In this document: one piece after another, positions 1-64,000 of the stretch | Layout: every line of letters starts with the position of its first letter | Numbering within the stretch: position 1 is the stretch's first letter | Assembly: GCA_902784865.1 (NCBI GenBank) | Contig: CACZWL010000012.1 | Location: forward strand, 1 to 64,000 | Reading direction: 5' to 3' | From: an uncultured Bacteroidota bacterium | Lineage (GTDB): Bacteria > Bacteroidota > Bacteroidia > Bacteroidales > P3 | DNA length: 64,000 bases | Translations under genes and position numbers: made by a program | The notes under the pieces: model-generated | Told to the model about the DNA's origin: nothing | The model's input: only the letters and a program-made list of their open reading frames with translations | The model's database searches: none

Positions 1-88
1 GGAACGGGTACTTGCCCAGCGTGTCCAGCTGCGCCGATGCCGTCGCCGATGACAGCAAGGCAATCATATATGCTATAATCCTTTTCAT
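1..88 (-). CDS. Partial exported protein, N-terminus only
   Basis: This is the first 29 codons of a minus-strand gene whose remainder lies beyond the window edge. The ATG at 88-86 is followed by a typical Sec signal peptide: MKRIIAY, a hydrophobic core, and an ATASAQ cleavage region, then LDTLGKYPF. It is therefore probably a periplasmic or surface protein. The gene lies downstream of another minus-strand exported protein (245-568) with a 156-bp gap. Nothing about function can be read from so short a piece. Confidence 0.6.
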   Translation of the reverse strand, partial: MKRIIAYMIALLSSATASAQLDTLGKYPF

Positions 89-244
89 AATATATCTTTT
101 TGTAAAACCTTATCTACAGATTACATTCATTCTGTCACGCACCACCTTTACTGGTTCTGACAAATGGAGACAACTTATCACCCTGACATTCTGCGCAAGC
201 TGGAGCCTGTCCTGCCTTCTAGGCACAGCCTGTCGTTGGTGTAA

Positions 245-568
245 TCAGAGTTGTTTCCCGACACAATTAAACAATTCTTCCCTGTAACCCTTGCATATCT
301 CAAAATCATATACGTTGCACGAGACTGGTATCGTATACACTGCGCCGTTTACCCTGTCTATATAACTGAACGTCCGGGGCTGGTGGTTGCGGTACACATC
401 CAGTCTGATATCCACGCCATCCTGGTAGTTGCGGATATCAGTATACTCCGACAGCGTATTCGGCTGGTCGTAAACAATATTCTGCCCCGTGGACGGGGAG
501 GCCCATACAAGGGCGCAAAGGACCGCGCACAACCTGCGGAACAGAATGGAATAACAGTTTTTTTTCAC
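245..568 (-). CDS. Small exported protein of unknown function
   Basis: A 107-residue protein that I do not recognise. It starts with a basic n-region (MKKNCYSILFRR), a hydrophobic core and a WASPSTGQ cleavage region, so it should leave the cytoplasm through Sec. The mature part is about 80 residues, polar, with two Cys near the end (SCNVYDFEIC) and one more four residues before the end, possibly disulphide-bonded. A Bacteroidota -7 box lies on the same strand at 634-641, about 65 bp upstream, supporting expression. The gene is divergent from truA. Confidence 0.6.
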   Translation of the reverse strand: MKKNCYSILFRRLCAVLCALVWASPSTGQNIVYDQPNTLSEYTDIRNYQDGVDIRLDVYRNHQPRTFSYIDRVNGAVYTIPVSCNVYDFEICKGYREELFNCVGKQL

Positions 569-633
569 AAGATATAATTTAAGTGGTTAATAGTCAACTG
601 TATGTGGGAGTCCGGGGGAAGTGTCGGTCAGTG

Positions 634-641
634 CAAATATA
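634..641 (-). promoter_or_regulatory. -7 box for the exported protein at 245-568
   Basis: Read on the minus strand this is TATATTTG followed by CAC, matching the Bacteroidota TAnnTTTG -7 element. It lies 65 bp upstream of the ATG at 568 and faces away from truA. Confidence 0.5.
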
Positions 642-690
642 CAAAAAAATCCGAATACGGGCTTGCCAGTTCCCCGATTTTCCCATCGGT

Positions 691-753
691 GGGGAATGAT
701 GGGAAAGAGTCGAAGTATTCACCTACCAGATACCTACCAGACACCTACCAGAT
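691..753 (+). repeat. Purine-rich leader plus three 11-bp ACCTACCA units
   Basis: Three perfect 11-bp units (ACCTACCAGAT, ACCTACCAGAC, ACCTACCAGAT) occupy 721-753. They are preceded by a purine-rich stretch ending GGAAAGAGTCGAAG. The same leader plus triple array recurs at 30127-30199 upstream of ychF. Here the array sits about 30 bp upstream of the truA -7 box, so it overlaps the region where a regulator could touch the promoter. Confidence 0.85.
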
Positions 754-783
754 GCCTTTAATGCCCATATCAAAAAATATTCG

Positions 784-791
784 TATCTTTG
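784..791 (+). promoter_or_regulatory. truA -7 box
   Basis: TATCTTTG followed by CA, the standard Bacteroidota -7 element, ends 11 bp before the truA ATG, so the transcript leader is very short. The 11-bp repeat array at 721-753 lies directly upstream. Confidence 0.7.
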
Positions 792-802
792 CATTTTGAA
801 TT

Positions 803-1606
803 ATGGCACGCTATTTTATACATTTGGCCTATAATGGAGCGAGTTACAACGGTTGGCAGACCCAGCCGGACCTGCCCACGGTGCAGCTCACCCTCGAGCA
901 GGCGCTCGGCACGCTGCTGCGTCAGCCCATCGCCGTCGTCGGCTGCGGCCGCACCGACACCGGCGTCCACGCCAGCGACTTCTACGCCCACTTCGACTGT
1001 GCGGCGGATGCGGGGTTGCCGGATAATATTGTCTTCAAACTCAACAACATACTGCCGGCGGATATCGCCATCTACGACATCTTTCCCGTGGCTGGCAACG
1101 CCCACGCACGCTTCGACGCCACGGCGCGCACCTACCAGTACCACGTCAGCGACCGCCGCTTGCCCTTCCGGCAGGGGCAGTACTGCCGCATCTATTACAA
1201 GCCCGACCTGGAGAAGATGAACGAGGCGGCGCGGGTGCTGATGGAGTACGACGACTTTACCTCCTTCGCCAAGCTCCACACACAGGTGAAGACCAATATC
1301 TGCCACCTCACCGAAGCGCGCTGGGACTTCGTCCCCGTCAGCAACCACGTGGCGGTGGCCGATGCGCCCATGGCTGACAACGCTGTGACCGACTACGAGT
1401 GGGTCTTCACCATCCGCAGCAACCGCTTCCTGCGCAATATGGTGCGCTCGGTCACCGGGACGCTGCTTGACGTGGGCCGCGGCAAGCTCACCATCGACGG
1501 CCTCCGCGAGATAATAGAGAAGAAAGACCGCTGCGCCGCCGGCACCAGCATGCCCGCCTGCGGACTCTTCCTCACTCGCGTCGAATACCCCCAAACACAA
1601 CACTAA
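803..1606 (+). CDS. truA: tRNA pseudouridine(38-40) synthase TruA
   Basis: TruA converts uridines 38-40 in the anticodon arm of many tRNAs to pseudouridine in the cytoplasm. The 267-residue length is normal for the family. The catalytic Asp is D52 in the GCGRTDTGVHA motif, and the C-terminal half carries the expected RNxFLRNMVRxxxG-type segment (NRFLRNMVRSVTG) near residue 215. The start is placed at the ATG 11 bp after a clear -7 box. It opens a plus-strand run with prmA 10 bp downstream. Length and motifs leave little doubt. Confidence 0.96.
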   Translation: MARYFIHLAYNGASYNGWQTQPDLPTVQLTLEQALGTLLRQPIAVVGCGRTDTGVHASDFYAHFDCAADAGLPDNIVFKLNNILPADIAIYDIFPVAGNAHARFDATARTYQYHVSDRRLPFRQGQYCRIYYKPDLEKMNEAARVLMEYDDFTSFAKLHTQVKTNICHLTEARWDFVPVSNHVAVADAPMADNAVTDYEWVFTIRSNRFLRNMVRSVTGTLLDVGRGKLTIDGLREIIEKKDRCAAGTSMPACGLFLTRVEYPQTQH

Positions 1607-1616
1607 ACACTGACCC

Positions 1617-2492
1617 ATGAAGTATATCGAAGTAACATTCACCCTGGCCGACACCGACGTCTTCCGCGACCTGCTGGTCGACACCCTCGGCAACGAAGGC
1701 CCCTACGAGAGTTTCGTCGAGACCCGCGACGGCCTGAAGGCCTACGTCCAGGCGCCGCAGTACGACGCCGCCTGGCTTGCCGCCGCGGTCGCGGCCTTCC
1801 CCGTCCCCGTGCACTACAAGGCCGCCGAGATGGAGGACCGCAACTGGAACGAGGAGTGGGAACGCCAGCACGAGGCCGTGCTCGTCAGGTTCACCCCCCA
1901 GGGGGGCGCCTCCGCCGACGGCTCCATCTGGGTCCGCGCACCTTTCCATCCTCACCGCTATGATATTGACTACGAGCTTATTATAGAACCAAAGATGAGC
2001 TTCGGCACCGCCCACCATCCCACCACGGCCATGATGCTGGCCTACGTCGCCGAGCTTGACATGGTGGGGCGCCGCGTCCTCGACATGGGCTGCGGCACCG
2101 CCGTCCTCGCCATCCTGGCCAAGAAGCGCGGCGCCGACTACGTGATGGGCATCGACGTCGACGAGTGGGCCTACCGCAACGCCCAGGAGAATGCCGCCGT
2201 CAACGGCGTACAGCTCGACCTACGCCTCGGCGACGCCACGCTGCTGGCGGGCAGCACGAATGGCGGGAAGCTGCCTGCTTTCGACACCGTCATCGCCAAT
2301 ATCAACCGAAATATCCTGCTGCGCGACATGGAGGCCTACGTCCGCGCCATGGCTCACGGCGCCACACTGCTCCTCTCCGGCTTCTACGAGGCCGACGAGG
2401 ACACCCTCGTCAGCCACGCCAACACCCTCGGCCTCAAACTCATAGACAAAAAGAACAACAACGGTTGGTCCGCCTTGCAGTTAGAGTTATGA
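1617..2492 (+). CDS. prmA: Ribosomal protein L11 methyltransferase
   Basis: PrmA trimethylates ribosomal protein L11 using S-adenosylmethionine. The 291-residue protein has the L11-binding N-terminal domain, then the substrate-facing PKMSFGTAHHPTT motif near residue 125, and the SAM motif VLDMGCGTAVLAI near residues 155-167. DVDEWAYRNAQENAAVNG follows as the usual second SAM contact, and IANINRNIL is the family's equivalent of the catalytic-site motif. Its stop codon overlaps the topB start in an ATGA, indicating translational coupling. Bacteroidota PrmA proteins are somewhat divergent from the E. coli form, and this one fits them. Confidence 0.93.
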   Translation: MKYIEVTFTLADTDVFRDLLVDTLGNEGPYESFVETRDGLKAYVQAPQYDAAWLAAAVAAFPVPVHYKAAEMEDRNWNEEWERQHEAVLVRFTPQGGASADGSIWVRAPFHPHRYDIDYELIIEPKMSFGTAHHPTTAMMLAYVAELDMVGRRVLDMGCGTAVLAILAKKRGADYVMGIDVDEWAYRNAQENAAVNGVQLDLRLGDATLLAGSTNGGKLPAFDTVIANINRNILLRDMEAYVRAMAHGATLLLSGFYEADEDTLVSHANTLGLKLIDKKNNNGWSALQLEL

Positions 2493-4324
2493 TAGTTTGT
2501 ATTGCAGAGAAACCCTCTGTGGCTCGTGAGATTGCCAAGGTGCTGGGCGCCAATGCCTCGCACGATGGCTATATGGAAGGCAACGGCTACCAGGTCACCT
2601 GGACCTTCGGCCACCTCTGCACCCTCAAAGAGCCGCAGGACTACACCGACCAGTGGCGTCGCTGGAGCCTCGGCTCGCTGCCCATGATACCGCCTCGCTT
2701 CGGCATTAAACTCATTGACAACCAGGGTTATGAGAAGCAGTTCCGCACCATCGAGCGCCTCATGCAGGCCGCCGACGGCATCATCAACTGCGGCGATGCC
2801 GGGCAGGAAGGCGAACTCATACAGCGGTGGGTCATGCAGAAAGCCAAGGCCACCTGCCCCGTGCAGCGCCTCTGGGTCAGCAGCCTCACCGAAGAGGCCA
2901 TCCGCGAAGCCTTCGCCAACCTGCGTCCGCAGGAGGAGTACCAGAGTCTCTACGAGGCCGGCCTCTGCCGCGCCATCGGCGACTGGCTCCTCGGCATGAA
3001 CGCCACGCGCCTCTACACCATACGCTTCGCGCAGCAGAAAGGCCAGGTCCTCTCCATCGGCCGCGTACAGACCCCCACGCTGGCCATGATCGTCAAGCGC
3101 CATTTCGAGATAAAGAACTTTACGCCAGAGAAATACTGGATACTCTCCACCCTCTACCGCGGCGTCACCTTCACCTCCACCAAGGGCAAGATCAAAAAGC
3201 CTGAGGAGGGGCAGCAGGCGCTCGACGCCATCCGCGGCAACGACTTCACCGTCACCGACATACAGCAGAAATCGGGCACCGAGGCGCCACCCCGCCTCTT
3301 CGACCTCACCAGCCTGCAGGTCGAGTGCAACAAGAAATTCTCCTTCTCCGCCGACGACACGCTGAAGCACATACAGTCGCTCTACGAGAAGAAGCTCACC
3401 ACCTACCCCCGCGTCGACACCACCTACCTCTCCGACGACATCTATGCCCGCTGCCCCAACATACTGCAAGGCCTCACACCCTACGCACCTCTCATACAAC
3501 CACTTATGGGCAAGAAGTTGAAGAAGAGCAAGAAGGTCTTCGACAGCAGCAAGGTCACCGACCACCACGCCATCATACCCACCGGCCACGACCCCTCGAC
3601 GGCTGGCCTCACCATGGCCGAAAAGCGTGTCTACGACCTCGTTGCGCGCCGTTTTATAGCCGTCTTCTACCCCGACTGCAAGTTCTCCACCACCACCGTC
3701 CTCGGCGAAGTCAAGGCCGTGCCCGACGCAGAGCAGAAACCCCTGGCTGAATTCAAGGCCACCGGCAAGCAGATCCTCGACGAGGGCTGGCGCGCCGTCT
3801 TCGGTGGCCAGGCTGCCACACCCGACGACGACGCCAAGAAGCCCGACGACGAGGAGCAGACCCTCCCGGCCTTCGCCCAGGGCGAGCACGGCCCGCACGA
3901 GCCCACCCTCGCCGAGAAGCAGACCACGCCGCCAAAGCCCTACACCGAGGCCACCCTCCTGCGCGCCATGGAGACCGCCGGAAAGACCGTCGACAACGAC
4001 GAGCTGCGCGACGCCCTCAAGGCCAACGGCATAGGCCGCCCCTCCACACGCGCCGCCATCATCGAGACACTGTTCAAACGCCAGTATATCAGCAAGGTGC
4101 GCAAAAGCCTGGAGCCTACGCCCACAGGCATAGCCCTCATCGGCGTCATACAGGAGGACCTCCTCAAGAGCGCCGAGCTTACCGGCCAGTGGGAGAAGAA
4201 GTTACGCGACATCGAGGCCCACAAATACGACGCCCACCAGTTCCTAGACGAGCTGAAACAGATGACCGCCCAAATCGTCCAGCAGGTCATGTCCGACGGC
4301 ACCCGCCGCCTGGTCTACCAGTAA
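2489..4324 (+). CDS. topB: DNA topoisomerase III (type IA)
   Basis: A type IA topoisomerase that relaxes and decatenates DNA through a single-strand break. The frame is open further upstream inside prmA, but the real start is the ATG at 2489, overlapping the prmA stop and giving MIVCIAEKPSVAREIAKVLG, the conserved Toprim opening. The acidic Toprim motif appears as GDAGQEGEL near residue 100, VLSIGRVQTPTLAMI follows, and the catalytic tyrosine is Y306 in TYPRVDT. The GIGRPSTRAAIIE box is near residue 515. At 611 residues it stops soon after the core and shows no C-terminal four-cysteine zinc ribbons. Confidence 0.95.
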   Translation: MIVCIAEKPSVAREIAKVLGANASHDGYMEGNGYQVTWTFGHLCTLKEPQDYTDQWRRWSLGSLPMIPPRFGIKLIDNQGYEKQFRTIERLMQAADGIINCGDAGQEGELIQRWVMQKAKATCPVQRLWVSSLTEEAIREAFANLRPQEEYQSLYEAGLCRAIGDWLLGMNATRLYTIRFAQQKGQVLSIGRVQTPTLAMIVKRHFEIKNFTPEKYWILSTLYRGVTFTSTKGKIKKPEEGQQALDAIRGNDFTVTDIQQKSGTEAPPRLFDLTSLQVECNKKFSFSADDTLKHIQSLYEKKLTTYPRVDTTYLSDDIYARCPNILQGLTPYAPLIQPLMGKKLKKSKKVFDSSKVTDHHAIIPTGHDPSTAGLTMAEKRVYDLVARRFIAVFYPDCKFSTTTVLGEVKAVPDAEQKPLAEFKATGKQILDEGWRAVFGGQAATPDDDAKKPDDEEQTLPAFAQGEHGPHEPTLAEKQTTPPKPYTEATLLRAMETAGKTVDNDELRDALKANGIGRPSTRAAIIETLFKRQYISKVRKSLEPTPTGIALIGVIQEDLLKSAELTGQWEKKLRDIEAHKYDAHQFLDELKQMTAQIVQQVMSDGTRRLVYQ

Positions 4325-4381
4325 CTATTTTTTTTCTGCGTTATATATAATAATTCAATTCTATTCGCGTTAAAAGGGGGT

Positions 4382-5038
4382 ATGATAACAGAAAACATCT
4401 CCCGCATCAAGTCGACCCTCCCCGAGGGAACGCGCCTCGTGGCCGTCTCGAAGCTCAAGCCCGTCGAGGACATCATGGAGGCCTACCGCGCCGGGCAGCG
4501 TCTCTTCGGCGAGAACTATGCCACCGAGCTCCGCGACAAGGCCTCGCAGCTGCCGCAAGACATTGAGTGGCACTTCATTGGCCACCTGCAGGCCAAGCAG
4601 CTCAAGTACTATATCCCCTTCGTCAGCATGATCCACGGCGTCGACTCGCTGGAGCACCTCATGGACGTCGAGCGCGCCGCCGAAAAGGTCGGCCGCACCG
4701 TCGACGTGCTGCTGCAAGTGCATGTGGCTCAGGAGGAAACCAAGTTCGGCTTCGCCCCCGACGAGCTGGCCGCCTCGCGCTTCTCGCCGACGGACTACCC
4801 CCATGTCCGCATCTGCGGCCTCATGGCCATGGCCTCCAACACGCCCGACGAGGCACGTGTCCGCGCCGACTTCCACGCCGTCCGCGAGATATTCAACCAC
4901 CTGAAAACCACCGTCTTCGCCGATTCACCCTGCTTCCGCGAGCTTTCCATGGGCATGAGCCACGACTACCCCCTCGCCCTTGCCGAAGGCGCCACCCTTG
5001 TCCGCATCGGCAGCAGTATCTTCGGCGCCCGCCGGTAG
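4382..5038 (+). CDS. YggS/PLPBP-family pyridoxal phosphate-binding protein
   Basis: A 218-residue homologue of YggS/PROSC, a cytoplasmic PLP-binding protein involved in vitamin B6 and amino/keto acid homeostasis with no established catalytic reaction. The PLP lysine is K24 in RLVAVSKLKP. GENYATEL, WHFIGHLQ, GLMAMA, ELSMGMSHDYPLA and VRIGSSIFGAR are the family's signature blocks, and the C-terminal phosphate-binding loop is intact. The N-terminus is slightly shorter than in E. coli. A run of G just before the ATG (AAGGGGGT) could act as a ribosome binding site. It is 57 bp downstream of topB with an AT-rich gap, so it may have its own promoter. Confidence 0.93.
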   Translation: MITENISRIKSTLPEGTRLVAVSKLKPVEDIMEAYRAGQRLFGENYATELRDKASQLPQDIEWHFIGHLQAKQLKYYIPFVSMIHGVDSLEHLMDVERAAEKVGRTVDVLLQVHVAQEETKFGFAPDELAASRFSPTDYPHVRICGLMAMASNTPDEARVRADFHAVREIFNHLKTTVFADSPCFRELSMGMSHDYPLALAEGATLVRIGSSIFGARR

Positions 5039-5067
5039 AATTTTTTTAATTCTTAATTCAAAAAAAA

Positions 5068-5952
5068 ATGCAGATATTCAAGAAGAACAAGAACATCGTC
5101 ATCTCCTATGTGGTCATCACCCTGGGGCTGCTCCTCTACACCTTCGGCTGGTCGGCCTTCCTCCTGCCGGCGCAGATTGTCGGCGGCGGTGTCAGCGGCC
5201 TCTCGGCCATACTCTACTACGCTGTAGGACTGCATATTCCCATCGGTGTCCTCAACCTTATCTTCAACGGAATTCTCGTGGCCATAGGCTTCAAGATGCT
5301 CGGCTCGAAATTCGGTGCCAACACCATCTATGGCATCGTCATGTCGTCCGTCTTCTTCATCATGTGGCAGCAGGGTTTGCACATCGAGAACCTCTTCGAC
5401 GTGAGCACCTTCGGCGGCTTCATGTGCGCCATTATCGGCGGCGCCTGCTGTGGCGTCGGCATCGGCCTCTCCTTCGTCATGGGCGGCAACACCGGCGGCA
5501 CCGACATCATTGCCCTCATCGTCAGCAAGTACTACAACGTCTCGCCCGGGCGCGTCATCATGCTCATCGACATCGTCATCGTCGGATGCTCCTTCTTCGT
5601 CAGCCACAAGATTGACAATGTGGTCTTTGGCTACGTCGTCATGGGTGTCCTCACCTATACGCTCGACATGGTCCTCGACGGCAACAAGCAGTCCTATCAG
5701 ATCATGGTCTTCTCGCTGAAGAACAGTGAGATAGGCGAGGCTGTCACCCGCGAGGTGGGCCGTGGCGCCACGCTCCTAGATGCCGAGGGCTGCTTCTCCA
5801 AGCAGCAGCAGAAAGTGCTCCTCATGATGGTGCACCGCACCGACAAGTCGCACGTCTTGCAAATCATCAACCGCATCGACGAGAACGCCTTCGTCTCCGT
5901 CAGCAAGACACAGGGCGTCTACGGCAAAAACTTCGAGAAAATCAAGCTCTGA
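5068..5952 (+). CDS. YitT-family membrane protein (DUF161 + DUF2179)
   Basis: A 294-residue inner-membrane protein of the YitT family. The first 200 residues hold about five to six hydrophobic helices with the glycine-rich segments GGGVSGLSAILYY and MGGNTGGTDIIALIVSKY, typical of DUF161. The last 80 or so residues form the cytoplasmic ferredoxin-like DUF2179 domain (ATLLDAEGCFSKQQQKVLL, DENAFVSVSKTQGVYG). The substrate is not established for the family; some members have been linked to small-molecule transport. It sits between the YggS homologue (29 bp upstream) and rpe. Confidence 0.88.
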   Translation: MQIFKKNKNIVISYVVITLGLLLYTFGWSAFLLPAQIVGGGVSGLSAILYYAVGLHIPIGVLNLIFNGILVAIGFKMLGSKFGANTIYGIVMSSVFFIMWQQGLHIENLFDVSTFGGFMCAIIGGACCGVGIGLSFVMGGNTGGTDIIALIVSKYYNVSPGRVIMLIDIVIVGCSFFVSHKIDNVVFGYVVMGVLTYTLDMVLDGNKQSYQIMVFSLKNSEIGEAVTREVGRGATLLDAEGCFSKQQQKVLLMMVHRTDKSHVLQIINRIDENAFVSVSKTQGVYGKNFEKIKL

Positions 5953-5993
5953 CCCCCGTCACCAGTAACCCGTAATTCAAAAATCCAAAACCG

Positions 5994-6641
5994 ATGAGAC
6001 TACTCTCTCCCTCCTTGCTCAGCGCCGACTTCGGCAACCTGCAGCGCGACATCGAGATGCTCAACGCCTCCGACTGCGACTGGCTGCACGTCGACGTCAT
6101 GGACGGCCTCTTTGTCCCCAATATTTCCTTCGGCCAGCCCATCGTCAAGCATATCAAAAAGCACGCGCAGAAACCCCTCGACGTGCACCTGATGATTATG
6201 GACCCCGGCCGCTATGTCGCTGACTTCAAGGAGGCTGGCGCCGACCTCCTCACCGTCCACTACGAGGCCTGCACCCACCTCGACCGCACCCTCCACGCCA
6301 TCCGCGACCACGGCATGCAGTGCGGCGTGGTGCTCAACCCCCACAGCCCCGTCGCCCTCCTCGAGGACAGCGTCCAGCTCTGCGACCTCGTCCTCCTCAT
6401 GAGCGTCAACCCGGGCTTCGGCGGACAGAAGTTCATCGAGAACACCTACGGCAAGGTGCGTCAGCTGCGCGACCTCTGCAACCGCAAGAACCCGCAGTGC
6501 CTCATCGAGGTCGACGGCGGCGTCAACCTGCAGAACGCCCCCTTGCTCTACGATGCCGGGGCCGACGTCCTGGTGGCCGGCAACGCCGTCTTCAAGAGCG
6601 AGGACCCCGCCGCCACCATCCGCCAACTCAAAAACTCATAA
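5994..6641 (+). CDS. rpe: Ribulose-phosphate 3-epimerase
   Basis: Interconverts ribulose 5-phosphate and xylulose 5-phosphate in the pentose phosphate pathway. The 215-residue TIM barrel has the standard metal and catalytic residues: H32 and D34 in LHVDVMDGLFVPN, the SFGQPIVKHI segment, HLMIMDP, MSVNPGFGGQKFI and VDGGVN near the C-terminal phosphate-binding loop. SPSLLSADFGNL opens the protein as in essentially all Rpe proteins. The following gene begins 10 bp downstream, suggesting co-transcription. Confidence 0.95.
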   Translation: MRLLSPSLLSADFGNLQRDIEMLNASDCDWLHVDVMDGLFVPNISFGQPIVKHIKKHAQKPLDVHLMIMDPGRYVADFKEAGADLLTVHYEACTHLDRTLHAIRDHGMQCGVVLNPHSPVALLEDSVQLCDLVLLMSVNPGFGGQKFIENTYGKVRQLRDLCNRKNPQCLIEVDGGVNLQNAPLLYDAGADVLVAGNAVFKSEDPAATIRQLKNS

Positions 6642-6651
6642 TCCCTAGCTC

Positions 6652-7872
6652 ATGCCCCACGTGCGTCCCAGACTCATCATAGCCCCCGGCAAGGAGAAAG
6701 CCCTCCAGCGCCGCCACCCCTGGATATTCTCCGGCGCGGTGAAACGTATCGAAGGCGACCCGCAAGAGGGTGACACCGTGGATGTTGTCGATGCCCGCGG
6801 CCAGTGGATGGCCACCGGCCACTACCAGAACGAGAGCATCATCTGCAAGGTGCTCACCTTCGATGCCGACGAGGCTGCGCTCCCCATCGAGGAGATCCTT
6901 CGTCGACGCATCCATTCGGCCGTGAATTACCGTGTGATACTCGGTTTCTTCGGCGACGAGAGGACCAATGTCTTTCGCCTAGTCCACGCCGAAGGCGACT
7001 ACCTGCCCGGCCTCGTGGCCGACTGGTACAACGGAGTGCTGGTGCTGCAGGCCCACTCGGTGGGTATGCACCGCCTGCTGCCTGTGCTGGCCCAACTGTT
7101 TGTACACGAACTGTGTACGAACCACGGCTACCCGCTGCGGGCGGTCTTCGACAAGAGCAGCGCCACCGTCCCCGGCGGCGGCGTGAACGACGGCATTATC
7201 TGGGGCGAGGAACTTGCGGAGAATGAGGTCCTGGAGAACGGCATACGCCTGACGGTGAATTTCTTCGAGGGGCAGAAGACCGGTTTCTTCATCGACCAGC
7301 GCGAGAACCGCGCCCTGGTGCAGCAGCTGGCTGAAGGGCGCCGTCTGCTCAACTGCTTCGGCTACACAGGCGGCTTCTCGCTGGCAGCCCTCAAAGGGGG
7401 TGCCAACTACGTGGAGACGGTGGATATCAGCAAGAAAGCCATCGCCCTTTGCGAACGTAATGTCGACCTGAACTTCGGCCCCGAAACGTCGCATCGCGGT
7501 GTCGCTGCCGATGTGCTTGATTATCTGAGTACCATCGACAAAGGTGACTCTGAGCGGGGGTTCGACTTCATCATCCTCGACCCGCCTGCCTTCGCAAAAA
7601 ATCACCGGTCGCTGCAAGCCGGACTCAAGGGCTACCGCTCTATCAACCAGCGCGCTATGGAGAAGCTAGCGCCCGGCGGCCTACTGATGACCTTCAGCTG
7701 CAGCCAGGCCGTCAGCCGCGACGACTTCCAGACCATGGTCTTCACCGCCGCCATGAATGCCGGCCGCCGCGTCCGCATCGTCCGCCAGCTGCCCCACGCC
7801 ATCGACCACCCCGTCTCCATCCATCACCCTGAGGGAGAGTACCTTAAAGGCCTCCTCCTCGAGGTAGAGTGA
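6652..7872 (+). CDS. Class I SAM-dependent 23S rRNA methyltransferase, RlmI/RlmK-like
   Basis: A 406-residue cytosine-C5-type rRNA methyltransferase. The N-terminus is a PUA RNA-binding domain (PGKEKALQRRHPWIFSGAVKR). The central region has ENGIRLTVNFFEGQKTGFFID, and the Rossmann domain holds LNCFGYTGGFSLAALKGGA and the catalytic-site motif LDPPAFAKN. MTFSCSQAVS near residue 349 carries the conserved SCS cysteine. This is the RlmI family layout; the exact target base cannot be read from sequence. The last 192 bp are overlapped by the tail of the convergent DUF6266 gene, an unusually deep convergent overlap. Confidence 0.92.
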   Translation: MPHVRPRLIIAPGKEKALQRRHPWIFSGAVKRIEGDPQEGDTVDVVDARGQWMATGHYQNESIICKVLTFDADEAALPIEEILRRRIHSAVNYRVILGFFGDERTNVFRLVHAEGDYLPGLVADWYNGVLVLQAHSVGMHRLLPVLAQLFVHELCTNHGYPLRAVFDKSSATVPGGGVNDGIIWGEELAENEVLENGIRLTVNFFEGQKTGFFIDQRENRALVQQLAEGRRLLNCFGYTGGFSLAALKGGANYVETVDISKKAIALCERNVDLNFGPETSHRGVAADVLDYLSTIDKGDSERGFDFIILDPPAFAKNHRSLQAGLKGYRSINQRAMEKLAPGGLLMTFSCSQAVSRDDFQTMVFTAAMNAGRRVRIVRQLPHAIDHPVSIHHPEGEYLKGLLLEVE

Positions 7873-8556
7873 CCTGCCGCCGACGTTTTTCGGGCCGCCT
7901 GCGCTTCCGTCATTCCCATCGCCGTCGGCCCAGGCGATGAATGCCGACGTGCTGGCGCGGCCTTCGGTGTCTACAGTGAAGCCCCACAGCCTGGTATTCA
8001 GCGCATTCCATCCGTCGGGCAGCAGCAGCTCCATGTGGCCGCGGCGGCGCTCGGCAGGGTGGGAGAGGAGGCCTTCGCGCTTGGCGGTATTATAAATGTA
8101 TATATATACGCCGTCGGAGGCCTTGGCGCGGCTCATGGCGCTATTCTTCTCATACTCAACGCGCAGCACGCCATTGGCATCAATGCTGGCGGAGGTGAAG
8201 CGCACGGGCGCGGCGGGGCCTTCGGATACTATAATGTGTTCGTAATCAGTAGGTATTCCACGCTCTGCGTCCCTGCCGAAGCAGTCTTTGTTGAGTTTTA
8301 CGAAGGCGTTGCACTCGGTCATTTGCCACTGGGAGGCTTTCTCGCGCAGGCCCAGCAGCAGGGCCTGGCGGGCGGTGGCGGCAAAGCGCACCATCTCCAC
8401 AAACCACTGGCGTTCTGCCTGTTGCTTCTCGGTGTTCGGATAGTTTATCTCCTTGCGGTAGGCCCTGACCACGTGTCTGCCACGCCAGAGGTAGCCCACC
8501 ACGGTGCCCACCTTGCCCCGGAACGGCCCGAGGATGCCTTGCTCTAGTTTTGCCAT
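7681..8556 (-). CDS. DUF6266-family protein, copy 1, with antisense-encoded tail
   Basis: A 291-residue protein with the Bacteroidota DUF6266 opening MAKLEQGILGPFRGKVGTVV, followed by blocks such as YPNTEKQQAERQWF and ARQALLLGL. Function is not known for the family. A paralogue lies at 22082-22840; the two align to about residue 225 (SAFIAWADGD here, SAYVGCRSQV there). After that, the last ~64 codons here are simply the antisense of the rlmI-like gene, so the natural stop may have been lost, or the tail may be tolerated. GC content and composition resemble the neighbours. No signal peptide. Confidence 0.75.
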   Translation of the reverse strand: MAKLEQGILGPFRGKVGTVVGYLWRGRHVVRAYRKEINYPNTEKQQAERQWFVEMVRFAATARQALLLGLREKASQWQMTECNAFVKLNKDCFGRDAERGIPTDYEHIIVSEGPAAPVRFTSASIDANGVLRVEYEKNSAMSRAKASDGVYIYIYNTAKREGLLSHPAERRRGHMELLLPDGWNALNTRLWGFTVDTEGRASTSAFIAWADGDGNDGSAGGPKNVGGRSLYLEEEAFKVLSLRVMDGDGVVDGVGQLADDADAAAGIHGGGEDHGLEVVAADGLAAAEGHQ

Positions 8557-8925
8557 AACTATCTGATTTTATGATTTCTGAGTTGGTATTTTACTTTTTT
8601 TTTGACGGCGAATTGCGCTAATTACGCGAAGGCTTGCGCAGGTTAATTTAGGGCCAATTACTCGGATTGGCCTTTCACCTCTCACCCCTCGCCAAACTGA
8701 TAACGCCGGTTTTCCGGCTTTATTGCCCCGGTTCACCAGACAAGGTAGGAGAGGGGAAGAAGAGGATACTTTCAAAAGGTTGGTTGTCAAGCTGTTGTTT
8801 ACGGACGATTTTCTTGAAAAAGGCGGATATTTTTCAAAAAAAAGTGCTCTTTTTCGCGGAACCATTTTTTTTCTTCCGCCACATACTTTAGGCAATATTT
8901 CCGCGTTATTGGGTACTAAACAGAA
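8557..8925. other. Intergenic region between divergent DUF6266 and folE
   Basis: 369 bp without a gene. It contains a 7-bp inverted repeat GGCCAAT/ATTGGCC at 8652-8672, a purine-rich repeat copy near 8747-8770, and an AT-rich stretch with TACTTTAG shortly before folE that could be a weak -7 box. No clear TAnnTTTG element was found on either strand. No small gene is convincing. Confidence 0.5.
8747..8770 (+). repeat. Degenerate copy of the purine-rich GGAAGAAGAGGGG repeat
   Basis: AGGAGAGGGGAAGAAGAGGATAC matches the purine block found at 15685-15730 and 36190-36240 (GAAGAGGGGAAGAAGAG). Here the preceding ACCTACCA-like unit is reduced to CACCAGACAAGGTAGG and the downstream part has diverged. 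Confidence 0.55.
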
Positions 8926-9537
8926 ATGAATATGGAATTAGGATACCAGAAAATAGACAAGTACGACGAGCAGTGTGTCGCCGACCTGTCGGGCCATTAC
9001 AAGGAGATTATCCGCCTCCTCGGCGAGGACCCCGAGCGCGAAGGCCTCGTCAAGAGCCCCGAGCGCATCGCCAAGGCCATGCTCTTCTTCACCAACGGCT
9101 ACGACCTCAACCCCGAGGATATACTCCGCAGCGCGATGTTCCACGAGGACTACAAGCAGATGGTCGTCGTCAAGGACATCGAGCTCTACTCGCTCTGCGA
9201 GCACCACATGGTACCCTTCGTCGGCAAGGCCCACGTGGCCTATATTCCCAACGGCACGATTGTCGGCCTGAGCAAGATACCGCGCGTGGTCGATGCCTAT
9301 GCGCGCCGCCTGCAGGTGCAGGAGCGCCTCACCAAGCAGATCAAGGACTGCATCCAGGCCACCCTCAACCCCCTCGGCGTCGCCGTCGTCATCGAGGCTC
9401 AGCACATGTGCATGTCCATGCGCGGTGTGCAGAAGCAGAACTCCGTCACCACCACCAGCGACTTCACCGGCGCCTTCATGAAGGACCCCAAGACCCGCGA
9501 GGAATTCATGAATATTATCGGCCTCAAACTCCATTGA
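8926..9537 (+). CDS. folE: GTP cyclohydrolase I
   Basis: Converts GTP to 7,8-dihydroneopterin triphosphate, the first step of folate and pterin synthesis. The 203-residue length is standard. Zinc-site and catalytic motifs are present: [40 protein letters not shown], and [20 protein letters not shown] with the second zinc cysteine. The start MNMELGYQK could instead be the second ATG, with no consequence for function. A LolA-like gene follows 2 bp after the stop. Confidence 0.96.
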
Positions 9538-9539
9538 TT

Positions 9540-10193
9540 ATGAAAAAGACACTCCTGATAGCGGCGCTTTTTTCAATTTTCAATTTCCAATTTTCGATTT
9601 CCCAGGCGCAGATCACCCACGCCTCGCAGGGGCGCCTCGACGAGAACGCCACCGCCGCCCTGCAGAAGGCCGCCAAGAAGATGGACAACGTCAGCTGCAC
9701 CGTCACCCGCACCCTCCTCGACCCTCAGAAGAAACCCCTCGGCAAGCAGACCGCCGAGGTGCGCTACAGCCACGGCAAGTACCGCATTGCCTTCGGCGGT
9801 CAGGAGCTCCTCTCCGACGGCACCACCGTGTGGCACTGGAACAAGTCCGCCAAGGAGGTCGTCGTCACCAGCGTCTCCAACGACGATATGGACCTCCTCA
9901 ACCCCGCCAAACTCGTCGCCAACTATGCCAAGAACTTCCGCGCCAAGTACATACGCACCGAGGACAACGGCGCCGCTGTCGTCGACCTCCAGCCCAAGTC
10001 GTCGCAGAGCTACCACAAGCTGCGCCTCCTCATCGACGAGGCCAGCGGCAAGCTGCTCCGCATCGAGATGCACAAGTACGACTCCAGCCGCGAGATCTAC
10101 GACTTCTCCAACCACAAATTCAGCCTCCCCGGCGGCTCCTTCTCGTTCGACCCCAAGGCGCACCCCGAGGTCGAAGTAATCGACATGCGATGA
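9540..10193 (+). CDS. LolA-like outer-membrane lipoprotein carrier
   Basis: A 217-residue exported protein resembling LolA, the periplasmic chaperone that moves lipoproteins from the LolCDE complex to the outer membrane. A Sec signal peptide ends in SISQAQ. The mature protein has the LolA-like pattern: KKMDNVSCTVTRTL, RYSHGKYRIAFGGQELLSDGTTVWHWN, SYHKLRLLIDEASGKLLRIEM, and a final PGGSFSFDPKAHPEVEVIDMR. The signal peptide core (FNFQFSI) is encoded by a TTTTCAA-type heptamer run. Its stop overlaps the tsaB start, so the two are probably translated together. Confidence 0.82.
   Translation: MKKTLLIAALFSIFNFQFSISQAQITHASQGRLDENATAALQKAAKKMDNVSCTVTRTLLDPQKKPLGKQTAEVRYSHGKYRIAFGGQELLSDGTTVWHWNKSAKEVVVTSVSNDDMDLLNPAKLVANYAKNFRAKYIRTEDNGAAVVDLQPKSSQSYHKLRLLIDEASGKLLRIEMHKYDSSREIYDFSNHKFSLPGGSFSFDPKAHPEVEVIDMR
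9567..9602 (+). repeat. Heptamer-type TTTTCAA run within a signal peptide
   Basis: Imperfect 7-8 bp units of the TTTTCAA/TTTCCAA type run through codons 10-21 of the LolA-like gene, encoding alternating Phe, Ser, Asn, Gln and Ile. Similar runs occur at 12968-12988, 23711-23735 (as GTTGAAA), 23816-23846 and 29144-29167. Confidence 0.6.
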
Positions 10194-10888
10194 ACCACAC
10201 CATCCTCCTCATCGAAACCGCCACCCAGGTCTGCTCCGTGGCCCTCGCCTCCGAGGGCCGCATCCTGGCCCGCCGCGACAGCGACACCCCCAACGCCCAC
10301 TCCACGCGCCTCTCGGTCTTCATCCAGGAGGTGCTCGACGAGTGCCACCTCGTACCCCGCGACCTCGACGCCGTCTGCGTCTCGGCAGGCCCCGGCAGCT
10401 ACACCGGCCTCCGCATCGGCGTCAGCTCCGCCAAAGGCTTCTGCTACGCCCTTGGCCTGCCGCTCCTCTCTGTCCACACGCTCCTCTCCATGGCCGCCCT
10501 CTACTACCGACAGCACCCTGACTACAAGGGGCTTGTATGCCCCATGATCGACGCCCGGCGCATGGAGTGCTACACCATGGTGGTAGCCCCCGGGCTAGAG
10601 GTGCTGCGCGATACGTCGGCCGACATCATCGCCGAAGGCCTCTTCGACGAGTATCTGGACAGGGGAGAGGTCACCTTCGTCGGCGACGGCGCCGAGAAGA
10701 CCCGCCCCCTGCTGGGCATCCACCCCAACGCACGCTTCGACGGTTCCTTTGCCCCATCGGCCGAAGGCATGGCCGACCTCGCCGCCCGGCACCTGCAGCA
10801 GGGCAGGGTAGAGGACGTCGCCTACTTCGAACCCTTCTACCTCAAGGACTTCGTCGCCAAGAAAAGCGTCGTCCACGGACTCAGATAG
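10190..10888 (+). CDS. tsaB: tRNA threonylcarbamoyladenosine protein TsaB
   Basis: TsaB pairs with TsaD (and TsaE) to install the universal t6A37 modification in ANN-decoding tRNAs. The frame is open upstream, but the ATG at 10190 overlaps the previous stop and gives MNHTILLIETATQVCSVAL, the usual opening of the ASKHA fold. AVCVSAGPGSYTGLRIGVSSAKG is the diagnostic family motif near residues 60-85. The 232-residue length is normal, and the C-terminal half is variable as expected. It is followed 13 bp later by a permease gene on the same strand. Confidence 0.93.
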   Translation: MNHTILLIETATQVCSVALASEGRILARRDSDTPNAHSTRLSVFIQEVLDECHLVPRDLDAVCVSAGPGSYTGLRIGVSSAKGFCYALGLPLLSVHTLLSMAALYYRQHPDYKGLVCPMIDARRMECYTMVVAPGLEVLRDTSADIIAEGLFDEYLDRGEVTFVGDGAEKTRPLLGIHPNARFDGSFAPSAEGMADLAARHLQQGRVEDVAYFEPFYLKDFVAKKSVVHGLR

Positions 10889-10901
10889 ACACCGGAAAAC
10901 C

Positions 10902-11978
10902 ATGCTGCGATACATTGGAAAACGACTCCTCTACGGCCTCCTGGTGCTCCTGGGAGTGGTCACCCTCGTCTTCCTCCTCTTCAACATCCTGCCTGGCGAC
11001 CCCGCCCGCATGATGCTCGGCCAGCGCGCCGACGCCGAGAGCATAGCCCTCATCAACCGCGACCTCGGCCGCGACCGCCCGCTGCACGTGCAGTTCGCCG
11101 GCTACCTCAACGACCTCTCTCCGCTCTCGTTCCACAACAACGCCGACTCCACCAGCTTCTTCTACCTCGCCCCGGGCAAGTACCGCTCCGCCACGCTCCT
11201 GCGCCTCGGCACCACCTCCCTCGTCGCCAAGCGCCCCTACCTCCGCCGCTCCTACCAGAGCCAGCGCCCCGTGTCCGAAATCATAGCCACCGCCTTCCCG
11301 CAGACGGCCCTCCTGGCCGTCGTCGCCATGCTCTTCGCACTGGCTGTCGGCATCACCCTGGGCGTCGTCTCGGCGCTGAAAAAAGACTCCTGGATCGACC
11401 GCACGACCCTCTTCCTCAGCACCCTCGGCATGTCGCTGCCCTCCTTCTTCGCCGCCATACTCATAGCCTGGCTCTTCGCCTATGTCCTCGCCGAGTGGAC
11501 CCACCTCAACATGTTCGGCAACCTCTATGCCGTCGACGACTACGGCAGCGGCGAATACCTCGAACTGAAAAACCTCATCCTCCCCGCCCTCACCCTCGGC
11601 ATACGCCCCCTGGCCACCCTCACGCAGCTCACCAAAAACTCCATGCTCGAAGCCCTCAGCCAGGACTACATACGCACCGCCCGCGCCAAAGGGCTCTCCC
11701 ACCGCCGCGTCGTCGTCCGCCACGCCCTGCGCAACGCCCTCAACCCCGTCGTCACCTCAGCCAGCGGATGGCTCGCCAGCCTCCTCGCCGGCGCCGTCTT
11801 CGTCGAATACGTCTTCGACTGGAAAGGCATGGGCGTCGTCATCGTCGACGCCCTCGACACCTACGACTTCCCCGTCGTCATGGGCGCCATCCTCTTCATC
11901 TGCGTCCTCCTCGTCGTCATCAACATCCTCACCGACCTCCTCTACGCCCTCCTCGACCCCCGCGTCAGGCTGGCCTGA
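10902..11978 (+). CDS. OppB/DppB-type ABC transporter permease
   Basis: A 358-residue inner-membrane permease of the peptide/nickel ABC family. It opens with MLRYIGKRLLYG and a first helix, then the LPGDPARMMLGQ motif typical of OppB/DppB, a periplasmic insert of roughly 100 residues (longer than usual), and five further helices. The cytoplasmic EAA-type loop is AKGLSHRRVVVRHALRNALNP. No second permease or ATPase gene lies beside it; a family-5 binding lipoprotein sits at 15848-17452 on the other strand and may be its partner. The substrate is unknown. Confidence 0.9.
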   Translation: MLRYIGKRLLYGLLVLLGVVTLVFLLFNILPGDPARMMLGQRADAESIALINRDLGRDRPLHVQFAGYLNDLSPLSFHNNADSTSFFYLAPGKYRSATLLRLGTTSLVAKRPYLRRSYQSQRPVSEIIATAFPQTALLAVVAMLFALAVGITLGVVSALKKDSWIDRTTLFLSTLGMSLPSFFAAILIAWLFAYVLAEWTHLNMFGNLYAVDDYGSGEYLELKNLILPALTLGIRPLATLTQLTKNSMLEALSQDYIRTARAKGLSHRRVVVRHALRNALNPVVTSASGWLASLLAGAVFVEYVFDWKGMGVVIVDALDTYDFPVVMGAILFICVLLVVINILTDLLYALLDPRVRLA

Positions 11979-12035
11979 CACGCCGCCTTTTCGACTTTTT
12001 ATCATCATTATTCGCGCCATGTGGACTTTTTTTCG

Positions 12036-12043
12036 TATCTTTG
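12036..12043 (+). promoter_or_regulatory. -7 box of the aguB-aguA-protease operon
   Basis: TATCTTTG followed by CAC, preceded by a run of T, 47 bp upstream of the aguB ATG. This is the canonical Bacteroidota promoter form and supports independent transcription of the agmatine operon from the permease gene upstream. Confidence 0.75.
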
Positions 12044-12090
12044 CACTTTCTTTTCGTACAACCAACATCAACCCATAGAAGCCTGAACCT

Positions 12091-12954
12091 ATGAAAGTAA
12101 AAGTGGGAATCGCGCAGATGAGCTGCGTGGAAGACAAACAGCAAAACATCGAACGCTACACCGAAAAGGTGCGCGAACTGGCCCGCGGCGGCGCCCAAAT
12201 CGTCTGCCTGCAGGAACTTTTCGCCTCGCTCTACTTCTGCGACGAAGAGCGCTACCAGAACTTCGCCCTCGCCGAACCCATCCCCGAAGGGCCCACCTGC
12301 CAGCACTTCATGGCCCTGGCCAAAGAGCTCGGCGTCGTCATCGTCTGCTCGCTCTTCGAGAAACGCGCCGAAGGCCTCTACCACAACACCACGGCCGTCA
12401 TCGACGCCGACGGCTCCTACCTCGGCAAGTACCGCAAGATGCACATCCCCGACGACCCCGGCTACTACGAAAAGTTCTACTTCACCCCCGGCGACCTCGG
12501 CTACAAAGTGTTCAAAACCAAGTTCGCCACCATCGGCGTCCTCATCTGCTGGGACCAGTGGTACCCCGAAGCCAGCCGCATCACCGCCCTCATGGGTGCC
12601 CAGATACTCTTCTACCCCACGGCCATCGGCTGGGACGTCCGCCAGAACGAGCACGACAACCGCGAGCAGTACGACGCCTGGCAGACCATACAGCGCAGCC
12701 ATGCCGTCGCCAACGGCGTGCCCGTCGTCTCCGTCAACCGCACCGGCCGCGAGGGCGGCATGCAGTTCTGGGGCGGCAGCTTCATCACCAACGCCTTCGG
12801 CCGCGTGCTCTATCAGGCTCCGCACCTCGAGGAAACCATCCACATCGAAGAGCTAGACCTCGACCAGACCGACCACTACCGCCGCCACTGGCCCTACTAC
12901 CGCGACCGCCGTATCGACTCCTACCAGCCTATTCTTCAGCGCTATATAGATTGA
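12091..12954 (+). CDS. aguB: N-carbamoylputrescine amidase
   Basis: A 287-residue nitrilase-superfamily amidohydrolase that releases putrescine, CO2 and ammonia from N-carbamoylputrescine. The catalytic triad is E42 (CLQELF), K116 (YRKMHIPDD) and C153 (LICWDQWYPEA). The sequence GYYEKFYFTPGD and the final HWPYYRDRRIDSYQPI are typical of the AguB subfamily. aguA follows 34 bp downstream and makes its substrate, so this pair converts agmatine to putrescine. A clear promoter lies 47 bp upstream. Confidence 0.95.
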   Translation: MKVKVGIAQMSCVEDKQQNIERYTEKVRELARGGAQIVCLQELFASLYFCDEERYQNFALAEPIPEGPTCQHFMALAKELGVVIVCSLFEKRAEGLYHNTTAVIDADGSYLGKYRKMHIPDDPGYYEKFYFTPGDLGYKVFKTKFATIGVLICWDQWYPEASRITALMGAQILFYPTAIGWDVRQNEHDNREQYDAWQTIQRSHAVANGVPVVSVNRTGREGGMQFWGGSFITNAFGRVLYQAPHLEETIHIEELDLDQTDHYRRHWPYYRDRRIDSYQPILQRYID

Positions 12955-12988
12955 CATTATTATAAAATCCCCAATTTCCAATTTCCGA

Positions 12989-14026
12989 ATGTCCCCCAAA
13001 GAACAAGGCTATTACATGCCCGCCGAGTGGGCGCAGCACGAGGCCACATGGCTCACCTACCCAAAGAACCCCGACTCGTGGCCCGGCAAGATTGAGACCA
13101 TATACCCCTCGTACCACCTCTTCGTCAAGACCCTCGCCGAGGGCGAAGTGGTCCACCTCAACGTCGACGATGAGCGTATGCTCAACCATGTCAAAGCAGA
13201 ACTTGAGAAGATAGACTGCAACATGCAGAATATCCGCCTGCACGTCATCCCCAGCAACGATGCCTGGTGCCGCGACCACGGCCCCGCCTTCCTCCTCAAC
13301 CGGCAGGATGCCGCCAAGCGCGCCATCGTCAACTGGAACCACAACGCCTGGGGCGGCAAGTACCCCTACGAGCTCGACACCGAGGTGCCGCTGCGCATCC
13401 ATGAACTCATGCCCGAGGCAACGCTCTTCTCGCCCGGCATCGTCATGGAGGGCGGATCCATCGACGTCAACGGCTGCGGCGACCTACTCACCACCACCTC
13501 GTGCCTCCTCAACCCCAACCGCAACCCGCACCTCAACCAGGACCAGATAGAAACCTATCTGCGTGACTTTTACGGCGTCGACAATATCATCTGGCTCGGC
13601 GACGGCATAGTCGGTGACGACACCGACGGCCACGTCGACGACATCACGCGCTTCGTCTCCGACGACACCATCCTCACCGTCGTCGAGGACGACTCGTGGG
13701 ACGAGAACTACGAGCCGCTGCAGAAGAACCTGCGCATGCTCAACCGCTGCCGTCTGGCCAACGGCAAGCAGCCCTCCATCGTCGAACTCCCCATGCCCGA
13801 CGTCGTCTTCTACGACGGACAGCGCCTGCCCGCTTCCTACGCCAACTTCTACATCGCCAACGGCAAGGTCATCTTCCCGACCTACCGCTGCCTCACCGAC
13901 AACGAGGCCGCCTACATACTCGAGGCCTGCTTCCCCGACCGCGAAATTATCGGCATCGACTCTACCGACATCATCTGGGGCCTCGGCTCCTTCCACTGCC
14001 TCAGCCAGCAAATGCCCTCTTTATGA
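12989..14026 (+). CDS. aguA: Agmatine deiminase
   Basis: A 345-residue guanidino-modifying enzyme that hydrolyses agmatine to N-carbamoylputrescine and ammonia. PAEWAQHEATWLTYP opens the fold, NDAWCRDHGPAFLL carries the substrate-binding Asp/Arg, GGSIDVNGCGDLL and GDDTDGHVDDITRF supply the catalytic Glu/His region, and the nucleophile is C337 in GSFHCLSQQMP. Preceded by aguB in the same operon. Its stop overlaps the protease start (ATGA), so all three genes are probably co-translated. Confidence 0.95.
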   Translation: MSPKEQGYYMPAEWAQHEATWLTYPKNPDSWPGKIETIYPSYHLFVKTLAEGEVVHLNVDDERMLNHVKAELEKIDCNMQNIRLHVIPSNDAWCRDHGPAFLLNRQDAAKRAIVNWNHNAWGGKYPYELDTEVPLRIHELMPEATLFSPGIVMEGGSIDVNGCGDLLTTTSCLLNPNRNPHLNQDQIETYLRDFYGVDNIIWLGDGIVGDDTDGHVDDITRFVSDDTILTVVEDDSWDENYEPLQKNLRMLNRCRLANGKQPSIVELPMPDVVFYDGQRLPASYANFYIANGKVIFPTYRCLTDNEAAYILEACFPDREIIGIDSTDIIWGLGSFHCLSQQMPSL

Positions 14027-15591
14027 ATAAGATACACCGCCTGCTCACCCTCGGCCTGCTGCTCCTGCCCACCGCGCTGCACGCCCAGGCCGATACCGTC
14101 AGCGCCGCCCAGCAACGCGTCGACCAGGTCATGGACCTCATCGAGCAGTTCTACACTGAGACGCCCGACATGAACCGCCTCTCCGAAGAGGCCGTCCGCG
14201 CCATGTTCAAGGCCCTCGACCCCCACAGCATCTACATCCCCGCCAAGGACGTCGAGCGCGCCAACGAAGGCCTGCAGGGCAACTTCGAAGGCGTCGGCAT
14301 CTCCTTCCAGATTGTCAGCGACACAATTGTGGTCCAGTCGGTTATCGACGGCGGCCCCAGCGAGAAGGTCGGCCTGCAGGTCGGCGACAAGCTCATCCGC
14401 ATCGACGGCCAGCCCGCCACAGGCGACTCTATCAACAACAACTTCGTCTTCAAACGCTTGCGTGGCAAGAAAGGCACCGTCGTCGAACTCGACATCCTGC
14501 GCCAAGGCACCGTCTACCCCTTCAGCATCGTGCGCGACAAGGTGCCCATCTACTCTGTCGACACCTATTTCATGGCCGACGACACCATCGGCTACATCCG
14601 CCTCACCCGCTTCGCCCGCACCTCGGTCGACGAGTTCCGCAAGGCCCTCAAAGCCCTTCAGAAACAGGGCATGACGGCCCTCATCCTCGACCTCCGCGGC
14701 AACACCGGCGGTTTCCTCGACATAGCCTACACCCTGGCCAACGAGTTCCTCGAGCGCGGACAACTCATTGTCTATCAAGAAGGTCGGCGCACGCCCCGCC
14801 AGGACTTCCGCGCCAACGGCCACGGCAAGTTCCGCAAGGGCCGCCTCGTCGTCCTCATCGACGAAGGCTCCGCCTCGGCCTCCGAGATTGTCTCCGGCGC
14901 CGTCCAGGACTGGGACCGCGGCACCCTCGTCGGACGACGCACCTTCGGCAAAGGCCTCGTCCAGCGCATGTTCCCCCTCAAGGACGGCGGTCAGGTGCGC
15001 CTCACCACAGCACGCTACTTCACACCCTCTGGCCGCTGCATACAGCGCCCCTACAGCGAAGGCTCCGACGCCTACCGCGACGACCTCTCGCAGCGCTACA
15101 AACGTGGCGAGCTGGTCAACGTCGACTCCATACACTTCCCTGATTCTCTGAAATATAAGACCGCATCGGGCCGCACCGTCTATGGCGGCGGCGGCGTCAT
15201 GCCCGACCTCTTCGTGCCCATGGACACCATGCGCCTCTCCGACTACTACATATCCCTCCGCGGCAAAGGCCTCCTCAACTCGTTCCCACTCAACTGGGCC
15301 GATGCCCACCGCCGCCAGCCCGAAGTGAAAACCTTCGAGCTCTTCCTCCAGAACTACGACTCCTTCGGCCTCGACAGCCTCCTCGCTGCCCACGCCATCG
15401 AGAAGGGCATAGTCCGCGACGCGGAGAAAGAGGCCCGCGAACCCGAGCGCACGGCCCACAGCGACCGCTACATGGCCCTCATGCTCAAGGCCCAGGTCGC
15501 CAAGGACCTCTTCGGCATCGAGTACTACTACAAGGTCATGAAAGACTTCGACGACGCCTTCCTTGCCGCCCTGCAGCACCTGCGCAAGTAG
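14023..15591 (+). CDS. S41-family C-terminal processing protease (CtpA-like)
   Basis: A 522-residue periplasmic serine protease. The frame is open upstream inside aguA, but the ATG overlapping the aguA stop gives a proper signal peptide ending LHAQA. Domains in order: N-terminal helical region with LDPHSIYIP, a PDZ domain at about residues 85-165 (GNFEGVGISFQI, GLQVGDKLIRIDGQ), then the tail-specific protease core. The catalytic dyad is S283 in DEGSASASE and K310 in TFGKG. Such proteases trim or degrade periplasmic proteins by their C-termini. A strong terminator begins about 22 bp after the stop. Confidence 0.93.
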   Translation: MNKIHRLLTLGLLLLPTALHAQADTVSAAQQRVDQVMDLIEQFYTETPDMNRLSEEAVRAMFKALDPHSIYIPAKDVERANEGLQGNFEGVGISFQIVSDTIVVQSVIDGGPSEKVGLQVGDKLIRIDGQPATGDSINNNFVFKRLRGKKGTVVELDILRQGTVYPFSIVRDKVPIYSVDTYFMADDTIGYIRLTRFARTSVDEFRKALKALQKQGMTALILDLRGNTGGFLDIAYTLANEFLERGQLIVYQEGRRTPRQDFRANGHGKFRKGRLVVLIDEGSASASEIVSGAVQDWDRGTLVGRRTFGKGLVQRMFPLKDGGQVRLTTARYFTPSGRCIQRPYSEGSDAYRDDLSQRYKRGELVNVDSIHFPDSLKYKTASGRTVYGGGGVMPDLFVPMDTMRLSDYYISLRGKGLLNSFPLNWADAHRRQPEVKTFELFLQNYDSFGLDSLLAAHAIEKGIVRDAEKEAREPERTAHSDRYMALMLKAQVAKDLFGIEYYYKVMKDFDDAFLAALQHLRK

Positions 15592-15613
15592 CCTTCCAAC
15601 GCGACGACCCTCG

Positions 15614-15644
15614 GCAGCAACCCCCTCAGGGTTGCTGCTTTTTT
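15614..15644 (+). terminator. Rho-independent terminator of the agu operon
   Basis: A perfect 10-bp stem GCAGCAACCC/GGGTTGCTGC with a CCTCA loop is followed directly by TTTTTT. It ends the aguB-aguA-protease transcript. Confidence 0.9.
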
Positions 15645-15684
15645 ATTCCCTTTTTTCGAAAAACGGGGCGCCTCCCCGGCACCC

Positions 15685-15730
15685 CCTTACCAATGACTTA
15701 CCAAGGAAGAAGAGGGGAAGAAGAGGGTGC
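15685..15730 (+). repeat. Two 11-bp CTTACCA units plus purine-rich repeat
   Basis: CCTTACCAATG and ACTTACCAAGG form two 11-bp units, followed by a purine block GAAGAAGAGGGGAAGAAGAG. A 27-bp stretch (15699-15725) is identical to 36206-36232. Both copies continue with a CTGAAAATCA segment and a hairpin. Confidence 0.8.
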
Positions 15731-15758
15731 CTTTAAAGCACTGAAAATCAGCCAATAG

Positions 15759-15784
15759 AAAAACCGCCAAAATGGGCGGTTTTT
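15759..15784. terminator. Bidirectional hairpin terminator
   Basis: AAAAACCGCC/GGCGGTTTTT is a perfect 10-bp stem with A-rich and T-rich flanks, so it can work on either strand. It lies between the convergent agu operon and the binding-protein gene at 15848-17452. A related, imperfect hairpin occupies the same place in the repeat at 36190-36290. Confidence 0.7.
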
Positions 15785-15847
15785 CGGTTTTTGTTCAACT
15801 TTTTGAACGGAAATCTAAAGTCAGTGTAACGTGCTGGTCCTCAACGT

Positions 15848-17452
15848 TTAGCGCTTGTTTATGCGCACTCGGCGCAGGTCGAGGCTGTTCATGGCGTTGG
15901 TCCCCAGTCCGGAGACGTTCTTGTGGGTGAAGTGTAGCACCTGGTCGTAGTAGAGCACCAGCACCGGAGCCTCCTGCATCACCAGGCTGTCCAGTTGGCG
16001 GTAGAGGGCTGTGCGCGCCTCGGGGTCGGTCTCCACGCGCGAGCGTTCATATAATTTATCGTATTCTTTCGACACGAAGCGCGTGTAGTTGGGTCCTGCC
16101 GGCGCGCGGTTGGGGCTGTAGAAGAGCGAGAGGTAGTTCTCCGCGTCCGGGTAGTCGGCCACCCACGACCCACGGAACCAGCTGCTTTTGCCCTGTGCTA
16201 TCTGCTCGCGCAGCGCGGCGGGCGGGTTCACGTCGACCTGCACGTCGATGCCCGCCAGCCCCAGTTGCTGCTGCAGGTATTTGCAGAGGTCCAGGTAGTT
16301 GCTCGTCGTGCTCAGCTTCAGCCGCGGCAGCCCCTTGCCGTCGGGGTACCCCGCCTCGGCCAGCAGCCGCCGGCAGCGCTCGGGGTCGTACTCGTAGCCG
16401 TAGGCGCCACCGGTGTCGCTCCCGGGCAGCCCCATCGGCACGAAGCCGCCGACGCCCGGCATGCCCACGTTGTTGCGCAGGTATTTCATCATCTTCCGGC
16501 GGTCGAAGCCGCAGTTAATGGCCTGGCGCACACGGCGGTCCTTCAGCGGCGACGCCTCCTCGCCCGCTTCCATCAGGAAGCCCAGATACTCGGTGTTCAG
16601 GTAGGGGGTCGACGCCATGTCGATACGGTCGGCATACTTCGGCTTCAGCTGCCCGTCGAGGGTCAGAATCTCGTCCTTATAGCTGGCGTCCAGCGAGTTC
16701 ATGAAGTCCAGGTTGCCTTTGACGAACTCCAGGAAGACCGTCTGCCGTTCCACGATGAAGGTCGTGGCCACCGCGTCGAGGTAGGGCAGGGGAGTGCCCT
16801 CTTCGTCGCGCTCGAAATAGTCGGGATTGCGTCGCATCACCAGCTTGACGCCCTCTTTCCAGTACTGGAACCGGAAGGGCCCCGTGCCACAGGGGTGCTT
16901 GCGGAAGTCCTTGCCGTAGTGTTCCACCACCTCGCGTGGCACCACCGAGCAGTAGACCATGCCCAGCTGGCTCAGGAACGGGGCGAAGGGTTGCTTCAGC
17001 CTGACCCTGAAGGTCGTGTCGTCAAGCGCCTCGCAGCCCGCCATATTGGCGAAAATCCAGGCACCCGGCGACAGCACCGTCGGGTCCGTGATGCGGTGGA
17101 AGCTGTAGGCGAAGTCCTCGGCAACCACGCGACGTGTGCTGTCGGGTCCGAACAGGGCGTTGCGGTGGAAGCGTATGTCGTCGCGCAGGGTGAAGGTGTA
17201 GGTCAGTCCGTCGGCGCTTACCTCCCAGCGCTTGGCTATGCAGGGCTGCACCTGTAGGGCCGAGTCCAACTGTATCAGTCCGTTATACAGCTGCCGACAG
17301 GGCCAGATGGTGCTCTGGTCCTTGGCGAAAGCGGGGTCCAACGAGGCTATGCCGGCGCTCTCGTTGTAGCGGAAAATCATCTTGTCGTCGTGCCTGTGGT
17401 GCGAGCACCCCACGAGGAGCAGCAACAGAATAGGATAGCAGAGTCGTTTCAT
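15848..17452 (-). CDS. ABC transporter solute-binding lipoprotein, family 5
   Basis: A 534-residue lipoprotein (lipobox LLVGC, Cys16) of the OppA/DppA family, which captures peptides or similar solutes for an ABC importer. The family pattern is clear: ESAGIASLDPAFAKD, LYNGLIQLDSALQVQPCIAKRW, LTYTFTLRDDIRFH and RRVRQAINCGFDRRKMM, then KYLQQQLGLAGIDVQVDV and the closing YDKLYERSRVETDPEAR. It lies 21 bp downstream of atpC, so it may be read from the atp promoter. The only permease in the window is at 10902-11978 on the other strand. Confidence 0.9.
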   Translation of the reverse strand: MKRLCYPILLLLLVGCSHHRHDDKMIFRYNESAGIASLDPAFAKDQSTIWPCRQLYNGLIQLDSALQVQPCIAKRWEVSADGLTYTFTLRDDIRFHRNALFGPDSTRRVVAEDFAYSFHRITDPTVLSPGAWIFANMAGCEALDDTTFRVRLKQPFAPFLSQLGMVYCSVVPREVVEHYGKDFRKHPCGTGPFRFQYWKEGVKLVMRRNPDYFERDEEGTPLPYLDAVATTFIVERQTVFLEFVKGNLDFMNSLDASYKDEILTLDGQLKPKYADRIDMASTPYLNTEYLGFLMEAGEEASPLKDRRVRQAINCGFDRRKMMKYLRNNVGMPGVGGFVPMGLPGSDTGGAYGYEYDPERCRRLLAEAGYPDGKGLPRLKLSTTSNYLDLCKYLQQQLGLAGIDVQVDVNPPAALREQIAQGKSSWFRGSWVADYPDAENYLSLFYSPNRAPAGPNYTRFVSKEYDKLYERSRVETDPEARTALYRQLDSLVMQEAPVLVLYYDQVLHFTHKNVSGLGTNAMNSLDLRRVRINKR

Positions 17453-17473
17453 TGACCGTCGACTTCTTGCGGA

Positions 17474-17710
17474 CTACTGCACCAGTATCAGCAGGTCGTT
17501 TTGTTGCCCTTTCACCACGCCGCCGCGAATGTCGTAGGTGTGCTCCTCGCCGCTGTCGGTGACCAGGCGCACTTTCCCCTGCTTCATCGACGAGATGATG
17601 GGGGCGTGGTTGTTCATCACCTCGAACAGCCCCCCTGTGCCGGGCAGCTGCACCAGCTTGGCTTCGCCTTCGTAGAGGACGCTGTCGGGTTTCGTTATCT
17701 TGACTTTCAT
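17474..17710 (-). CDS. atpC: F1F0 ATP synthase epsilon subunit (beta-barrel domain only)
   Basis: A 78-residue epsilon subunit of the F1 sector, coupling rotor to catalytic head. The sequence fits the N-terminal beta-sandwich (ITKPDSVLYEGEAKLVQLPG, GLFEVMNNHAPIISSMKQGKVRL, IRGGVVKGQQNDLLILVQ). The C-terminal two-helix regulatory domain is absent, which is usual in Bacteroidota. It lies 23 bp after atpD. The rest of the ATP synthase genes are not in this window. Confidence 0.93.
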   Translation of the reverse strand: MKVKITKPDSVLYEGEAKLVQLPGTGGLFEVMNNHAPIISSMKQGKVRLVTDSGEEHTYDIRGGVVKGQQNDLLILVQ

Positions 17711-17733
17711 CTTCAGTTTACTCTATGCAACAA

Positions 17734-19245
<1,512 letters not shown>

Positions 19246-19272
19246 TTATATTGTTTCCTTTAATAAAAATTG

Positions 19273-19306
19273 CGGTGCAAAGATACACATTTTTTTCTTT
19301 GCACCG
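19273..19306 (-). promoter_or_regulatory. atpDC promoter inside a perfect 10-bp inverted repeat
   Basis: On the minus strand TATCTTTG (19278-19285) is followed by CACCGCAAT, a canonical -7 box 42 bp upstream of atpD. CGGTGCAAAG at 19273-19282 and CTTTGCACCG at 19297-19306 form a perfect inverted repeat with a 14-bp spacer that takes in the promoter. The same TATCTTTGCACCGCAAT sequence is the promoter of the DUF2156 gene at 46330-46337. Confidence 0.65.
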
Positions 19307-19383
19307 TAAAAAAAGTTTCACCAACTGCCGATTTTAACATTTCCGTTGCCACAACACCCTATCGGTACACGTCGCTGCTCTCT

Positions 19384-19426
19384 AAAAAAGTTTTCCCCGA
19401 TGGCACAATAGACCGTCGGGGAAAAC
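19384..19426 (-). terminator. Rho-independent terminator of the pyrophosphatase gene
   Basis: Read on the minus strand, GTTTTCCCCGA pairs perfectly with TCGGGGAAAAC (11 bp) and is followed by a run of six T. It lies 36 bp after the hppA stop and separates it from atpD. Confidence 0.85.
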
Positions 19427-19461
19427 GTTGTTTTTGGTGAAGGATTTTCTCCCACCAGAGC

Positions 19462-21906
<2,445 letters not shown>

Positions 21907-21948
21907 ATACAGTTGATTTTTTTATTTATCACTTGTAAAATGGGTCTA

Positions 21949-21980
21949 CAAATATAGTATATTTTGTTAAAATGACAAAA
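21949..21980 (-). promoter_or_regulatory. hppA promoter
   Basis: On the minus strand TATATTTG (21949-21956) with an upstream TTTTG at 21976-21980, spaced about 20 bp, matches the Bacteroidota -7 and -33 boxes. It is about 43 bp upstream of the hppA ATG. Confidence 0.7.
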
Positions 21981-22015
21981 AAAAAATCATCCACCCGACA
22001 TTTTTTTTTGTCGGG
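21977..22015 (-). terminator. Probable terminator of DUF6266 copy 2
   Basis: CCCGACA/TGTCGGG (21994-22015) forms a 7-bp stem with an A-rich loop, followed 8 bp later on the minus strand by a run of ten T that overlaps the hppA -33 region. It lies 67 bp after the DUF6266 stop. Confidence 0.5.
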
Positions 22016-22081
22016 CTGACGAAGTTTGCCGCCGTTGTGCGGCCTCAGAAAAAGGTGATTGGGGCAGGGTGGGGCAGGCGC

Positions 22082-22840
22082 CTAGGTGCGCAGGTGCGGC
22101 TCGGGGGCGTCGACGGCCCCGGCCGAGTGGTTTTCCGAAGTATGCTCTGCGCTGTGTTCCAACGCGGTAGGTTCGCCTATTTCAACCGTCGCTTCAGTGG
22201 TGGAAACTTGGCTGCGGCAGCCCACATAGGCCGATGCCGAGGCGCGTCCTTCGCGGTCGACGACGAAGCCCCAGACGTGCACCTCGCGGCCGCGCCAGGC
22301 GTCGGGCAGCGAAACACGCACTCGTTTCGTCCGCCGCGCCACCGGCGCCATAAGCATACCGGCCTCGGCGTCAGGGCAATAGGCGTAGAGGTAGACCTTG
22401 TCCTCGGGCGACGCGCGGGCGAACATTGTATTCTTCTCGAAGTCGACGCTCAGCACGCCGTCCTCGCCGAACTGCGGCGCATGGAACGATACCGGTGCCG
22501 CCGCCCCGGCAGCCAGTGTCAGCGAGGCGTAATCCACCTTGACGGCGCCGTATACGGTGCTGAAATTCTGCTTGTTGCGACGCACGAACCAGTTGCCCTC
22601 CGTCATCTGCGCACCGCGCGCCTGCTCGCCGAAGCCCAGGAGCAGCGCCTGGCGGGCCTTGGCGGCGAAGCGTACCATGGCGACAAACCACTCGCGCTCA
22701 ACCTGTTGCTGCGCCGTGTTGGGGTAGTTGATCTGCCTCACATAGCCGCGCACGCACGGCACTCCGCGCCAGCGGTAGCCCACCACGGTGCCCACTTTCC
22801 CCGAGAACGGGCCGAGGATGCCCTCTGTCAATCTTGCCAT
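22082..22840 (-). CDS. DUF6266-family protein, copy 2
   Basis: A 252-residue paralogue of the protein at 7681-8556. The shared N-terminus is MARLTEGILGPFSGKVGTVV, then YRWRGVPCVRGYVRQINYPN, ARQALLLGFGE, VLSVDFEKNTMFARASPEDKV and a late WGFVVDREGRASASAYVG segment. After that the two tails are unrelated; here it is acidic and polar (TEATVEIGEP). There is no signal peptide. The family is common in gut Bacteroidota but its function is unknown. Both copies sit alone beside housekeeping genes. Confidence 0.78.
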   Translation of the reverse strand: MARLTEGILGPFSGKVGTVVGYRWRGVPCVRGYVRQINYPNTAQQQVEREWFVAMVRFAAKARQALLLGFGEQARGAQMTEGNWFVRRNKQNFSTVYGAVKVDYASLTLAAGAAAPVSFHAPQFGEDGVLSVDFEKNTMFARASPEDKVYLYAYCPDAEAGMLMAPVARRTKRVRVSLPDAWRGREVHVWGFVVDREGRASASAYVGCRSQVSTTEATVEIGEPTALEHSAEHTSENHSAGAVDAPEPHLRT

Positions 22841-22908
22841 ATCTTTTTTTGCTTTTTTACCCCTAGTAACGCGCCTCGTCCGCGTTTATTGTGCATGCAA
22901 GGAGAAAA

Positions 22909-22926
22909 AAAGAAGAGGGGAAGAAC
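22909..22926 (+). repeat. Short copy of the purine-rich repeat
   Basis: AAAGAAGAGGGGAAGAAC matches the core of the repeat at 15705-15725 and 36212-36232. Flanks differ. It lies in the 214-bp gap between DUF6266 copy 2 and pyrE. Confidence 0.45.
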
Positions 22927-23042
22927 ATGAAGCTTCGAAAACGCTCATTTCCAGCCCTCTGGATGCGGGCGAAATTTGCCTTTTCCGCGCCCGTGTGCAA
23001 GGCTGTTGATAAAAAGTTTTTATTTATATCAGAAAAAAGGTG

Positions 23043-23050
23043 TATCTTTG
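23043..23050 (+). promoter_or_regulatory. pyrE -7 box, only 4 bp from the ATG
   Basis: TATCTTTG followed by CACC and then the pyrE ATG at 23055. With Bacteroidota start points usually a few bases beyond the TTTG, transcription should begin at or next to the start codon. Confidence 0.7.
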
Positions 23051-23054
23051 CACC

Positions 23055-23711
23055 ATGATTACAAACCAGGACATGGCCGCACAGATGGCCGAATTCTTAC
23101 TGAAAGTGAAAGCGGTAAAGCTCAACAACGAGCATCCTTTCACATGGGCTTCCGGGCGAAAATCGCCCATTTATTGTGACAATCGCGTCACGCTTTCCTA
23201 CCCCGAAGTGCGCACGTACATCCGGCAGCGCTTCTCCGAGATAGTGACCGACATGTGGGGCAACGTCGACGTGATAGCCGGCGTGGCCACGGGCGGCATC
23301 GCCCAAGGCGCCCTTGTGGCCCAGGAGCTGGGCAAACCCTTTGTCTACGTGCGTTCGGAGCAGAAGAGCCACGGGCTGACCAACCAGATAGAGGGCGAGA
23401 TCCACGCCGGGCAGTCGGTCGTCGTGATCGAAGACCTCGTCTCGACGGGCAAGAGCTCGCTCATCGCCGTCAAGGCCCTCCGCGAGAAAGGCTGCACCGT
23501 CAAGGGCATGGCCGCCATCTTCACCTACGGCCTCCAGGTTGCCGCCGACAACTTCAATGCGGAGAATGTCGAGCTCTGCACCCTCACGGACTACGACACC
23601 CTTGTCGGCGTCGCCAAGGAGCACGAGTACATCCGCCCCGAGGACTTCGAGAGCCTCGCCGCCTGGCGCCAGAACCCCGAGCTGTGGAGCGAAGAGCACA
23701 TGGACAAGTGA
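23055..23711 (+). CDS. pyrE: Orotate phosphoribosyltransferase
   Basis: A 218-residue enzyme that joins orotate to PRPP to give orotidine 5'-phosphate in pyrimidine synthesis. The PRPP loop is VVVIEDLVSTGKSS, preceded by IAGVATGGIAQGALVA and YVRSEQKSHGLTNQIEG. HPFTWASGRKSPIYCDNR is the N-terminal substrate hood. The start MITNQDMAAQMAEF is chosen because the -7 box ends only 4 bp before it; the upstream in-frame TTG-type extension would overlap the promoter. The mRNA may be leaderless. Confidence 0.96.
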   Translation: MITNQDMAAQMAEFLLKVKAVKLNNEHPFTWASGRKSPIYCDNRVTLSYPEVRTYIRQRFSEIVTDMWGNVDVIAGVATGGIAQGALVAQELGKPFVYVRSEQKSHGLTNQIEGEIHAGQSVVVIEDLVSTGKSSLIAVKALREKGCTVKGMAAIFTYGLQVAADNFNAENVELCTLTDYDTLVGVAKEHEYIRPEDFESLAAWRQNPELWSEEHMDK

Positions 23712-23735
23712 AAGGTGAAAGTTGAAAGTTGAAAA
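23711..23735 (+). repeat. GTTGAAA heptamer run
   Basis: GTGAAAGTTGAAAGTTGAAAATG repeats a 7-bp unit three times directly after the pyrE stop. It is the reverse complement of the TTTTCAA/TTTCAAC runs found nearby at 23816-23846, so the two could pair in an RNA. Confidence 0.6.
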
Positions 23736-23758
23736 TGGTTGATTTAGGCCAACACGTC

Positions 23759-24589
23759 ATGAAGCGCTTGTCAAAAAAGTTGAAATTTGTCATGCTTGCA
23801 GTTGCAGGTGTGCTGTTCAACTTTCATTTTTCAATTTTCAATTCCCTCCGAGCCCAGGACTCGGTGCTCACGGTCAGCCTCCCTTCAGGCATGAGCCTTG
23901 ACCTGGTGTGGGTCGAGGGCGGCACCTTCGTCATGGGCAACAACCAGGCCCGCGGCGTCAAGTACAGCTACCAGTCGTCGCGGCCCGAGCACAGTGTCAC
24001 CGTCGATGGCTTCTTCATCGCCCGTTGCGAGGTGACGCAGGCCCTGTGGCGCGCCGTCATGGGGGGCAACCCCTCCAAGTTCAACAGCAACCCCGACCTG
24101 CCGGTCGACTGCGTCTCGTGGGACGAAGCGCAGCAGTTCGCCATCATGCTCAGCCAGCTTACCGGCCACCGCTTCCGCCTCCCCACCGAGGCCGAATGGG
24201 AATATGCCGCCCGCGGCGGCCGTCGAGCCAAAGACACCCCCTTCGCAGGGTCCGACCGCAACGGCCTCGACCGCTGCGCCTGGTACTGCGTCAACAGCCA
24301 AGGCTCCACGCACCCCGTCGGTTCGCTGCAGCCCAACGAGCTGGGGCTCTACGACATGGGCGGCAACGTCGCCGAGTGGTGCCTCGACTGGGCCGGCGAA
24401 TACCCCGACACACCGCAGGACAACCCGCGCGGACCCCGCCAGGGCGAACACCGCATACTGCGCGGCGGCCACTACAACAGCACCTCCTCGGCCTGCTCCG
24501 TCTTCGACCGCGGCTGGTACATACCCTCCGGAAAATACGAGTACTACGGATTCAGACTAATCATGGAGCCCGACGCCAATGAAGATTAA
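23759..24589 (+). CDS. Exported SUMF1/formylglycine-generating-enzyme-fold protein
   Basis: A 276-residue exported protein. ATG 23759 is preferred because it gives a signal peptide with a basic start (MKRLSKKLK) ending at LRAQ; TTG 23729 or ATG 23735 would extend it. The mature part is a SUMF1 domain: VWVEGGTFVMGN, HSVTVDGFFIARCEVTQALW, WDEAQQFAIML, RLPTEAEWEYAARGG, GLYDMGGNVAEWCLDW and YYGFRL. Of the two catalytic cysteines of true formylglycine-generating enzyme only the second is present (RGGHYNSTSSAC), so the oxidase activity is unlikely. A structural or gliding/secretion-related role, as in GldJ/GldK, is possible but unproven. Confidence 0.85.
   Translation: MKRLSKKLKFVMLAVAGVLFNFHFSIFNSLRAQDSVLTVSLPSGMSLDLVWVEGGTFVMGNNQARGVKYSYQSSRPEHSVTVDGFFIARCEVTQALWRAVMGGNPSKFNSNPDLPVDCVSWDEAQQFAIMLSQLTGHRFRLPTEAEWEYAARGGRRAKDTPFAGSDRNGLDRCAWYCVNSQGSTHPVGSLQPNELGLYDMGGNVAEWCLDWAGEYPDTPQDNPRGPRQGEHRILRGGHYNSTSSACSVFDRGWYIPSGKYEYYGFRLIMEPDANED
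23816..23846 (+). repeat. TTTTCAA heptamer run within a signal peptide
   Basis: TTCAACTTTCATTTTTCAATTTTCAATT units encode the hydrophobic core and end of the SUMF1-fold protein's signal peptide (FNFHFSIFNS). Confidence 0.6.
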
Positions 24590-25109
24590 AGACAAAGACT
24601 TCCGCCCCTACATCGCCGAGGCCGAGCTGCACGACATCGTCGGACGCCTGGCCGCCCAGCTCAGCACCGACTACCGGGGCCGCGACCTCGTCGTCTGCCC
24701 CGTGCTCACGGGAGCCTTCATGTTCGCCTCCGACCTCGTCAAGCAGCTCACCATCCCCTGCGAGGTCGCCTTCGTCCGCTACTCCTCCTACTCCGGCATG
24801 GCCTCCACCGGCACCGTCCGCTGCCACATGCCCTTCCCGCAGTCCATCCAGGGACGCGACGTGCTCATCGTCGAAGACGTCGTCGACAGCGGCCTCTCCA
24901 TGCGCCACATCCTCGACGCCGCCAGCGCCCTTGGCCCCAGCTCCATAAGCATCTGCACCCTCTTCTTCAAACCCCGCGCCTTCCGCGGCAACTACCGCAT
25001 CGACTACATAGGCCGCAACATCGGCAACGAATTCATCGTCGGCTACGGCCTCGACTACGACGAAGCGGGCCGCAACCTCAAAGAAATCTACATACTCAAC
25101 GAACAATAG
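24579..25109 (+). CDS. hpt: Hypoxanthine phosphoribosyltransferase
   Basis: A 176-residue purine salvage enzyme making IMP or GMP from hypoxanthine or guanine and PRPP. The PRPP motif VLIVEDVVDSGLSM and the preceding VCPVLTGAFMFASDLVKQL are diagnostic, as are EVAFVRYSSYSG and the C-terminal DYIGRNIGNEFIVGYGLDYDE. It starts 11 bp before the stop of the SUMF1-fold gene, indicating co-translation. A small lipoprotein gene begins 3 bp after its stop. Confidence 0.95.
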   Translation: MKIKDKDFRPYIAEAELHDIVGRLAAQLSTDYRGRDLVVCPVLTGAFMFASDLVKQLTIPCEVAFVRYSSYSGMASTGTVRCHMPFPQSIQGRDVLIVEDVVDSGLSMRHILDAASALGPSSISICTLFFKPRAFRGNYRIDYIGRNIGNEFIVGYGLDYDEAGRNLKEIYILNEQ

Positions 25110-25112
25110 GCC

Positions 25113-25484
25113 ATGAAAAAACACAGGCTCATACTCATGCTCCTCCTCGTGGCGTCCTTCGCCGCCTGCGAAAAAGAGAAACCCCTCGACGTGAAGCCCT
25201 CGCAGCTCTACGGCAAGTGGGTACGGACCGGCACCCAGGAATACTGGACCTACAACGCCGACAGCACCGGCAACAAGGTCAACCGCGAAGAATTCGAGCA
25301 AGACGACGAGAACAACGGCGACTTCGAATGGACCCTCGTCGGCGACGAGATACGCCACATCTTCCATGGCCGCCAGGGCAACCAGAACATACCCAAGTAC
25401 TACACCATCACCGCCATCACCGCCACCTCCATGAAGTGGAAAGACGACTACAGCAACACCATGTACTTCAGCAAAGTAAACTAG
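25113..25484 (+). CDS. Small lipoprotein, lipocalin-like
   Basis: A 123-residue lipoprotein with lipobox SFAAC (Cys19). The mature part has an alternating beta-strand pattern beginning LYGKWVRTGTQEYWTYN and ending ITATSMKWKDDYSNTMYFSK. This resembles the small lipocalin-like/DUF lipoproteins common in Bacteroidales, in which a GKW motif opens the barrel. No function is known. It is packed tightly between hpt (3 bp) and the AsmA-like gene (4 bp). Confidence 0.75.
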   Translation: MKKHRLILMLLLVASFAACEKEKPLDVKPSQLYGKWVRTGTQEYWTYNADSTGNKVNREEFEQDDENNGDFEWTLVGDEIRHIFHGRQGNQNIPKYYTITAITATSMKWKDDYSNTMYFSKVN

Positions 25485-25488
25485 CACC

Positions 25489-28400
25489 ATGAAGAAAGGT
25501 TGGAAAATAGCACTCATCTCGCTAGGCTCGCTGCTCGGCCTGGTGGCCGTCGTGGTGGCCGTGGCCATGTACCTGGTCTTCACACCCAGCCGCCTCACAA
25601 AAATCGTCAACTCCCTGGCTACCGACTACATAGCCTGCGAGAGCCGCTTCGACAAAGTCGACCTCACCCTCCTCTCCACCTTCCCTGATGCAGGGCTGCG
25701 TGTCGACAACCTCCTCCTCGTCAACCCCACCGACGGCGCACCCTCCGACACCCTGGCACGCATCTCCAACCTCACCGTCGGCCTCGACGTCATGGCGTTC
25801 CTCAAGGAGCGCAAGGTCATCGTCCACCAAGTAATCATCGACGACGCCGACGCCAACCTCTTCATCGCCAGCGACGGCAGCACCAACTTCGACATCTTCC
25901 CCTCGTCGTCCGACACCGCCAAGTCTGAATCCTCGCTCCCGCAAGTCATCGACCTACAGAAAATCAAGGTCTCCAACCTCAACGCCCGCTACCTCGACCA
26001 GCGCGGCGGCATGGACGCCACCGTCGAAGCCCTCGGCCTCGACCTCAAGGGGTCCCTGCGCGACAACGACATCGACGCCGACCTCACCCTCGGCACACCC
26101 CATGTGGCCTTCGCCATGGTCGACACCGCCACCGGCCGCCACACCCTCGACGCACTCGTGGCGCACCTGAAACTCGATGCCAAAGGCGGCATGCTGAACG
26201 AGAGCCTCGACGCCAAAGCCTCGCTCGACGCCAAGCGCATGGTGGTCAACATGGCCGACAGCACCGGGCGCGAGACCCTGGCTGCCGACCTCGACGCCCT
26301 CGACCTCGCCCTCAAAGGCGACGGCAGCACCAGCCTCCTCTCAGGCCTGCTCGACCTCACCCTCGGCGGCGGCACCCTCCGCACTGCCGGCACCGACATG
26401 GTCAACGCCACCCTTCGCGACTCAAAGCACGACCTCGTCGCGGCCAAGGTGCCCTTCGTCTTCGACCTCATCAAGATGATGATCGCCCTCAACGAGGGTC
26501 GCATGGCGCTCGACCAGTTTGCGCTCACCGCCGACGGCGATGTCCAGCTGGCCATCGACAGCCTGCCCCTCAGCCTCGACCTCGCCCTGTCCACCGACGG
26601 CCCCTGGCCGCTGCAGCCCCTCCTCGCCATCGTGCCCTCCGCCTATATGGGTTGGAAACAAGGCATGGACCTCGACGGTAAGGCCCGGCTCGAAGCCCAT
26701 GTGACGGGCGCGCTCACCGACACCACCATGCCGCTCGTCGACGCACACATCACCCTCGCCGACGGCCTCTACAGCCAGCCCAAGGTGATGCCCTATAAAG
26801 TCAATAAAATCAATGGCGACGTCACAGCCCACCTCGACCTCGGCCCCAAGGGCAAAAGCCACGCCGTCGTCAAGAGCCTCACCGCTCGCGCCCGCGATTC
26901 CAAGCTCAGCCTCGCCGGACGCGCCGACGACCTTATGGGCGACATGCGCATCGATGCCGACATCAAGGGTGCGCTACCCCTGGCCGACGTCATGCCCTTC
27001 GTCCCCGACACCCTGCCGCTGACGGCCAAGGGCGACGCCGACCTCGACCTCCACGTCAACTTCGCCATGAGCCACCTGCAGAAAAAGGCCCTCGACAAGG
27101 TCAAGGCTTCCGGCACCGTCAGCGCCAAGAACCTCGACATCGTCTACGACACCATCCATGCCACGGCTCCCGACCTCGACCTCAGCCTCCAGCTGCCGGC
27201 CAAGCTCCACAAGTCGAGCCTCGCCGACGCACGCATCAAAGGCTCGCGACTCGACGTCCAGATGCCCAACCGTGCCATCAAGGCCGCCATCGAAAAACCC
27301 AACATCAGCCTCGGCGTCAACGACGTCACCCGCCAGCAGCTCGCCGCCTCCTTCGTCGTCATGATGGGCGAAACCGAGGTAGGCATCGACTCCACCCTCG
27401 TCTCCCTCGACGAGCTCTCGCTCAAAGGCTCTGTCCGACTCGACTCCACGCAGACCAACATCCTCAAGCAGTACAACCCCGCCTTCACCGCCACCACCCA
27501 CAGCGCCAGCCTCTACATGCCGCAACTGCCCGACGCCGTGCGCCTCTCGCAGTTCTCCATGAAGTACGACCCCGCGCTCTGCGACATCAAGAAGGTACAG
27601 GTCAAGGTGGGACACTCCGACTTCGAACTCTACGGCACCATCGAGAACCTCGAGGACTGGCTCTCGCACAAAGCCATGCTCCGCGGCGACCTCAACTTCA
27701 CCTCCAACTATGCCGACATCGACCAGCTGATGGATATGTTCAGCGGCGTAGGTTCCAACCCCGACACCCTCGAGGCTATGCGCAAGGAGGACAAGGTCCC
27801 CACCGAAGCCAACCCCTTCATTGTCCCACGCGACGTCGACATCACCCTCCACACACACATCCAGCGCAGCGTGGCCTTCGGCAACGACCTCAACGACGTG
27901 GCAGGCTCTTTCACCATCAAGGACGGCGTGGCCATACTCGACCAGATCGGTTTCGTCTGCAAGGCCGCCACCATGCAGCTCACCGCACTCTACCGCTCGC
28001 CGCGCCCCAACAACCTCTTTGCCGCCATCGACTTCCACCTGCTCGACATACAGATCCACGAACTCCTCGACATGATTCCCGCCGTCGACACCCTCGTGCC
28101 CATGCTCTCGGCCTTCGACGGCAACGCCAATTTCCACCTCGCCGGCGAGAGCTACCTTTTCGCCAACTACAAGCCCAAGTTCAGCTCGCTCCTCGGCTCC
28201 GCCGCCATCAGCGGCCAGGACCTCGTCGTCATCGACAACTCCTCGATAGCCTCTATTGCCAAGCTGATGCGCTTCAAGAAGTGGAAAGAGAAAGACAACA
28301 AGATACGCATCGACAGCCTCTCTGTCGAGATGACCTGCTTCGAGAATGAAATCGAGGTCTTCCCCTTCCTCCTCAACGTCGGTTCCTACTCCATCTGCGC

Positions 28401-28635
28401 CTCGGGCAAGCACATGCTCGACAACTCGTGCAACTACCACCTTGAGCTGCTCAAGAACCCGCTGCTTGCCAAGGTGGGCGTCGACGTCACAGGCAAACTC
28501 ACCAGCCCAAAGATTTCCCTCGGCAAGGTACGCTATGCCGACCTCTACCGCCCGGAGAAGCAGGGTGTCGTCGAGAAACGCACCCTCGAGATGAAGAATA
28601 TGATACGTAAAGCATTGGAAAGCAACGTCAGATGA
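25489..28635 (+). CDS. Large AsmA-family membrane protein
   Basis: A 1048-residue protein with a single N-terminal helix (residues 6-30) and a long periplasmic part. VFTPSRLTKIVNSLATDYI and the following FDKVDLTLLSTFPDAGLRVDNL are the AsmA N-terminal signature; the body has repeated beta segments such as LDLDLHVNF and LDLALSTDG, and the C-terminus FEVFP-like region precedes GKLTSPKISLGKVRYADLY, as in AsmA C-terminal domains. Family members (AsmA, TamB, YhdP) form lipid-conducting bridges between the membranes. The stop overlaps the DUF4199 start. Confidence 0.88.
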   Translation: MKKGWKIALISLGSLLGLVAVVVAVAMYLVFTPSRLTKIVNSLATDYIACESRFDKVDLTLLSTFPDAGLRVDNLLLVNPTDGAPSDTLARISNLTVGLDVMAFLKERKVIVHQVIIDDADANLFIASDGSTNFDIFPSSSDTAKSESSLPQVIDLQKIKVSNLNARYLDQRGGMDATVEALGLDLKGSLRDNDIDADLTLGTPHVAFAMVDTATGRHTLDALVAHLKLDAKGGMLNESLDAKASLDAKRMVVNMADSTGRETLAADLDALDLALKGDGSTSLLSGLLDLTLGGGTLRTAGTDMVNATLRDSKHDLVAAKVPFVFDLIKMMIALNEGRMALDQFALTADGDVQLAIDSLPLSLDLALSTDGPWPLQPLLAIVPSAYMGWKQGMDLDGKARLEAHVTGALTDTTMPLVDAHITLADGLYSQPKVMPYKVNKINGDVTAHLDLGPKGKSHAVVKSLTARARDSKLSLAGRADDLMGDMRIDADIKGALPLADVMPFVPDTLPLTAKGDADLDLHVNFAMSHLQKKALDKVKASGTVSAKNLDIVYDTIHATAPDLDLSLQLPAKLHKSSLADARIKGSRLDVQMPNRAIKAAIEKPNISLGVNDVTRQQLAASFVVMMGETEVGIDSTLVSLDELSLKGSVRLDSTQTNILKQYNPAFTATTHSASLYMPQLPDAVRLSQFSMKYDPALCDIKKVQVKVGHSDFELYGTIENLEDWLSHKAMLRGDLNFTSNYADIDQLMDMFSGVGSNPDTLEAMRKEDKVPTEANPFIVPRDVDITLHTHIQRSVAFGNDLNDVAGSFTIKDGVAILDQIGFVCKAATMQLTALYRSPRPNNLFAAIDFHLLDIQIHELLDMIPAVDTLVPMLSAFDGNANFHLAGESYLFANYKPKFSSLLGSAAISGQDLVVIDNSSIASIAKLMRFKKWKEKDNKIRIDSLSVEMTCFENEIEVFPFLLNVGSYSICASGKHMLDNSCNYHLELLKNPLLAKVGVDVTGKLTSPKISLGKVRYADLYRPEKQGVVEKRTLEMKNMIRKALESNVR

Positions 28636-29144
28636 GATTTCCCCGCCGATACCACTCCGCCATCCATGGCAACTACCGCCGCGCCTACCTCCGCTGCGGC
28701 CTCCTTGTCGGTGTGCTGCTCTTCCTGTATATCCTGGTGCGTCACCTGCTCGGTGTGCCTGCCGAGGCCCCCGAGTCCTATGCCACCGACGGCATCCTCC
28801 TGGCCGCCGTCTTCCTGCTGACGCTCCTCTACCGCAACAACCTCCCCGAGAAGCAGGCCTCGCTCAAGGAGCTTATGCTCTTCGGCATCGGCACCGCCGT
28901 CATCGCCTCGGTCCTCTACGGTCTTCTTCTCTGGGCCTTCGGCCTTGCCGTCCCGGCCCAGGCCGCCCTCTTCGCCACCGCCACCACCGGCGCCACACCG
29001 GCACCCGACGACCCGCAGATACACTACTGGGCCGCCTTCGTCGCCATCGTCGCCGCTGTCAAGCTCGCCCTCATCGGATCCTTCGGCGCCTTCCTCGCCG
29101 CCGTGTTCTTCAAAAACGAAACCAATTTAATAAAGCAAAAATAA
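28632..29144 (+). CDS. DUF4199-type membrane protein
   Basis: A 170-residue protein with about four hydrophobic helices (GLLVGVLLFLYILVRHLLG, GILLAAVFLLTLLY, ELMLFGIGTAVIASVLYGLL and a C-terminal one). A DUF4199 protein directly before a GT2 glycosyltransferase is a recurrent Bacteroidota arrangement, and that context supports the family call. Function unknown. The ATG overlaps the stop of the AsmA-like gene. Confidence 0.7.
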   Translation: MRFPRRYHSAIHGNYRRAYLRCGLLVGVLLFLYILVRHLLGVPAEAPESYATDGILLAAVFLLTLLYRNNLPEKQASLKELMLFGIGTAVIASVLYGLLLWAFGLAVPAQAALFATATTGATPAPDDPQIHYWAAFVAIVAAVKLALIGSFGAFLAAVFFKNETNLIKQK

Positions 29145-29167
29145 TTTCAATTTTCAATTTTCAATTT
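29144..29167 (+). repeat. TTTTCAA heptamer run before a glycosyltransferase gene
   Basis: Three copies of TTTCAAT/TTTTCAA fill the gap between the DUF4199 stop and the glycosyltransferase start, and occupy the place where a ribosome binding site would be expected. Confidence 0.6.
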
Positions 29168-29171
29168 GCCC

Positions 29172-30104
29172 ATGGACATCTCAATCATAGTACCCCTCTA
29201 CAACGAAGCCGAGTCGCTGCCCCACCTCGCCGAGTGGATTGACCGCGTCATGCGCGACAACAACCTCAGCTACGAGGTCGTCATGGTCGACGACGGCAGC
29301 AAGGACGGCTCGTGGCAGGTGATAGAAGGGCTCCATGCCAAAAACCCCGCCTACCGCGGCATCAAGTTCCGTCGCAACTACGGCAAGTCGGCCGCACTCA
29401 ACACAGGCTTCGCCGCCGCCCAAGGCGACGTCGTCATCACCATGGACGCCGACCTGCAGGACTCGCCCGACGAGGTGCCCGAACTTCGCCGCATGATCCT
29501 CGAGGAGGGCTACGACCTCGTCTCCGGCTGGAAGAAGGTGCGCTACGACTCCAAGCTGGCCAAGAACATACCCTCCAAGTTCTTCAACGCCACCACGCGC
29601 CACCTCTCCGGCATCAAGCTCCACGACTTCAACTGCGGCCTCAAGGCTTATCGCCGCGACGTGGTGAAGAGCATCGAGGTCTACGGCGAGATGCACCGCT
29701 ACATACCCGTCATCGCCAAGTGGGCCGGCTTCTCCCGCATCGGCGAGAAAGTCGTCCAGCACCGCAAACGCGAGTTCGGCGTCACCAAGTTCGGCATGAA
29801 CCGCTTCCTCAACGGCTACCTCGACCTGATGTCCATCATGTTCATGTCCAAGTTCGGCAAGCAGCCCATGCACTTCTTCGGCGCCGTGGGTTCCATCGCC
29901 TTCCTGCTCGGATTCATAGCCCTCATCTTCCTCGCCGTCATGCGCATCGCAGGACGCATCGCCCTGACCAACAGCGTCTGGTTCTACCTCTCCATGCTCT
30001 TCCTCCTCATGGGCACCATGCTCTTCCTTGCCGGGTTCATCGGCGAACTCGTCTGCCGCAACTCCACCACCCGCAACCAATACCTCATCGAAAAAGAGCT
30101 ATAG
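29172..30104 (+). CDS. GT2 glycosyltransferase with two C-terminal membrane helices
   Basis: A 310-residue membrane-attached glycosyltransferase of the DPM1/GtrB type, which usually loads a sugar onto undecaprenyl phosphate. The GT-A domain covers the first 230 residues: SIIVPLYNEAESLPHL, VVMVDDGSKDGS, GKSAALNTGFAAAQGDVVITMDADLQDSP with the DxD motif, and HDFNCGLKAYRRD. Two hydrophobic helices follow (SIAFLLGFIALIFLAVM and LSMLFLLMGTMLFLAGF). The ATG at 29172 is preferred to the TTG six bases earlier. Confidence 0.9.
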   Translation: MDISIIVPLYNEAESLPHLAEWIDRVMRDNNLSYEVVMVDDGSKDGSWQVIEGLHAKNPAYRGIKFRRNYGKSAALNTGFAAAQGDVVITMDADLQDSPDEVPELRRMILEEGYDLVSGWKKVRYDSKLAKNIPSKFFNATTRHLSGIKLHDFNCGLKAYRRDVVKSIEVYGEMHRYIPVIAKWAGFSRIGEKVVQHRKREFGVTKFGMNRFLNGYLDLMSIMFMSKFGKQPMHFFGAVGSIAFLLGFIALIFLAVMRIAGRIALTNSVWFYLSMLFLLMGTMLFLAGFIGELVCRNSTTRNQYLIEKEL

Positions 30105-30126
30105 CCGGAAAAAAGTAACCACGATT

Positions 30127-30199
30127 ACCCACCGATGGGAAATGACAGGAAAGAGTCGAAGCATTCACCTACCAGATACCTACCAGATACCTACCAGAC
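30127..30199 (+). repeat. Purine-rich leader plus three 11-bp ACCTACCA units
   Basis: Three units ACCTACCAGAT, ACCTACCAGAT, ACCTACCAGAC at 30167-30199 follow a leader with GGAAAGAGTCGAAG, as at 691-753. The copies differ by only a few bases over about 60 bp. This one lies about 60 bp upstream of ychF. Confidence 0.85.
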
Positions 30200-30257
30200 C
30201 CATCCCGTACCGACACGAAAACACCAATATTAATAAAATATAGAAACAATATAAAAT

Positions 30258-31358
30258 ATGAGCCTCCAATGCGGAATAGTAGGACTGCCCAACGTCGGCA
30301 AGTCGACCCTCTTCAACTGCCTCTCTAATGCCAAGGCCCAGGCAGCCAACTTCCCATTCTGCACCATAGAACCCAACGTCGGCGTCATCACCGTTCCCGA
30401 CGAGCGTCTGGCCAAGCTGGTCGAAATCGAGCGCCCGGCCTCGGTGGTGCCCGCCACCGTCGAGATTGTCGACATCGCCGGCCTCGTCCGCGGCGCCTCC
30501 AAGGGCGAGGGCCTCGGCAACAAGTTCCTTGCCGACATCCGCAACTGCGACGCCATCATCCATGTGCTGCGCTGCTTCGAGAACGACAACATCACCCATG
30601 TCGACGGCTCGGTCGACCCCGTCCGCGACAAGCAGACCATCGACCTGGAACTGCAGTTCAAAGACCTCGAAACCATCGAGAACCGCTACGACAAAGAGGT
30701 CAAAAAAGGCAAGGCCGGCGGCGACCCCCGCGCCAAGAAACTCGTCGAGGTCATGGACCTCTACAAGGCCGCCCTCCTCGACGGCCGCAGCGCCCGCACG
30801 GTGCAGCTCGACGAGGCGCAGGCCGACGTGGCACGCGACCTGCAGCTCCTCACCACCAAGCCCGTCCTCTACGTCTGCAACGTCGACGAAGCCTCCGTCG
30901 TCAATGGCAACGCCTACGTCGATGCCGTCCGCCAGGCCGTCAAGGACGAGCAGGCCGAAGTACTCATCCTCGGCGCAGCCATCGAGGCCGACATCGCCGA
31001 GCTCGAGACCTACGAGGAGAAGCAGATGTTCCTCGACGACCTGGGACTCCAGGAGTCGGGCGTCAACCGCCTCATCAAGGCCGCCTACCGCCTCCTCAAC
31101 CTGCAGACCTTCCTCACCGCAGGCCCCAAGGAGTGCCGCGCGTGGACCTTCAAACGCGGCATGAAAGCCCCGCAGACCGCCGGCATCATCCACTCCGACT
31201 TCGAACGTGGCTTCATTCGCGCCGAGGTCATCAAGTACGACGACTACGTCGCCCTCGGCTCGGAAGCCAAGTGCCGCGAGGCCGGCAAGATTGCCGTTGA
31301 AGGCAAAGACTACGTCGTCCAGGACGGCGACATCATGCACTTCCGCTTCAACGTATGA
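30258..31358 (+). CDS. ychF: Redox-regulated ATPase/GTPase YchF
   Basis: A 366-residue Obg-family P-loop protein that binds ATP in preference to GTP and associates with ribosomes. Walker A is GIVGLPNVGKST at the N-terminus, switch I is NFPFCTIEPNVG, the G3 motif is DIAGLVRGASKGEGLGN, and NVDEAS replaces the usual NKxD specificity motif, as expected in YchF. The C-terminus is a TGS domain ending KDYVVQDGDIMHFRFNV. The AT-rich leader between the 11-bp repeat and the ATG shows no clear -7 box. Confidence 0.96.
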   Translation: MSLQCGIVGLPNVGKSTLFNCLSNAKAQAANFPFCTIEPNVGVITVPDERLAKLVEIERPASVVPATVEIVDIAGLVRGASKGEGLGNKFLADIRNCDAIIHVLRCFENDNITHVDGSVDPVRDKQTIDLELQFKDLETIENRYDKEVKKGKAGGDPRAKKLVEVMDLYKAALLDGRSARTVQLDEAQADVARDLQLLTTKPVLYVCNVDEASVVNGNAYVDAVRQAVKDEQAEVLILGAAIEADIAELETYEEKQMFLDDLGLQESGVNRLIKAAYRLLNLQTFLTAGPKECRAWTFKRGMKAPQTAGIIHSDFERGFIRAEVIKYDDYVALGSEAKCREAGKIAVEGKDYVVQDGDIMHFRFNV

Positions 31359-31362
31359 TTCT

Positions 31363-34176
31363 ATGAAACGACAACCTCAACAACATAGACAACCACGCCG
31401 GCGCCACAGGCACTGGAACGGGAAAGTGCGTGTTGCGCTTCCCATGTTGTCCCTGTTGTCAGTGTTGTCGTTAGCACTCTTCAGCTCCTGCTCTACCGAG
31501 AAGGCCAAGTGGACCAACATCCGCTACCACAACATCACCACCCACTACAACGTCTGGTGGAACGGCAACGAGAGCCTCAAGGAAGGCCGGCAGAAACTCT
31601 ACGCCTCTGCCGTCGACGACTACACCCAGCTGCTCCCCGTCGAGCAACTGGGCACCGACGACAACGCCCGCTCCGTCTACCCCGAGATGGACCGCGCCAT
31701 CGAGAAAGGCGTCAAAGGCATCAAGAAGCACAGCATCTTCCTCAAGGGCGTCGAGCACGTCCCCTACATCAAGGAGTGCTACCTCCTCACCGCCTACGCC
31801 ACCTTCTACAAGCACGACTACGTCTCCACCGCCAACACCTGCAACATCCTCGTCACCCAGTTTGCCGGCACCCGCGCCGGCGACGAGGGCGCCGTCCTCC
31901 TCGCACGCTGCATGACCATGGAGAAGCGCTACGCCGAAGCAGAAGCCACCCTCGACCAACTCGTCCAGCGCAACGCCAAAGGCGCCTTTGCCCGTAGCCA
32001 GAGAGACAAACTCTACACCGCTATGGTCGAAGCCACCATCCCCCAGCAGAAGTACAAGAAGGCCGTCGAATACATACACCTCGCCGTCGACGCCTCCTCC
32101 GACCGCAGGCAGAAGGCCCGCCTGACGTTCCTCATGGCGCAAATCTACCGCCAGCTCGACCGCCGCGCCGTCGCAGCCAAATACTACCACGAGGTGCTCT
32201 CCTTCAATCCGCCCTACGTCATGGAGTTCAACGCCAAGCTCGGCGAAGCCTCCTGCGCCGACCTTGAGCATGCCGACATCGCCAAGCTCGAACGTCAGCT
32301 CGACGACCTCCTCGACGACAAGAAGAACGAGGAATACCGCGACCAGATCTACTTCGCCAAGGGCGAGATGTACCTCGGCATGAAAGAACCCCGCCTGGCC
32401 TGCGACAACTACCGCCTCAGCGTCGCCGCCTCCTCGGCCAACAAGGCCCAGCGCGCGCTCTCCGCGCTCCGCATGGGCGAGGTGCAGTACGACATATTCG
32501 AGAACTACGACATCGCACAGCGCTACTACGACACCGCCATGCAGTGCATCACCCGCGACTACCCCCGCTACGACTTCATCCGCCGCCGCCACGAGATGCT
32601 CACCGAGCTGACCTCCTACACCCGCACCTTCGGCCAGTGCGACAGCCTCCTCGCCGTCGCCGCCCTGCCTGAGGCCGAGCGCTTGGCCCTCATCAACGAA
32701 AAGATAGAAACCCTCAAACAGGAAGAGGCCGCAGCACGCGAACGCGAACTCCTCAACGAAGTCCTCGGCGAGAGCCGCGCCATGTCCAACACCCTCACCG
32801 GCGACTGGTACTTCTACAACGACAACACCCTGCAGAAAGGCAAGGAGACCTTCCGCCAGCGTTGGGGCATGCGCGTCCTCGAGGACCTCTGGTGCCTCTC
32901 CAACAAGACCGTCATGACCTTCGCCGTCGACGACGAAGCCCCTGCTGACGACGACAGTGCGGCCGACACCTCGAACCGCGCCCCCCTAGCGTCGCGCCTT
33001 GCCCAAGGCAACCCCAACGACCCCCACAGCCCGGCCTACTACCTCAAGCAGCTGCCCACCACGCAGCAAGCCTTCGACTCAATCGACTCGCTCACCTCCA
33101 TCTGCCTCCTCAACGCCGGATATATCTACTACGACGGCATCGGCAACATACCCCGCGCCCTCGAGTGCTACCACCGCCTGGCAGACAACTACACCGCTCA
33201 CGACGAATCCGTCCAGGCTTTCTATATGCTCTACCGCATCTACGACCGCCAGGGCAACACCCCGCAGGCCAACTACTACCGAGACATGGTACTCATGGGC
33301 TTCCCCGACTCCGACTTCGCCAACCTCATCCGCGACAACGAGTACTACAAAGAACTCATCCGCCGCGAACGCCGCATCGAGGAGGACTACGAGACGCTCT
33401 ACTCCAACTACGCCTCCAACCGCTTCGCCGCCGCCATCCGCAACGCCGACGAGGCCGAGGACACCTACCCCGACCACCCCATGCTCAACAAGTTCCGCTA
33501 CTGGAAAGGCCTCGCCCAGGCACGTTCTGGCTCCGCCAACGAGGCCATTGCCACCTTCGAGGCCATCATCGCCAAAGCCGCACCGGCCGACAGCATACGC
33601 CCGCTGGCCGAAGTGCAGCTCGCGCTCCTGCGCGACACATCTTTCCGCTACGCCTCCTCGACCGACGAGACCATCACCCCGCGCGACGAGCAACGCCTTC
33701 GCCAACAGCAGGATACGCCCGAAGCGGCGCTCCCGCAACCGCGCATCGGCCGCTCCCCCGGCGACGAGCCGCTCCCCATCGAGTCGCAGGTCTACCGCTA
33801 CCGCGAGAACCAGCAGTACTACGTGGTCATCGTCGTCAACGACCGCACTGTCAAGGCCACCGAACTGCAGCATAAAGTCGCCGCCTTCAACAGCCAATAC
33901 TACTCTAACTCAGGCTATAAAGTCAACGCCTCGCTCTTCACCGACACCACCCAGATCATCACCGTCCACCGCTTCCTCACCGCCAACGAGGCCATGGGCT
34001 ACTGGAGCCACCTGCAGCAGCAGGAAAGCCCGCTCAGCGCACTGGCTCCGACCGACCACCACGAGTTCGCCATCTCCACCCAAAACTACGCCACCTTCTA
34101 CAACCGAAAGGACCCCGTGGCATACATGCACTTCTTCCGCAAATATTACATCGCAAAATACAATTCAAAAAAATAA
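31363..34176 (+). CDS. TPR lipoprotein of the SprE/PorW type
   Basis: A 937-residue lipoprotein (lipobox LFSSC, Cys43, after a very basic n-region). It has tetratricopeptide-like helical repeats through most of its length, for example DYVSTANTCNILVTQFAG, RYAEAEATLDQLVQRNAKG and IPRALECYHRLADNY. The start of the mature protein (RYHNITTHYNVWWNGNESLKEG without its first residues) matches the opening of SprE/PorW, a type IX secretion accessory lipoprotein. No other type IX genes are in the window, so this is a family call. It begins 4 bp after ychF; a shorter start at 31444 is possible. Confidence 0.78.
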   Translation: MKRQPQQHRQPRRRHRHWNGKVRVALPMLSLLSVLSLALFSSCSTEKAKWTNIRYHNITTHYNVWWNGNESLKEGRQKLYASAVDDYTQLLPVEQLGTDDNARSVYPEMDRAIEKGVKGIKKHSIFLKGVEHVPYIKECYLLTAYATFYKHDYVSTANTCNILVTQFAGTRAGDEGAVLLARCMTMEKRYAEAEATLDQLVQRNAKGAFARSQRDKLYTAMVEATIPQQKYKKAVEYIHLAVDASSDRRQKARLTFLMAQIYRQLDRRAVAAKYYHEVLSFNPPYVMEFNAKLGEASCADLEHADIAKLERQLDDLLDDKKNEEYRDQIYFAKGEMYLGMKEPRLACDNYRLSVAASSANKAQRALSALRMGEVQYDIFENYDIAQRYYDTAMQCITRDYPRYDFIRRRHEMLTELTSYTRTFGQCDSLLAVAALPEAERLALINEKIETLKQEEAAARERELLNEVLGESRAMSNTLTGDWYFYNDNTLQKGKETFRQRWGMRVLEDLWCLSNKTVMTFAVDDEAPADDDSAADTSNRAPLASRLAQGNPNDPHSPAYYLKQLPTTQQAFDSIDSLTSICLLNAGYIYYDGIGNIPRALECYHRLADNYTAHDESVQAFYMLYRIYDRQGNTPQANYYRDMVLMGFPDSDFANLIRDNEYYKELIRRERRIEEDYETLYSNYASNRFAAAIRNADEAEDTYPDHPMLNKFRYWKGLAQARSGSANEAIATFEAIIAKAAPADSIRPLAEVQLALLRDTSFRYASSTDETITPRDEQRLRQQQDTPEAALPQPRIGRSPGDEPLPIESQVYRYRENQQYYVVIVVNDRTVKATELQHKVAAFNSQYYSNSGYKVNASLFTDTTQIITVHRFLTANEAMGYWSHLQQQESPLSALAPTDHHEFAISTQNYATFYNRKDPVAYMHFFRKYYIAKYNSKK

Positions 34177-34191
34177 TTAACAATTAAAATT

Positions 34192-34602
34192 ATGGCAAGA
34201 ACAATGGAAGTAGAAACGACCCCCATCAACATCGTCACCAACGGCACCACCATCAAAGGTGACATCACCGCATCCGGCGATTTCCGCCTCGACGGCACCC
34301 TCGAGGGCAACATCCAGCTCAACGGCAAGCTCGTCGTCGGCGACACCGGCATCGTCAACGGCAACATCCTCTGCCAGAACGCCAACATCATCGGCACCGT
34401 CAACGGCAACCTCTCGGTTAAAGAGCTCCTCTCGCTCCACACCACCGCCCGCGTCAAAGGCGACATCCTCATCAACAAGCTCTCCATCGAGCCCGGCGCC
34501 GTCTTCACCGGCAAGTGCCGCATGCTCGACGAGGTCCGCCAGCAGCAGGAAGCCGAAGCCCGCGCCGCCGCCGAAGCACAGGCCGCCGAGGAGGAGAACT
34601 AA
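34192..34602 (+). CDS. Bactofilin (polymer-forming cytoskeletal protein)
   Basis: A 136-residue bactofilin, a beta-helical protein that self-assembles without nucleotide into filaments used in cell shape and localisation. The repeats are regular six-residue turns: NIVTNGTTIKGDITASGDF, RLDGTLEGNIQLNGKLVVG, TGIVNGNILCQNANIIGTVNG, ARVKGDILINKLSIEPGAVF and TGKCRML. A short charged helix of Glu, Ala and Gln ends the protein. It follows the SprE/PorW-like gene by 15 bp and is likely in the same operon. Confidence 0.93.
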   Translation: MARTMEVETTPINIVTNGTTIKGDITASGDFRLDGTLEGNIQLNGKLVVGDTGIVNGNILCQNANIIGTVNGNLSVKELLSLHTTARVKGDILINKLSIEPGAVFTGKCRMLDEVRQQQEAEARAAAEAQAAEEEN

Positions 34603-34662
34603 ACACAACCGAGCTCAAGGAGACCGGGACGTTCCAGGAGTTCAAGGCAGATTCACTTTGCC

Positions 34663-36129
34663 ATGGACTCCCCGAACTCCGTGAACTCCCTGAACCACAC
34701 AGCAATGCAGCTTCTCCAACAGCTCTACGAGAGTTGGGCTGGCGAGCCCTGCCTCGAATGTCTGGCCCTCGGTGCCAATGGTTCCAACCGCCGCTACTAC
34801 AGGCTAGTGGGGGCGCATGCGGCATGCATCGGCGCCATCAACGACGACGTCCGCGAGAACGAGGCCTTCTACGCCTTCAGCCGCCACCTGCGCGGCAAAG
34901 GCATCGCTGTGCCTGAACTCTACGCCGTCAGCCCCGACCGCACCCACTACCTCCAGCAGTACCTCGGCGACCAGACCCTCTACAACCTCCTCCTCGACAA
35001 CCGACGGCAGGGGAGGGGGCTCGACGCGCCCGTCGTCAACCTCTACCGCCAAGCGCTCACCGACCTCGCCGCCATTCACCTCGCCGGCGCCGACGCCGAC
35101 TTCTCTGTCGCGTACCCCAGGCAGGCCTTCGACAGGCAGTCCATACTCTGGGACCTCAACTACTTCAAGTACTTCTTCCTCAAGCTCGTACACGTCCCCT
35201 TCGACGAGCAGCGCCTCGAGGACGACTTCAACCGCCTTGCCGACCTCCTGCTGCAGGCCGACTGCAACTACTTCATGTACCGCGACTTCAACCCGCGTAA
35301 CATTATGGTGGCCGAGCGGCTCTACTATATTGACTATCAGGGCGCCCGGCGCGGCGCCGCGCAGTACGACGTCGCCTCGCTGCTCTACAGCGCCAAAAGC
35401 GACCTCCCCGAAGCCCTCAGGCTCGACCTCCTGGGCCACTACCTCGCCGCACGCGGCATCAAAGGCAGCGACAAACAGCTGTGGATGAGTTACTTCTGGG
35501 CCTATGTCCTTGTTCGCATCCTGCAAGCCATGGGGGCCTATGGCTACCGAGGACTCTTCGAACGCAAGCCCTACTTCATCGAGAGCATTCCATTGGCAAT
35601 CAACAACCTGCGTAACATCCTCGACTCACACCCGCTGCCTGTCGACCTGCCCGAACTCATGGCCGCCTGCCGCCGCGTCACCCAGATGGCCGTCGGCACC
35701 AGTACGACGGCACCGGGCAACGTCCCCAACACCGCGCCGCTAACCGTCAGTGTCCTCAGTTTCAGCTATAAACAAGGGCTGCCCACCGACCCCTCCGGCA
35801 ACGGCGGCGGATTCATCTTCGACTGCCGCGCCCTGCCCAACCCCGGCCGCTACCCCGAATACAAGGCCATCACCGGCCGCGACCGCCCCGTGATAGAGTT
35901 CCTGCAGCGCGAACCGGCCGTCGACCACTTCCTCAGCCATGCCAAAGGTCTTGTGGCACAGAGTGTTGAGAAATACATCGAACGCCGCTTCACCAGCCTT
36001 CAGGTGGCCTTCGGGTGCACCGGCGGACAGCACCGCTCCGTCTACTGCGCCGAGCAACTGGCCGCCTGGATCGCCGCAACCTACCCCGACTGCCGCGTCG
36101 ACCTCCACCACCGCGAGCAGGACAAGTAG
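34663..36129 (+). CDS. Fusion of an AmgK-like phosphotransferase and a RapZ C-terminal domain
   Basis: A 488-residue two-domain protein. Residues 15-330 are an aminoglycoside-phosphotransferase-fold kinase related to the cell-wall sugar kinase AmgK: catalytic D208 in YRDFNPRN and N213, metal-binding D224 in YIDYQGAR. Residues about 360-485 are the C-terminal domain of RapZ: VLSFSYKQGLPTD, FIFDCRALPNPGRYPEYK, ITGRDRPVIEFLQ and VAFGCTGGQHRSV. RapZ senses glucosamine 6-phosphate in enterobacteria, so a cell-wall amino-sugar role is a reasonable inference. The start could instead be the ATG at 34705. A terminator follows 30 bp after the stop. Confidence 0.88.
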   Translation: MDSPNSVNSLNHTAMQLLQQLYESWAGEPCLECLALGANGSNRRYYRLVGAHAACIGAINDDVRENEAFYAFSRHLRGKGIAVPELYAVSPDRTHYLQQYLGDQTLYNLLLDNRRQGRGLDAPVVNLYRQALTDLAAIHLAGADADFSVAYPRQAFDRQSILWDLNYFKYFFLKLVHVPFDEQRLEDDFNRLADLLLQADCNYFMYRDFNPRNIMVAERLYYIDYQGARRGAAQYDVASLLYSAKSDLPEALRLDLLGHYLAARGIKGSDKQLWMSYFWAYVLVRILQAMGAYGYRGLFERKPYFIESIPLAINNLRNILDSHPLPVDLPELMAACRRVTQMAVGTSTTAPGNVPNTAPLTVSVLSFSYKQGLPTDPSGNGGGFIFDCRALPNPGRYPEYKAITGRDRPVIEFLQREPAVDHFLSHAKGLVAQSVEKYIERRFTSLQVAFGCTGGQHRSVYCAEQLAAWIAATYPDCRVDLHHREQDK

Positions 36130-36158
36130 GCCACCCACATACCAATCGGAACCCCCTC

Positions 36159-36186
36159 GAGGGCGGATCTTTTCCGCCCTCTTTTT
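36159..36186 (+). terminator. Terminator after the kinase-RapZ gene
   Basis: GAGGGCGGA pairs perfectly with TCCGCCCTC (9 bp) across a short TCTTT loop and is followed by TTTTT. Confidence 0.9.
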
Positions 36187-36189
36187 CGT

Positions 36190-36240
36190 ACCCCTGCCAT
36201 ACCCCTACCAAGGAAGAAGAGGGGAAGAAGAGAGTACCCT
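36190..36240 (+). repeat. Two 11-bp units plus purine-rich repeat
   Basis: ACCCCTGCCAT and ACCCCTACCAA form two 11-bp units followed by GGAAGAAGAGGGGAAGAAGAG. The stretch 36206-36232 is identical to 15699-15725. Both copies follow a rho-independent terminator by 15-55 bp and precede a second hairpin. Confidence 0.8.
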
Positions 36241-36563
36241 TAACCCGCTGAAAATCAACCTCTCGAAAACGGGCCAAAATCGGTCGTTTTCCAGTTTTTT
36301 GACCAAAAATTTTCAAAACACTCAACGATGTGTAAATCAGCATCATACAAGCATTTTGTGGCAAATTGGCGGCAGCAGGCCTAAAAAGCGCCGCAGGGTG
36401 GGGGAGAGCCGCCCCCGCGCCGTGCCTCAGCCGACGGCAGCCTGCCCTTACGCCTTAAAAAAATATTTTCGCAACCCATTGATAACCGCCCACTTGCCTG
36501 CACGGGGAGCTCCTCGGGCAAGAATATTTTTCATTTTTTGTTTCCCGTTTCTCATTTTTTTCG

Positions 36564-36571
36564 TATCTTTG
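36564..36571 (+). promoter_or_regulatory. -7 box for the gene at 36614
   Basis: TATCTTTG followed by CACC, in a T-rich context, 42 bp upstream of the ATG at 36614. It supports that start and an independent transcript for the DUF3822-rsmD-purC run. Confidence 0.75.
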
Positions 36572-36613
36572 CACCCGAATTTTATACCGAAACAAAAAAA
36601 CAGAACACCCAAT

Positions 36614-37312
36614 ATGAAAGGCAGAACAATCATCCAAATCGTGCTGGCCGTGGCCATCGTCGGCCTCGCCTACTGGCTGTACAACAGCATCATGACTCCC
36701 GTGCGCTTCGACACCGAGTACACCAAGCGCCGCGACGCTTGCGCCGAGAAGCTCAAATCCATCCGCACCCTCGAGGAAGCCTACAAACTCACCTACGGCA
36801 AATATACCGGCAGTTTCGACACCCTCATCAACCGCCTCATGACCGAGGACAGCATGAAGGTCGTCTCCAAAGTCAACAACTACGACAAGATTCCCGCCGA
36901 TGTCGACATTAACGAGGTGCCCGAGAGCGAGGCCATCAAGAACGGATGGACCACCCGCGTCGAGGTCTTGGTCAACCCCATCGCCAAGCTGCGCGAGGAC
37001 GGCAAACTCCCCATCATCGGTGCCGACGGCAAGAAGCGCCAACTCACCGACGAGGAAATCCGCAACCTCCGCTATGTCCCCTATCCCAAGGACCAGAAGA
37101 ATGAGTTCGACCTTCAGGCCGGTATGCTCGAGAAGAGCGGCTTCTTCGTCCCCGTCTTCGAGTGCAAGGTGCCCCTCACCCAGCTCCTCTCCGACATGGA
37201 CAAGCAGCAGGTCGTCAACAAAATCGACGAGGTCTCCAAGGTCGTCGGCCGCTACCCCGGCTGGAAAGTGGGCGACATGACCCAGGCCGTCACCGATGGT
37301 AACTTCGAATAG
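36614..37312 (+). CDS. Membrane-anchored protein of unknown function
   Basis: A 232-residue protein with one N-terminal helix (IIQIVLAVAIVGLAYWLY) and a periplasmic or cytoplasmic domain beginning TPVRFDTEYTKRRDACAEKLKSIRTLEEAYK. That segment resembles the post-pilin-like helix seen in a Bacteroidota family of uncharacterised proteins, but I cannot name it further. The start is fixed by a -7 box 42 bp upstream; the frame is open far upstream without meaning. It lies 8 bp before DUF3822 and probably heads that operon. Confidence 0.8.
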   Translation: MKGRTIIQIVLAVAIVGLAYWLYNSIMTPVRFDTEYTKRRDACAEKLKSIRTLEEAYKLTYGKYTGSFDTLINRLMTEDSMKVVSKVNNYDKIPADVDINEVPESEAIKNGWTTRVEVLVNPIAKLREDGKLPIIGADGKKRQLTDEEIRNLRYVPYPKDQKNEFDLQAGMLEKSGFFVPVFECKVPLTQLLSDMDKQQVVNKIDEVSKVVGRYPGWKVGDMTQAVTDGNFE

Positions 37313-37320
37313 CATCAACA

Positions 37321-38139
37321 ATGTCGTATAGTTGCAACTCCCTCATTACCACCGACCGCGAGTTTGCTTCTAGCGAAAAGAGATTATCCATTTGCCTCCA
37401 GGCCAATGGATTTTCTTTTTCGGAAGTGACCGCCTCGGGCGTCCTCCTCACCTTCGGCGAGGCCTCTGGGCGGCATGCCTTCTCCATGACCAGCGTCATG
37501 GCCGACGTCAAAGCCTTCTTCGCCGAGGTAGGCATCAGTCCCTTGGGCTATCGCAGCGTAGAGCTCATCATGCTCTCCGACCACAGCACCTGGGTGCCCG
37601 ACGAGCTGTACTCGTCGGCGGCCAACCGCCAGTACCTCAAGCTCGTCGGCAGCAACGCAGCCTCCATCATGGCCGCCCCCTGCCGCTCGCTGCAGGCAAC
37701 CGCGGTCTTCGCCGCCAACGACGCCCTGGCCACCGCCTTCAAGGTAGCCATCCCCGGCGCCACGGTCATCAACCAGCACGTCCGCCTCGCCGACCCCGAC
37801 CTCTGTCGACGATCCGACACCCACCCTGTGCTCCTCGCTCACTGGCGGATGGGACGCATCGACTACGCCGCCTACCGCAACGGCAGCTATATCTTCGGCA
37901 ACACCATCGCCTGCCCCACCGACAGCGACGCCCTCTTCCACACCGTCGAGGTCATCAAGACCTTCGGCCTCGACACCCCCGATGCCGAGCTGCTCCTCTG
38001 CGGCGACGCCACACGCGAACGCTTCGCCCTCCTGCGGCCCTACTTCCCCGTGGCAACGCTCTTCAACGGCACACACTCCTCCTTCCTCAACCCCGCCTTC
38101 AAAACCCTCCACACCTACCGCCACGCACTGATACTGTAA
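37321..38139 (+). CDS. DUF3822-family protein
   Basis: A 272-residue protein with an actin-like/ASKHA flavour (two repeated halves; VLLTFGEASG, LLAHWRMGRIDYAAYRNG, DAELLLCGDATRE, YFPVATLFNG). DUF3822 proteins are found in Bacteroidota directly upstream of rsmD, and that is the case here with a 3-bp gap. Function is unknown; the linkage suggests a role tied to rRNA methylation or simply co-expression. Confidence 0.85.
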   Translation: MSYSCNSLITTDREFASSEKRLSICLQANGFSFSEVTASGVLLTFGEASGRHAFSMTSVMADVKAFFAEVGISPLGYRSVELIMLSDHSTWVPDELYSSAANRQYLKLVGSNAASIMAAPCRSLQATAVFAANDALATAFKVAIPGATVINQHVRLADPDLCRRSDTHPVLLAHWRMGRIDYAAYRNGSYIFGNTIACPTDSDALFHTVEVIKTFGLDTPDAELLLCGDATRERFALLRPYFPVATLFNGTHSSFLNPAFKTLHTYRHALIL

Positions 38140-38142
38140 GCC

Positions 38143-38688
38143 ATGAGAATCATCGCCGGAACCCTCCGCGGACGCCGCCTCAACCCGCCTGCCAACCTCC
38201 CCGTGCGCCCCACCACCGACATGGCGCGCGAGAGCCTCTTCAACATCCTCAACAACTATGTCGACTTTGAGGACTGCTCTGTAATGGACCTCTTCGCCGG
38301 CACCGGCGCCGTCTCCTTCGAGTTCGTCTCCCGCGGCGTGCGCGAGGTCACCTCAATCGACATCAATTCCCAGTGCACCGACTACATCAAGGCCGAAGCC
38401 GCCCGCATGGCTGTGCGCAACATCCACGTGGTGCGCGCCGACGTCTTCGACCTCCTCAAACGCGCCAACCGCCGCTTCGACATTGTCTTTGCCGACCCGC
38501 CCTACGCCCTCGAGGGACTGGCCTCGCTGCCCGACTTCGTCTTCGACCGCCAGGTGCTCACCGACGACGGCATCTTCATCCTCGAACACCCCCGCGAGTT
38601 CAGCTTCGAGGAGCACCCACACTTCTGGCAGCACCGCGCCTACGGCAAGGTCAACTTCACCTTCTTCGCCAACAAATTAGATGAATAA
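38143..38688 (+). CDS. rsmD: 16S rRNA (guanine966-N2)-methyltransferase
   Basis: A 181-residue methyltransferase acting on G966 of 16S rRNA. The opening MRIIAGTLRGRRL and PTTDMARESLFNIL are diagnostic; the SAM motif is VMDLFAGTGAVSFE and the catalytic motif VFADPPYAL. Length is standard. purC follows 3 bp later. Confidence 0.95.
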   Translation: MRIIAGTLRGRRLNPPANLPVRPTTDMARESLFNILNNYVDFEDCSVMDLFAGTGAVSFEFVSRGVREVTSIDINSQCTDYIKAEAARMAVRNIHVVRADVFDLLKRANRRFDIVFADPPYALEGLASLPDFVFDRQVLTDDGIFILEHPREFSFEEHPHFWQHRAYGKVNFTFFANKLDE

Positions 38689-38691
38689 TAT

Positions 38692-39639
38692 ATGAATGCC
38701 ATTGTAAAAACCAACTTCAATTTCCCCAAGCAGAAGAGCCTCTACGTCGGCAAGGTGCGCGACGTCTACAACATCGACGACCGCTACATGGCCATGGTGG
38801 TCTCCGACCGCATCTCGGCCTTCGACGTCGTCCTCCCCAAAGGCATCCCCTACAAGGGGCAGGTGCTCAACCAGATAGCCGCCAAGTTCCTCGACGCCAC
38901 CGCCGACATCCTCCCCAACTGGAAGCTCGCCACCCCCGACCCCATGGTCACCGTGGGCCTCAAGTGCGAAGGCTTCAAGGTCGAGATGATTGTCCGTGGC
39001 TACCTCGCAGGCTCCGCCTGGCGCGAATACAAGGCCGGCGCCCGCACCCTCTGCGGTGTGCCACTGCCCGAAGGCATGGTCGAGAACCAGAAATTCCCCA
39101 CCCCCATCGTCACCCCCACCACCAAGGCCGACGAAGGGCACGACGAGAACATCAGCCGCGAGGAGATTATCCGCACCGGCCTCGTCTCCAAGGAGGACTA
39201 CGACCAGCTGGAGCGCTACGCCCTCGCCCTCTTCCAGCGCGGCACCGAGATGGCCGCCAGCAAAGGCCTCATCCTCGTCGACACCAAGTACGAGTTCGGC
39301 AAGCGCGACGGCAAGATATACCTCATCGACGAGATTCACACCCCCGACTCGAGCCGCTACTTCTACGCCGAGGGCTACGAGGAACGCCTCGCCCGAGGCG
39401 AGCACCAGCGCCAGCTCAGCAAGGAGTTCGTCCGCGAGTGGCTCATGGACAATGGCTTCCAGGGCAAGGAAGGCCAGCAGGTGCCCGAGATGACCGACGA
39501 GATCGTCGCCTCCATCTCCGACCGCTACATCGAGCTCTACGAGCACATCACCGGCGAGCGCTTCCAGAAGGCCGACGACTGCCCCGACGTCGCCGCCCGC
39601 ATCGAGAAGAACGTCACCGGCTACCTCGCCACGCTCTGA
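38692..39639 (+). CDS. purC: Phosphoribosylaminoimidazole-succinocarboxamide synthase
   Basis: SAICAR synthetase, an ATP-dependent step of purine biosynthesis joining CAIR and aspartate. The 315-residue length matches the Bacteroidota/eukaryotic-like subtype. [31 protein letters not shown] is the conserved opening in pieces ([31 protein letters not shown]), followed by [31 protein letters not shown], and [14 protein letters not shown]. Its stop overlaps the CYTH gene start. Confidence 0.95.
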
Positions 39640-40124
39640 TGGAAATCGAGCGCAAATACCTGGTAGCCGCCCTCCCCGCCGACCTCGACTCCTACCCGCA
39701 TGTTGAGATAGAGCAGGGCTACCTCTGCACGTCGCCCACCCTGCGTATCCGCAGGATGGGCGATGCTTACATCCTCACCGTCAAGCAGAACCTGCGCCTC
39801 GCCTCCTCCGCCATCCACAACCGCGAGGAGGAGTTCCCCCTCTCGGCCGACCGCTACGCCCACCTGCGCGCCAAGTGCGACGGCAACCTCGTCCACAAGA
39901 CCCGATACCGCATACCCCTCGACGGCGGCCTCACCGCCGAGCTCGACGTCTTCCACAGCGCCCACGCCGGCCTGCTCCTCGTCGAGGTGGAGTTCCCCGA
40001 CACCACCGCAGCCGACGCCTTCACGCCCCCCGCCTGGTTCGGCCCCGACGTCAGCCAAGACCCCCGCTACCGCAACAGCTGGCTGGCATTTAACCCACCA
40101 GCCACAAACTCCGCGCAAGGTTAA
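39639..40124 (+). CDS. CYTH-domain (triphosphate tunnel) protein
   Basis: A 161-residue CYTH protein. The frame is open upstream, but the ATG at 39639 overlapping the purC stop gives MEIERKYLV, the EXEXK signature at E2, E4 and K6. RIRRMGDAYILTVKQN and the later KTRYRIPLDGGLTAELDVF and LVEVEFPD supply the alternating basic and acidic tunnel strands. Such proteins hydrolyse inorganic triphosphate or related compounds. It is the last gene of the purC run and borders the AT-rich island. Confidence 0.92.
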   Translation: MEIERKYLVAALPADLDSYPHVEIEQGYLCTSPTLRIRRMGDAYILTVKQNLRLASSAIHNREEEFPLSADRYAHLRAKCDGNLVHKTRYRIPLDGGLTAELDVFHSAHAGLLLVEVEFPDTTAADAFTPPAWFGPDVSQDPRYRNSWLAFNPPATNSAQG

Positions 40125-40433
40125 GCTGCTAAATACTTTTTTGTCTCCATGCGGAGAAAAAGTTGTATATTTGCCGCAAAATATGCGGAGAATAGCGCTT
40201 GCATTAACCGCACAAATATGATATGCTGTGGGATGGATTTAAGGGCAAGCTGACCTCCTCCAAATGTGCGAAGATAAGCAAATGCTCCCCTGACACTGCC
40301 CTGCAAGACCTTGTCGCCAAGGGTGTCCTCGTTCGCACCGAAGGCGGTGGTCGTAGCACAGGATACGACTTGGCGAAACCGTCGAAATTATAACAGCACG
40401 TTGGCTGGCATAATTGCCACTTTCGTAATCGCA
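40125..40433. other. Left junction of the AT-rich island
   Basis: 309 bp between the CYTH gene and the J-domain gene. It holds two small hairpins (TCTCC/GGAGA at 40145-40158; CCGCA/TGCGG near 40175-40189), a TATATTTG -7 box at about 40166-40173, a 12-codon open frame starting at the ATG near 40186 that is unlikely to be a gene, and the Fic-family remnant. Confidence 0.5.
40223..40393 (+). pseudogene. C-terminal remnant of a Fic-family protein
   Basis: A 56-codon frame reading LWDGFKGKLTSSKCAKISK, then CSPDTALQDLVAKGVLVRTE and GGGRSTGYDL before the stop. This matches the C-terminal winged-helix of Bacteroidota Fic/DUF4172 proteins, which end in a very similar GKLTSSKWAKI...GGGRST...Y segment. 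The catalytic Fic domain with its HPFxxGNGR motif is absent; a stop codon lies just upstream in frame. It is a fragment of a lost gene, and marks the site as a place of past insertion or deletion. Confidence 0.75.
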
Positions 40434-42110
40434 TTATTTTTGAATGGTAATTTCTTCATTCGGAAGTAATTCTATCTTGTACTTGCATTTGTACGGAGCT
40501 GTATTAAACCATTTCATCAAAGCAACGCACCCACACTCTAAATTGTTATTAAGATAGTAGAGTTTGAATGTTGTATTGTCGATGCGTTCGATTTTATATA
40601 AGAATTTGAGGTCATACTTATGGTCTGATCTTAATTGTGAAAGATAATTTTCGGCAGCCATATGGTCTGATTTTTGTATGCGAGATAATATATCGGTGGC
40701 ATCTTTTATATTGTTGGATCCGTAAAAGTAATTATAGATGGATCCGTCCTCAATGGTTTTGTTAGCTTTGTTGAAGTAGGCACGCAAGGCATCACGAGTT
40801 TTCTTTGAATCCTTGTTTATATCGTACTTGTTGTTTAGAAAGTCGCGTTTGTATATGGCGAACTTTATGTTTTCTTCTATGTCAGGTAGGATTTTCCTTC
40901 CAACGAGATTGTCTGCTCTTATCAGTTTCCCCTGTTTGTCATATGCATCATATCTATAGTCATTGTCTTTTTCCGGACCAAAACGGCTGCGTATGAAACG
41001 ATATTCCATGTGCTCGGAATGAACCATGTAGACTATGTGATGTGGATAGTGTTCTTCTACTTGTCTTATTTTTCCCTCGCTAAACCATTCCCACCCTTCG
41101 GATTGCTGTGCCTCGTCCCAACAATGTTCTGCATAATCATAGTCACGGATATTGAGATTTCCATTAAAATAATTATCACGTATCTTGGAAAGATTTTCCT
41201 TGCAATTAATCGTTTTGCTCAATTCTAAATGTAATTCTTCGTTTAATCCAAATGTGGTAAGTAGTACAGAATATCCGTTTCGTTCAAGAAGGGAAAATGC
41301 AAAAGCAGGAAGATGAGTAATTCCCTTATGAATCTCATAAACAAGTAGGGAATCATTCTGTGAAACCAAAGTCATTTCTCCTCGCTTATTGCCAATCATA
41401 TGCTGCGCAAAAGAATGCATGTTCCATTTGTCTGGTAACTCTGTTCTCATTATTTGGACAAGTTTCTTGTTCCCCTCATAGAGAATACTTTTTGAATCAT
41501 CTTTTTGTTTATACATGTAATAGGGGACTTTAAAACATATCGTTGAATCTGATGAGCAAACGTCCTTGAGTTCTACAATTTCTTTTTCATTTCCATCATG
41601 AAAGTCTGCATTACATGATTTAATCACTATTCCCAATAGCGAAAGTATAATGCCTGCCAAAATCCATCCCACAATATAAGAGGCTACATTAGAAACGGCT
41701 CCTTTTACGGCCGCAGTCGAAGATTTTTTTAACGTTTTTAGAAAATCTTCAACTAAAGATTTCGCATACGCTCGGGCATTATTTATGTCTTCTTTAAGAT
41801 GTTCATCTTTTACTTCATAGTCGTAACTCCATTCATTTGGGGAATCTTTTCCGTATCTTTCTTCTGATTCAGATTCTTGTTTATTATTTTCTTGATAGAA
41901 GATGGCATATTCTAGGTCATATCTGTCTCGTTTAGATTTATCTTTAAGAATGGCATACGCTTCATTTATATCCTGCATTATTGAGGTTACATCTTCATTA
42001 GGGTTACGATCGGGATGCCATTTCATAGACATTTCCCTATACGCTCTCTTTATATCTGCAGGACTGGCAAGATGCGTAACTCCTAGAATCTTATAATAAT
42101 CTTTAAACAT
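40434..42110 (-). CDS. J-domain membrane protein with a large C-terminal domain
   Basis: A 558-residue protein with an N-terminal J-domain (residues 1-65; HPD at 32-34), which recruits and activates an Hsp70. A charged linker follows, then an amphipathic stretch and one hydrophobic helix at about 143-163, then a ~390-residue domain I do not recognise. A cytoplasmic J-domain with the rest across the membrane is the expected topology. The gene is far more AT-rich than its neighbours and codon use differs, suggesting recent transfer. It follows a 71-residue membrane protein by 3 bp on the same strand, so the two form an operon. Confidence 0.85.
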   Translation of the reverse strand: MFKDYYKILGVTHLASPADIKRAYREMSMKWHPDRNPNEDVTSIMQDINEAYAILKDKSKRDRYDLEYAIFYQENNKQESESEERYGKDSPNEWSYDYEVKDEHLKEDINNARAYAKSLVEDFLKTLKKSSTAAVKGAVSNVASYIVGWILAGIILSLLGIVIKSCNADFHDGNEKEIVELKDVCSSDSTICFKVPYYMYKQKDDSKSILYEGNKKLVQIMRTELPDKWNMHSFAQHMIGNKRGEMTLVSQNDSLLVYEIHKGITHLPAFAFSLLERNGYSVLLTTFGLNEELHLELSKTINCKENLSKIRDNYFNGNLNIRDYDYAEHCWDEAQQSEGWEWFSEGKIRQVEEHYPHHIVYMVHSEHMEYRFIRSRFGPEKDNDYRYDAYDKQGKLIRADNLVGRKILPDIEENIKFAIYKRDFLNNKYDINKDSKKTRDALRAYFNKANKTIEDGSIYNYFYGSNNIKDATDILSRIQKSDHMAAENYLSQLRSDHKYDLKFLYKIERIDNTTFKLYYLNNNLECGCVALMKWFNTAPYKCKYKIELLPNEEITIQK

Positions 42111-42113
42111 AAA

Positions 42114-42329
42114 CTATTTTTGAAGCATTGAAGAATTATTGTCACCTCCATCTTTCGGTTTCTTCCATATTGCTCTAATGGCACCAATCAACGCTACAAG
42201 CAAGACTAAACCAACTAGACCTGACGATGCCCCCGATTCATTAAGTGCTCCTAAGATAGGCGTAGCAATAAGAATGTAGATAAAGATTGCGCCAATTGTT
42301 ACCAGTACTTTTGCTACTTTACTCATCAT
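42114..42329 (-). CDS. Small two-helix membrane protein
   Basis: A 71-residue protein with two hydrophobic helices (about residues 6-27, VLVTIGAIFIYILIATPI, and 37-53, GLVGLVLLVALIGAI) joined by a short polar loop, and a charged tail KKPKDGGDNNSSM. AT-rich. It is the first gene of the J-domain operon, 3 bp upstream of it. A partner or membrane anchor for the J-domain protein is a guess from position. Confidence 0.7.
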   Translation of the reverse strand: MMSKVAKVLVTIGAIFIYILIATPILGALNESGASSGLVGLVLLVALIGAIRAIWKKPKDGGDNNSSMLQK

Positions 42330-42683
42330 TTTTGTGCCCGGTTTTATCCTGTTGGGCTCTTCAGCTTTTAAAGGTTAAACAAATTTCGGCTTCCGGCCGT
42401 AGAGCCGGAAGCCGATGTCAAAGTAAGGATATGGAAAAGGCGCGAAACCTTCGTATTCCTGATTAAATCCTTATTTCTGTAACGGGCGACTGGTAAAATA
42501 CCCTTGAGGTAAATAAGGTAACGAACATTCCACGCCAAAGCGGGAACTTTCCGTCAACTTATTCTCACCTCTTATGATTACCAGTCATTCGTTACAGGAG
42601 AACAAGCACTTCAAGCTCTATTTTATTTTTTGTCTAATTCTATTTATGTCATTGTATATTATTTATTATGCTGTTTGCATAGG
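42330..42683. other. Non-coding interval of the island
   Basis: 354 bp between the small membrane protein and the PIN toxin. It contains the structured stretch described at 42387-42597 and an AT-rich remainder (42600-42683). A 90-codon plus-strand frame across the end overlaps the toxin gene and is not credible. Confidence 0.6.
42387..42597. ncRNA. Possible structured RNA or recombination site
   Basis: Several nested inverted repeats with no coding frame: a perfect 11-bp stem CGGCTTCCGGC/GCCGGAAGCCG at 42387-42414; an imperfect hairpin around 42427-42460; CCTTATTT/AAATAAGG at about 42469-42518; and a 20-bp near-perfect pair (17 of 20 matching) of 42477-42496 (CTGTAACG...GACTGGTAA) with 42578-42597. 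The last two alternatives cannot both form, a feature of switching RNAs. No known family is recognised; strand is undetermined. Confidence 0.4.
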
Positions 42684-43097
42684 TTATTTGGTATGCTTTG
42701 ATTTTTTTGCCCAGTCTTCCAGTTCAATATTTGGAATATGTGAGAAATGCTTTAGATTCGATGTTACCATCACAAGCTTGTTGTGGACTGCACAGGATCC
42801 TATGAGCAGGTCAAATTCGCCAACAGACAGTCCACTTGCCTGAAGGGATGCCTTGTTGATGCCATATAAACGCAATGAGGGGCTTAGTGGAATGACTTCG
42901 AATACTGTCTGTATGCGTTGTACATCGCTAAAATTCTCCTCGCGACCCGATTTTGCGGCACCGTAGAATAATTCTGCTATGGTAATTTCCGACACGAAAC
43001 AATTCTTCCTGCCTACGGTTTCAATCTTTTTAATAACCTGCTCGTTATGGTGGAACAGCTCAATACATATGTCGGTGTCTAACAGATACTGTGCCAT
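42684..43097 (-). CDS. PIN-domain toxin (VapC-like)
   Basis: A 137-residue PIN-fold ribonuclease toxin. The frame is open upstream, but the ATG at 43097 gives MAQYLLDTDICIELF with the first catalytic Asp at D7. The other acidic residues lie in TIAELFYGA and GEFDLLIGS, and VTSNLKHFSHIPNIELEDW closes the domain as usual. VapC toxins cleave tRNA or rRNA when freed from their antitoxin. It starts 5 bp after the antitoxin stop. It belongs to the AT-rich island. Confidence 0.92.
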   Translation of the reverse strand: MAQYLLDTDICIELFHHNEQVIKKIETVGRKNCFVSEITIAELFYGAAKSGREENFSDVQRIQTVFEVIPLSPSLRLYGINKASLQASGLSVGEFDLLIGSCAVHNKLVMVTSNLKHFSHIPNIELEDWAKKSKHTK

Positions 43098-43102
43098 AGT
43101 TA

Positions 43103-43345
43103 CTACCAATTCATAACTTCGCGACCAGAATAAACACTGTCTCGCAGTTCTTCGGCCTTGCCCCACTCTCCGCAAAACAGGGTGCGCAAATCATCGGTAG
43201 CATAGGCGGTAGGACGGGGCGCGTTCTTGATAGAGGATGAGAGTTTTGCTATCAAGTCCAGTCGGTCATCCACACTCAACAACGCAAGGACAGACATATA
43301 TATGTCTGCAATGTTCGTTGAGGGTATTGGGTTTGTTCTAATCAT
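43103..43345 (-). CDS. Antitoxin partner of the PIN toxin
   Basis: An 80-residue protein directly upstream of the PIN toxin, in the usual antitoxin-toxin order with a 5-bp gap. The N-terminal half (MSVLALLSVDDRLDLIAKLS) resembles the short helical antitoxins paired with PIN toxins in Bacteroidota and cyanobacteria; no AbrB or ribbon-helix-helix motif is obvious. The start ATG at 43345 is chosen because a -7 box lies 24 bp upstream; the frame is open further upstream into the promoter. Autoregulation is expected for such pairs. Confidence 0.82.
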   Translation of the reverse strand: MIRTNPIPSTNIADIYMSVLALLSVDDRLDLIAKLSSSIKNAPRPTAYATDDLRTLFCGEWGKAEELRDSVYSGREVMNW

Positions 43346-43368
43346 AATTTTGTCTATAATTCCGACTG

Positions 43369-43376
43369 CAAAAGTA
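43369..43376 (-). promoter_or_regulatory. -7 box of the toxin-antitoxin operon
   Basis: On the minus strand TACTTTTG followed by CAG, 24 bp upstream of the antitoxin ATG. It is back to back with the YfcC promoter at 43430-43437. Confidence 0.6.
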
Positions 43377-43429
43377 CGACTTTTTTGCCATACGGCCAAA
43401 TTATTTTTCTCCGTGTGCCGAAAAAAGCG

Positions 43430-43437
43430 TATCTTTG
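43430..43437 (+). promoter_or_regulatory. -7 box of the YfcC-type transporter gene
   Basis: TATCTTTG followed by CAC, 23 bp before the ATG at 43461. Divergent from the toxin-antitoxin promoter about 55 bp away, which marks the right edge of the island. Confidence 0.75.
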
Positions 43438-43460
43438 CACTCCGAAACTGACTGATACGC

Positions 43461-44863
<1,403 letters not shown>

Positions 44864-44867
<4 letters not shown>

Positions 44868-45370
44868 GTTGCGAGGGCTTTGGCCCTGGCGCTGAGGGGG
44901 ATAAGGTAGTGGATGACGTGCGCGTCGCGGTAGAACTCCACCGCGCCCCACCGCTTCCAGTACTGGTGCGTCTTGAGGTGGTGCATCACAGGCACGTAGA
45001 TGAAGTCGTAGGCCTGCAGCTCGTCCCAGATGTCCATCAGCATGTCGTAGTTGAGCCGCGTGTGGCGGTAGTCCTCGCTCACAATAAACGAGAAGACAGC
45101 GATATACCTCATTTCGTTCAACCGACGGATTAAGTCCGGCCGGTCGGTCAGGATCTGCTCCGACTCCTCGTCGACGCGGTAGTCGCTCATGTTGAGCAAC
45201 GCCACGGGCCGCCCCTCGCCGTCGAGGGCTTTGACGCTCAGCGGCCAGTTGAACCTAAGGTTCAACAGCCACTCTGCAACTTCCTCTGGCTCAAAGCCGT
45301 ACTGCTTGACCAGCCAACGGGCCGTGAGGTCGGCGTCGGCAGCGGTGCAACGGTGCAGGGCGATGCTCAT
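44864..45370 (-). CDS. GNAT-like acetyltransferase
   Basis: A 168-residue protein with the length and pattern of a GNAT fold: [16 protein letters not shown] at the start, [19 protein letters not shown] where the acetyl-CoA loop lies, and [22 protein letters not shown] as the C-terminal strands. The glycine-rich acetyl-CoA motif is weak, so the call is provisional. The frame is open upstream, but the ATG at 45370 overlaps the DUF2156 stop, and the two are likely co-translated. Composition matches the core genome. Confidence 0.65.
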
Positions 45371-46296
45371 AGCGGGTTGATTGTCACGCTGTTGTACGAC
45401 AGCAGGATTTCGGGGTGGTAGGAGAGTTTGGCCTTGCGCAGCCCGGGCAGGCCCATGTCCTCCTCGCGGTTGAGGTAGACATACTGCTCCGGCAGGTGAG
45501 CCGCAAACTGCTGGTTTATAACGCTGAAGGCGCCGTCGACGAAGCGGTCGGCCTTTTCGACGCAGACGTCGAAGGTGTCGTGCGTGACGGGAGCGCCGTA
45601 GGTGAAGGCCAGCATGCGTCCGGCGTCGAAGATGGCGCCGCCGATGGCGTCGAGGCTGCCCCAGTGGTCGAAGATGCGCTGCATGACGCGCTCTTCGGCG
45701 GCAATGGTGTCGCCGTAGTCGGGGTTGTCGTGCGGCGTCTCGCTCTGCCAGAGGCGCACCAGCTCGAGACACTGCGGGAAGAGGGCGGGGGAGAGCTCGC
45801 GGTACTCGAACGCGGGGTGCTCGGAGAGGAACTTGTTGACGTGGTTACGCTTGTTTTTCAGGCTTTTGCCGGCCAGGTTGGCCAGCTCGGTGCGCAGGTA
45901 GATGTAGTCGTAGCTGTTGCGCTGGGGCGTGGCCGTGGCGCGGCCGGGGAAAAGGTCGACTATGGCGGCGGCGCGGTCGTCCTCCAAGCACCTCACCGCC
46001 AGCGTGGTGCCTTGCGCCGTGGCGTCGTTGACCATGCGCTCGAGCAAGTTGCGGCAGGGCGTCTCCTTCGAGGCAATGAGGTAGTTGAGTTCGGAACCCA
46101 GGCGGTAGCGCAGCACGACATGGCCCTCGCAGAAGGCCACCTCGGTGCCGAATTCGGGCTGCCAACCGAAGAGGTTGCTGAAGTTGAAGTTGCAGTTGCG
46201 CAGGCCCGCGTCGAGGGTGACGGCCTGCACGGCCTCGCGGTCGGCAAGGGTCAACGCGTGGAATTCCAGGCATTTGGATATGCAGTCATGGGGCAT
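45367..46296 (-). CDS. DUF2156 acyltransferase-fold protein
   Basis: A 309-residue protein of the DUF2156 family, whose tandem GNAT-like fold is found in lysylphosphatidylglycerol synthases and other aminoacyl-tRNA-dependent transferases. Recognisable blocks are NFSNLFGWQPEF, YDYIYLRTELANLAGKSLKNKRNHVNKFL, LAFTYGAPVTHDTFDVCVEKAD and VYLNREEDMGLPGLRKAKLSYHP. The ATG at 46296 is used because a -7 box lies at 46330-46337 inside the longer frame. Together with the adjacent GNAT gene it forms a Bacteroidota-typical pair. Confidence 0.85.
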   Translation of the reverse strand: MPHDCISKCLEFHALTLADREAVQAVTLDAGLRNCNFNFSNLFGWQPEFGTEVAFCEGHVVLRYRLGSELNYLIASKETPCRNLLERMVNDATAQGTTLAVRCLEDDRAAAIVDLFPGRATATPQRNSYDYIYLRTELANLAGKSLKNKRNHVNKFLSEHPAFEYRELSPALFPQCLELVRLWQSETPHDNPDYGDTIAAEERVMQRIFDHWGSLDAIGGAIFDAGRMLAFTYGAPVTHDTFDVCVEKADRFVDGAFSVINQQFAAHLPEQYVYLNREEDMGLPGLRKAKLSYHPEILLSYNSVTINPL

Positions 46297-46329
46297 AGCG
46301 ATATCTTTTTTCTTCAAAAAATTGCGGTG

Positions 46330-46337
46330 CAAAGATA
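46330..46337 (-). promoter_or_regulatory. -7 box of the DUF2156-GNAT operon
   Basis: On the minus strand TATCTTTG followed by CACCGCAAT, 33 bp upstream of the chosen ATG. The perfect stem-loop at 46359-46412 begins about 20 bp upstream of it and could affect the promoter. Confidence 0.75.
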
Positions 46338-46358
46338 CGAAAAAAAATTCTTTTCGCG

Positions 46359-46616
46359 GCAAATGTTAATACCTGTTAAACAAGGGTCCGTTTAACAGGT
46401 ATTAACATTTGCTATTTTGACACCTACCAGAGTCGAACCATATACCTACCATTCACCTACCAGATGGCTTAAATGCCTGAATATCACATATATGATTACA
46501 ACGTGCTGTGATACAGTCTATTGCAGAGGTTTTCACCACCCGGAGCGCCAAAAACGACACTTTAGGAAACAGGACGCCAACTTTCCTAATAAATGTTAAT
46601 TTAACGATTTTTAAGA
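46359..46616 (+). repeat. Composite repeat element, copy 1: stem-loop, 11-bp array, conserved tail
   Basis: A perfect 23-bp inverted repeat (46359-46381 with 46390-46412, 8-nt loop) is followed by four 11-bp units at 46422-46465 (unit 2 degenerate). A variable middle follows, then a conserved tail near 46565-46616 containing CGCCAACTTTCCTAATAAA and GTTAATTTAACG. The same order occurs in opposite orientation at 55324-55592. No coding frame. Size and repeats suggest a non-autonomous mobile element or a non-coding RNA gene. Confidence 0.8.
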
Positions 46617-46700
46617 TTTTTACAGGCTCCGAACGCGACCTTTGTTTAGGGCGATTTTTTTGCGACCGACATTTTTTTTGGCCATGTGAAGTATTTTTCG

Positions 46701-46708
46701 TATTTTTG
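46701..46708 (+). promoter_or_regulatory. -7 box of the trmH-type methyltransferase gene
   Basis: TATTTTTG followed by CACAC in a T-rich context, 24 bp before the ATG at 46733. Downstream of composite repeat copy 1. Confidence 0.7.
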
Positions 46709-46732
46709 CACACGAAAACAGACTAGCGAAAG

Positions 46733-47272
46733 ATGACATACAAGCTGACAACCGAAGAGATGGGGCGCCTGACGGTGGCGGAATTCCGCGAGAGCGCGAA
46801 GCTTCCGCTGACGGTGGTGCTCGACAACGTGCGCTCGCAGAACAACATCGGCTCGGTGTTTCGCACGGCCGACGCTTTCCGCGTGGAGCACATCGCCCTG
46901 TGCGGCATCTGCTCGACGCCTCCGCACCGCGAGATACACAAGACGGCGCTGGGCGCGGAAGAGAGCGTGGAGTGGAGCCACCACGACGACACGGCGGCCT
47001 GCGTCCGGTCGCTCAAGGCGCTGGGCTACAAGGTTTTCGCCGTCGAGATAGCCCACGGCAGCCTGAAGCTCGGGGCGTTGCCCGCCGACGCCTTCGGCCC
47101 AGGGGTCAAGACCGCCATCGTCTTCGGCAACGAAATCGACGGCGTGCAGGAGGAGGTGATGGCCCTGTGCGACGGGGCCCTGGAGATACCGCAGGAAGGC
47201 ACAAAGCACTCGCTCAATGTCAGTTGCGCCGCGGCGATAGTCATGTGGGAAATGTGGAAACTAAAACACTGA
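46733..47272 (+). CDS. TrmH/SpoU-family RNA 2'-O-methyltransferase
   Basis: A 179-residue SPOUT methyltransferase. Motif 1 is RSQNNIGSVFRTADAF, motif 2 AIVFGNEIDGVQEEV, motif 3 IPQEGTKHSLNVSCAAAIVMWE, forming the trefoil-knot SAM site. Short length without an N-terminal substrate-binding domain is typical of the Bacteroidota form. It modifies a tRNA or rRNA ribose; which one is not readable. The following exported-protein gene starts 7 bp later. Confidence 0.92.
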   Translation: MTYKLTTEEMGRLTVAEFRESAKLPLTVVLDNVRSQNNIGSVFRTADAFRVEHIALCGICSTPPHREIHKTALGAEESVEWSHHDDTAACVRSLKALGYKVFAVEIAHGSLKLGALPADAFGPGVKTAIVFGNEIDGVQEEVMALCDGALEIPQEGTKHSLNVSCAAAIVMWEMWKLKH

Positions 47273-47279
47273 GTATTAT

Positions 47280-48746
47280 ATGAAACGAAATGTATTTTTA
47301 TTGACGCTTTGCCTGCTGGGCGGAGTGGCTTTCGGACAGGAAGTGAGCTTCCGGTCAGGCGAAAAGAGTGGCAAGAAACTGCCGACGCAGTCGGTGCTGC
47401 ACATGCTTCCGGCCGACGCTGACGGCCAGCTGCTGCTGGTGGAGGCGGACCTGAATGCCGTTGGCGCGGTGAAGGCCATCAAGGTAAGGCAGGTGAACGA
47501 GGAGTGGAAAGAGTCGGCCGCGGTGAAGATTGACGACACGCGGGATTGCTCCTCGACGGAGGCCTTCCGCAAGGGCGACCGCATCCACATGTTGCTGGGC
47601 AGCGAAAACAAGTCGAACTACCGGCTGCGCCACGTGGTTGTATCCACCGCAGACCTGCAGGTGGTCAGCGACAGCGTGTTGCTGGATGTCAGCCTCTCGA
47701 AAGGCGACTACTGCTATTCGCAGGTGGTGTTCTCACCCTCCAACGCCTTTTTGGCAGTGGTGAACATACTGGAGATGAAGGCTGGCGGCACGCATGCGAC
47801 AGCGATGCTCTTCGACGGCGAGATGAGACGCCGTTGGACACACATGCTGCGGCATGGGGATGTGCAACAGGCGCTGGTGACCGACGGCGGCGAGGTGGCG
47901 ACGGCATGCCTGCTCTCGTCCAAGGACCACCAGAAGACACTGCTGCGCGTGAATGTGGCCGACGCCTCGGGAGCCAGGCAAGGCGAAGCCGTTTTGCAAG
48001 GCGACCTAGAGCAGGTGGCACTGCTGAACTACACGGGTGGCAAGATGCTCTGCACGGTGCTGGAGGGCGAGGGCGGACATGGCCTCATCGGCAAGCGCCG
48101 CTACACGGCCTTCCACTCGATCCTCTACGACATGGTCACCTCGACGCTACGCGCTGGATCGCGCCATGCTTTCACGTCGGAAGAGCTCTGTGTGTTCGAG
48201 AACGAGGATACGGACACGAAACTCTCCTCAACGAGCGCAAACTACATCCTGCTGCGCCACCAGGCAACCACGCCAGGCGGCGGCGCGGTGCTCTACCAGC
48301 GTACTTGGAAAGAGGCTACCTACAGGAACGGGATGGAGGTGAGCGCGACCTACCACAGAAAGGGTATGCTGCTGGCCAGCCTCGACACCCTGGGCAATAT
48401 CCTTTGGACTCGCGGCGTGATGCAGAACAACCAGAACGCTTCGGAAACCAAGTCGGACATGGTCTACCACAATGGTTCGCTATATATCTTTACCAACGAA
48501 TCGAAGGACGAGTCGGCGGAGTACAACCCCACGGTGGCGGCGAAACGCAGCAAGAGCCTGCTGATGGCCAATGCGGCTTTGGCGGTCTACCGCTTTGCCG
48601 CTGATGGTACCGGATCGAAACAGATGCTGGCTTCGGACGGCAAGTTCATCATCCACAGCCCGCTGTTCAACCAAGGCGGCGGTAAATACTACCTCTTGGC
48701 GGGCGGCATGGGTCCCAAGATCAGCTGTGTGACGATTGGGAAGTGA
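47280..48746 (+). CDS. Exported protein of unknown function
   Basis: A 488-residue protein with a clear signal peptide (MKRNVFLLTLCLLGGVAFGQ). The mature part shows many beta strands with repeated hydrophobic/polar alternation (HMLPADADGQLLLVEADL, LLRVNVADASGARQGEAV, MLLASLDTLGNILWTRGV), suggesting a beta-propeller. Phrases such as SLDTLGNILWTR resemble Bacteroidota proteins annotated only as hypothetical. No lipobox and no C-terminal sorting domain. It lies between a methyltransferase and an HD hydrolase, on the same strand. Confidence 0.75.
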   Translation: MKRNVFLLTLCLLGGVAFGQEVSFRSGEKSGKKLPTQSVLHMLPADADGQLLLVEADLNAVGAVKAIKVRQVNEEWKESAAVKIDDTRDCSSTEAFRKGDRIHMLLGSENKSNYRLRHVVVSTADLQVVSDSVLLDVSLSKGDYCYSQVVFSPSNAFLAVVNILEMKAGGTHATAMLFDGEMRRRWTHMLRHGDVQQALVTDGGEVATACLLSSKDHQKTLLRVNVADASGARQGEAVLQGDLEQVALLNYTGGKMLCTVLEGEGGHGLIGKRRYTAFHSILYDMVTSTLRAGSRHAFTSEELCVFENEDTDTKLSSTSANYILLRHQATTPGGGAVLYQRTWKEATYRNGMEVSATYHRKGMLLASLDTLGNILWTRGVMQNNQNASETKSDMVYHNGSLYIFTNESKDESAEYNPTVAAKRSKSLLMANAALAVYRFAADGTGSKQMLASDGKFIIHSPLFNQGGGKYYLLAGGMGPKISCVTIGK

Positions 48747-48778
48747 ATGGCTGCCCATCAATCAAGCAATCAAACAAC

Positions 48779-49912
48779 ATGAGCAAACGCAAGATAATCA
48801 ACGACCCCGTCTACGACGGATTCCTCTCCATCGACGACCCGGTGATCCTCTCCGTCGTCGAACACCCCTACTTCCAGCGGCAGCGGCGCATCAAGCAGCT
48901 GGGGCTTACCTACCTAGTGTACCCAGGTGCCATGCACACCCGCTTCAGCCACATGCTCGGCGCGCTCAACCTGATGGGACGGGCCCTCGACACGCTGCGC
49001 CAGAAAGGCGTCGACATCACCGACGACGAATGCCGCGGCGCCAAGCTGGCAATACTCCTCCACGACATAGGCCACGGCCCCTTCTCGCACACCAGCGAGC
49101 GGGTGCTGGTCGACGTGCCGCACGAAGACATCACCCTCATGATGATGCAGCGCATCAACGCCGAGATGGCAGGTGCGCTTGATACCGCTATCGCCATATT
49201 CTCAAATACTTACCATAAACATTTCCTGCACCAGCTGGTCAGCAGCCAGCTCGATATGGACCGCCTCGACTACCTGGGACGCGACAGCTTCTTCACCGGC
49301 GTCAGCGAAGGCATCGTCGGCACCGACCGCATCATCTCCATGCTCAACGTCCACAACGACGAGCTGGTGGTCGACGAGAAAGGCATCTACAGCGTCGAGA
49401 AGTTCATCATCTCCCGCCGCCTGATGTACTGGCAGGTCTATATGCACAAGACCGTCATCGCCGCCGACAACCTACTGCTCAACGCCATAAGCCGCGCTCG
49501 CGAACTTGACCCAACGGCGTTCCACCTCGACACGGCAGCACCCGACTTCATCGACCGCTTCGCCCAGCTAGACGATGACGACATCATGGTGGCCGTCAAG
49601 CACTGGCAACACAGCGACGACCCGACCCTGCGCACCCTCTGTTCCAACCTGGTCAACCGCCACCTCCCAGCCATACGCATCAGCAACACACCGTTCGAGG
49701 GTATCGAAGACGACTACCTCCACGGCACCGGCGAACTGCACAACCGCTCCTACGATTTCAACGACCAAGAGATAAAAGTCCTCTACAAGGACGGTCGCTG
49801 TGTCGGCATCAGTGAGGCCAGCGACCAACTCGACCGCCATTTCCTTGAGAAACAGGTAGTCAAGTACTACGCCTACTTCCCCAAGGAAGAAAATAGCCCC
49901 TCGGCACAATAA
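48779..49912 (+). CDS. HD-domain phosphohydrolase
   Basis: A 377-residue protein of the dNTPase/SAMHD1-like HD family, which hydrolyse nucleotides or nucleotide-derived messengers. Metal-binding histidines and Asp are in GAMHTRFSHMLGALNL and LLHDIGHGPFSHTSE; HKHFLHQLVSSQLDMDRLDYLGRDSFFTGV carries the later conserved Asp. The ATG at 48779 (MSKRKIINDPVYDGF) is preferred to one 36 bp upstream, since the former matches the family opening. Substrate unknown. mpl follows 41 bp later. Confidence 0.9.
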   Translation: MSKRKIINDPVYDGFLSIDDPVILSVVEHPYFQRQRRIKQLGLTYLVYPGAMHTRFSHMLGALNLMGRALDTLRQKGVDITDDECRGAKLAILLHDIGHGPFSHTSERVLVDVPHEDITLMMMQRINAEMAGALDTAIAIFSNTYHKHFLHQLVSSQLDMDRLDYLGRDSFFTGVSEGIVGTDRIISMLNVHNDELVVDEKGIYSVEKFIISRRLMYWQVYMHKTVIAADNLLLNAISRARELDPTAFHLDTAAPDFIDRFAQLDDDDIMVAVKHWQHSDDPTLRTLCSNLVNRHLPAIRISNTPFEGIEDDYLHGTGELHNRSYDFNDQEIKVLYKDGRCVGISEASDQLDRHFLEKQVVKYYAYFPKEENSPSAQ

Positions 49913-49953
49913 ATCGCACACGGGCGCGTTGTGCGTTAATATAACTGGAAAAG

Positions 49954-51363
49954 ATGAAAGTACACTTTATAGCCATCGGCGGCTCGGCGATGCACAACCT
50001 CGCCATCGCCCTCTGTCAGAAAGGAATTACCGTCACCGGCAGCGACGACGAAATATTCGACCCTGCTAAGAGTCGGTTGGAGAAGTACGGCCTGCTGCCG
50101 GAAGAGTTCGGCTGGCACCCAGAGCGCATCACGCCCGACCTCGACGCCATCGTGCTAGGCATGCACGCCCGCGAGGATAACCCCGAGCTGCTCCGCGCCC
50201 AAGAGCTGGGTCTGAAGATATACTCCTATCCCGAATACCTCTACGAACAGTGCAAGGACAAGCTTCGCATCGTCATCGGTGGCTCGCACGGCAAGACGAC
50301 CACTACGGCCATGATACTGCACGTGCTGGCGCATTGCGGCATCGAGGCCGACTATATGGTGGGCGCGCAGCTGAAGGGCTTTGAGGTGATGGTGCGCCTT
50401 AGCCACACCGCCAAGGTGATGGTCATCGAGGGGGATGAGTACCTGACCTCGCCCATCGACCGCCGGCCGAAGTTCCACCTCTACAAGCCCAACGTGGCCA
50501 TCATCACTGGCATCGAGTGGGACCACATCAATGTCTTCCCGACGTTCGACATCTACCGCGAGCAGTTCAGCAAATTCATTGACTTGATTGAGCCCGACGG
50601 TACGTTGATTTATTGCGATGAGGACGCCGAGGTGCACCACGTGGCGGTGGAGAATCAGCGCACCGACATACAGAAGCTGCCGTATGTCTGCCCGGAGCAC
50701 GTCGTCGAAGACGGCATCACCTATTTAACCTATCCAACCCATAAAACCCCATTAAATGTCTTCGGGCATCATAATTTATTAAACCTCACCGCCGCGCGGC
50801 TGGCATGCCACCAGGTGGGGGTGACGGATAAGCAGTTCGACGAGGCCATCTCCTCCTTCGAGGGGGCCTCGAAGCGGCTGGAGCTGGTGAAGAAGAACGA
50901 CACCTGCGCCGTCTACAAGGACTTCGCCCATGCGCCCTCGAAGCTGCGCGCCACTATCCACGCCATGCGCGAGCAGTACCCTGACCGGCGGCTGGTGGCC
51001 TGCATGGAGCTGCACACCTTCAGCTCGCTGACGCAAGAATTCCTGCAGCAGTACGCCCACTCGATGGACGAGGCCGACGTGCGCTACGTCTACTTCAGCC
51101 AGCACGCCCTGCAGCTCAAGAAGCTGCCGCCCCTCGACCCCGAGGAGGTGCGCCGTGCATTCGGCGGCGACGTGGAAGTCTTCACCGACAGCATGAAGCT
51201 GGTGGAACGCGTGATTGCATTAATGCGTAATTGCGTAAGTGCTGACGCGTCAATCACTGACACACTAACGCAATCACACGTTAACACAATCAACCTGTTA
51301 ATGATGTCCAGCGGCAACTTCGACGGCATCGACTTCAACCAGTTGGCAAACGAAATAATATAA
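49954..51363 (+). CDS. mpl: UDP-N-acetylmuramate:L-Ala-gamma-D-Glu-meso-DAP ligase
   Basis: A 469-residue Mur ligase that reattaches recycled murein tripeptide to UDP-MurNAc in peptidoglycan recycling. The N-terminal dinucleotide-binding-like motif is IAIGGSAMHNLAIALCQKG, the ATP loop is GGSHGKTTTTAMIL at about residue 108, followed by VMVIEGDEYLTSPIDRRPKF, the central ITGIEWDHINVFPTFD and the C-terminal AVYKDFAHAPSKLRATIHA. That last segment and GSAMHNLA mark Mpl rather than MurC. Confidence 0.93.
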   Translation: MKVHFIAIGGSAMHNLAIALCQKGITVTGSDDEIFDPAKSRLEKYGLLPEEFGWHPERITPDLDAIVLGMHAREDNPELLRAQELGLKIYSYPEYLYEQCKDKLRIVIGGSHGKTTTTAMILHVLAHCGIEADYMVGAQLKGFEVMVRLSHTAKVMVIEGDEYLTSPIDRRPKFHLYKPNVAIITGIEWDHINVFPTFDIYREQFSKFIDLIEPDGTLIYCDEDAEVHHVAVENQRTDIQKLPYVCPEHVVEDGITYLTYPTHKTPLNVFGHHNLLNLTAARLACHQVGVTDKQFDEAISSFEGASKRLELVKKNDTCAVYKDFAHAPSKLRATIHAMREQYPDRRLVACMELHTFSSLTQEFLQQYAHSMDEADVRYVYFSQHALQLKKLPPLDPEEVRRAFGGDVEVFTDSMKLVERVIALMRNCVSADASITDTLTQSHVNTINLLMMSSGNFDGIDFNQLANEII

Positions 51364-51368
51364 GAGAT

Positions 51369-51740
51369 ATGTCAGAATTCAAAGTAGGCGACAAAGTGAA
51401 GTTCCTCAACGCTGTGGGCGGGGGAATCGTTAAGAAGATACAGGGCGGCATGATCTATGTCGAAGACGAGACGGGCTTCGACATGCCCTTCTCGCAGGCC
51501 GAGCTCATCCGCATGGAAGACCAGACGGGCGTCGGCAAGGCGTTCAACGACGACAGCATCGGTCGCCGACCGGTGCCCAAGCCCAACGACGACGACGGCC
51601 GCCTCAGCTTCCCCACCATCGACGAGCTCGAGGCCGAGGTGCGCCGCCTGAAAGGCCAGAACGCCAACCTCCAGGACCAGATTAAGCAACTCAAAGCCCA
51701 GGTCCTCAGCCTGCAGCGCACCATCGCACGGATATCATAA
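51369..51740 (+). CDS. Small DUF2027-like protein with a C-terminal coiled coil
   Basis: A 123-residue cytoplasmic protein. The N-terminus (VGDKVKFLNAVGGGIVKKIQGG, then YVEDETGFDMPF) is a small beta-barrel like the DUF2027 domain found before Smr domains in Bacteroidota. The middle is acidic and proline-rich; the last 45 residues form a leucine-heptad coiled coil (LEAEVRRLKGQNANLQDQ onward). Function unknown. It starts 5 bp after mpl. Confidence 0.75.
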   Translation: MSEFKVGDKVKFLNAVGGGIVKKIQGGMIYVEDETGFDMPFSQAELIRMEDQTGVGKAFNDDSIGRRPVPKPNDDDGRLSFPTIDELEAEVRRLKGQNANLQDQIKQLKAQVLSLQRTIARIS

Positions 51741-51760
51741 ATCTTAAATAAATACAAGCA

Positions 51761-52213
51761 ATGAAAAAGATGATCAAACCGACTGTGGCACTGGTAATGG
51801 TAGCAGTGCTGGCAATGGCTTTCCAATGCGGGAAGGATGAAGACCTCAACTTCAACTACAATGCCCGACATTCCGAGTGCTTACAGCACACCGACAACGG
51901 CACCAAAGGCTTCTATAACCCCGACTCGGCGAGTGTGGTCTACGATGCAACCAACCAGCGGCTGCATGTTATACACCACAACTTGATGGTCAACTGCGGC
52001 ACCGCCGGGATGGACGGCGGCATCACCGTCAGTGCCCTCCGCAACGGGCAGACCATCGAAATCTATGAATACGAGAATGAGGGAAATCCACAAGCCGACT
52101 GCATGTGCGACGTGGACAACGAGTTTGACCTCTACAGCATCGAGCATGGAACCTACACGCTCGTCTTCCACAGTTGCTATCCAGACCCGATGTCATTCTC
52201 ATTCACGTTTTGA
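51761..52213 (+). CDS. Small lipoprotein of unknown function
   Basis: A 150-residue lipoprotein with lipobox AMAFQC (Cys23). The mature domain has beta-rich segments and four or five further cysteines (HSECLQH, NCGTAG, ADCMCDV, HSCYPD), likely disulphide-bonded. I do not recognise the family; a DUF4377-like or similar small Bacteroidota lipoprotein is possible. Between the coiled-coil protein and ispG, all on one strand with short gaps. Confidence 0.7.
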   Translation: MKKMIKPTVALVMVAVLAMAFQCGKDEDLNFNYNARHSECLQHTDNGTKGFYNPDSASVVYDATNQRLHVIHHNLMVNCGTAGMDGGITVSALRNGQTIEIYEYENEGNPQADCMCDVDNEFDLYSIEHGTYTLVFHSCYPDPMSFSFTF

Positions 52214-52225
52214 GGCTGTAAGTCT

Positions 52226-53359
<1,134 letters not shown>

Positions 53360-53366
53360 GCCGTCT

Positions 53367-54155
53367 ATGAACTGGTCACACATAATGTACCTGCCTGTGC
53401 TGGCGACACTCTTCTGGCCCATAGCCATTATCGCCAGGAAAAAGCACCCCACACGGGCGCAACTCCTCCTGATTGTCGACATGCTCATGGTGGCCTTTGC
53501 CACTTTCATCCTCACCGTCATCCTGCGGGGACGCTCCGACCACCTCTTCATCTACCAGTATATACTGCAGATTGTCTCGGTGCTCTGCATACCGTTCTAC
53601 TACCTGTCCATCTGTGCGCTGACCGAGCCGCGCGGCACGTCGCTGCGCCAACGCCGCTCGCTCATCCTGCCGCTGCTGTACATCATTGGCATCACCATCG
53701 CCTCGCTCCTTATCGGTCCGCAGCGATACGAGACCCTGTGCCGGACGCTGCGTTGCGGTAACCTCATGCTATCGCACGGCGACACGGCATGGAACCTCAT
53801 GACGTTCTTCTCCAGAGAGATATACCTTGCCCTTATAGTCGTGCTGAACCTCATCCTGCTCATCATGGCATCGCACAAGAGCATCATCTTCCAGAAGCGT
53901 TTCAACAGCTACTATGCCGACCAGATCGGCGCACCAAAGCTGAAGAGCCGCATACTGTCGGTGCTCACCTGGGTGTTCCTGCCGCTGGCGCTGGCCGCCC
54001 TTATCGCGGTCTACTACCACCCGCCATTCTACAAGTACATCATCATTGCCCTGGCCATCCTCGCCACCGTCCTGCAGCTATTCATCGGGCGCTATGCCTA
54101 CTCGCTCGACTACGACGCGCGCTACCTGGCCCAGTTCGTAAAGAAAAACGGTTAA
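53367..54155 (+). CDS. Seven-helix membrane protein without a DNA-binding domain
   Basis: A 262-residue protein with about seven hydrophobic helices. The start at 53367 (MNWSHIMYLP) is preferred to one 48 bp upstream inside ispG. Its last segment, RYAYSLDYDARYLAQFVKK, aligns with HNISYDAETLSEELAQSH of the next gene, indicating a paralogue that stops before the regulatory domain. A sensor or partner role is an inference from that relation. It starts 7 bp after ispG and 17 bp before the next gene. Confidence 0.75.
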   Translation: MNWSHIMYLPVLATLFWPIAIIARKKHPTRAQLLLIVDMLMVAFATFILTVILRGRSDHLFIYQYILQIVSVLCIPFYYLSICALTEPRGTSLRQRRSLILPLLYIIGITIASLLIGPQRYETLCRTLRCGNLMLSHGDTAWNLMTFFSREIYLALIVVLNLILLIMASHKSIIFQKRFNSYYADQIGAPKLKSRILSVLTWVFLPLALAALIAVYYHPPFYKYIIIALAILATVLQLFIGRYAYSLDYDARYLAQFVKKNG

Positions 54156-54172
54156 ACCTTAACACTTCTGCC

Positions 54173-55318
54173 ATGACCCTCAACGCTCTAGCATACCTGA
54201 TCCTCGGCATCCTGACGATGACCTTCCCGATCCTCACCATCCTGCTGCGCCGCCACATACTGAGCGCACAGTGGATACTGATCTTCGCCCAGCTGACGCT
54301 CGGCATCTCATTCATCCTGCACGGATGCCTGTTCAACACTTTCCTCACGGGCGAATACCTACTCGTTGTGCTCTACATGCTCTTCGCCCTGTCCACGCCG
54401 CCGGTGTGCATCATAGCCATCGCCATGCTGACGCGCCCCGACGGCCTGACCCGCGTGGCCCGTATGGCATTCATCCCGCCCATCATCGTCGTGGTAGCCA
54501 TGGCGGCATCGATACTCATCGGCGGGGTGGACATGTACCGCCTCTGGATATTCCGCGGCTCGCTCGGCGAGGCCGACGTATTCTACGCCCACTCGTGGCG
54601 CTACAATCTCATCGTCTCCATACACATGTATGCCTTCACCGCCATCACGGCGCTGCAGGCAGTCTTCGTGGGGCTCTATGCCATCGTGCACCTGCGGCGC
54701 TACCACCGGACGCTCTCCGAATACTACACTCCCGACCGGCAAAGCCTCATCCGCAACCACCACACTATCTACCTGCTGATTGTCATCATCTGCGTCTCCA
54801 TCATTTTCAGCATCATCCGATTCCCGCTTAACATGCCTCGCCCCGAGATGCTGACCATCGTGGTTTGCGCCATCGCCGCGGTCGCCGCCATTGTCCTGGG
54901 CTATTTCATCCACAACATCTCGTACGACGCCGAGACGCTGAGCGAGGAGCTGGCGCAGTCGCATCTGCGGGTCCGCAAGGACCTGGCACAGCTGGGCACC
55001 GAAATTTCCAACTTCGTGGAACACAGCGCCTACCTCGACCCCGACCTCTCGGTGTTCCTGCTGGCGTCGCACTTCCATGTCTCGCAGGACCAGGTGGTCG
55101 ACGCCATACACCGCCTCCACGGCACCTCGTTTGCCGACTATATCGACGGCCTGCGCGTGCAGCACGCCACGGCCCTGATGCCCAACGTGGCCAACACCGA
55201 CGACCCCGAGACCCTCCGCCGCATAGCCCACCAATGCGGCTACCTGACCGTCGAGGACCTGGAGCACGCCTTCGAGAAGGTGATGCACACTTCCATCCAC
55301 AAGTCGGGACTGCTCTGA
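54173..55318 (+). CDS. Seven-helix membrane protein fused to an AraC-like DNA-binding domain
   Basis: A 381-residue protein. Residues 1-255 hold about seven hydrophobic helices. Residues about 265-381 are cytoplasmic: a linker (RVRKDLAQLGTEISNFVEHS) and two helix-turn-helix units of AraC type (FLLASHFHVSQDQVVDAIHRLHG, then FADYIDGLRVQHATALM, and LRRIAHQCGYLTVEDLEHAF with its recognition-helix remnant). It would act as a one-component, membrane-tethered transcription factor. ATG 54173 is chosen over upstream in-frame starts that overlap the previous gene. Composite repeat copy 2 begins right after the stop. Confidence 0.82.
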   Translation: MTLNALAYLILGILTMTFPILTILLRRHILSAQWILIFAQLTLGISFILHGCLFNTFLTGEYLLVVLYMLFALSTPPVCIIAIAMLTRPDGLTRVARMAFIPPIIVVVAMAASILIGGVDMYRLWIFRGSLGEADVFYAHSWRYNLIVSIHMYAFTAITALQAVFVGLYAIVHLRRYHRTLSEYYTPDRQSLIRNHHTIYLLIVIICVSIIFSIIRFPLNMPRPEMLTIVVCAIAAVAAIVLGYFIHNISYDAETLSEELAQSHLRVRKDLAQLGTEISNFVEHSAYLDPDLSVFLLASHFHVSQDQVVDAIHRLHGTSFADYIDGLRVQHATALMPNVANTDDPETLRRIAHQCGYLTVEDLEHAFEKVMHTSIHKSGLL

Positions 55319-55323
55319 TTTAA

Positions 55324-55592
55324 CATAAAAAGCGTTAATTTAACGTTTATTAGGAAAGTTGGCGGCCTGTTTTCGGGAGCATGGGATGCCCCCCGGAAGG
55401 CGCTGCCGAGGCCTCCGAAACCCTTGCAACTTCCACCAACACAGCGAGTTATGTTGATATGCGTGATTTACAGCACTTTACGTCATCTGGTAGGTGAATG
55501 GTAGGTATATGGTAGGTACATGGTAGGGGGGTGAAAAGTACAAATGTTAATACCTGTTAAACGAGGGTGCGTTTAACAGGTATTAACATTTG
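55324..55592 (-). repeat. Composite repeat element, copy 2, inverted relative to copy 1
   Basis: Read on the minus strand: perfect 22-bp stem-loop (55541-55562 with 55571-55592, 8-nt loop), four perfect-to-near-perfect 11-bp ACCTACCA units at 55485-55528, variable middle, and a tail matching copy 1 (CGCCAACTTTCCTAATAAA, GTTAAATTAACG) at about 55325-55375. It fills the gap between the AraC-type gene and the S9 peptidase. Confidence 0.8.
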
Positions 55593-55613
55593 CCGGATAT
55601 GGGACGTCAGGGG

Positions 55614-57731
55614 CTACTTTTTAAGCCACTGGTCGAACCAGTCGATGAAGTTGCGGTGCCAGAGGAGGCTGTTCTGGGGCTTGAGCACCCAGTGGGTCTC
55701 GTCGGGGAAGTAGAGGTAGCGGCTGGGGATGTGTAGCATCTGGGCGGCGTTGTAGGCAGCCATGCCCTCGCTGGCGACGATGCGGAAGTCGAACTCGCTG
55801 TGTATGACACAGATGGGGGTGTTCCACTTGTCGACGAAGAGGTGGGGCGAGTTGCTGTAGCTCTTCTTGATTTGCGGGTTGTTCCAGTCCCAATAGGGGC
55901 CACCGAGGTCCCAGTTGTCGAACCACATCTCCTCGGTCTCGAGGTACTGCTGCTCGAAGTTGAACATGCCGTTGTGGGCGAGGAAGGCCTTGAAGCGTCG
56001 GCCCTCGTTGTAGCCTTTGACGCCGTGGTTGTGTCCGGCGAGCCAGTAGACGCTGTAGCCGCCGAAGCTGGCGCCGCAGGCGCCGAGGCGTTCACGGTCG
56101 ATCTGCTTGATGTTGTCGGCGGCCCAGTCGGCAGCGGCCATATAGTCCTGCATGCACTTTCCGCCGTAGTCGCCGCTGATTTGCTCGAGCCATTCCATGC
56201 CGAAGCCCGGGACGCCGCGGCGGTTGGGGGCTATGACGAAGTAGCCTGCGCCCGACATGACCTCGAAGTTCCAGCGCGTGCTCCAGAACTGGCTGACGGG
56301 TGTCTGGGGGCCGCCTTCGCAGAAGAGCAGGGCGGGGTAGGTCTTGGTGCTGTCGTAGTCGTAGGGGTAGATGAGCCAGGTGAGCATGTCCTTGCCGTCG
56401 ACGGTCTTGACCCAGCACTCTTCGACCTTGCCCATGCGGACCTGCGAGAGGACGTCGTCGTTGAAGGAGGAGAGCTTGGTGCCCTCGGCCTTGTCGTCGG
56501 TGAGGTTGTAGGCGTAGAGGGTGCCGGGGTACTGGATGGATACCTGGTTGGCAATCAGCTTGTCGGCGCCGGCCATCTGAATGGCGTTGACGTCGTGGTA
56601 GCCGTGGCTGAGCTGGCGGATGGCCTTGGTCTGGCGGTTGAAGCCGAAGATTTCGCTCATGCCGCGGTAGGAGACGACGGCGTAGAGCTCGCTGTCGTCG
56701 GCGGACCAGAGGATGTTGCCGACGCCGTAGTCGAAGTCGGCCGTGAGGTCGGTCTTGGCGCCGCTCTCGAGGTCGAGGACCATGAGGCGGAGCTTGTCGC
56801 TCTCGTAGCCGTCGCGTTCCATGCTCTCCCAGGCAATCATGCGGCCGTCGTGGCTGAAGACGGGGTTCTGGTCGTAGCCCATGATGCCCTCGCTGATGTT
56901 GCGGGTCGAGCCGTCCTCTACATTATATATATAGATGTCGCTGTTGGTGGAGTGGGCGTAGTCGTAGCCGGTCTTCTTGCGGCAGGTGTAGGCTATAAGC
57001 TTGCTGTCGGGGCTGTAGTTGTACTGCTCGGTGCCGCCCCAGGGGCGCATGGGGGCCTCGTAAGGCTCGCCGCCGAGTATGTCGACGGCCTTGTCCATCA
57101 AGGCCTTGCCGTTCTGCAGGGGGACGTAGTAGATGTGGGGGATTTCGTCGACCCACTGGTCCCAGTGGCGGTACATGAGGTCCTCGTTGATGCGGCCGGT
57201 GGTCTTGTCGAGGCCGGCGAAGAGTTTGCCGATGTGCTCGGGGCGCTCGACGGGGATGGTCGAGATGTAGACCAGCGACTTGCCGTCCGGGGCCAGCTTG
57301 AAGCCTTCGAAACCGCGCTCGCACTCGGCGACGACGGTCTCTTTCTTGCCTTTGACGCCCATGGCGAGGATCTGGTTGCCGCGGCAGAACATGATGTTCT
57401 CGTCGTCGGCCCAGACGGGGCTGAACTCAGAGGCTGCGGTGACGGTGAGGCGCGTGGCCTCGCCGCCGGCGGTGGGCATCACGTAGAGCTCGGCGTTGTT
57501 CTTGTTGGCCTCCATGTCGGTGTAGCGGAGGGTGTAGAGCACCTGGCTGCCATCGGGGCTGATGGCGTACTCGCTCATGACACCCAGGCTCCACATGACT
57601 TCGGGCGTGAAGCGGCCGTTCTCGACAGCCACCTGGGGCTTTTCAACCACCTTCTCGGAAGAGGGGCTTGCGTTTTGGCAGGCCGTGGCGCAGAGGGCCG
57701 CGGCCGCCATACAGAATAGGGATTTCTTCAT
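55614..57731 (-). CDS. S9-family peptidase (prolyl oligopeptidase type) lipoprotein
   Basis: A 705-residue lipoprotein (lipobox CATAC, Cys18), probably at the cell surface or in the periplasm, cleaving dipeptides or oligopeptides. The N-terminal half is a beta-propeller with WD40/TolB-type segments (YAISPDGSQVLYTLRYTDME, SPDSKLIAYTCRKK). The C-terminal alpha/beta-hydrolase carries Ser555 in GASFGGY, the acid in SEFDFRI and His in DETHWVLKP. The DPP-type family is common in Bacteroidota. The lipoprotein gene upstream lies 30 bp away on the same strand. Confidence 0.92.
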   Translation of the reverse strand: MKKSLFCMAAAALCATACQNASPSSEKVVEKPQVAVENGRFTPEVMWSLGVMSEYAISPDGSQVLYTLRYTDMEANKNNAELYVMPTAGGEATRLTVTAASEFSPVWADDENIMFCRGNQILAMGVKGKKETVVAECERGFEGFKLAPDGKSLVYISTIPVERPEHIGKLFAGLDKTTGRINEDLMYRHWDQWVDEIPHIYYVPLQNGKALMDKAVDILGGEPYEAPMRPWGGTEQYNYSPDSKLIAYTCRKKTGYDYAHSTNSDIYIYNVEDGSTRNISEGIMGYDQNPVFSHDGRMIAWESMERDGYESDKLRLMVLDLESGAKTDLTADFDYGVGNILWSADDSELYAVVSYRGMSEIFGFNRQTKAIRQLSHGYHDVNAIQMAGADKLIANQVSIQYPGTLYAYNLTDDKAEGTKLSSFNDDVLSQVRMGKVEECWVKTVDGKDMLTWLIYPYDYDSTKTYPALLFCEGGPQTPVSQFWSTRWNFEVMSGAGYFVIAPNRRGVPGFGMEWLEQISGDYGGKCMQDYMAAADWAADNIKQIDRERLGACGASFGGYSVYWLAGHNHGVKGYNEGRRFKAFLAHNGMFNFEQQYLETEEMWFDNWDLGGPYWDWNNPQIKKSYSNSPHLFVDKWNTPICVIHSEFDFRIVASEGMAAYNAAQMLHIPSRYLYFPDETHWVLKPQNSLLWHRNFIDWFDQWLKK

Positions 57732-57761
57732 TGATATAGGTTTTCGTTTGTTTCTTTTGCG

Positions 57762-58646
57762 CTATTTCAGGGGGTTCTGCTGCAGCGACTGGCGGAAGGT
57801 GAGGGGAGTGCGCACGTCGATGGTGTAGAAGTTGAAGCCTTCGGCACCGGGTTCGACGACGTCGATGAACTCAGCCTCGGGCGGAATGGCTTCGAACACA
57901 AGGGTGTAGACGAGCATGTCGTAGCCGCCGCGGTAGTGGGCGAAGGGGGTGTAGTCGGGATAGAGGGTGATGCCTTCGGGCTTGATGAGCTTGATGTGCT
58001 GGTTGGTGGCGCAGTCGCGGATGAAGACGTCCTTGTGGATGGTGAGGCCCTTGTCGTGCAGCGGGCGGTGCTTGGGCGTGCGGTCGCAGTAGGAGAAGGT
58101 AATCTTGGTCTGGTCCTCGAGCACCTCGACGCGTTCGACGCTGACCACCTGGGCAAAGGGCGAGCGGCCCTTGACGGAGGGGAGGTCTATCGTGCGCGGC
58201 ACCTGGGGCTTGGCCTTGGTGGAGAGGTTGGGGTTGGTGCCGAGGTGGACGGTCTGGCTCGCCTCGGAGCCGCGGCTTTTCTCGCGGAGGAGGTCCGATT
58301 CGACGGCATAGCAACGCATGCGGTCGTCGAACGAGAAGGTGATGCGTCCCTCGGTGGTCTCCTCCTTCGTGGCGCGGTTGCGCAGGGTGTACTGGCGGAC
58401 CAGGCGCTCGGCGCGGGTGCCGTTGAGCGGCACCGTGCCATAGACGGCCAAGGTGCCGTTGCGGTCGTCGAACGACGTCGACGCCGGGCGGCCGAACTCG
58501 TTGACAATGTCGTAGTACGACTTGCCGACGTAAATCGACTCGAGGTCGGGGTCGGCCGATACATAACGTGCGCTGCCACAGGCCACTGCAAACAGTGCCG
58601 CGAAAGACAGCAGCGCATAGATACGATGATGCTTATTCATGTTCAC
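57762..58646 (-). CDS. Lipoprotein of unknown function
   Basis: A 294-residue lipoprotein (lipobox FAVAC, Cys23). The mature part begins GSARYVSADPDLESIYVGKS, a DUF-like opening seen in small Bacteroidota lipoproteins (SmpA/BamE-like: YYDIVNEFGRPASTSFDDRNG). The second half is beta-rich (RTIDLPSVKGRSPFAQVVSV, KITFSYCDRTPK, YDMLVYTLVFEAIP). Function unknown. Its start overlaps the stop of the MORN gene by 14 bp; the ATG at 58640 is an alternative. Confidence 0.75.
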   Translation of the reverse strand: MNMNKHHRIYALLSFAALFAVACGSARYVSADPDLESIYVGKSYYDIVNEFGRPASTSFDDRNGTLAVYGTVPLNGTRAERLVRQYTLRNRATKEETTEGRITFSFDDRMRCYAVESDLLREKSRGSEASQTVHLGTNPNLSTKAKPQVPRTIDLPSVKGRSPFAQVVSVERVEVLEDQTKITFSYCDRTPKHRPLHDKGLTIHKDVFIRDCATNQHIKLIKPEGITLYPDYTPFAHYRGGYDMLVYTLVFEAIPPEAEFIDVVEPGAEGFNFYTIDVRTPLTFRQSLQQNPLK

Positions 58647-59277
58647 TTACAAGTTGTCCGGCACGGAAAGTGCCTTTGGTTGTTTTTCCATTTGCGTCGG
58701 TGTGGACACCCTCGCCCTCAAACTGGTCGTTGAGCCAAGAGCCAGTGTAGGTAGTGCCGTCGGCGAAAGTAATGGTGCCTTGACCCGAGAGGTGCCACTG
58801 GACGAACTGGCCCTCGTAGCGGTCGCCGTTGGCCCAGATTTTGATGCCGTAGCCTGTGGCCTGTCCGTTGACGAAGGGCCCCTCATAGCGGGTGCCGTCG
58901 GCCCACTGGAAGAAGCCCGTGCCCGTGCGGCTGCCGTCCTTCCAGTCGCCTTCCATCATGTCGCCATTGGGCCAGCGGAAAATGCCGTGACCCTTGATTT
59001 CGCCCTTGCGCCATTGGCCGGAATACGAGCTGCCATTGGCCCACTGATAGGTGCCGGTGCCTTCGATGACACCTTTGTTCCACTGGCCGTCGTAGCGGTC
59101 GCCCGTGGGCCATACCATCAGGCCCTCGCCGTGGCGGGCGCCTTTGCCGTTGCGGGTGCCGGTGTAGACCGAACCATCGTCATAGTAGGTCGTCTCGACC
59201 AGTTGCGCGGCCAGCTGACCGCCTGCGGCGACAAGCATCGCCACTGCCAGGATTGTCCTTCTGAGTGTCTTTTTCAT
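58633..59277 (-). CDS. Exported MORN-repeat protein
   Basis: A 214-residue protein with a signal peptide (MKKTLRRTILAVAMLVAAGG onward, cut near QLAAQ) and about eight MORN units, each of the type YxGxWxxGxxxGxGxxxxxxG: VYTGTRNGKGARHGEG, RYDGQWNKGVIEGTG, SYSGQWRKGEIKGHG, MEGDWKDGSRTGTG, RYEGPFVNGQATGYG, RYEGQFVQWHLSGQG and TYTGSWLNDQFEGEG. MORN proteins are often membrane-associated scaffolds; this one is exported. It is co-directional and overlaps the lipoprotein gene downstream. Confidence 0.88.
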   Translation of the reverse strand: MKKTLRRTILAVAMLVAAGGQLAAQLVETTYYDDGSVYTGTRNGKGARHGEGLMVWPTGDRYDGQWNKGVIEGTGTYQWANGSSYSGQWRKGEIKGHGIFRWPNGDMMEGDWKDGSRTGTGFFQWADGTRYEGPFVNGQATGYGIKIWANGDRYEGQFVQWHLSGQGTITFADGTTYTGSWLNDQFEGEGVHTDANGKTTKGTFRAGQLVSEHE

Positions 59278-59294
59278 ACTTTAGCTTGGCTTTT

Positions 59295-60203
59295 TTACGT
59301 GTTTTTGTAATGCATTTTCTGGATAAAGATGCCCAGTTTGTAGAAACTGAACTGCTTGAGCGAGATGGCGTTGCCGCTCGTGAAGTGCGATTCCATGAAC
59401 GACTTGGACATCAGAAACACCTTATAGACAAGGCCCTGCATCTTCCACCGACGCACCTTGCCATAGGCATCCAACAGCTTGACGGAATGGCAGAAACGCT
59501 GGTCTTCCCACATGAACTCGTAGATCTTCACCAAGTTGCCAACGCCCTCTATCGTCTTGTGGAGGAACTCGATATTGGTTTCCACATAGCCGTTGACGAC
59601 AGGGTTGTCGATGTGCAGGATGGGTACAGCATTCTCTTCCAGACGGTAGCCGAACAGGGTGTCCTCGTGGCCATACTTCGAGAGTCGCGGGTCGAACTTG
59701 ATTTTCTCCAGCACCGAGCGGCGAATCATGAAGTTGTTGGTCATGAATGAGTTGTAGGGGTGCTTCGAGCGCTGCAGCGCATCCTGGCTCTCAACCTTCG
59801 TCCCGTAGAGGTAGCGCAGGCGGTGCTCGGTGTCGTCGCCACGCTTGTCGTAGACGCGCCCGCCAACTATCACGTCGGCCTTGCCGCCTTCGTGCAGCAG
59901 GTAGTTCTTCAGGAAGTTGGAGGGGACCAGCGAGTCGTTGTCGAGGAAGATGAGCCAGTCGCCCTTGGCGTATTTGAGGAAGAGGTTGCGGATGCGCGAC
60001 CTGCCGATATTCTCGGCGAGGCGCAGGTAGGTGGCAATGTCGCAGATGCCCATATTCTGGTTGAGGTAGTAGCCCGAGGAGTGGTCGTCGATACACACAA
60101 TCTCGACCACGTCGGCGCCCCCAAGCTTCTCAATCTGGTTGGAGAGCCGACGCACAAGCGGATAGGCGTAGTAGTTGTATATGGGTATGCAGATAGATAT
60201 CAT
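59295..60203 (-). CDS. GT2-family glycosyltransferase
   Basis: A 302-residue soluble GT-A glycosyltransferase. SICIPIYNYYAYPLVRRL, EIVCIDDHSSGY, NIGRSRIRNLFLKYAKGDWLIFLDND with DxD, and KYGHEDTLFGYRLEENAVPILHIDNPVVNG are clear family markers. No membrane helix. It probably adds a sugar to a surface polysaccharide or glycoprotein. The start overlaps the MBL hydrolase stop (ATGA), and the MORN gene follows 17 bp later. Confidence 0.9.
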   Translation of the reverse strand: MISICIPIYNYYAYPLVRRLSNQIEKLGGADVVEIVCIDDHSSGYYLNQNMGICDIATYLRLAENIGRSRIRNLFLKYAKGDWLIFLDNDSLVPSNFLKNYLLHEGGKADVIVGGRVYDKRGDDTEHRLRYLYGTKVESQDALQRSKHPYNSFMTNNFMIRRSVLEKIKFDPRLSKYGHEDTLFGYRLEENAVPILHIDNPVVNGYVETNIEFLHKTIEGVGNLVKIYEFMWEDQRFCHSVKLLDAYGKVRRWKMQGLVYKVFLMSKSFMESHFTSGNAISLKQFSFYKLGIFIQKMHYKNT

Positions 60204-60967
60204 GGTATGTTCACTTGGAGGTTGTCGTGGGCCAGCCAGACCCCGTCGGGGAGCGTCACTTGGGCATGGAGACCCATCTGGTGGCTGATGTGAGTGATGA
60301 ATGTTCGGCGAGGTTTGACTTGGGCGGCAACCTCAAGGGCCTCGGGAAGCGAGTAGTGCGAGAAGTGATGCTCGATGCGCAGCGCATTGATTACCAACGT
60401 ATCAACACCATTCAACTTATCCAGTTCTTCAGGTTCAATGTGGTTGGCATCGGTGATGTAGGCCAAGGCTCCGATTCGGAACCCCAGCACCGGCAGGTCC
60501 TTGTGCATGGCACGGATGGGGATGGCCTCGAGGCCGGTGCCGGCGATAGGGAAGGGGGCGCCGCCTACCGTGTGGAGGTCGGCTTCGGGAAGGCCCGGAA
60601 ACTGATGAGGCTCAAAGATATAGTGGTAGTCGCGTTCGAGCGCCGTGCGAGCCTGCTGGTTGAGGTAGATGTCCATGTGTCGGTGCTGCACGTAGTTGAA
60701 CGAGCGTATGTCGTCCAAACCACCCACATGGTCGCGGTGGGCATGGGTGACCAGGATGGCGTCGAGGTGCTGCACATCGTGGCGCAGCATCTGCTGGCGG
60801 AAATCCGGCCCGATGTCGAACAGGATATTGCGGCCGTCGTCGGTACTCAATAAAGCGGAAGTGCGCAGCCGGTTGTCGCGAGGATCATCCGACTGGCACA
60901 CAGCGCAGTGACAGGCTATCACGGGTACGCCTTGAGAGGTTCCTGTGCCCAAGAATGTGAGTTTCAT
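60200..60967 (-). CDS. MBL-fold metallo-hydrolase (PhnP-like)
   Basis: A 255-residue metallo-beta-lactamase-fold enzyme. The ATG at 60967 giving MKLTFLGTGTSQGVPVIACH is preferred over an upstream in-frame one. ILVTHAHRDHVGGLDDIRSF is the metal site; CHCAVCQSDDPRDNRLRTSAL near the N-terminus, ITDANHIEPEELD and IEHHFSHYSLPEAL are typical of PhnP-like cyclic phosphodiesterases and of a Bacteroidota family near lipoate genes. Substrate not known. Confidence 0.9.
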   Translation of the reverse strand: MKLTFLGTGTSQGVPVIACHCAVCQSDDPRDNRLRTSALLSTDDGRNILFDIGPDFRQQMLRHDVQHLDAILVTHAHRDHVGGLDDIRSFNYVQHRHMDIYLNQQARTALERDYHYIFEPHQFPGLPEADLHTVGGAPFPIAGTGLEAIPIRAMHKDLPVLGFRIGALAYITDANHIEPEELDKLNGVDTLVINALRIEHHFSHYSLPEALEVAAQVKPRRTFITHISHQMGLHAQVTLPDGVWLAHDNLQVNIP

Positions 60968-60989
60968 CACCGAGGTGCCGCCTGGCTCA

Positions 60990-61685
60990 TCATTGTTCTT
61001 TGTGCGTGAGTTTGAATCCCACTCCGTGAACGTTGACAATCTCGACAGTCGGGTCTAGCCTCAGGTGCTTGCGCAGTTTGGTGATGTACACATCCATTGA
61101 GCGGGCAGCGAAGTAGCTGTCGTCCCTCCAGATTTTCTGCAGCGTGGTGTTACGGTCGACCAGCTGGTTGTAGTTGATTGCGAAAATACGCAGGAGGTCG
61201 TTCTCTTTGGCGGTGAGCTTCTCCACATTGTCGCCGATTGTCAAGGTCTGGTGGATATAGTCGAACGTGAAGTCGCCGATTTTGAACACATTCTTGTCGG
61301 GGCGTTCCTCGTTGAACGAGCGGCGCATCGTGGCATTGAGGCGCGCCAGGAGCTCCTCCATGCTGAACGGCTTGGTGATGTAGTCGTCGGCGCCCACCTC
61401 GAAGCCTTTCAGCTTGTCCTCCTCCAAGTTCTTGGCGGTGAGGAAGATGATAGGGATCTTCTTGTCGACTTTCCGGATTTCCTTGACGACCGCGAAGCCG
61501 TCCTTGACGGGCATCATGACGTCAAGGATGCAGGCATCGACATCTTCGGAGTCGAAGGCCGTCATAGCCTCTTCGCCGTCCTTGGTCCATACGACGGTGT
61601 AACCCTTCTGGGTAAGATAGGCCTTGAGGATGGTGCCCAGGTTGGGGTCGTCCTCTGCCACCAGCAATTTGATTCCCAGATTCAT
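60990..61685 (-). CDS. OmpR-family response regulator, RprY-like
   Basis: A 231-residue two-component regulator. The receiver domain has E11, D12 and D13 as the acidic pocket, D55 (CILDVMMPVKDGF) as the phosphorylation site and K-containing FLTAKNLEEDKLKG. The C-terminal winged helix includes LTAKENDLLRIFA and DVYITKLRKHLRLDP with VHGVGFKL. The sequence is close in style to RprY of Bacteroides. No histidine kinase gene is in the window. It follows the cyclophilin gene by 29 bp on the same strand. Confidence 0.93.
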   Translation of the reverse strand: MNLGIKLLVAEDDPNLGTILKAYLTQKGYTVVWTKDGEEAMTAFDSEDVDACILDVMMPVKDGFAVVKEIRKVDKKIPIIFLTAKNLEEDKLKGFEVGADDYITKPFSMEELLARLNATMRRSFNEERPDKNVFKIGDFTFDYIHQTLTIGDNVEKLTAKENDLLRIFAINYNQLVDRNTTLQKIWRDDSYFAARSMDVYITKLRKHLRLDPTVEIVNVHGVGFKLTHKEQ

Positions 61686-61714
61686 ATCGTGAATTTTGTT
61701 TTAAGGTTAATACT

Positions 61715-62173
61715 TCAGTCTTCAATTATAGTGACGCTCTCGATGAGGTCGCCGGGACGTATGGCGTCGATCACAGCCCAGTCGGCCTCGTCGACACGGC
61801 CGAAGCACGTGTGCACGCCGTCGAGGTGCTGGGTGTTCTGACGGTTGTGGCAGACAAAGAACTGGCTTCCGCCCGTATCCTTGCCGGCATGGGCCATGGA
61901 GAGCACGCCGCGGTCGTGGCGCTGCAGCGGCGCCGCGGTCTCGCACTTGATGGTCCAGCCCGGGCCGCCAGTGCCGACGCGGGGGTCTGACTGGTTGCGG
62001 CTGTAGGGACATCCACCTTGAATGACGAAATCGGGTATCACGCGGTGGAATCGCAACCCGTTGTAGAAACCATCCTTCGCCAGCTTGGCAAAGTTGGCCA
62101 CAGTGCCAGGCACCTCTTTCGCATAGAGGTTGACGTGCATCGTGCCCTTGGCTGTTTTGATTTCTGCTTTCAT
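61715..62173 (-). CDS. Peptidyl-prolyl cis-trans isomerase, cyclophilin type
   Basis: A 152-residue cytoplasmic cyclophilin without signal peptide. [20 protein letters not shown] opens the barrel; [41 protein letters not shown] and [11 protein letters not shown] are catalytic-site blocks with the conserved Arg, Phe and His in place. It accelerates proline isomerisation during folding. About 160 bp of AT-rich DNA separates it from the rarA stop upstream. Confidence 0.94.
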
Positions 62174-62335
62174 GTTATGTTATAATAATATTGTTTCATT
62201 TATTATGTACAACCATAACTGCAATTCTTGCATTTTATTGTAGAGAATGTTAAATTTTTTATGTTAATTTTTCGGCAAACATTCTTACATCCTAAAAACC
62301 AATATTTTGCAGCAAAGCAAAAATATAGATAAAAA

Positions 62336-63589
62336 TCAATATCCGTACTTGTCGCCCCAACGCTGGCGCAGTGCGGCGCGCGTCTCTTTCTCGCGGGCGG
62401 TCTCGCCGGGGGTGTAGAAGCAGGTGCCTTCGAGCCCCTGCGGCAGGTACTCCTGCAGGGCGAAGTTGCCGGCATAGTCGTGGGCATACTTGTAGCCATC
62501 GCCGTAGCCCATCTGCTTCATCAGCTTGGTGGGGGCATTGCGTATGTGCAGCGGCACCGGCAGGTCGCCCCACTTGCGCACGGCCTGCTCCGCATTGGCC
62601 AGCGCCATATAGGTGGCGTTGCTCTTGGCCGAACAGGCCAGGTAGCAGGCACACTGCGAGAGGTTGATGCGGCATTCGGGATAGCCTATCTTGCTGACGG
62701 CGTCGAAGGTGGCGTTGGCCAGCAGCAACGCGTTGGGGTTGGCGTTGCCGATATCCTCGCTGGCGAAAATCAGCATGCGGCGCGCTATGAAGAGCGGGTC
62801 TTCGCCGCCGGCAATCATGCGTGCCAGCCAGTAGACAGCCCCGTTGGGGTCCGACCCGCGCATGCTCTTGATGAAGGCCGAGATGATGTCGTAGTGCATC
62901 TCGCCGCCTTTGTCGTAGTAGGCCAGGTTCTGCTGTATCACCTCGGTGGCCGTACGGTTGTCTATCACCACGGACTGACCTCCGGCGCGATTGACCACCA
63001 ACTCGATGGCGTTCAGCAGCTTGCGTGCGTCGCCGCCGCTGATGCGCATCAGGGCGTCGGCCTCGCGGATGTCGACGGTGACGCCCTGCGAGGCATAATG
63101 GCGCACGGCGCTGGCTATCAGCTGGCGCATCTCCTCTTCGCCGAACTCGCGCAGCACATACACCTGGCAGCGCGAGAGCAAGGCCGAAATCACCTCGAAG
63201 CTAGGGTTCTCGGTCGTGGCGCCGATGAGGGTGATGGTGCCACGCTCCACGGCGCCGAGCAGCGAGTCCTGCTGCGCCTTGTTGAAGCGATGGATTTCGT
63301 CGATAAACAGGATGGCGCCTTCCTCCTGCTGCGCGGCATTGATGACCTCGCGCACCTCCTTCACGCCGCTGCTGATGGCGCTCAGCGTGTGGAACGGACG
63401 GTTCAGCGTGTTCGAGATGATGGTGGCCAGGGTAGTCTTGCCGATGCCCGGAGGCCCCCAGAATATCATCGACGGGATGCTCCCGCTCTCTATCAGCGTA
63501 CGCAGAACAGCACCTGGTCCTATCAGGTGCTGCTGGCCTATGTATTCATCCAAGGTCTTGGGCCTCAGTATCTCCGCTAATGGCGTCAT
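62336..63589 (-). CDS. rarA: Replication-associated recombination protein RarA (MgsA)
   Basis: A 417-residue AAA+ ATPase related to clamp loaders, acting at stalled forks. TPLAEILRPKTLDEYIGQQH is the conserved opening, Walker A is IFWGPPGIGKTTLA, Walker B LFIDEIHRFNKAQQD, sensor 1 IGATTENPSFEV. The C-terminal tetramerisation part includes YDIISAFIKSMRGSDPNGAVYWLARM and RRMLIFASEDIGNANP. The ATG at 63589 overlaps the queA stop (ATGA), so the longer open frame is not used. Confidence 0.95.
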   Translation of the reverse strand: MTPLAEILRPKTLDEYIGQQHLIGPGAVLRTLIESGSIPSMIFWGPPGIGKTTLATIISNTLNRPFHTLSAISSGVKEVREVINAAQQEEGAILFIDEIHRFNKAQQDSLLGAVERGTITLIGATTENPSFEVISALLSRCQVYVLREFGEEEMRQLIASAVRHYASQGVTVDIREADALMRISGGDARKLLNAIELVVNRAGGQSVVIDNRTATEVIQQNLAYYDKGGEMHYDIISAFIKSMRGSDPNGAVYWLARMIAGGEDPLFIARRMLIFASEDIGNANPNALLLANATFDAVSKIGYPECRINLSQCACYLACSAKSNATYMALANAEQAVRKWGDLPVPLHIRNAPTKLMKQMGYGDGYKYAHDYAGNFALQEYLPQGLEGTCFYTPGETAREKETRAALRQRWGDKYGY

Positions 63590-64000
63590 ATAATCAGCAT
63601 CGCGTCGCCATAGGTCGAGAAACGATATTTCTCCTTGATGGCCGTCTGGTAGGTCTGCATCAGGAGCTCGGGCCCCGCAAAGGCGCTGACCATGATGAAC
63701 TGGTGACTCATCGGGTGATGGAAGTTGGTGACCATCATGTCGGCAATGGTGAACTCGTAGGGCGGGAAGATGAACTTGTTGGTCCATCCGTCGAAGGGGA
63801 ACACCTTACCTGGGATGGTGACGGCGCTCTCCAGCGCGCGCATCGTGGTGGTGCCCACGCAGCACACCTTCTTGCCAGCCTCCTTGGCCTGCATAATCTG
63901 GTTGCAGACAGGCTCGCTCAGGTGCATCTCCTCGGCATCCATGCGGTGCTTCGAGAGGTCCTCGACCTCGATGGACTTGAACTCGCCGACGCCGGCATGC
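63586..64000 (-). CDS. queA: QueA, C-terminal part (cut by the window edge)
   Basis: S-adenosylmethionine:tRNA ribosyltransferase-isomerase makes epoxyqueuosine in tRNA. The visible 137 residues begin with HAGVGEFKSIEVEDLSKHRM and run to the natural stop; they include CVGTTTMRALES, WTNKFIFPPYEF, VTNFHHPMSHQFIMVSAFAG and the terminal YRFSTYGDAMLI, all family hallmarks. The N-terminal part lies beyond position 64000. It is directly upstream of rarA with a 4-bp overlap. Confidence 0.93.
   Translation of the reverse strand, partial: HAGVGEFKSIEVEDLSKHRMDAEEMHLSEPVCNQIMQAKEAGKKVCCVGTTTMRALESAVTIPGKVFPFDGWTNKFIFPPYEFTIADMMVTNFHHPMSHQFIMVSAFAGPELLMQTYQTAIKEKYRFSTYGDAMLII

Follow-up and report, generated by a model that had tools for sequence, protein, structure and literature searches.

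The DNA analyzed here, 64,000 nucleotides from the genome of an uncultured, gut-type Bacteroidota bacterium (G000; hereafter, this whole stretch is the window), carries at positions 46359 to 46616 of the forward strand a composite repeat element between two diverging genes, one for a protein with an LPG_synthase_C domain (PF09924, Pfam) and one for a SpoU methylase. The first gene does adjoin the element, as had been said in an earlier note on this DNA, which gave it the name DUF2156; the Pfam name is LPG_synthase_C, which we take to be the former DUF2156. The element opens with a stem-loop whose 23-bp arms (46359-46381 and 46390-46412) are 100% complementary and enclose an 8-nt loop, exactly as first described. 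An array of four 11-bp units follows at 46422-46465 and reads, in order, ACCTACCAGAG, TCGAACCATAT, ACCTACCATTC, and ACCTACCAGAT. The earlier description of a four-unit tandem array is thus right about the spacing and wrong about identity, since three units conform to ACCTACCAnnn and the second, TCGAACCATAT, diverges. A variable middle (46466-46564) separates the array from a conserved tail, given before as about 45 bp and here delimited to 42 bp (46565-46606). In an alignment of 30 copies from the genome, the array, the stem, and the tail were conserved, and the middle diverged. The element ends at 46607-46620, where some other copies have a weak A+T-rich hairpin (AAATGTTAAA..TTTAACATTT); in some copies, both ends carry a AAATGTTAA-like sequence (both by eye in the alignment).

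Folded as single-stranded DNA, positions 46355-46416 gave a z score of -10.3, and none of 200 shuffles folded as well. A 31-base core of the tail matched twice in the window at up to 3 mismatches and never in 100 shuffles; neither stem nor tail matches were found in shuffled windows. The second tail match belongs to a second copy on the negative strand at 55324-55592, which, as had been noticed, repeats the same parts in inverted orientation and can be aligned with the first from end to end at a mean column identity of 82%. Its perfect 23-bp stem-loop, with a 6-nt loop, lies at 55541-55592, its array of CCTACCA-type units at 55487-55530, and its tail at 55333-55375. The copy is found between two convergent genes, HTH_18-like (under the Pfam cutoff) and Peptidase_S9. 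The window also contains 11-bp GGAAGAAGAGG repeats at 15705-15727 and 36212-36232; a similar sequence, GGGAAGAAGAGGATA, follows some arrays elsewhere (L377, L404, L423).

The earlier note had made its reading depend on further copies in the genome, and these exist. A 276-bp query produced 82 matches in the 2.40-Mb genome, a count that includes partial pieces and self-matches of the palindrome. Forty-one distinct loci, 30 from this search and 11 added afterwards, were examined; together with one more (contig C5, near 4137), they amount to at least 42 copies of the long element, located between genes. An element HMM, built from 30 of the 41 loci and therefore not independent of those, matched 39 of them from model position 2-4 (all except L129 and L131), and in 37 the match spanned position 2-4 to at least 267 (L022 ended at 256 and L130 at 260). 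By mechanical ORF calls, with frames mostly inside the element excluded, 33 of the 41 copies were wholly between frames and 8 overlapped the edge of a called frame by 8 to 91 nt. The 82 flanking gene ends comprised 39 starts and 43 stops, distributed unevenly: 13 starts and 28 stops on the stem-loop side, 26 and 15 on the tail side (Fisher p = 0.008). Between tandem genes, 16 of 19 copies were oriented with transcription and 3 against it (p = 0.004). Both tests were chosen post hoc, with the data already seen; the orientation bias could reflect a regulatory role.

The stem co-varies across copies. In 39 copies (38 distinct rows, with L129 and L131 left out), 92.1% of the stem cells were paired versus 87.5% in shuffles, and 8 of 22 stem pairs were altered on both sides. 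Double-changed cells numbered 44 versus 20.9 ± 3.1 in shuffles, none of 500 reaching as high a value; the number of further pair types was not exceptional (86 of 500 shuffles as high). Four outer or inner pairs fail, each in 5 to 15 copies. In a separate count, a stem was recognizable in 36 of the 41 copies and perfect in 25 of those. The loop (46382-46389 in the window) occurs in both orientations: of 36 copies, 26 had the CCC type, 5 the GGG type, and 5 neither, which looks as if the center of the palindrome had inverted. Template switching at palindromes also yields loop inversion and repair of stem mismatches; the co-variation alone is thus no proof of selection.

The same ACCTACCA array is shared by a second, short family of G000 with a different, unrelated palindrome. 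A short unit consists of a palindrome around TTTCCCATCGATGGGAAA, then GAGTCGAAGTATTC, then at least three ACCTACCAGAT units, and the genome holds at least 40 copies. Two lie on the positive strand of the window, each with an imperfect palindrome, a spacer, and three ACCTACCA units: one at 670-757, with a GAGTCGAAGTATTC spacer, upstream of a truA-like tRNA pseudouridine synthase gene, and the other at 30117-30198, upstream of a YchF-type GTPase gene (ychF-like). The exact array pair was present in 28 of 30 short-family loci. Among 110 distinct arrays in 2,074,965 bases of G000, 65 were of the short type, 33 of the long type, and 12 of neither. Palindrome arms of at least 12 bp with no more than 3 mismatches accompanied 13 of the 65 short arrays; most others retain a 7- to 9-bp core, and beside about 14 of the 65 no palindrome was seen by eye. 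Of 28 short copies placed relative to genes, 10 were flanked by gene ends on both sides, 8 by gene starts on both sides, and 10 had mixed flanks.

A DNA query for the long element matched 6 of 41 genomes (its own included) at E ≤ 1e-3, all from the same genus, and in G008, G014, and G021 only a short piece matched. In the closest relative, G001, one site shares the element and both flanks (L011/L180), another the element and one flank (L007/L181), and at the rpsO site (L022/L185) a degenerate array and the tail are retained. At six of the nine sites compared, the sequence covered in G001 had no copy; the interval between the flanks was fully covered for both window copies, C7:52383, and C2:15517, and the sequence next to each flank for C7:38848 and C2:7113. 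C1:136746 was unassignable in G001 owing to a contig end. At C2:15517, both flanking genes are kept and the element is absent, with intergenic DNA that does not align and hence no clean empty site. The search for empty sites proposed earlier thus yielded absence in a close relative and, across the synteny comparisons with relatives including G001, no base-exact empty site. Several element sites coincide with synteny breaks; such breaks are also found where there is no element (L278, 9071-9198). The peptidase site carries the element in 1 of 14 genomes, its own; in G002, a palindromic CCTACCA array of another kind occupies this site. The array unit itself is common to the copies within a genome and differs between genomes, being ACCTACCA in G000 and CCCTACCA in G001, even at an orthologous site. 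Such species-specific units are expected if a binder acting in trans shapes the unit.

A candidate for such a binder is suggested by three Prevotellaceae genomes, in which inverted hairpin-plus-iteron ends flank one VapE-like helicase gene in a unit of 1.55 to 1.7 kb (L361 in G121, L364 in G123, and L203 in G124). In all three, a single gene of 383 to 403 aa lies between the ends, an array lies no more than about 10 bases from the end of that gene, and inverted ends stand on both sides. The ends of about 110 bp are 78 to 81% alike in L361 and L364; in L203, 48 bp are alike at 92%. The two genes scanned, those of L361 and L364, matched the Pfam VapE-like domain PF05272 with E values of 1.2e-33 and 5.9e-37. 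DUF3874 was also matched, in L364 under the cutoff. The PHROGs annotation of the bracketed gene is DNA helicase/primase, L361 matched VapE in the PDB (7pds, E 1.4e-9), and the L203 protein was placed by alignment rather than by a domain scan. The window element shares with these units an inverted repeat adjoined by CCTACCA iterons every 11 bp; its stem, unlike those of the Prevotella units, is not built from the iteron motif.

Inverted pairs with no gene between them are common in G121 and in a fourth genome, G122. Among the pairs listed, arrays inverted at a distance of 92 to 320 bp numbered 18 in G121, at least 9 in G122, and one in G123; a spacing of about 1.5 kb was seen for one inverted pair in G121 and one in G123, and single arrays occur in G121 to G123 as well. 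We also inspected 13 VapE homologues from plasmid and phage records by eye, after the gene in all 13 and before it in L468 to L470. The design was clear only in L469 from Bacteroides finegoldii (1131-3716), where a primase-VapE gene is accompanied by 82-nt inverted repeats (72%), a 16-bp hairpin, and, on one side, 11-bp CTGACAATA repeats, a motif different from CCTACCA. L468 has a partial version of the hairpin end, L470 weak 11-bp repeats after the gene, and L475, L477, and L480 hairpins without such repeats; none was seen in the other seven. In viral contigs, 91 pattern matches for VapE were obtained, none of them a relative by tblastn.

No VapE-like frame (E ≤ 10) was found in the 2,074,965 of 2,404,232 bases (86.3%) of G000 that were searched; the VapE model recovered all 13 homologues, of 28 to 35% identity, at E ≤ 1e-39. 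Over the same 86% of the genome, no inverted array pairs were encountered, whether enclosing a VapE gene or a short spacer, and the closest two arrays were 3.6 kb apart.

We consider that there is close to an even chance that the window element is a non-autonomous, REP/MITE-like dispersed unit whose hairpin and iterons are where a VapE-type helicase binds and starts. The observations behind this reading are the copy number, the anatomy, the co-variation, the lineage-specific placement, and, in three genomes belonging to the same order, the helicase gene enclosed by hairpin-plus-iteron ends. Of the options listed in the earlier note, a non-autonomous mobile element or a REP/BIME-like unit fits these best and is partly supported, since the copies are dispersed and number at least 42, their placement is lineage specific, and in relatives the same design brackets a helicase gene. 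The link to the helicase is moderately supported in the relatives and unproven in G000.

The working part of the element would be the hairpin followed, some 10 to 15 bp on, by three or four iterons spaced by one helical turn (11 bp). The CCTACCA iterons would be the putative binding site of a self-loading, VapE-type (PF05272) helicase comparable to those that start the replication of staphylococcal islands, and the hairpin a strand-opening or start site. Binding may drive copying or spread, and the window units may have been spread by a relative of this helicase. The unit inverted at both ends would be the Prevotellaceae form, bracketing the helicase gene, and the gene-less single units of two families would be the form in G000. 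In a more speculative step, insertion might occur when the unwound hairpin strand is copied and the host carries out the joining. Against this reading, helicases by themselves do not transfer strands, the searched 86% of G000 yielded no VapE gene and no inverted pairs, neither a clean empty site nor a target-site duplication was seen, and the design was clear in only one of the 13 plasmid and phage homologues. Also counting against it are the stem of the window element, which is not built from the iteron motif, and the roughly 14 short arrays with no palindrome. The reading predicts that the helicase binds CCTACCA iterons.

A precedent is found in staphylococcal islands. The helicases SaPI Rep and SCCmec Cch2 bind to direct repeats adjacent to the genes that encode them. 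At cch2, these iterons lie just downstream of the gene and adjoin inverted repeats that could form hairpins but are not needed for binding (PMC7581432). The likeness thus extends from a helicase gene followed by direct-repeat iterons to, at cch2, hairpin-capable inverted repeats (PMC7581432); by analogy, the CCTACCA units would be iterons of the SaPI Rep/Cch2 kind and the hairpin an opening or start site. The islands, as described there, differ in carrying other genes and in not being dispersed in tens of copies, and iteron binding in the present elements is putative. VirE-type ATPases are referred to as predicted helicases of mobile elements in PMC5862659. REP/REPIN-RAYT systems (PMC6006769, PMC3733652) similarly combine one protein gene flanked by palindromic repeats with intergenic dispersal and some inverted pairs; however, their protein, RAYT, is an HUH nuclease whose substrates are tagged hairpins, whereas the gene bracketed here codes for a helicase, with an 11-bp iteron array as the tag.

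A broader proposal, which we put forward as a tentative possibility, is that these sequences form a new class of mobile DNA in Bacteroidota: one-gene VapE/DUF3874 elements with origin-like, inverted hairpin-plus-iteron ends, together with gene-less intergenic derivatives at about 100 copies per genome, the window element being one such derivative with a segment from upstream of rpsO as its tail. The spread of repeats in bacterial genomes is usually attributed to nucleases, namely transposases and RAYTs. The proposed class would resemble REPIN/RAYT in its spread but be helicase driven rather than nuclease driven. If this is true, helicase-linked, origin-like repeats would mean that short DNA can multiply in chromosomes by another route, and some solitary VapE-type genes of Bacteroidales would have a possible job. 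In mainly open-access literature exclusive of bioRxiv preprints, we found no description of hairpin-plus-iteron ends around VapE genes, and literal unit sequences used as queries retrieved no paper; this silence is a weak sign of novelty.

The tail is what the helicase reading leaves unexplained, being identical to a motif upstream of rpsO. The motif AACTTTCCTAAYAANNGTTAA was present in 13 of 99 genomes of the genus, 30 times in G000 and 0 to 5 times elsewhere (reversed control, 0). Nine genomes have it once, always before rpsO: in the eight with directly called genes, 104 to 111 nt from the start codon, and in the ninth (L043) with rpsO assigned by tblastn. Among 30 rpsO loci, the tail motif was found at 23 by a loose pattern and at 18 by a stricter one, also where no array occurs. 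A HIT gene precedes rpsO in 11 of the 30 loci, and the gap between the two contains the full hairpin and array in G000, the same with a degenerate stem in G023, arrays without a hairpin in G001 and G081, palindromic arrays in G008, G021, and G051, and no array in G071, G002, G061, and L156. In G071, the tail comes immediately after the stop codon of the HIT gene, with no array; thus, at rpsO the tail is older than the element or independent of it. In G008, G021, and G061, the tail also terminates a different palindromic array element of about 130 bp.

A somewhat unlikely alternative is that the repeats are sites for a host DNA-binding protein (a global regulator or nucleoid factor) kept by local selection, the tail sharing a regulatory code with rpsO. 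The tail motif upstream of 23 of the 30 rpsO genes, array or not, speaks for such sites, as do the conservation of array, stem, and tail against a diverging middle, the agreement with transcription at 16 of 19 tandem sites, and the position of both short copies in the window upstream of the truA-like and ychF-like genes. However, starts and stops are about equally frequent at the flanks of the long element, and likewise for the 28 short copies, and the closest relative has no copy in the covered sequence at six of nine sites. The abundance of the array also varies widely within the genus: exact CCTACCANNNNCCTACCA pairs numbered 201 in G000, 61 in G021, 60 in G061, 12 in G001, 10 in G002, and 0 in G071, with 0 to 3 in reversed controls.

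It is improbable that the element is a classical MITE, an internally deleted insertion sequence (DDE or Y1/RAYT) in which the array is a passenger. The model is BrickBuilt of Porphyromonas gingivalis, presented in PMC4596501 as a MITE of 19 intergenic copies with a leader, tandem direct repeats, and a tail. Copy number, intergenic placement, and layout resemble this Bacteroidales family, which, by the same account, has 23-nt repeats, IS5-like terminal repeats, and many partial copies of its own and occurs in P. gingivalis and P. gulae (PMC4596501). Target-site duplications, which the earlier note had proposed to look for, were not seen by eye in the aligned flanks. A search for Y1_Tnp (PF01797) in 31 genomes located two Y1/RAYT-type genes in G000, at C5:112777 and C5:127839 (L173); no element copy lies within 500 bases on either side of them, and RAYT/REP was rejected as the cognate system. 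One of the two genes is followed by a tandem run of unrelated REP-like repeats, and the array nearest to a Y1 gene, of the short family, is about 2.6 kb away. Likenesses to attC, dif/Xer, LytTR, ParR, and G-quadruplex sequences were considered at the level of motifs only and set aside.

We regard it as very unlikely that the repeats are small RNA genes or transcription terminators built around the strong stem-loop. In favor of this, the co-varying stem is compatible with either an RNA or a DNA hairpin, the stem-loop has a terminator-like score (1 found versus 0.6 expected in shuffles), and gene ends lie on the stem side of 28 of 41 copies. Against it, none of 4,227 Rfam families reached its gathering score in the window, folding outside the stem-loop did not exceed that of shuffles (z = -0.90), a scan of 46200-46800 for sigma-70-type promoters, which does not cover Bacteroidetes promoters, gave no match, and the loop orientation varies among copies. 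The small-RNA gene of the earlier note is therefore not supported by the Rfam, fold, and promoter results, and the terminator is kept as a rival.

Compared with all these rivals, the helicase-linked dispersed unit remains our preferred reading, and arrays of its kind occur beyond the genus. A scan of 84,980 species genomes for three CCTACCA motifs at 11-bp spacing returned at least 90 stretches, given as 80 loci, whose titles were mostly those of Bacteroidales MAGs, plus Pedobacter sp. L105; single matches outside these groups may be due to chance. Of 81 arrays from the 80 loci, 40 had a perfect inverted repeat with arms of at least 12 bp beside or within the array (from 110 before to 40 after it, arrays with too little upstream DNA being skipped), compared with 0 of 81 control windows. 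Many of those inverted repeats consist of array units in opposite orientation, so that array and hairpin are not independent there. Viral contigs contained 10 stretches of CCTACCA arrays, and in L284, L290, and L291 an inverted TGGTAG unit is seen by eye just after the array. Pedobacter sp. L105 (L192, L211, L238) combines a hairpin with CCCTACCAA arrays and is a possible laboratory model for hairpin-plus-array units.
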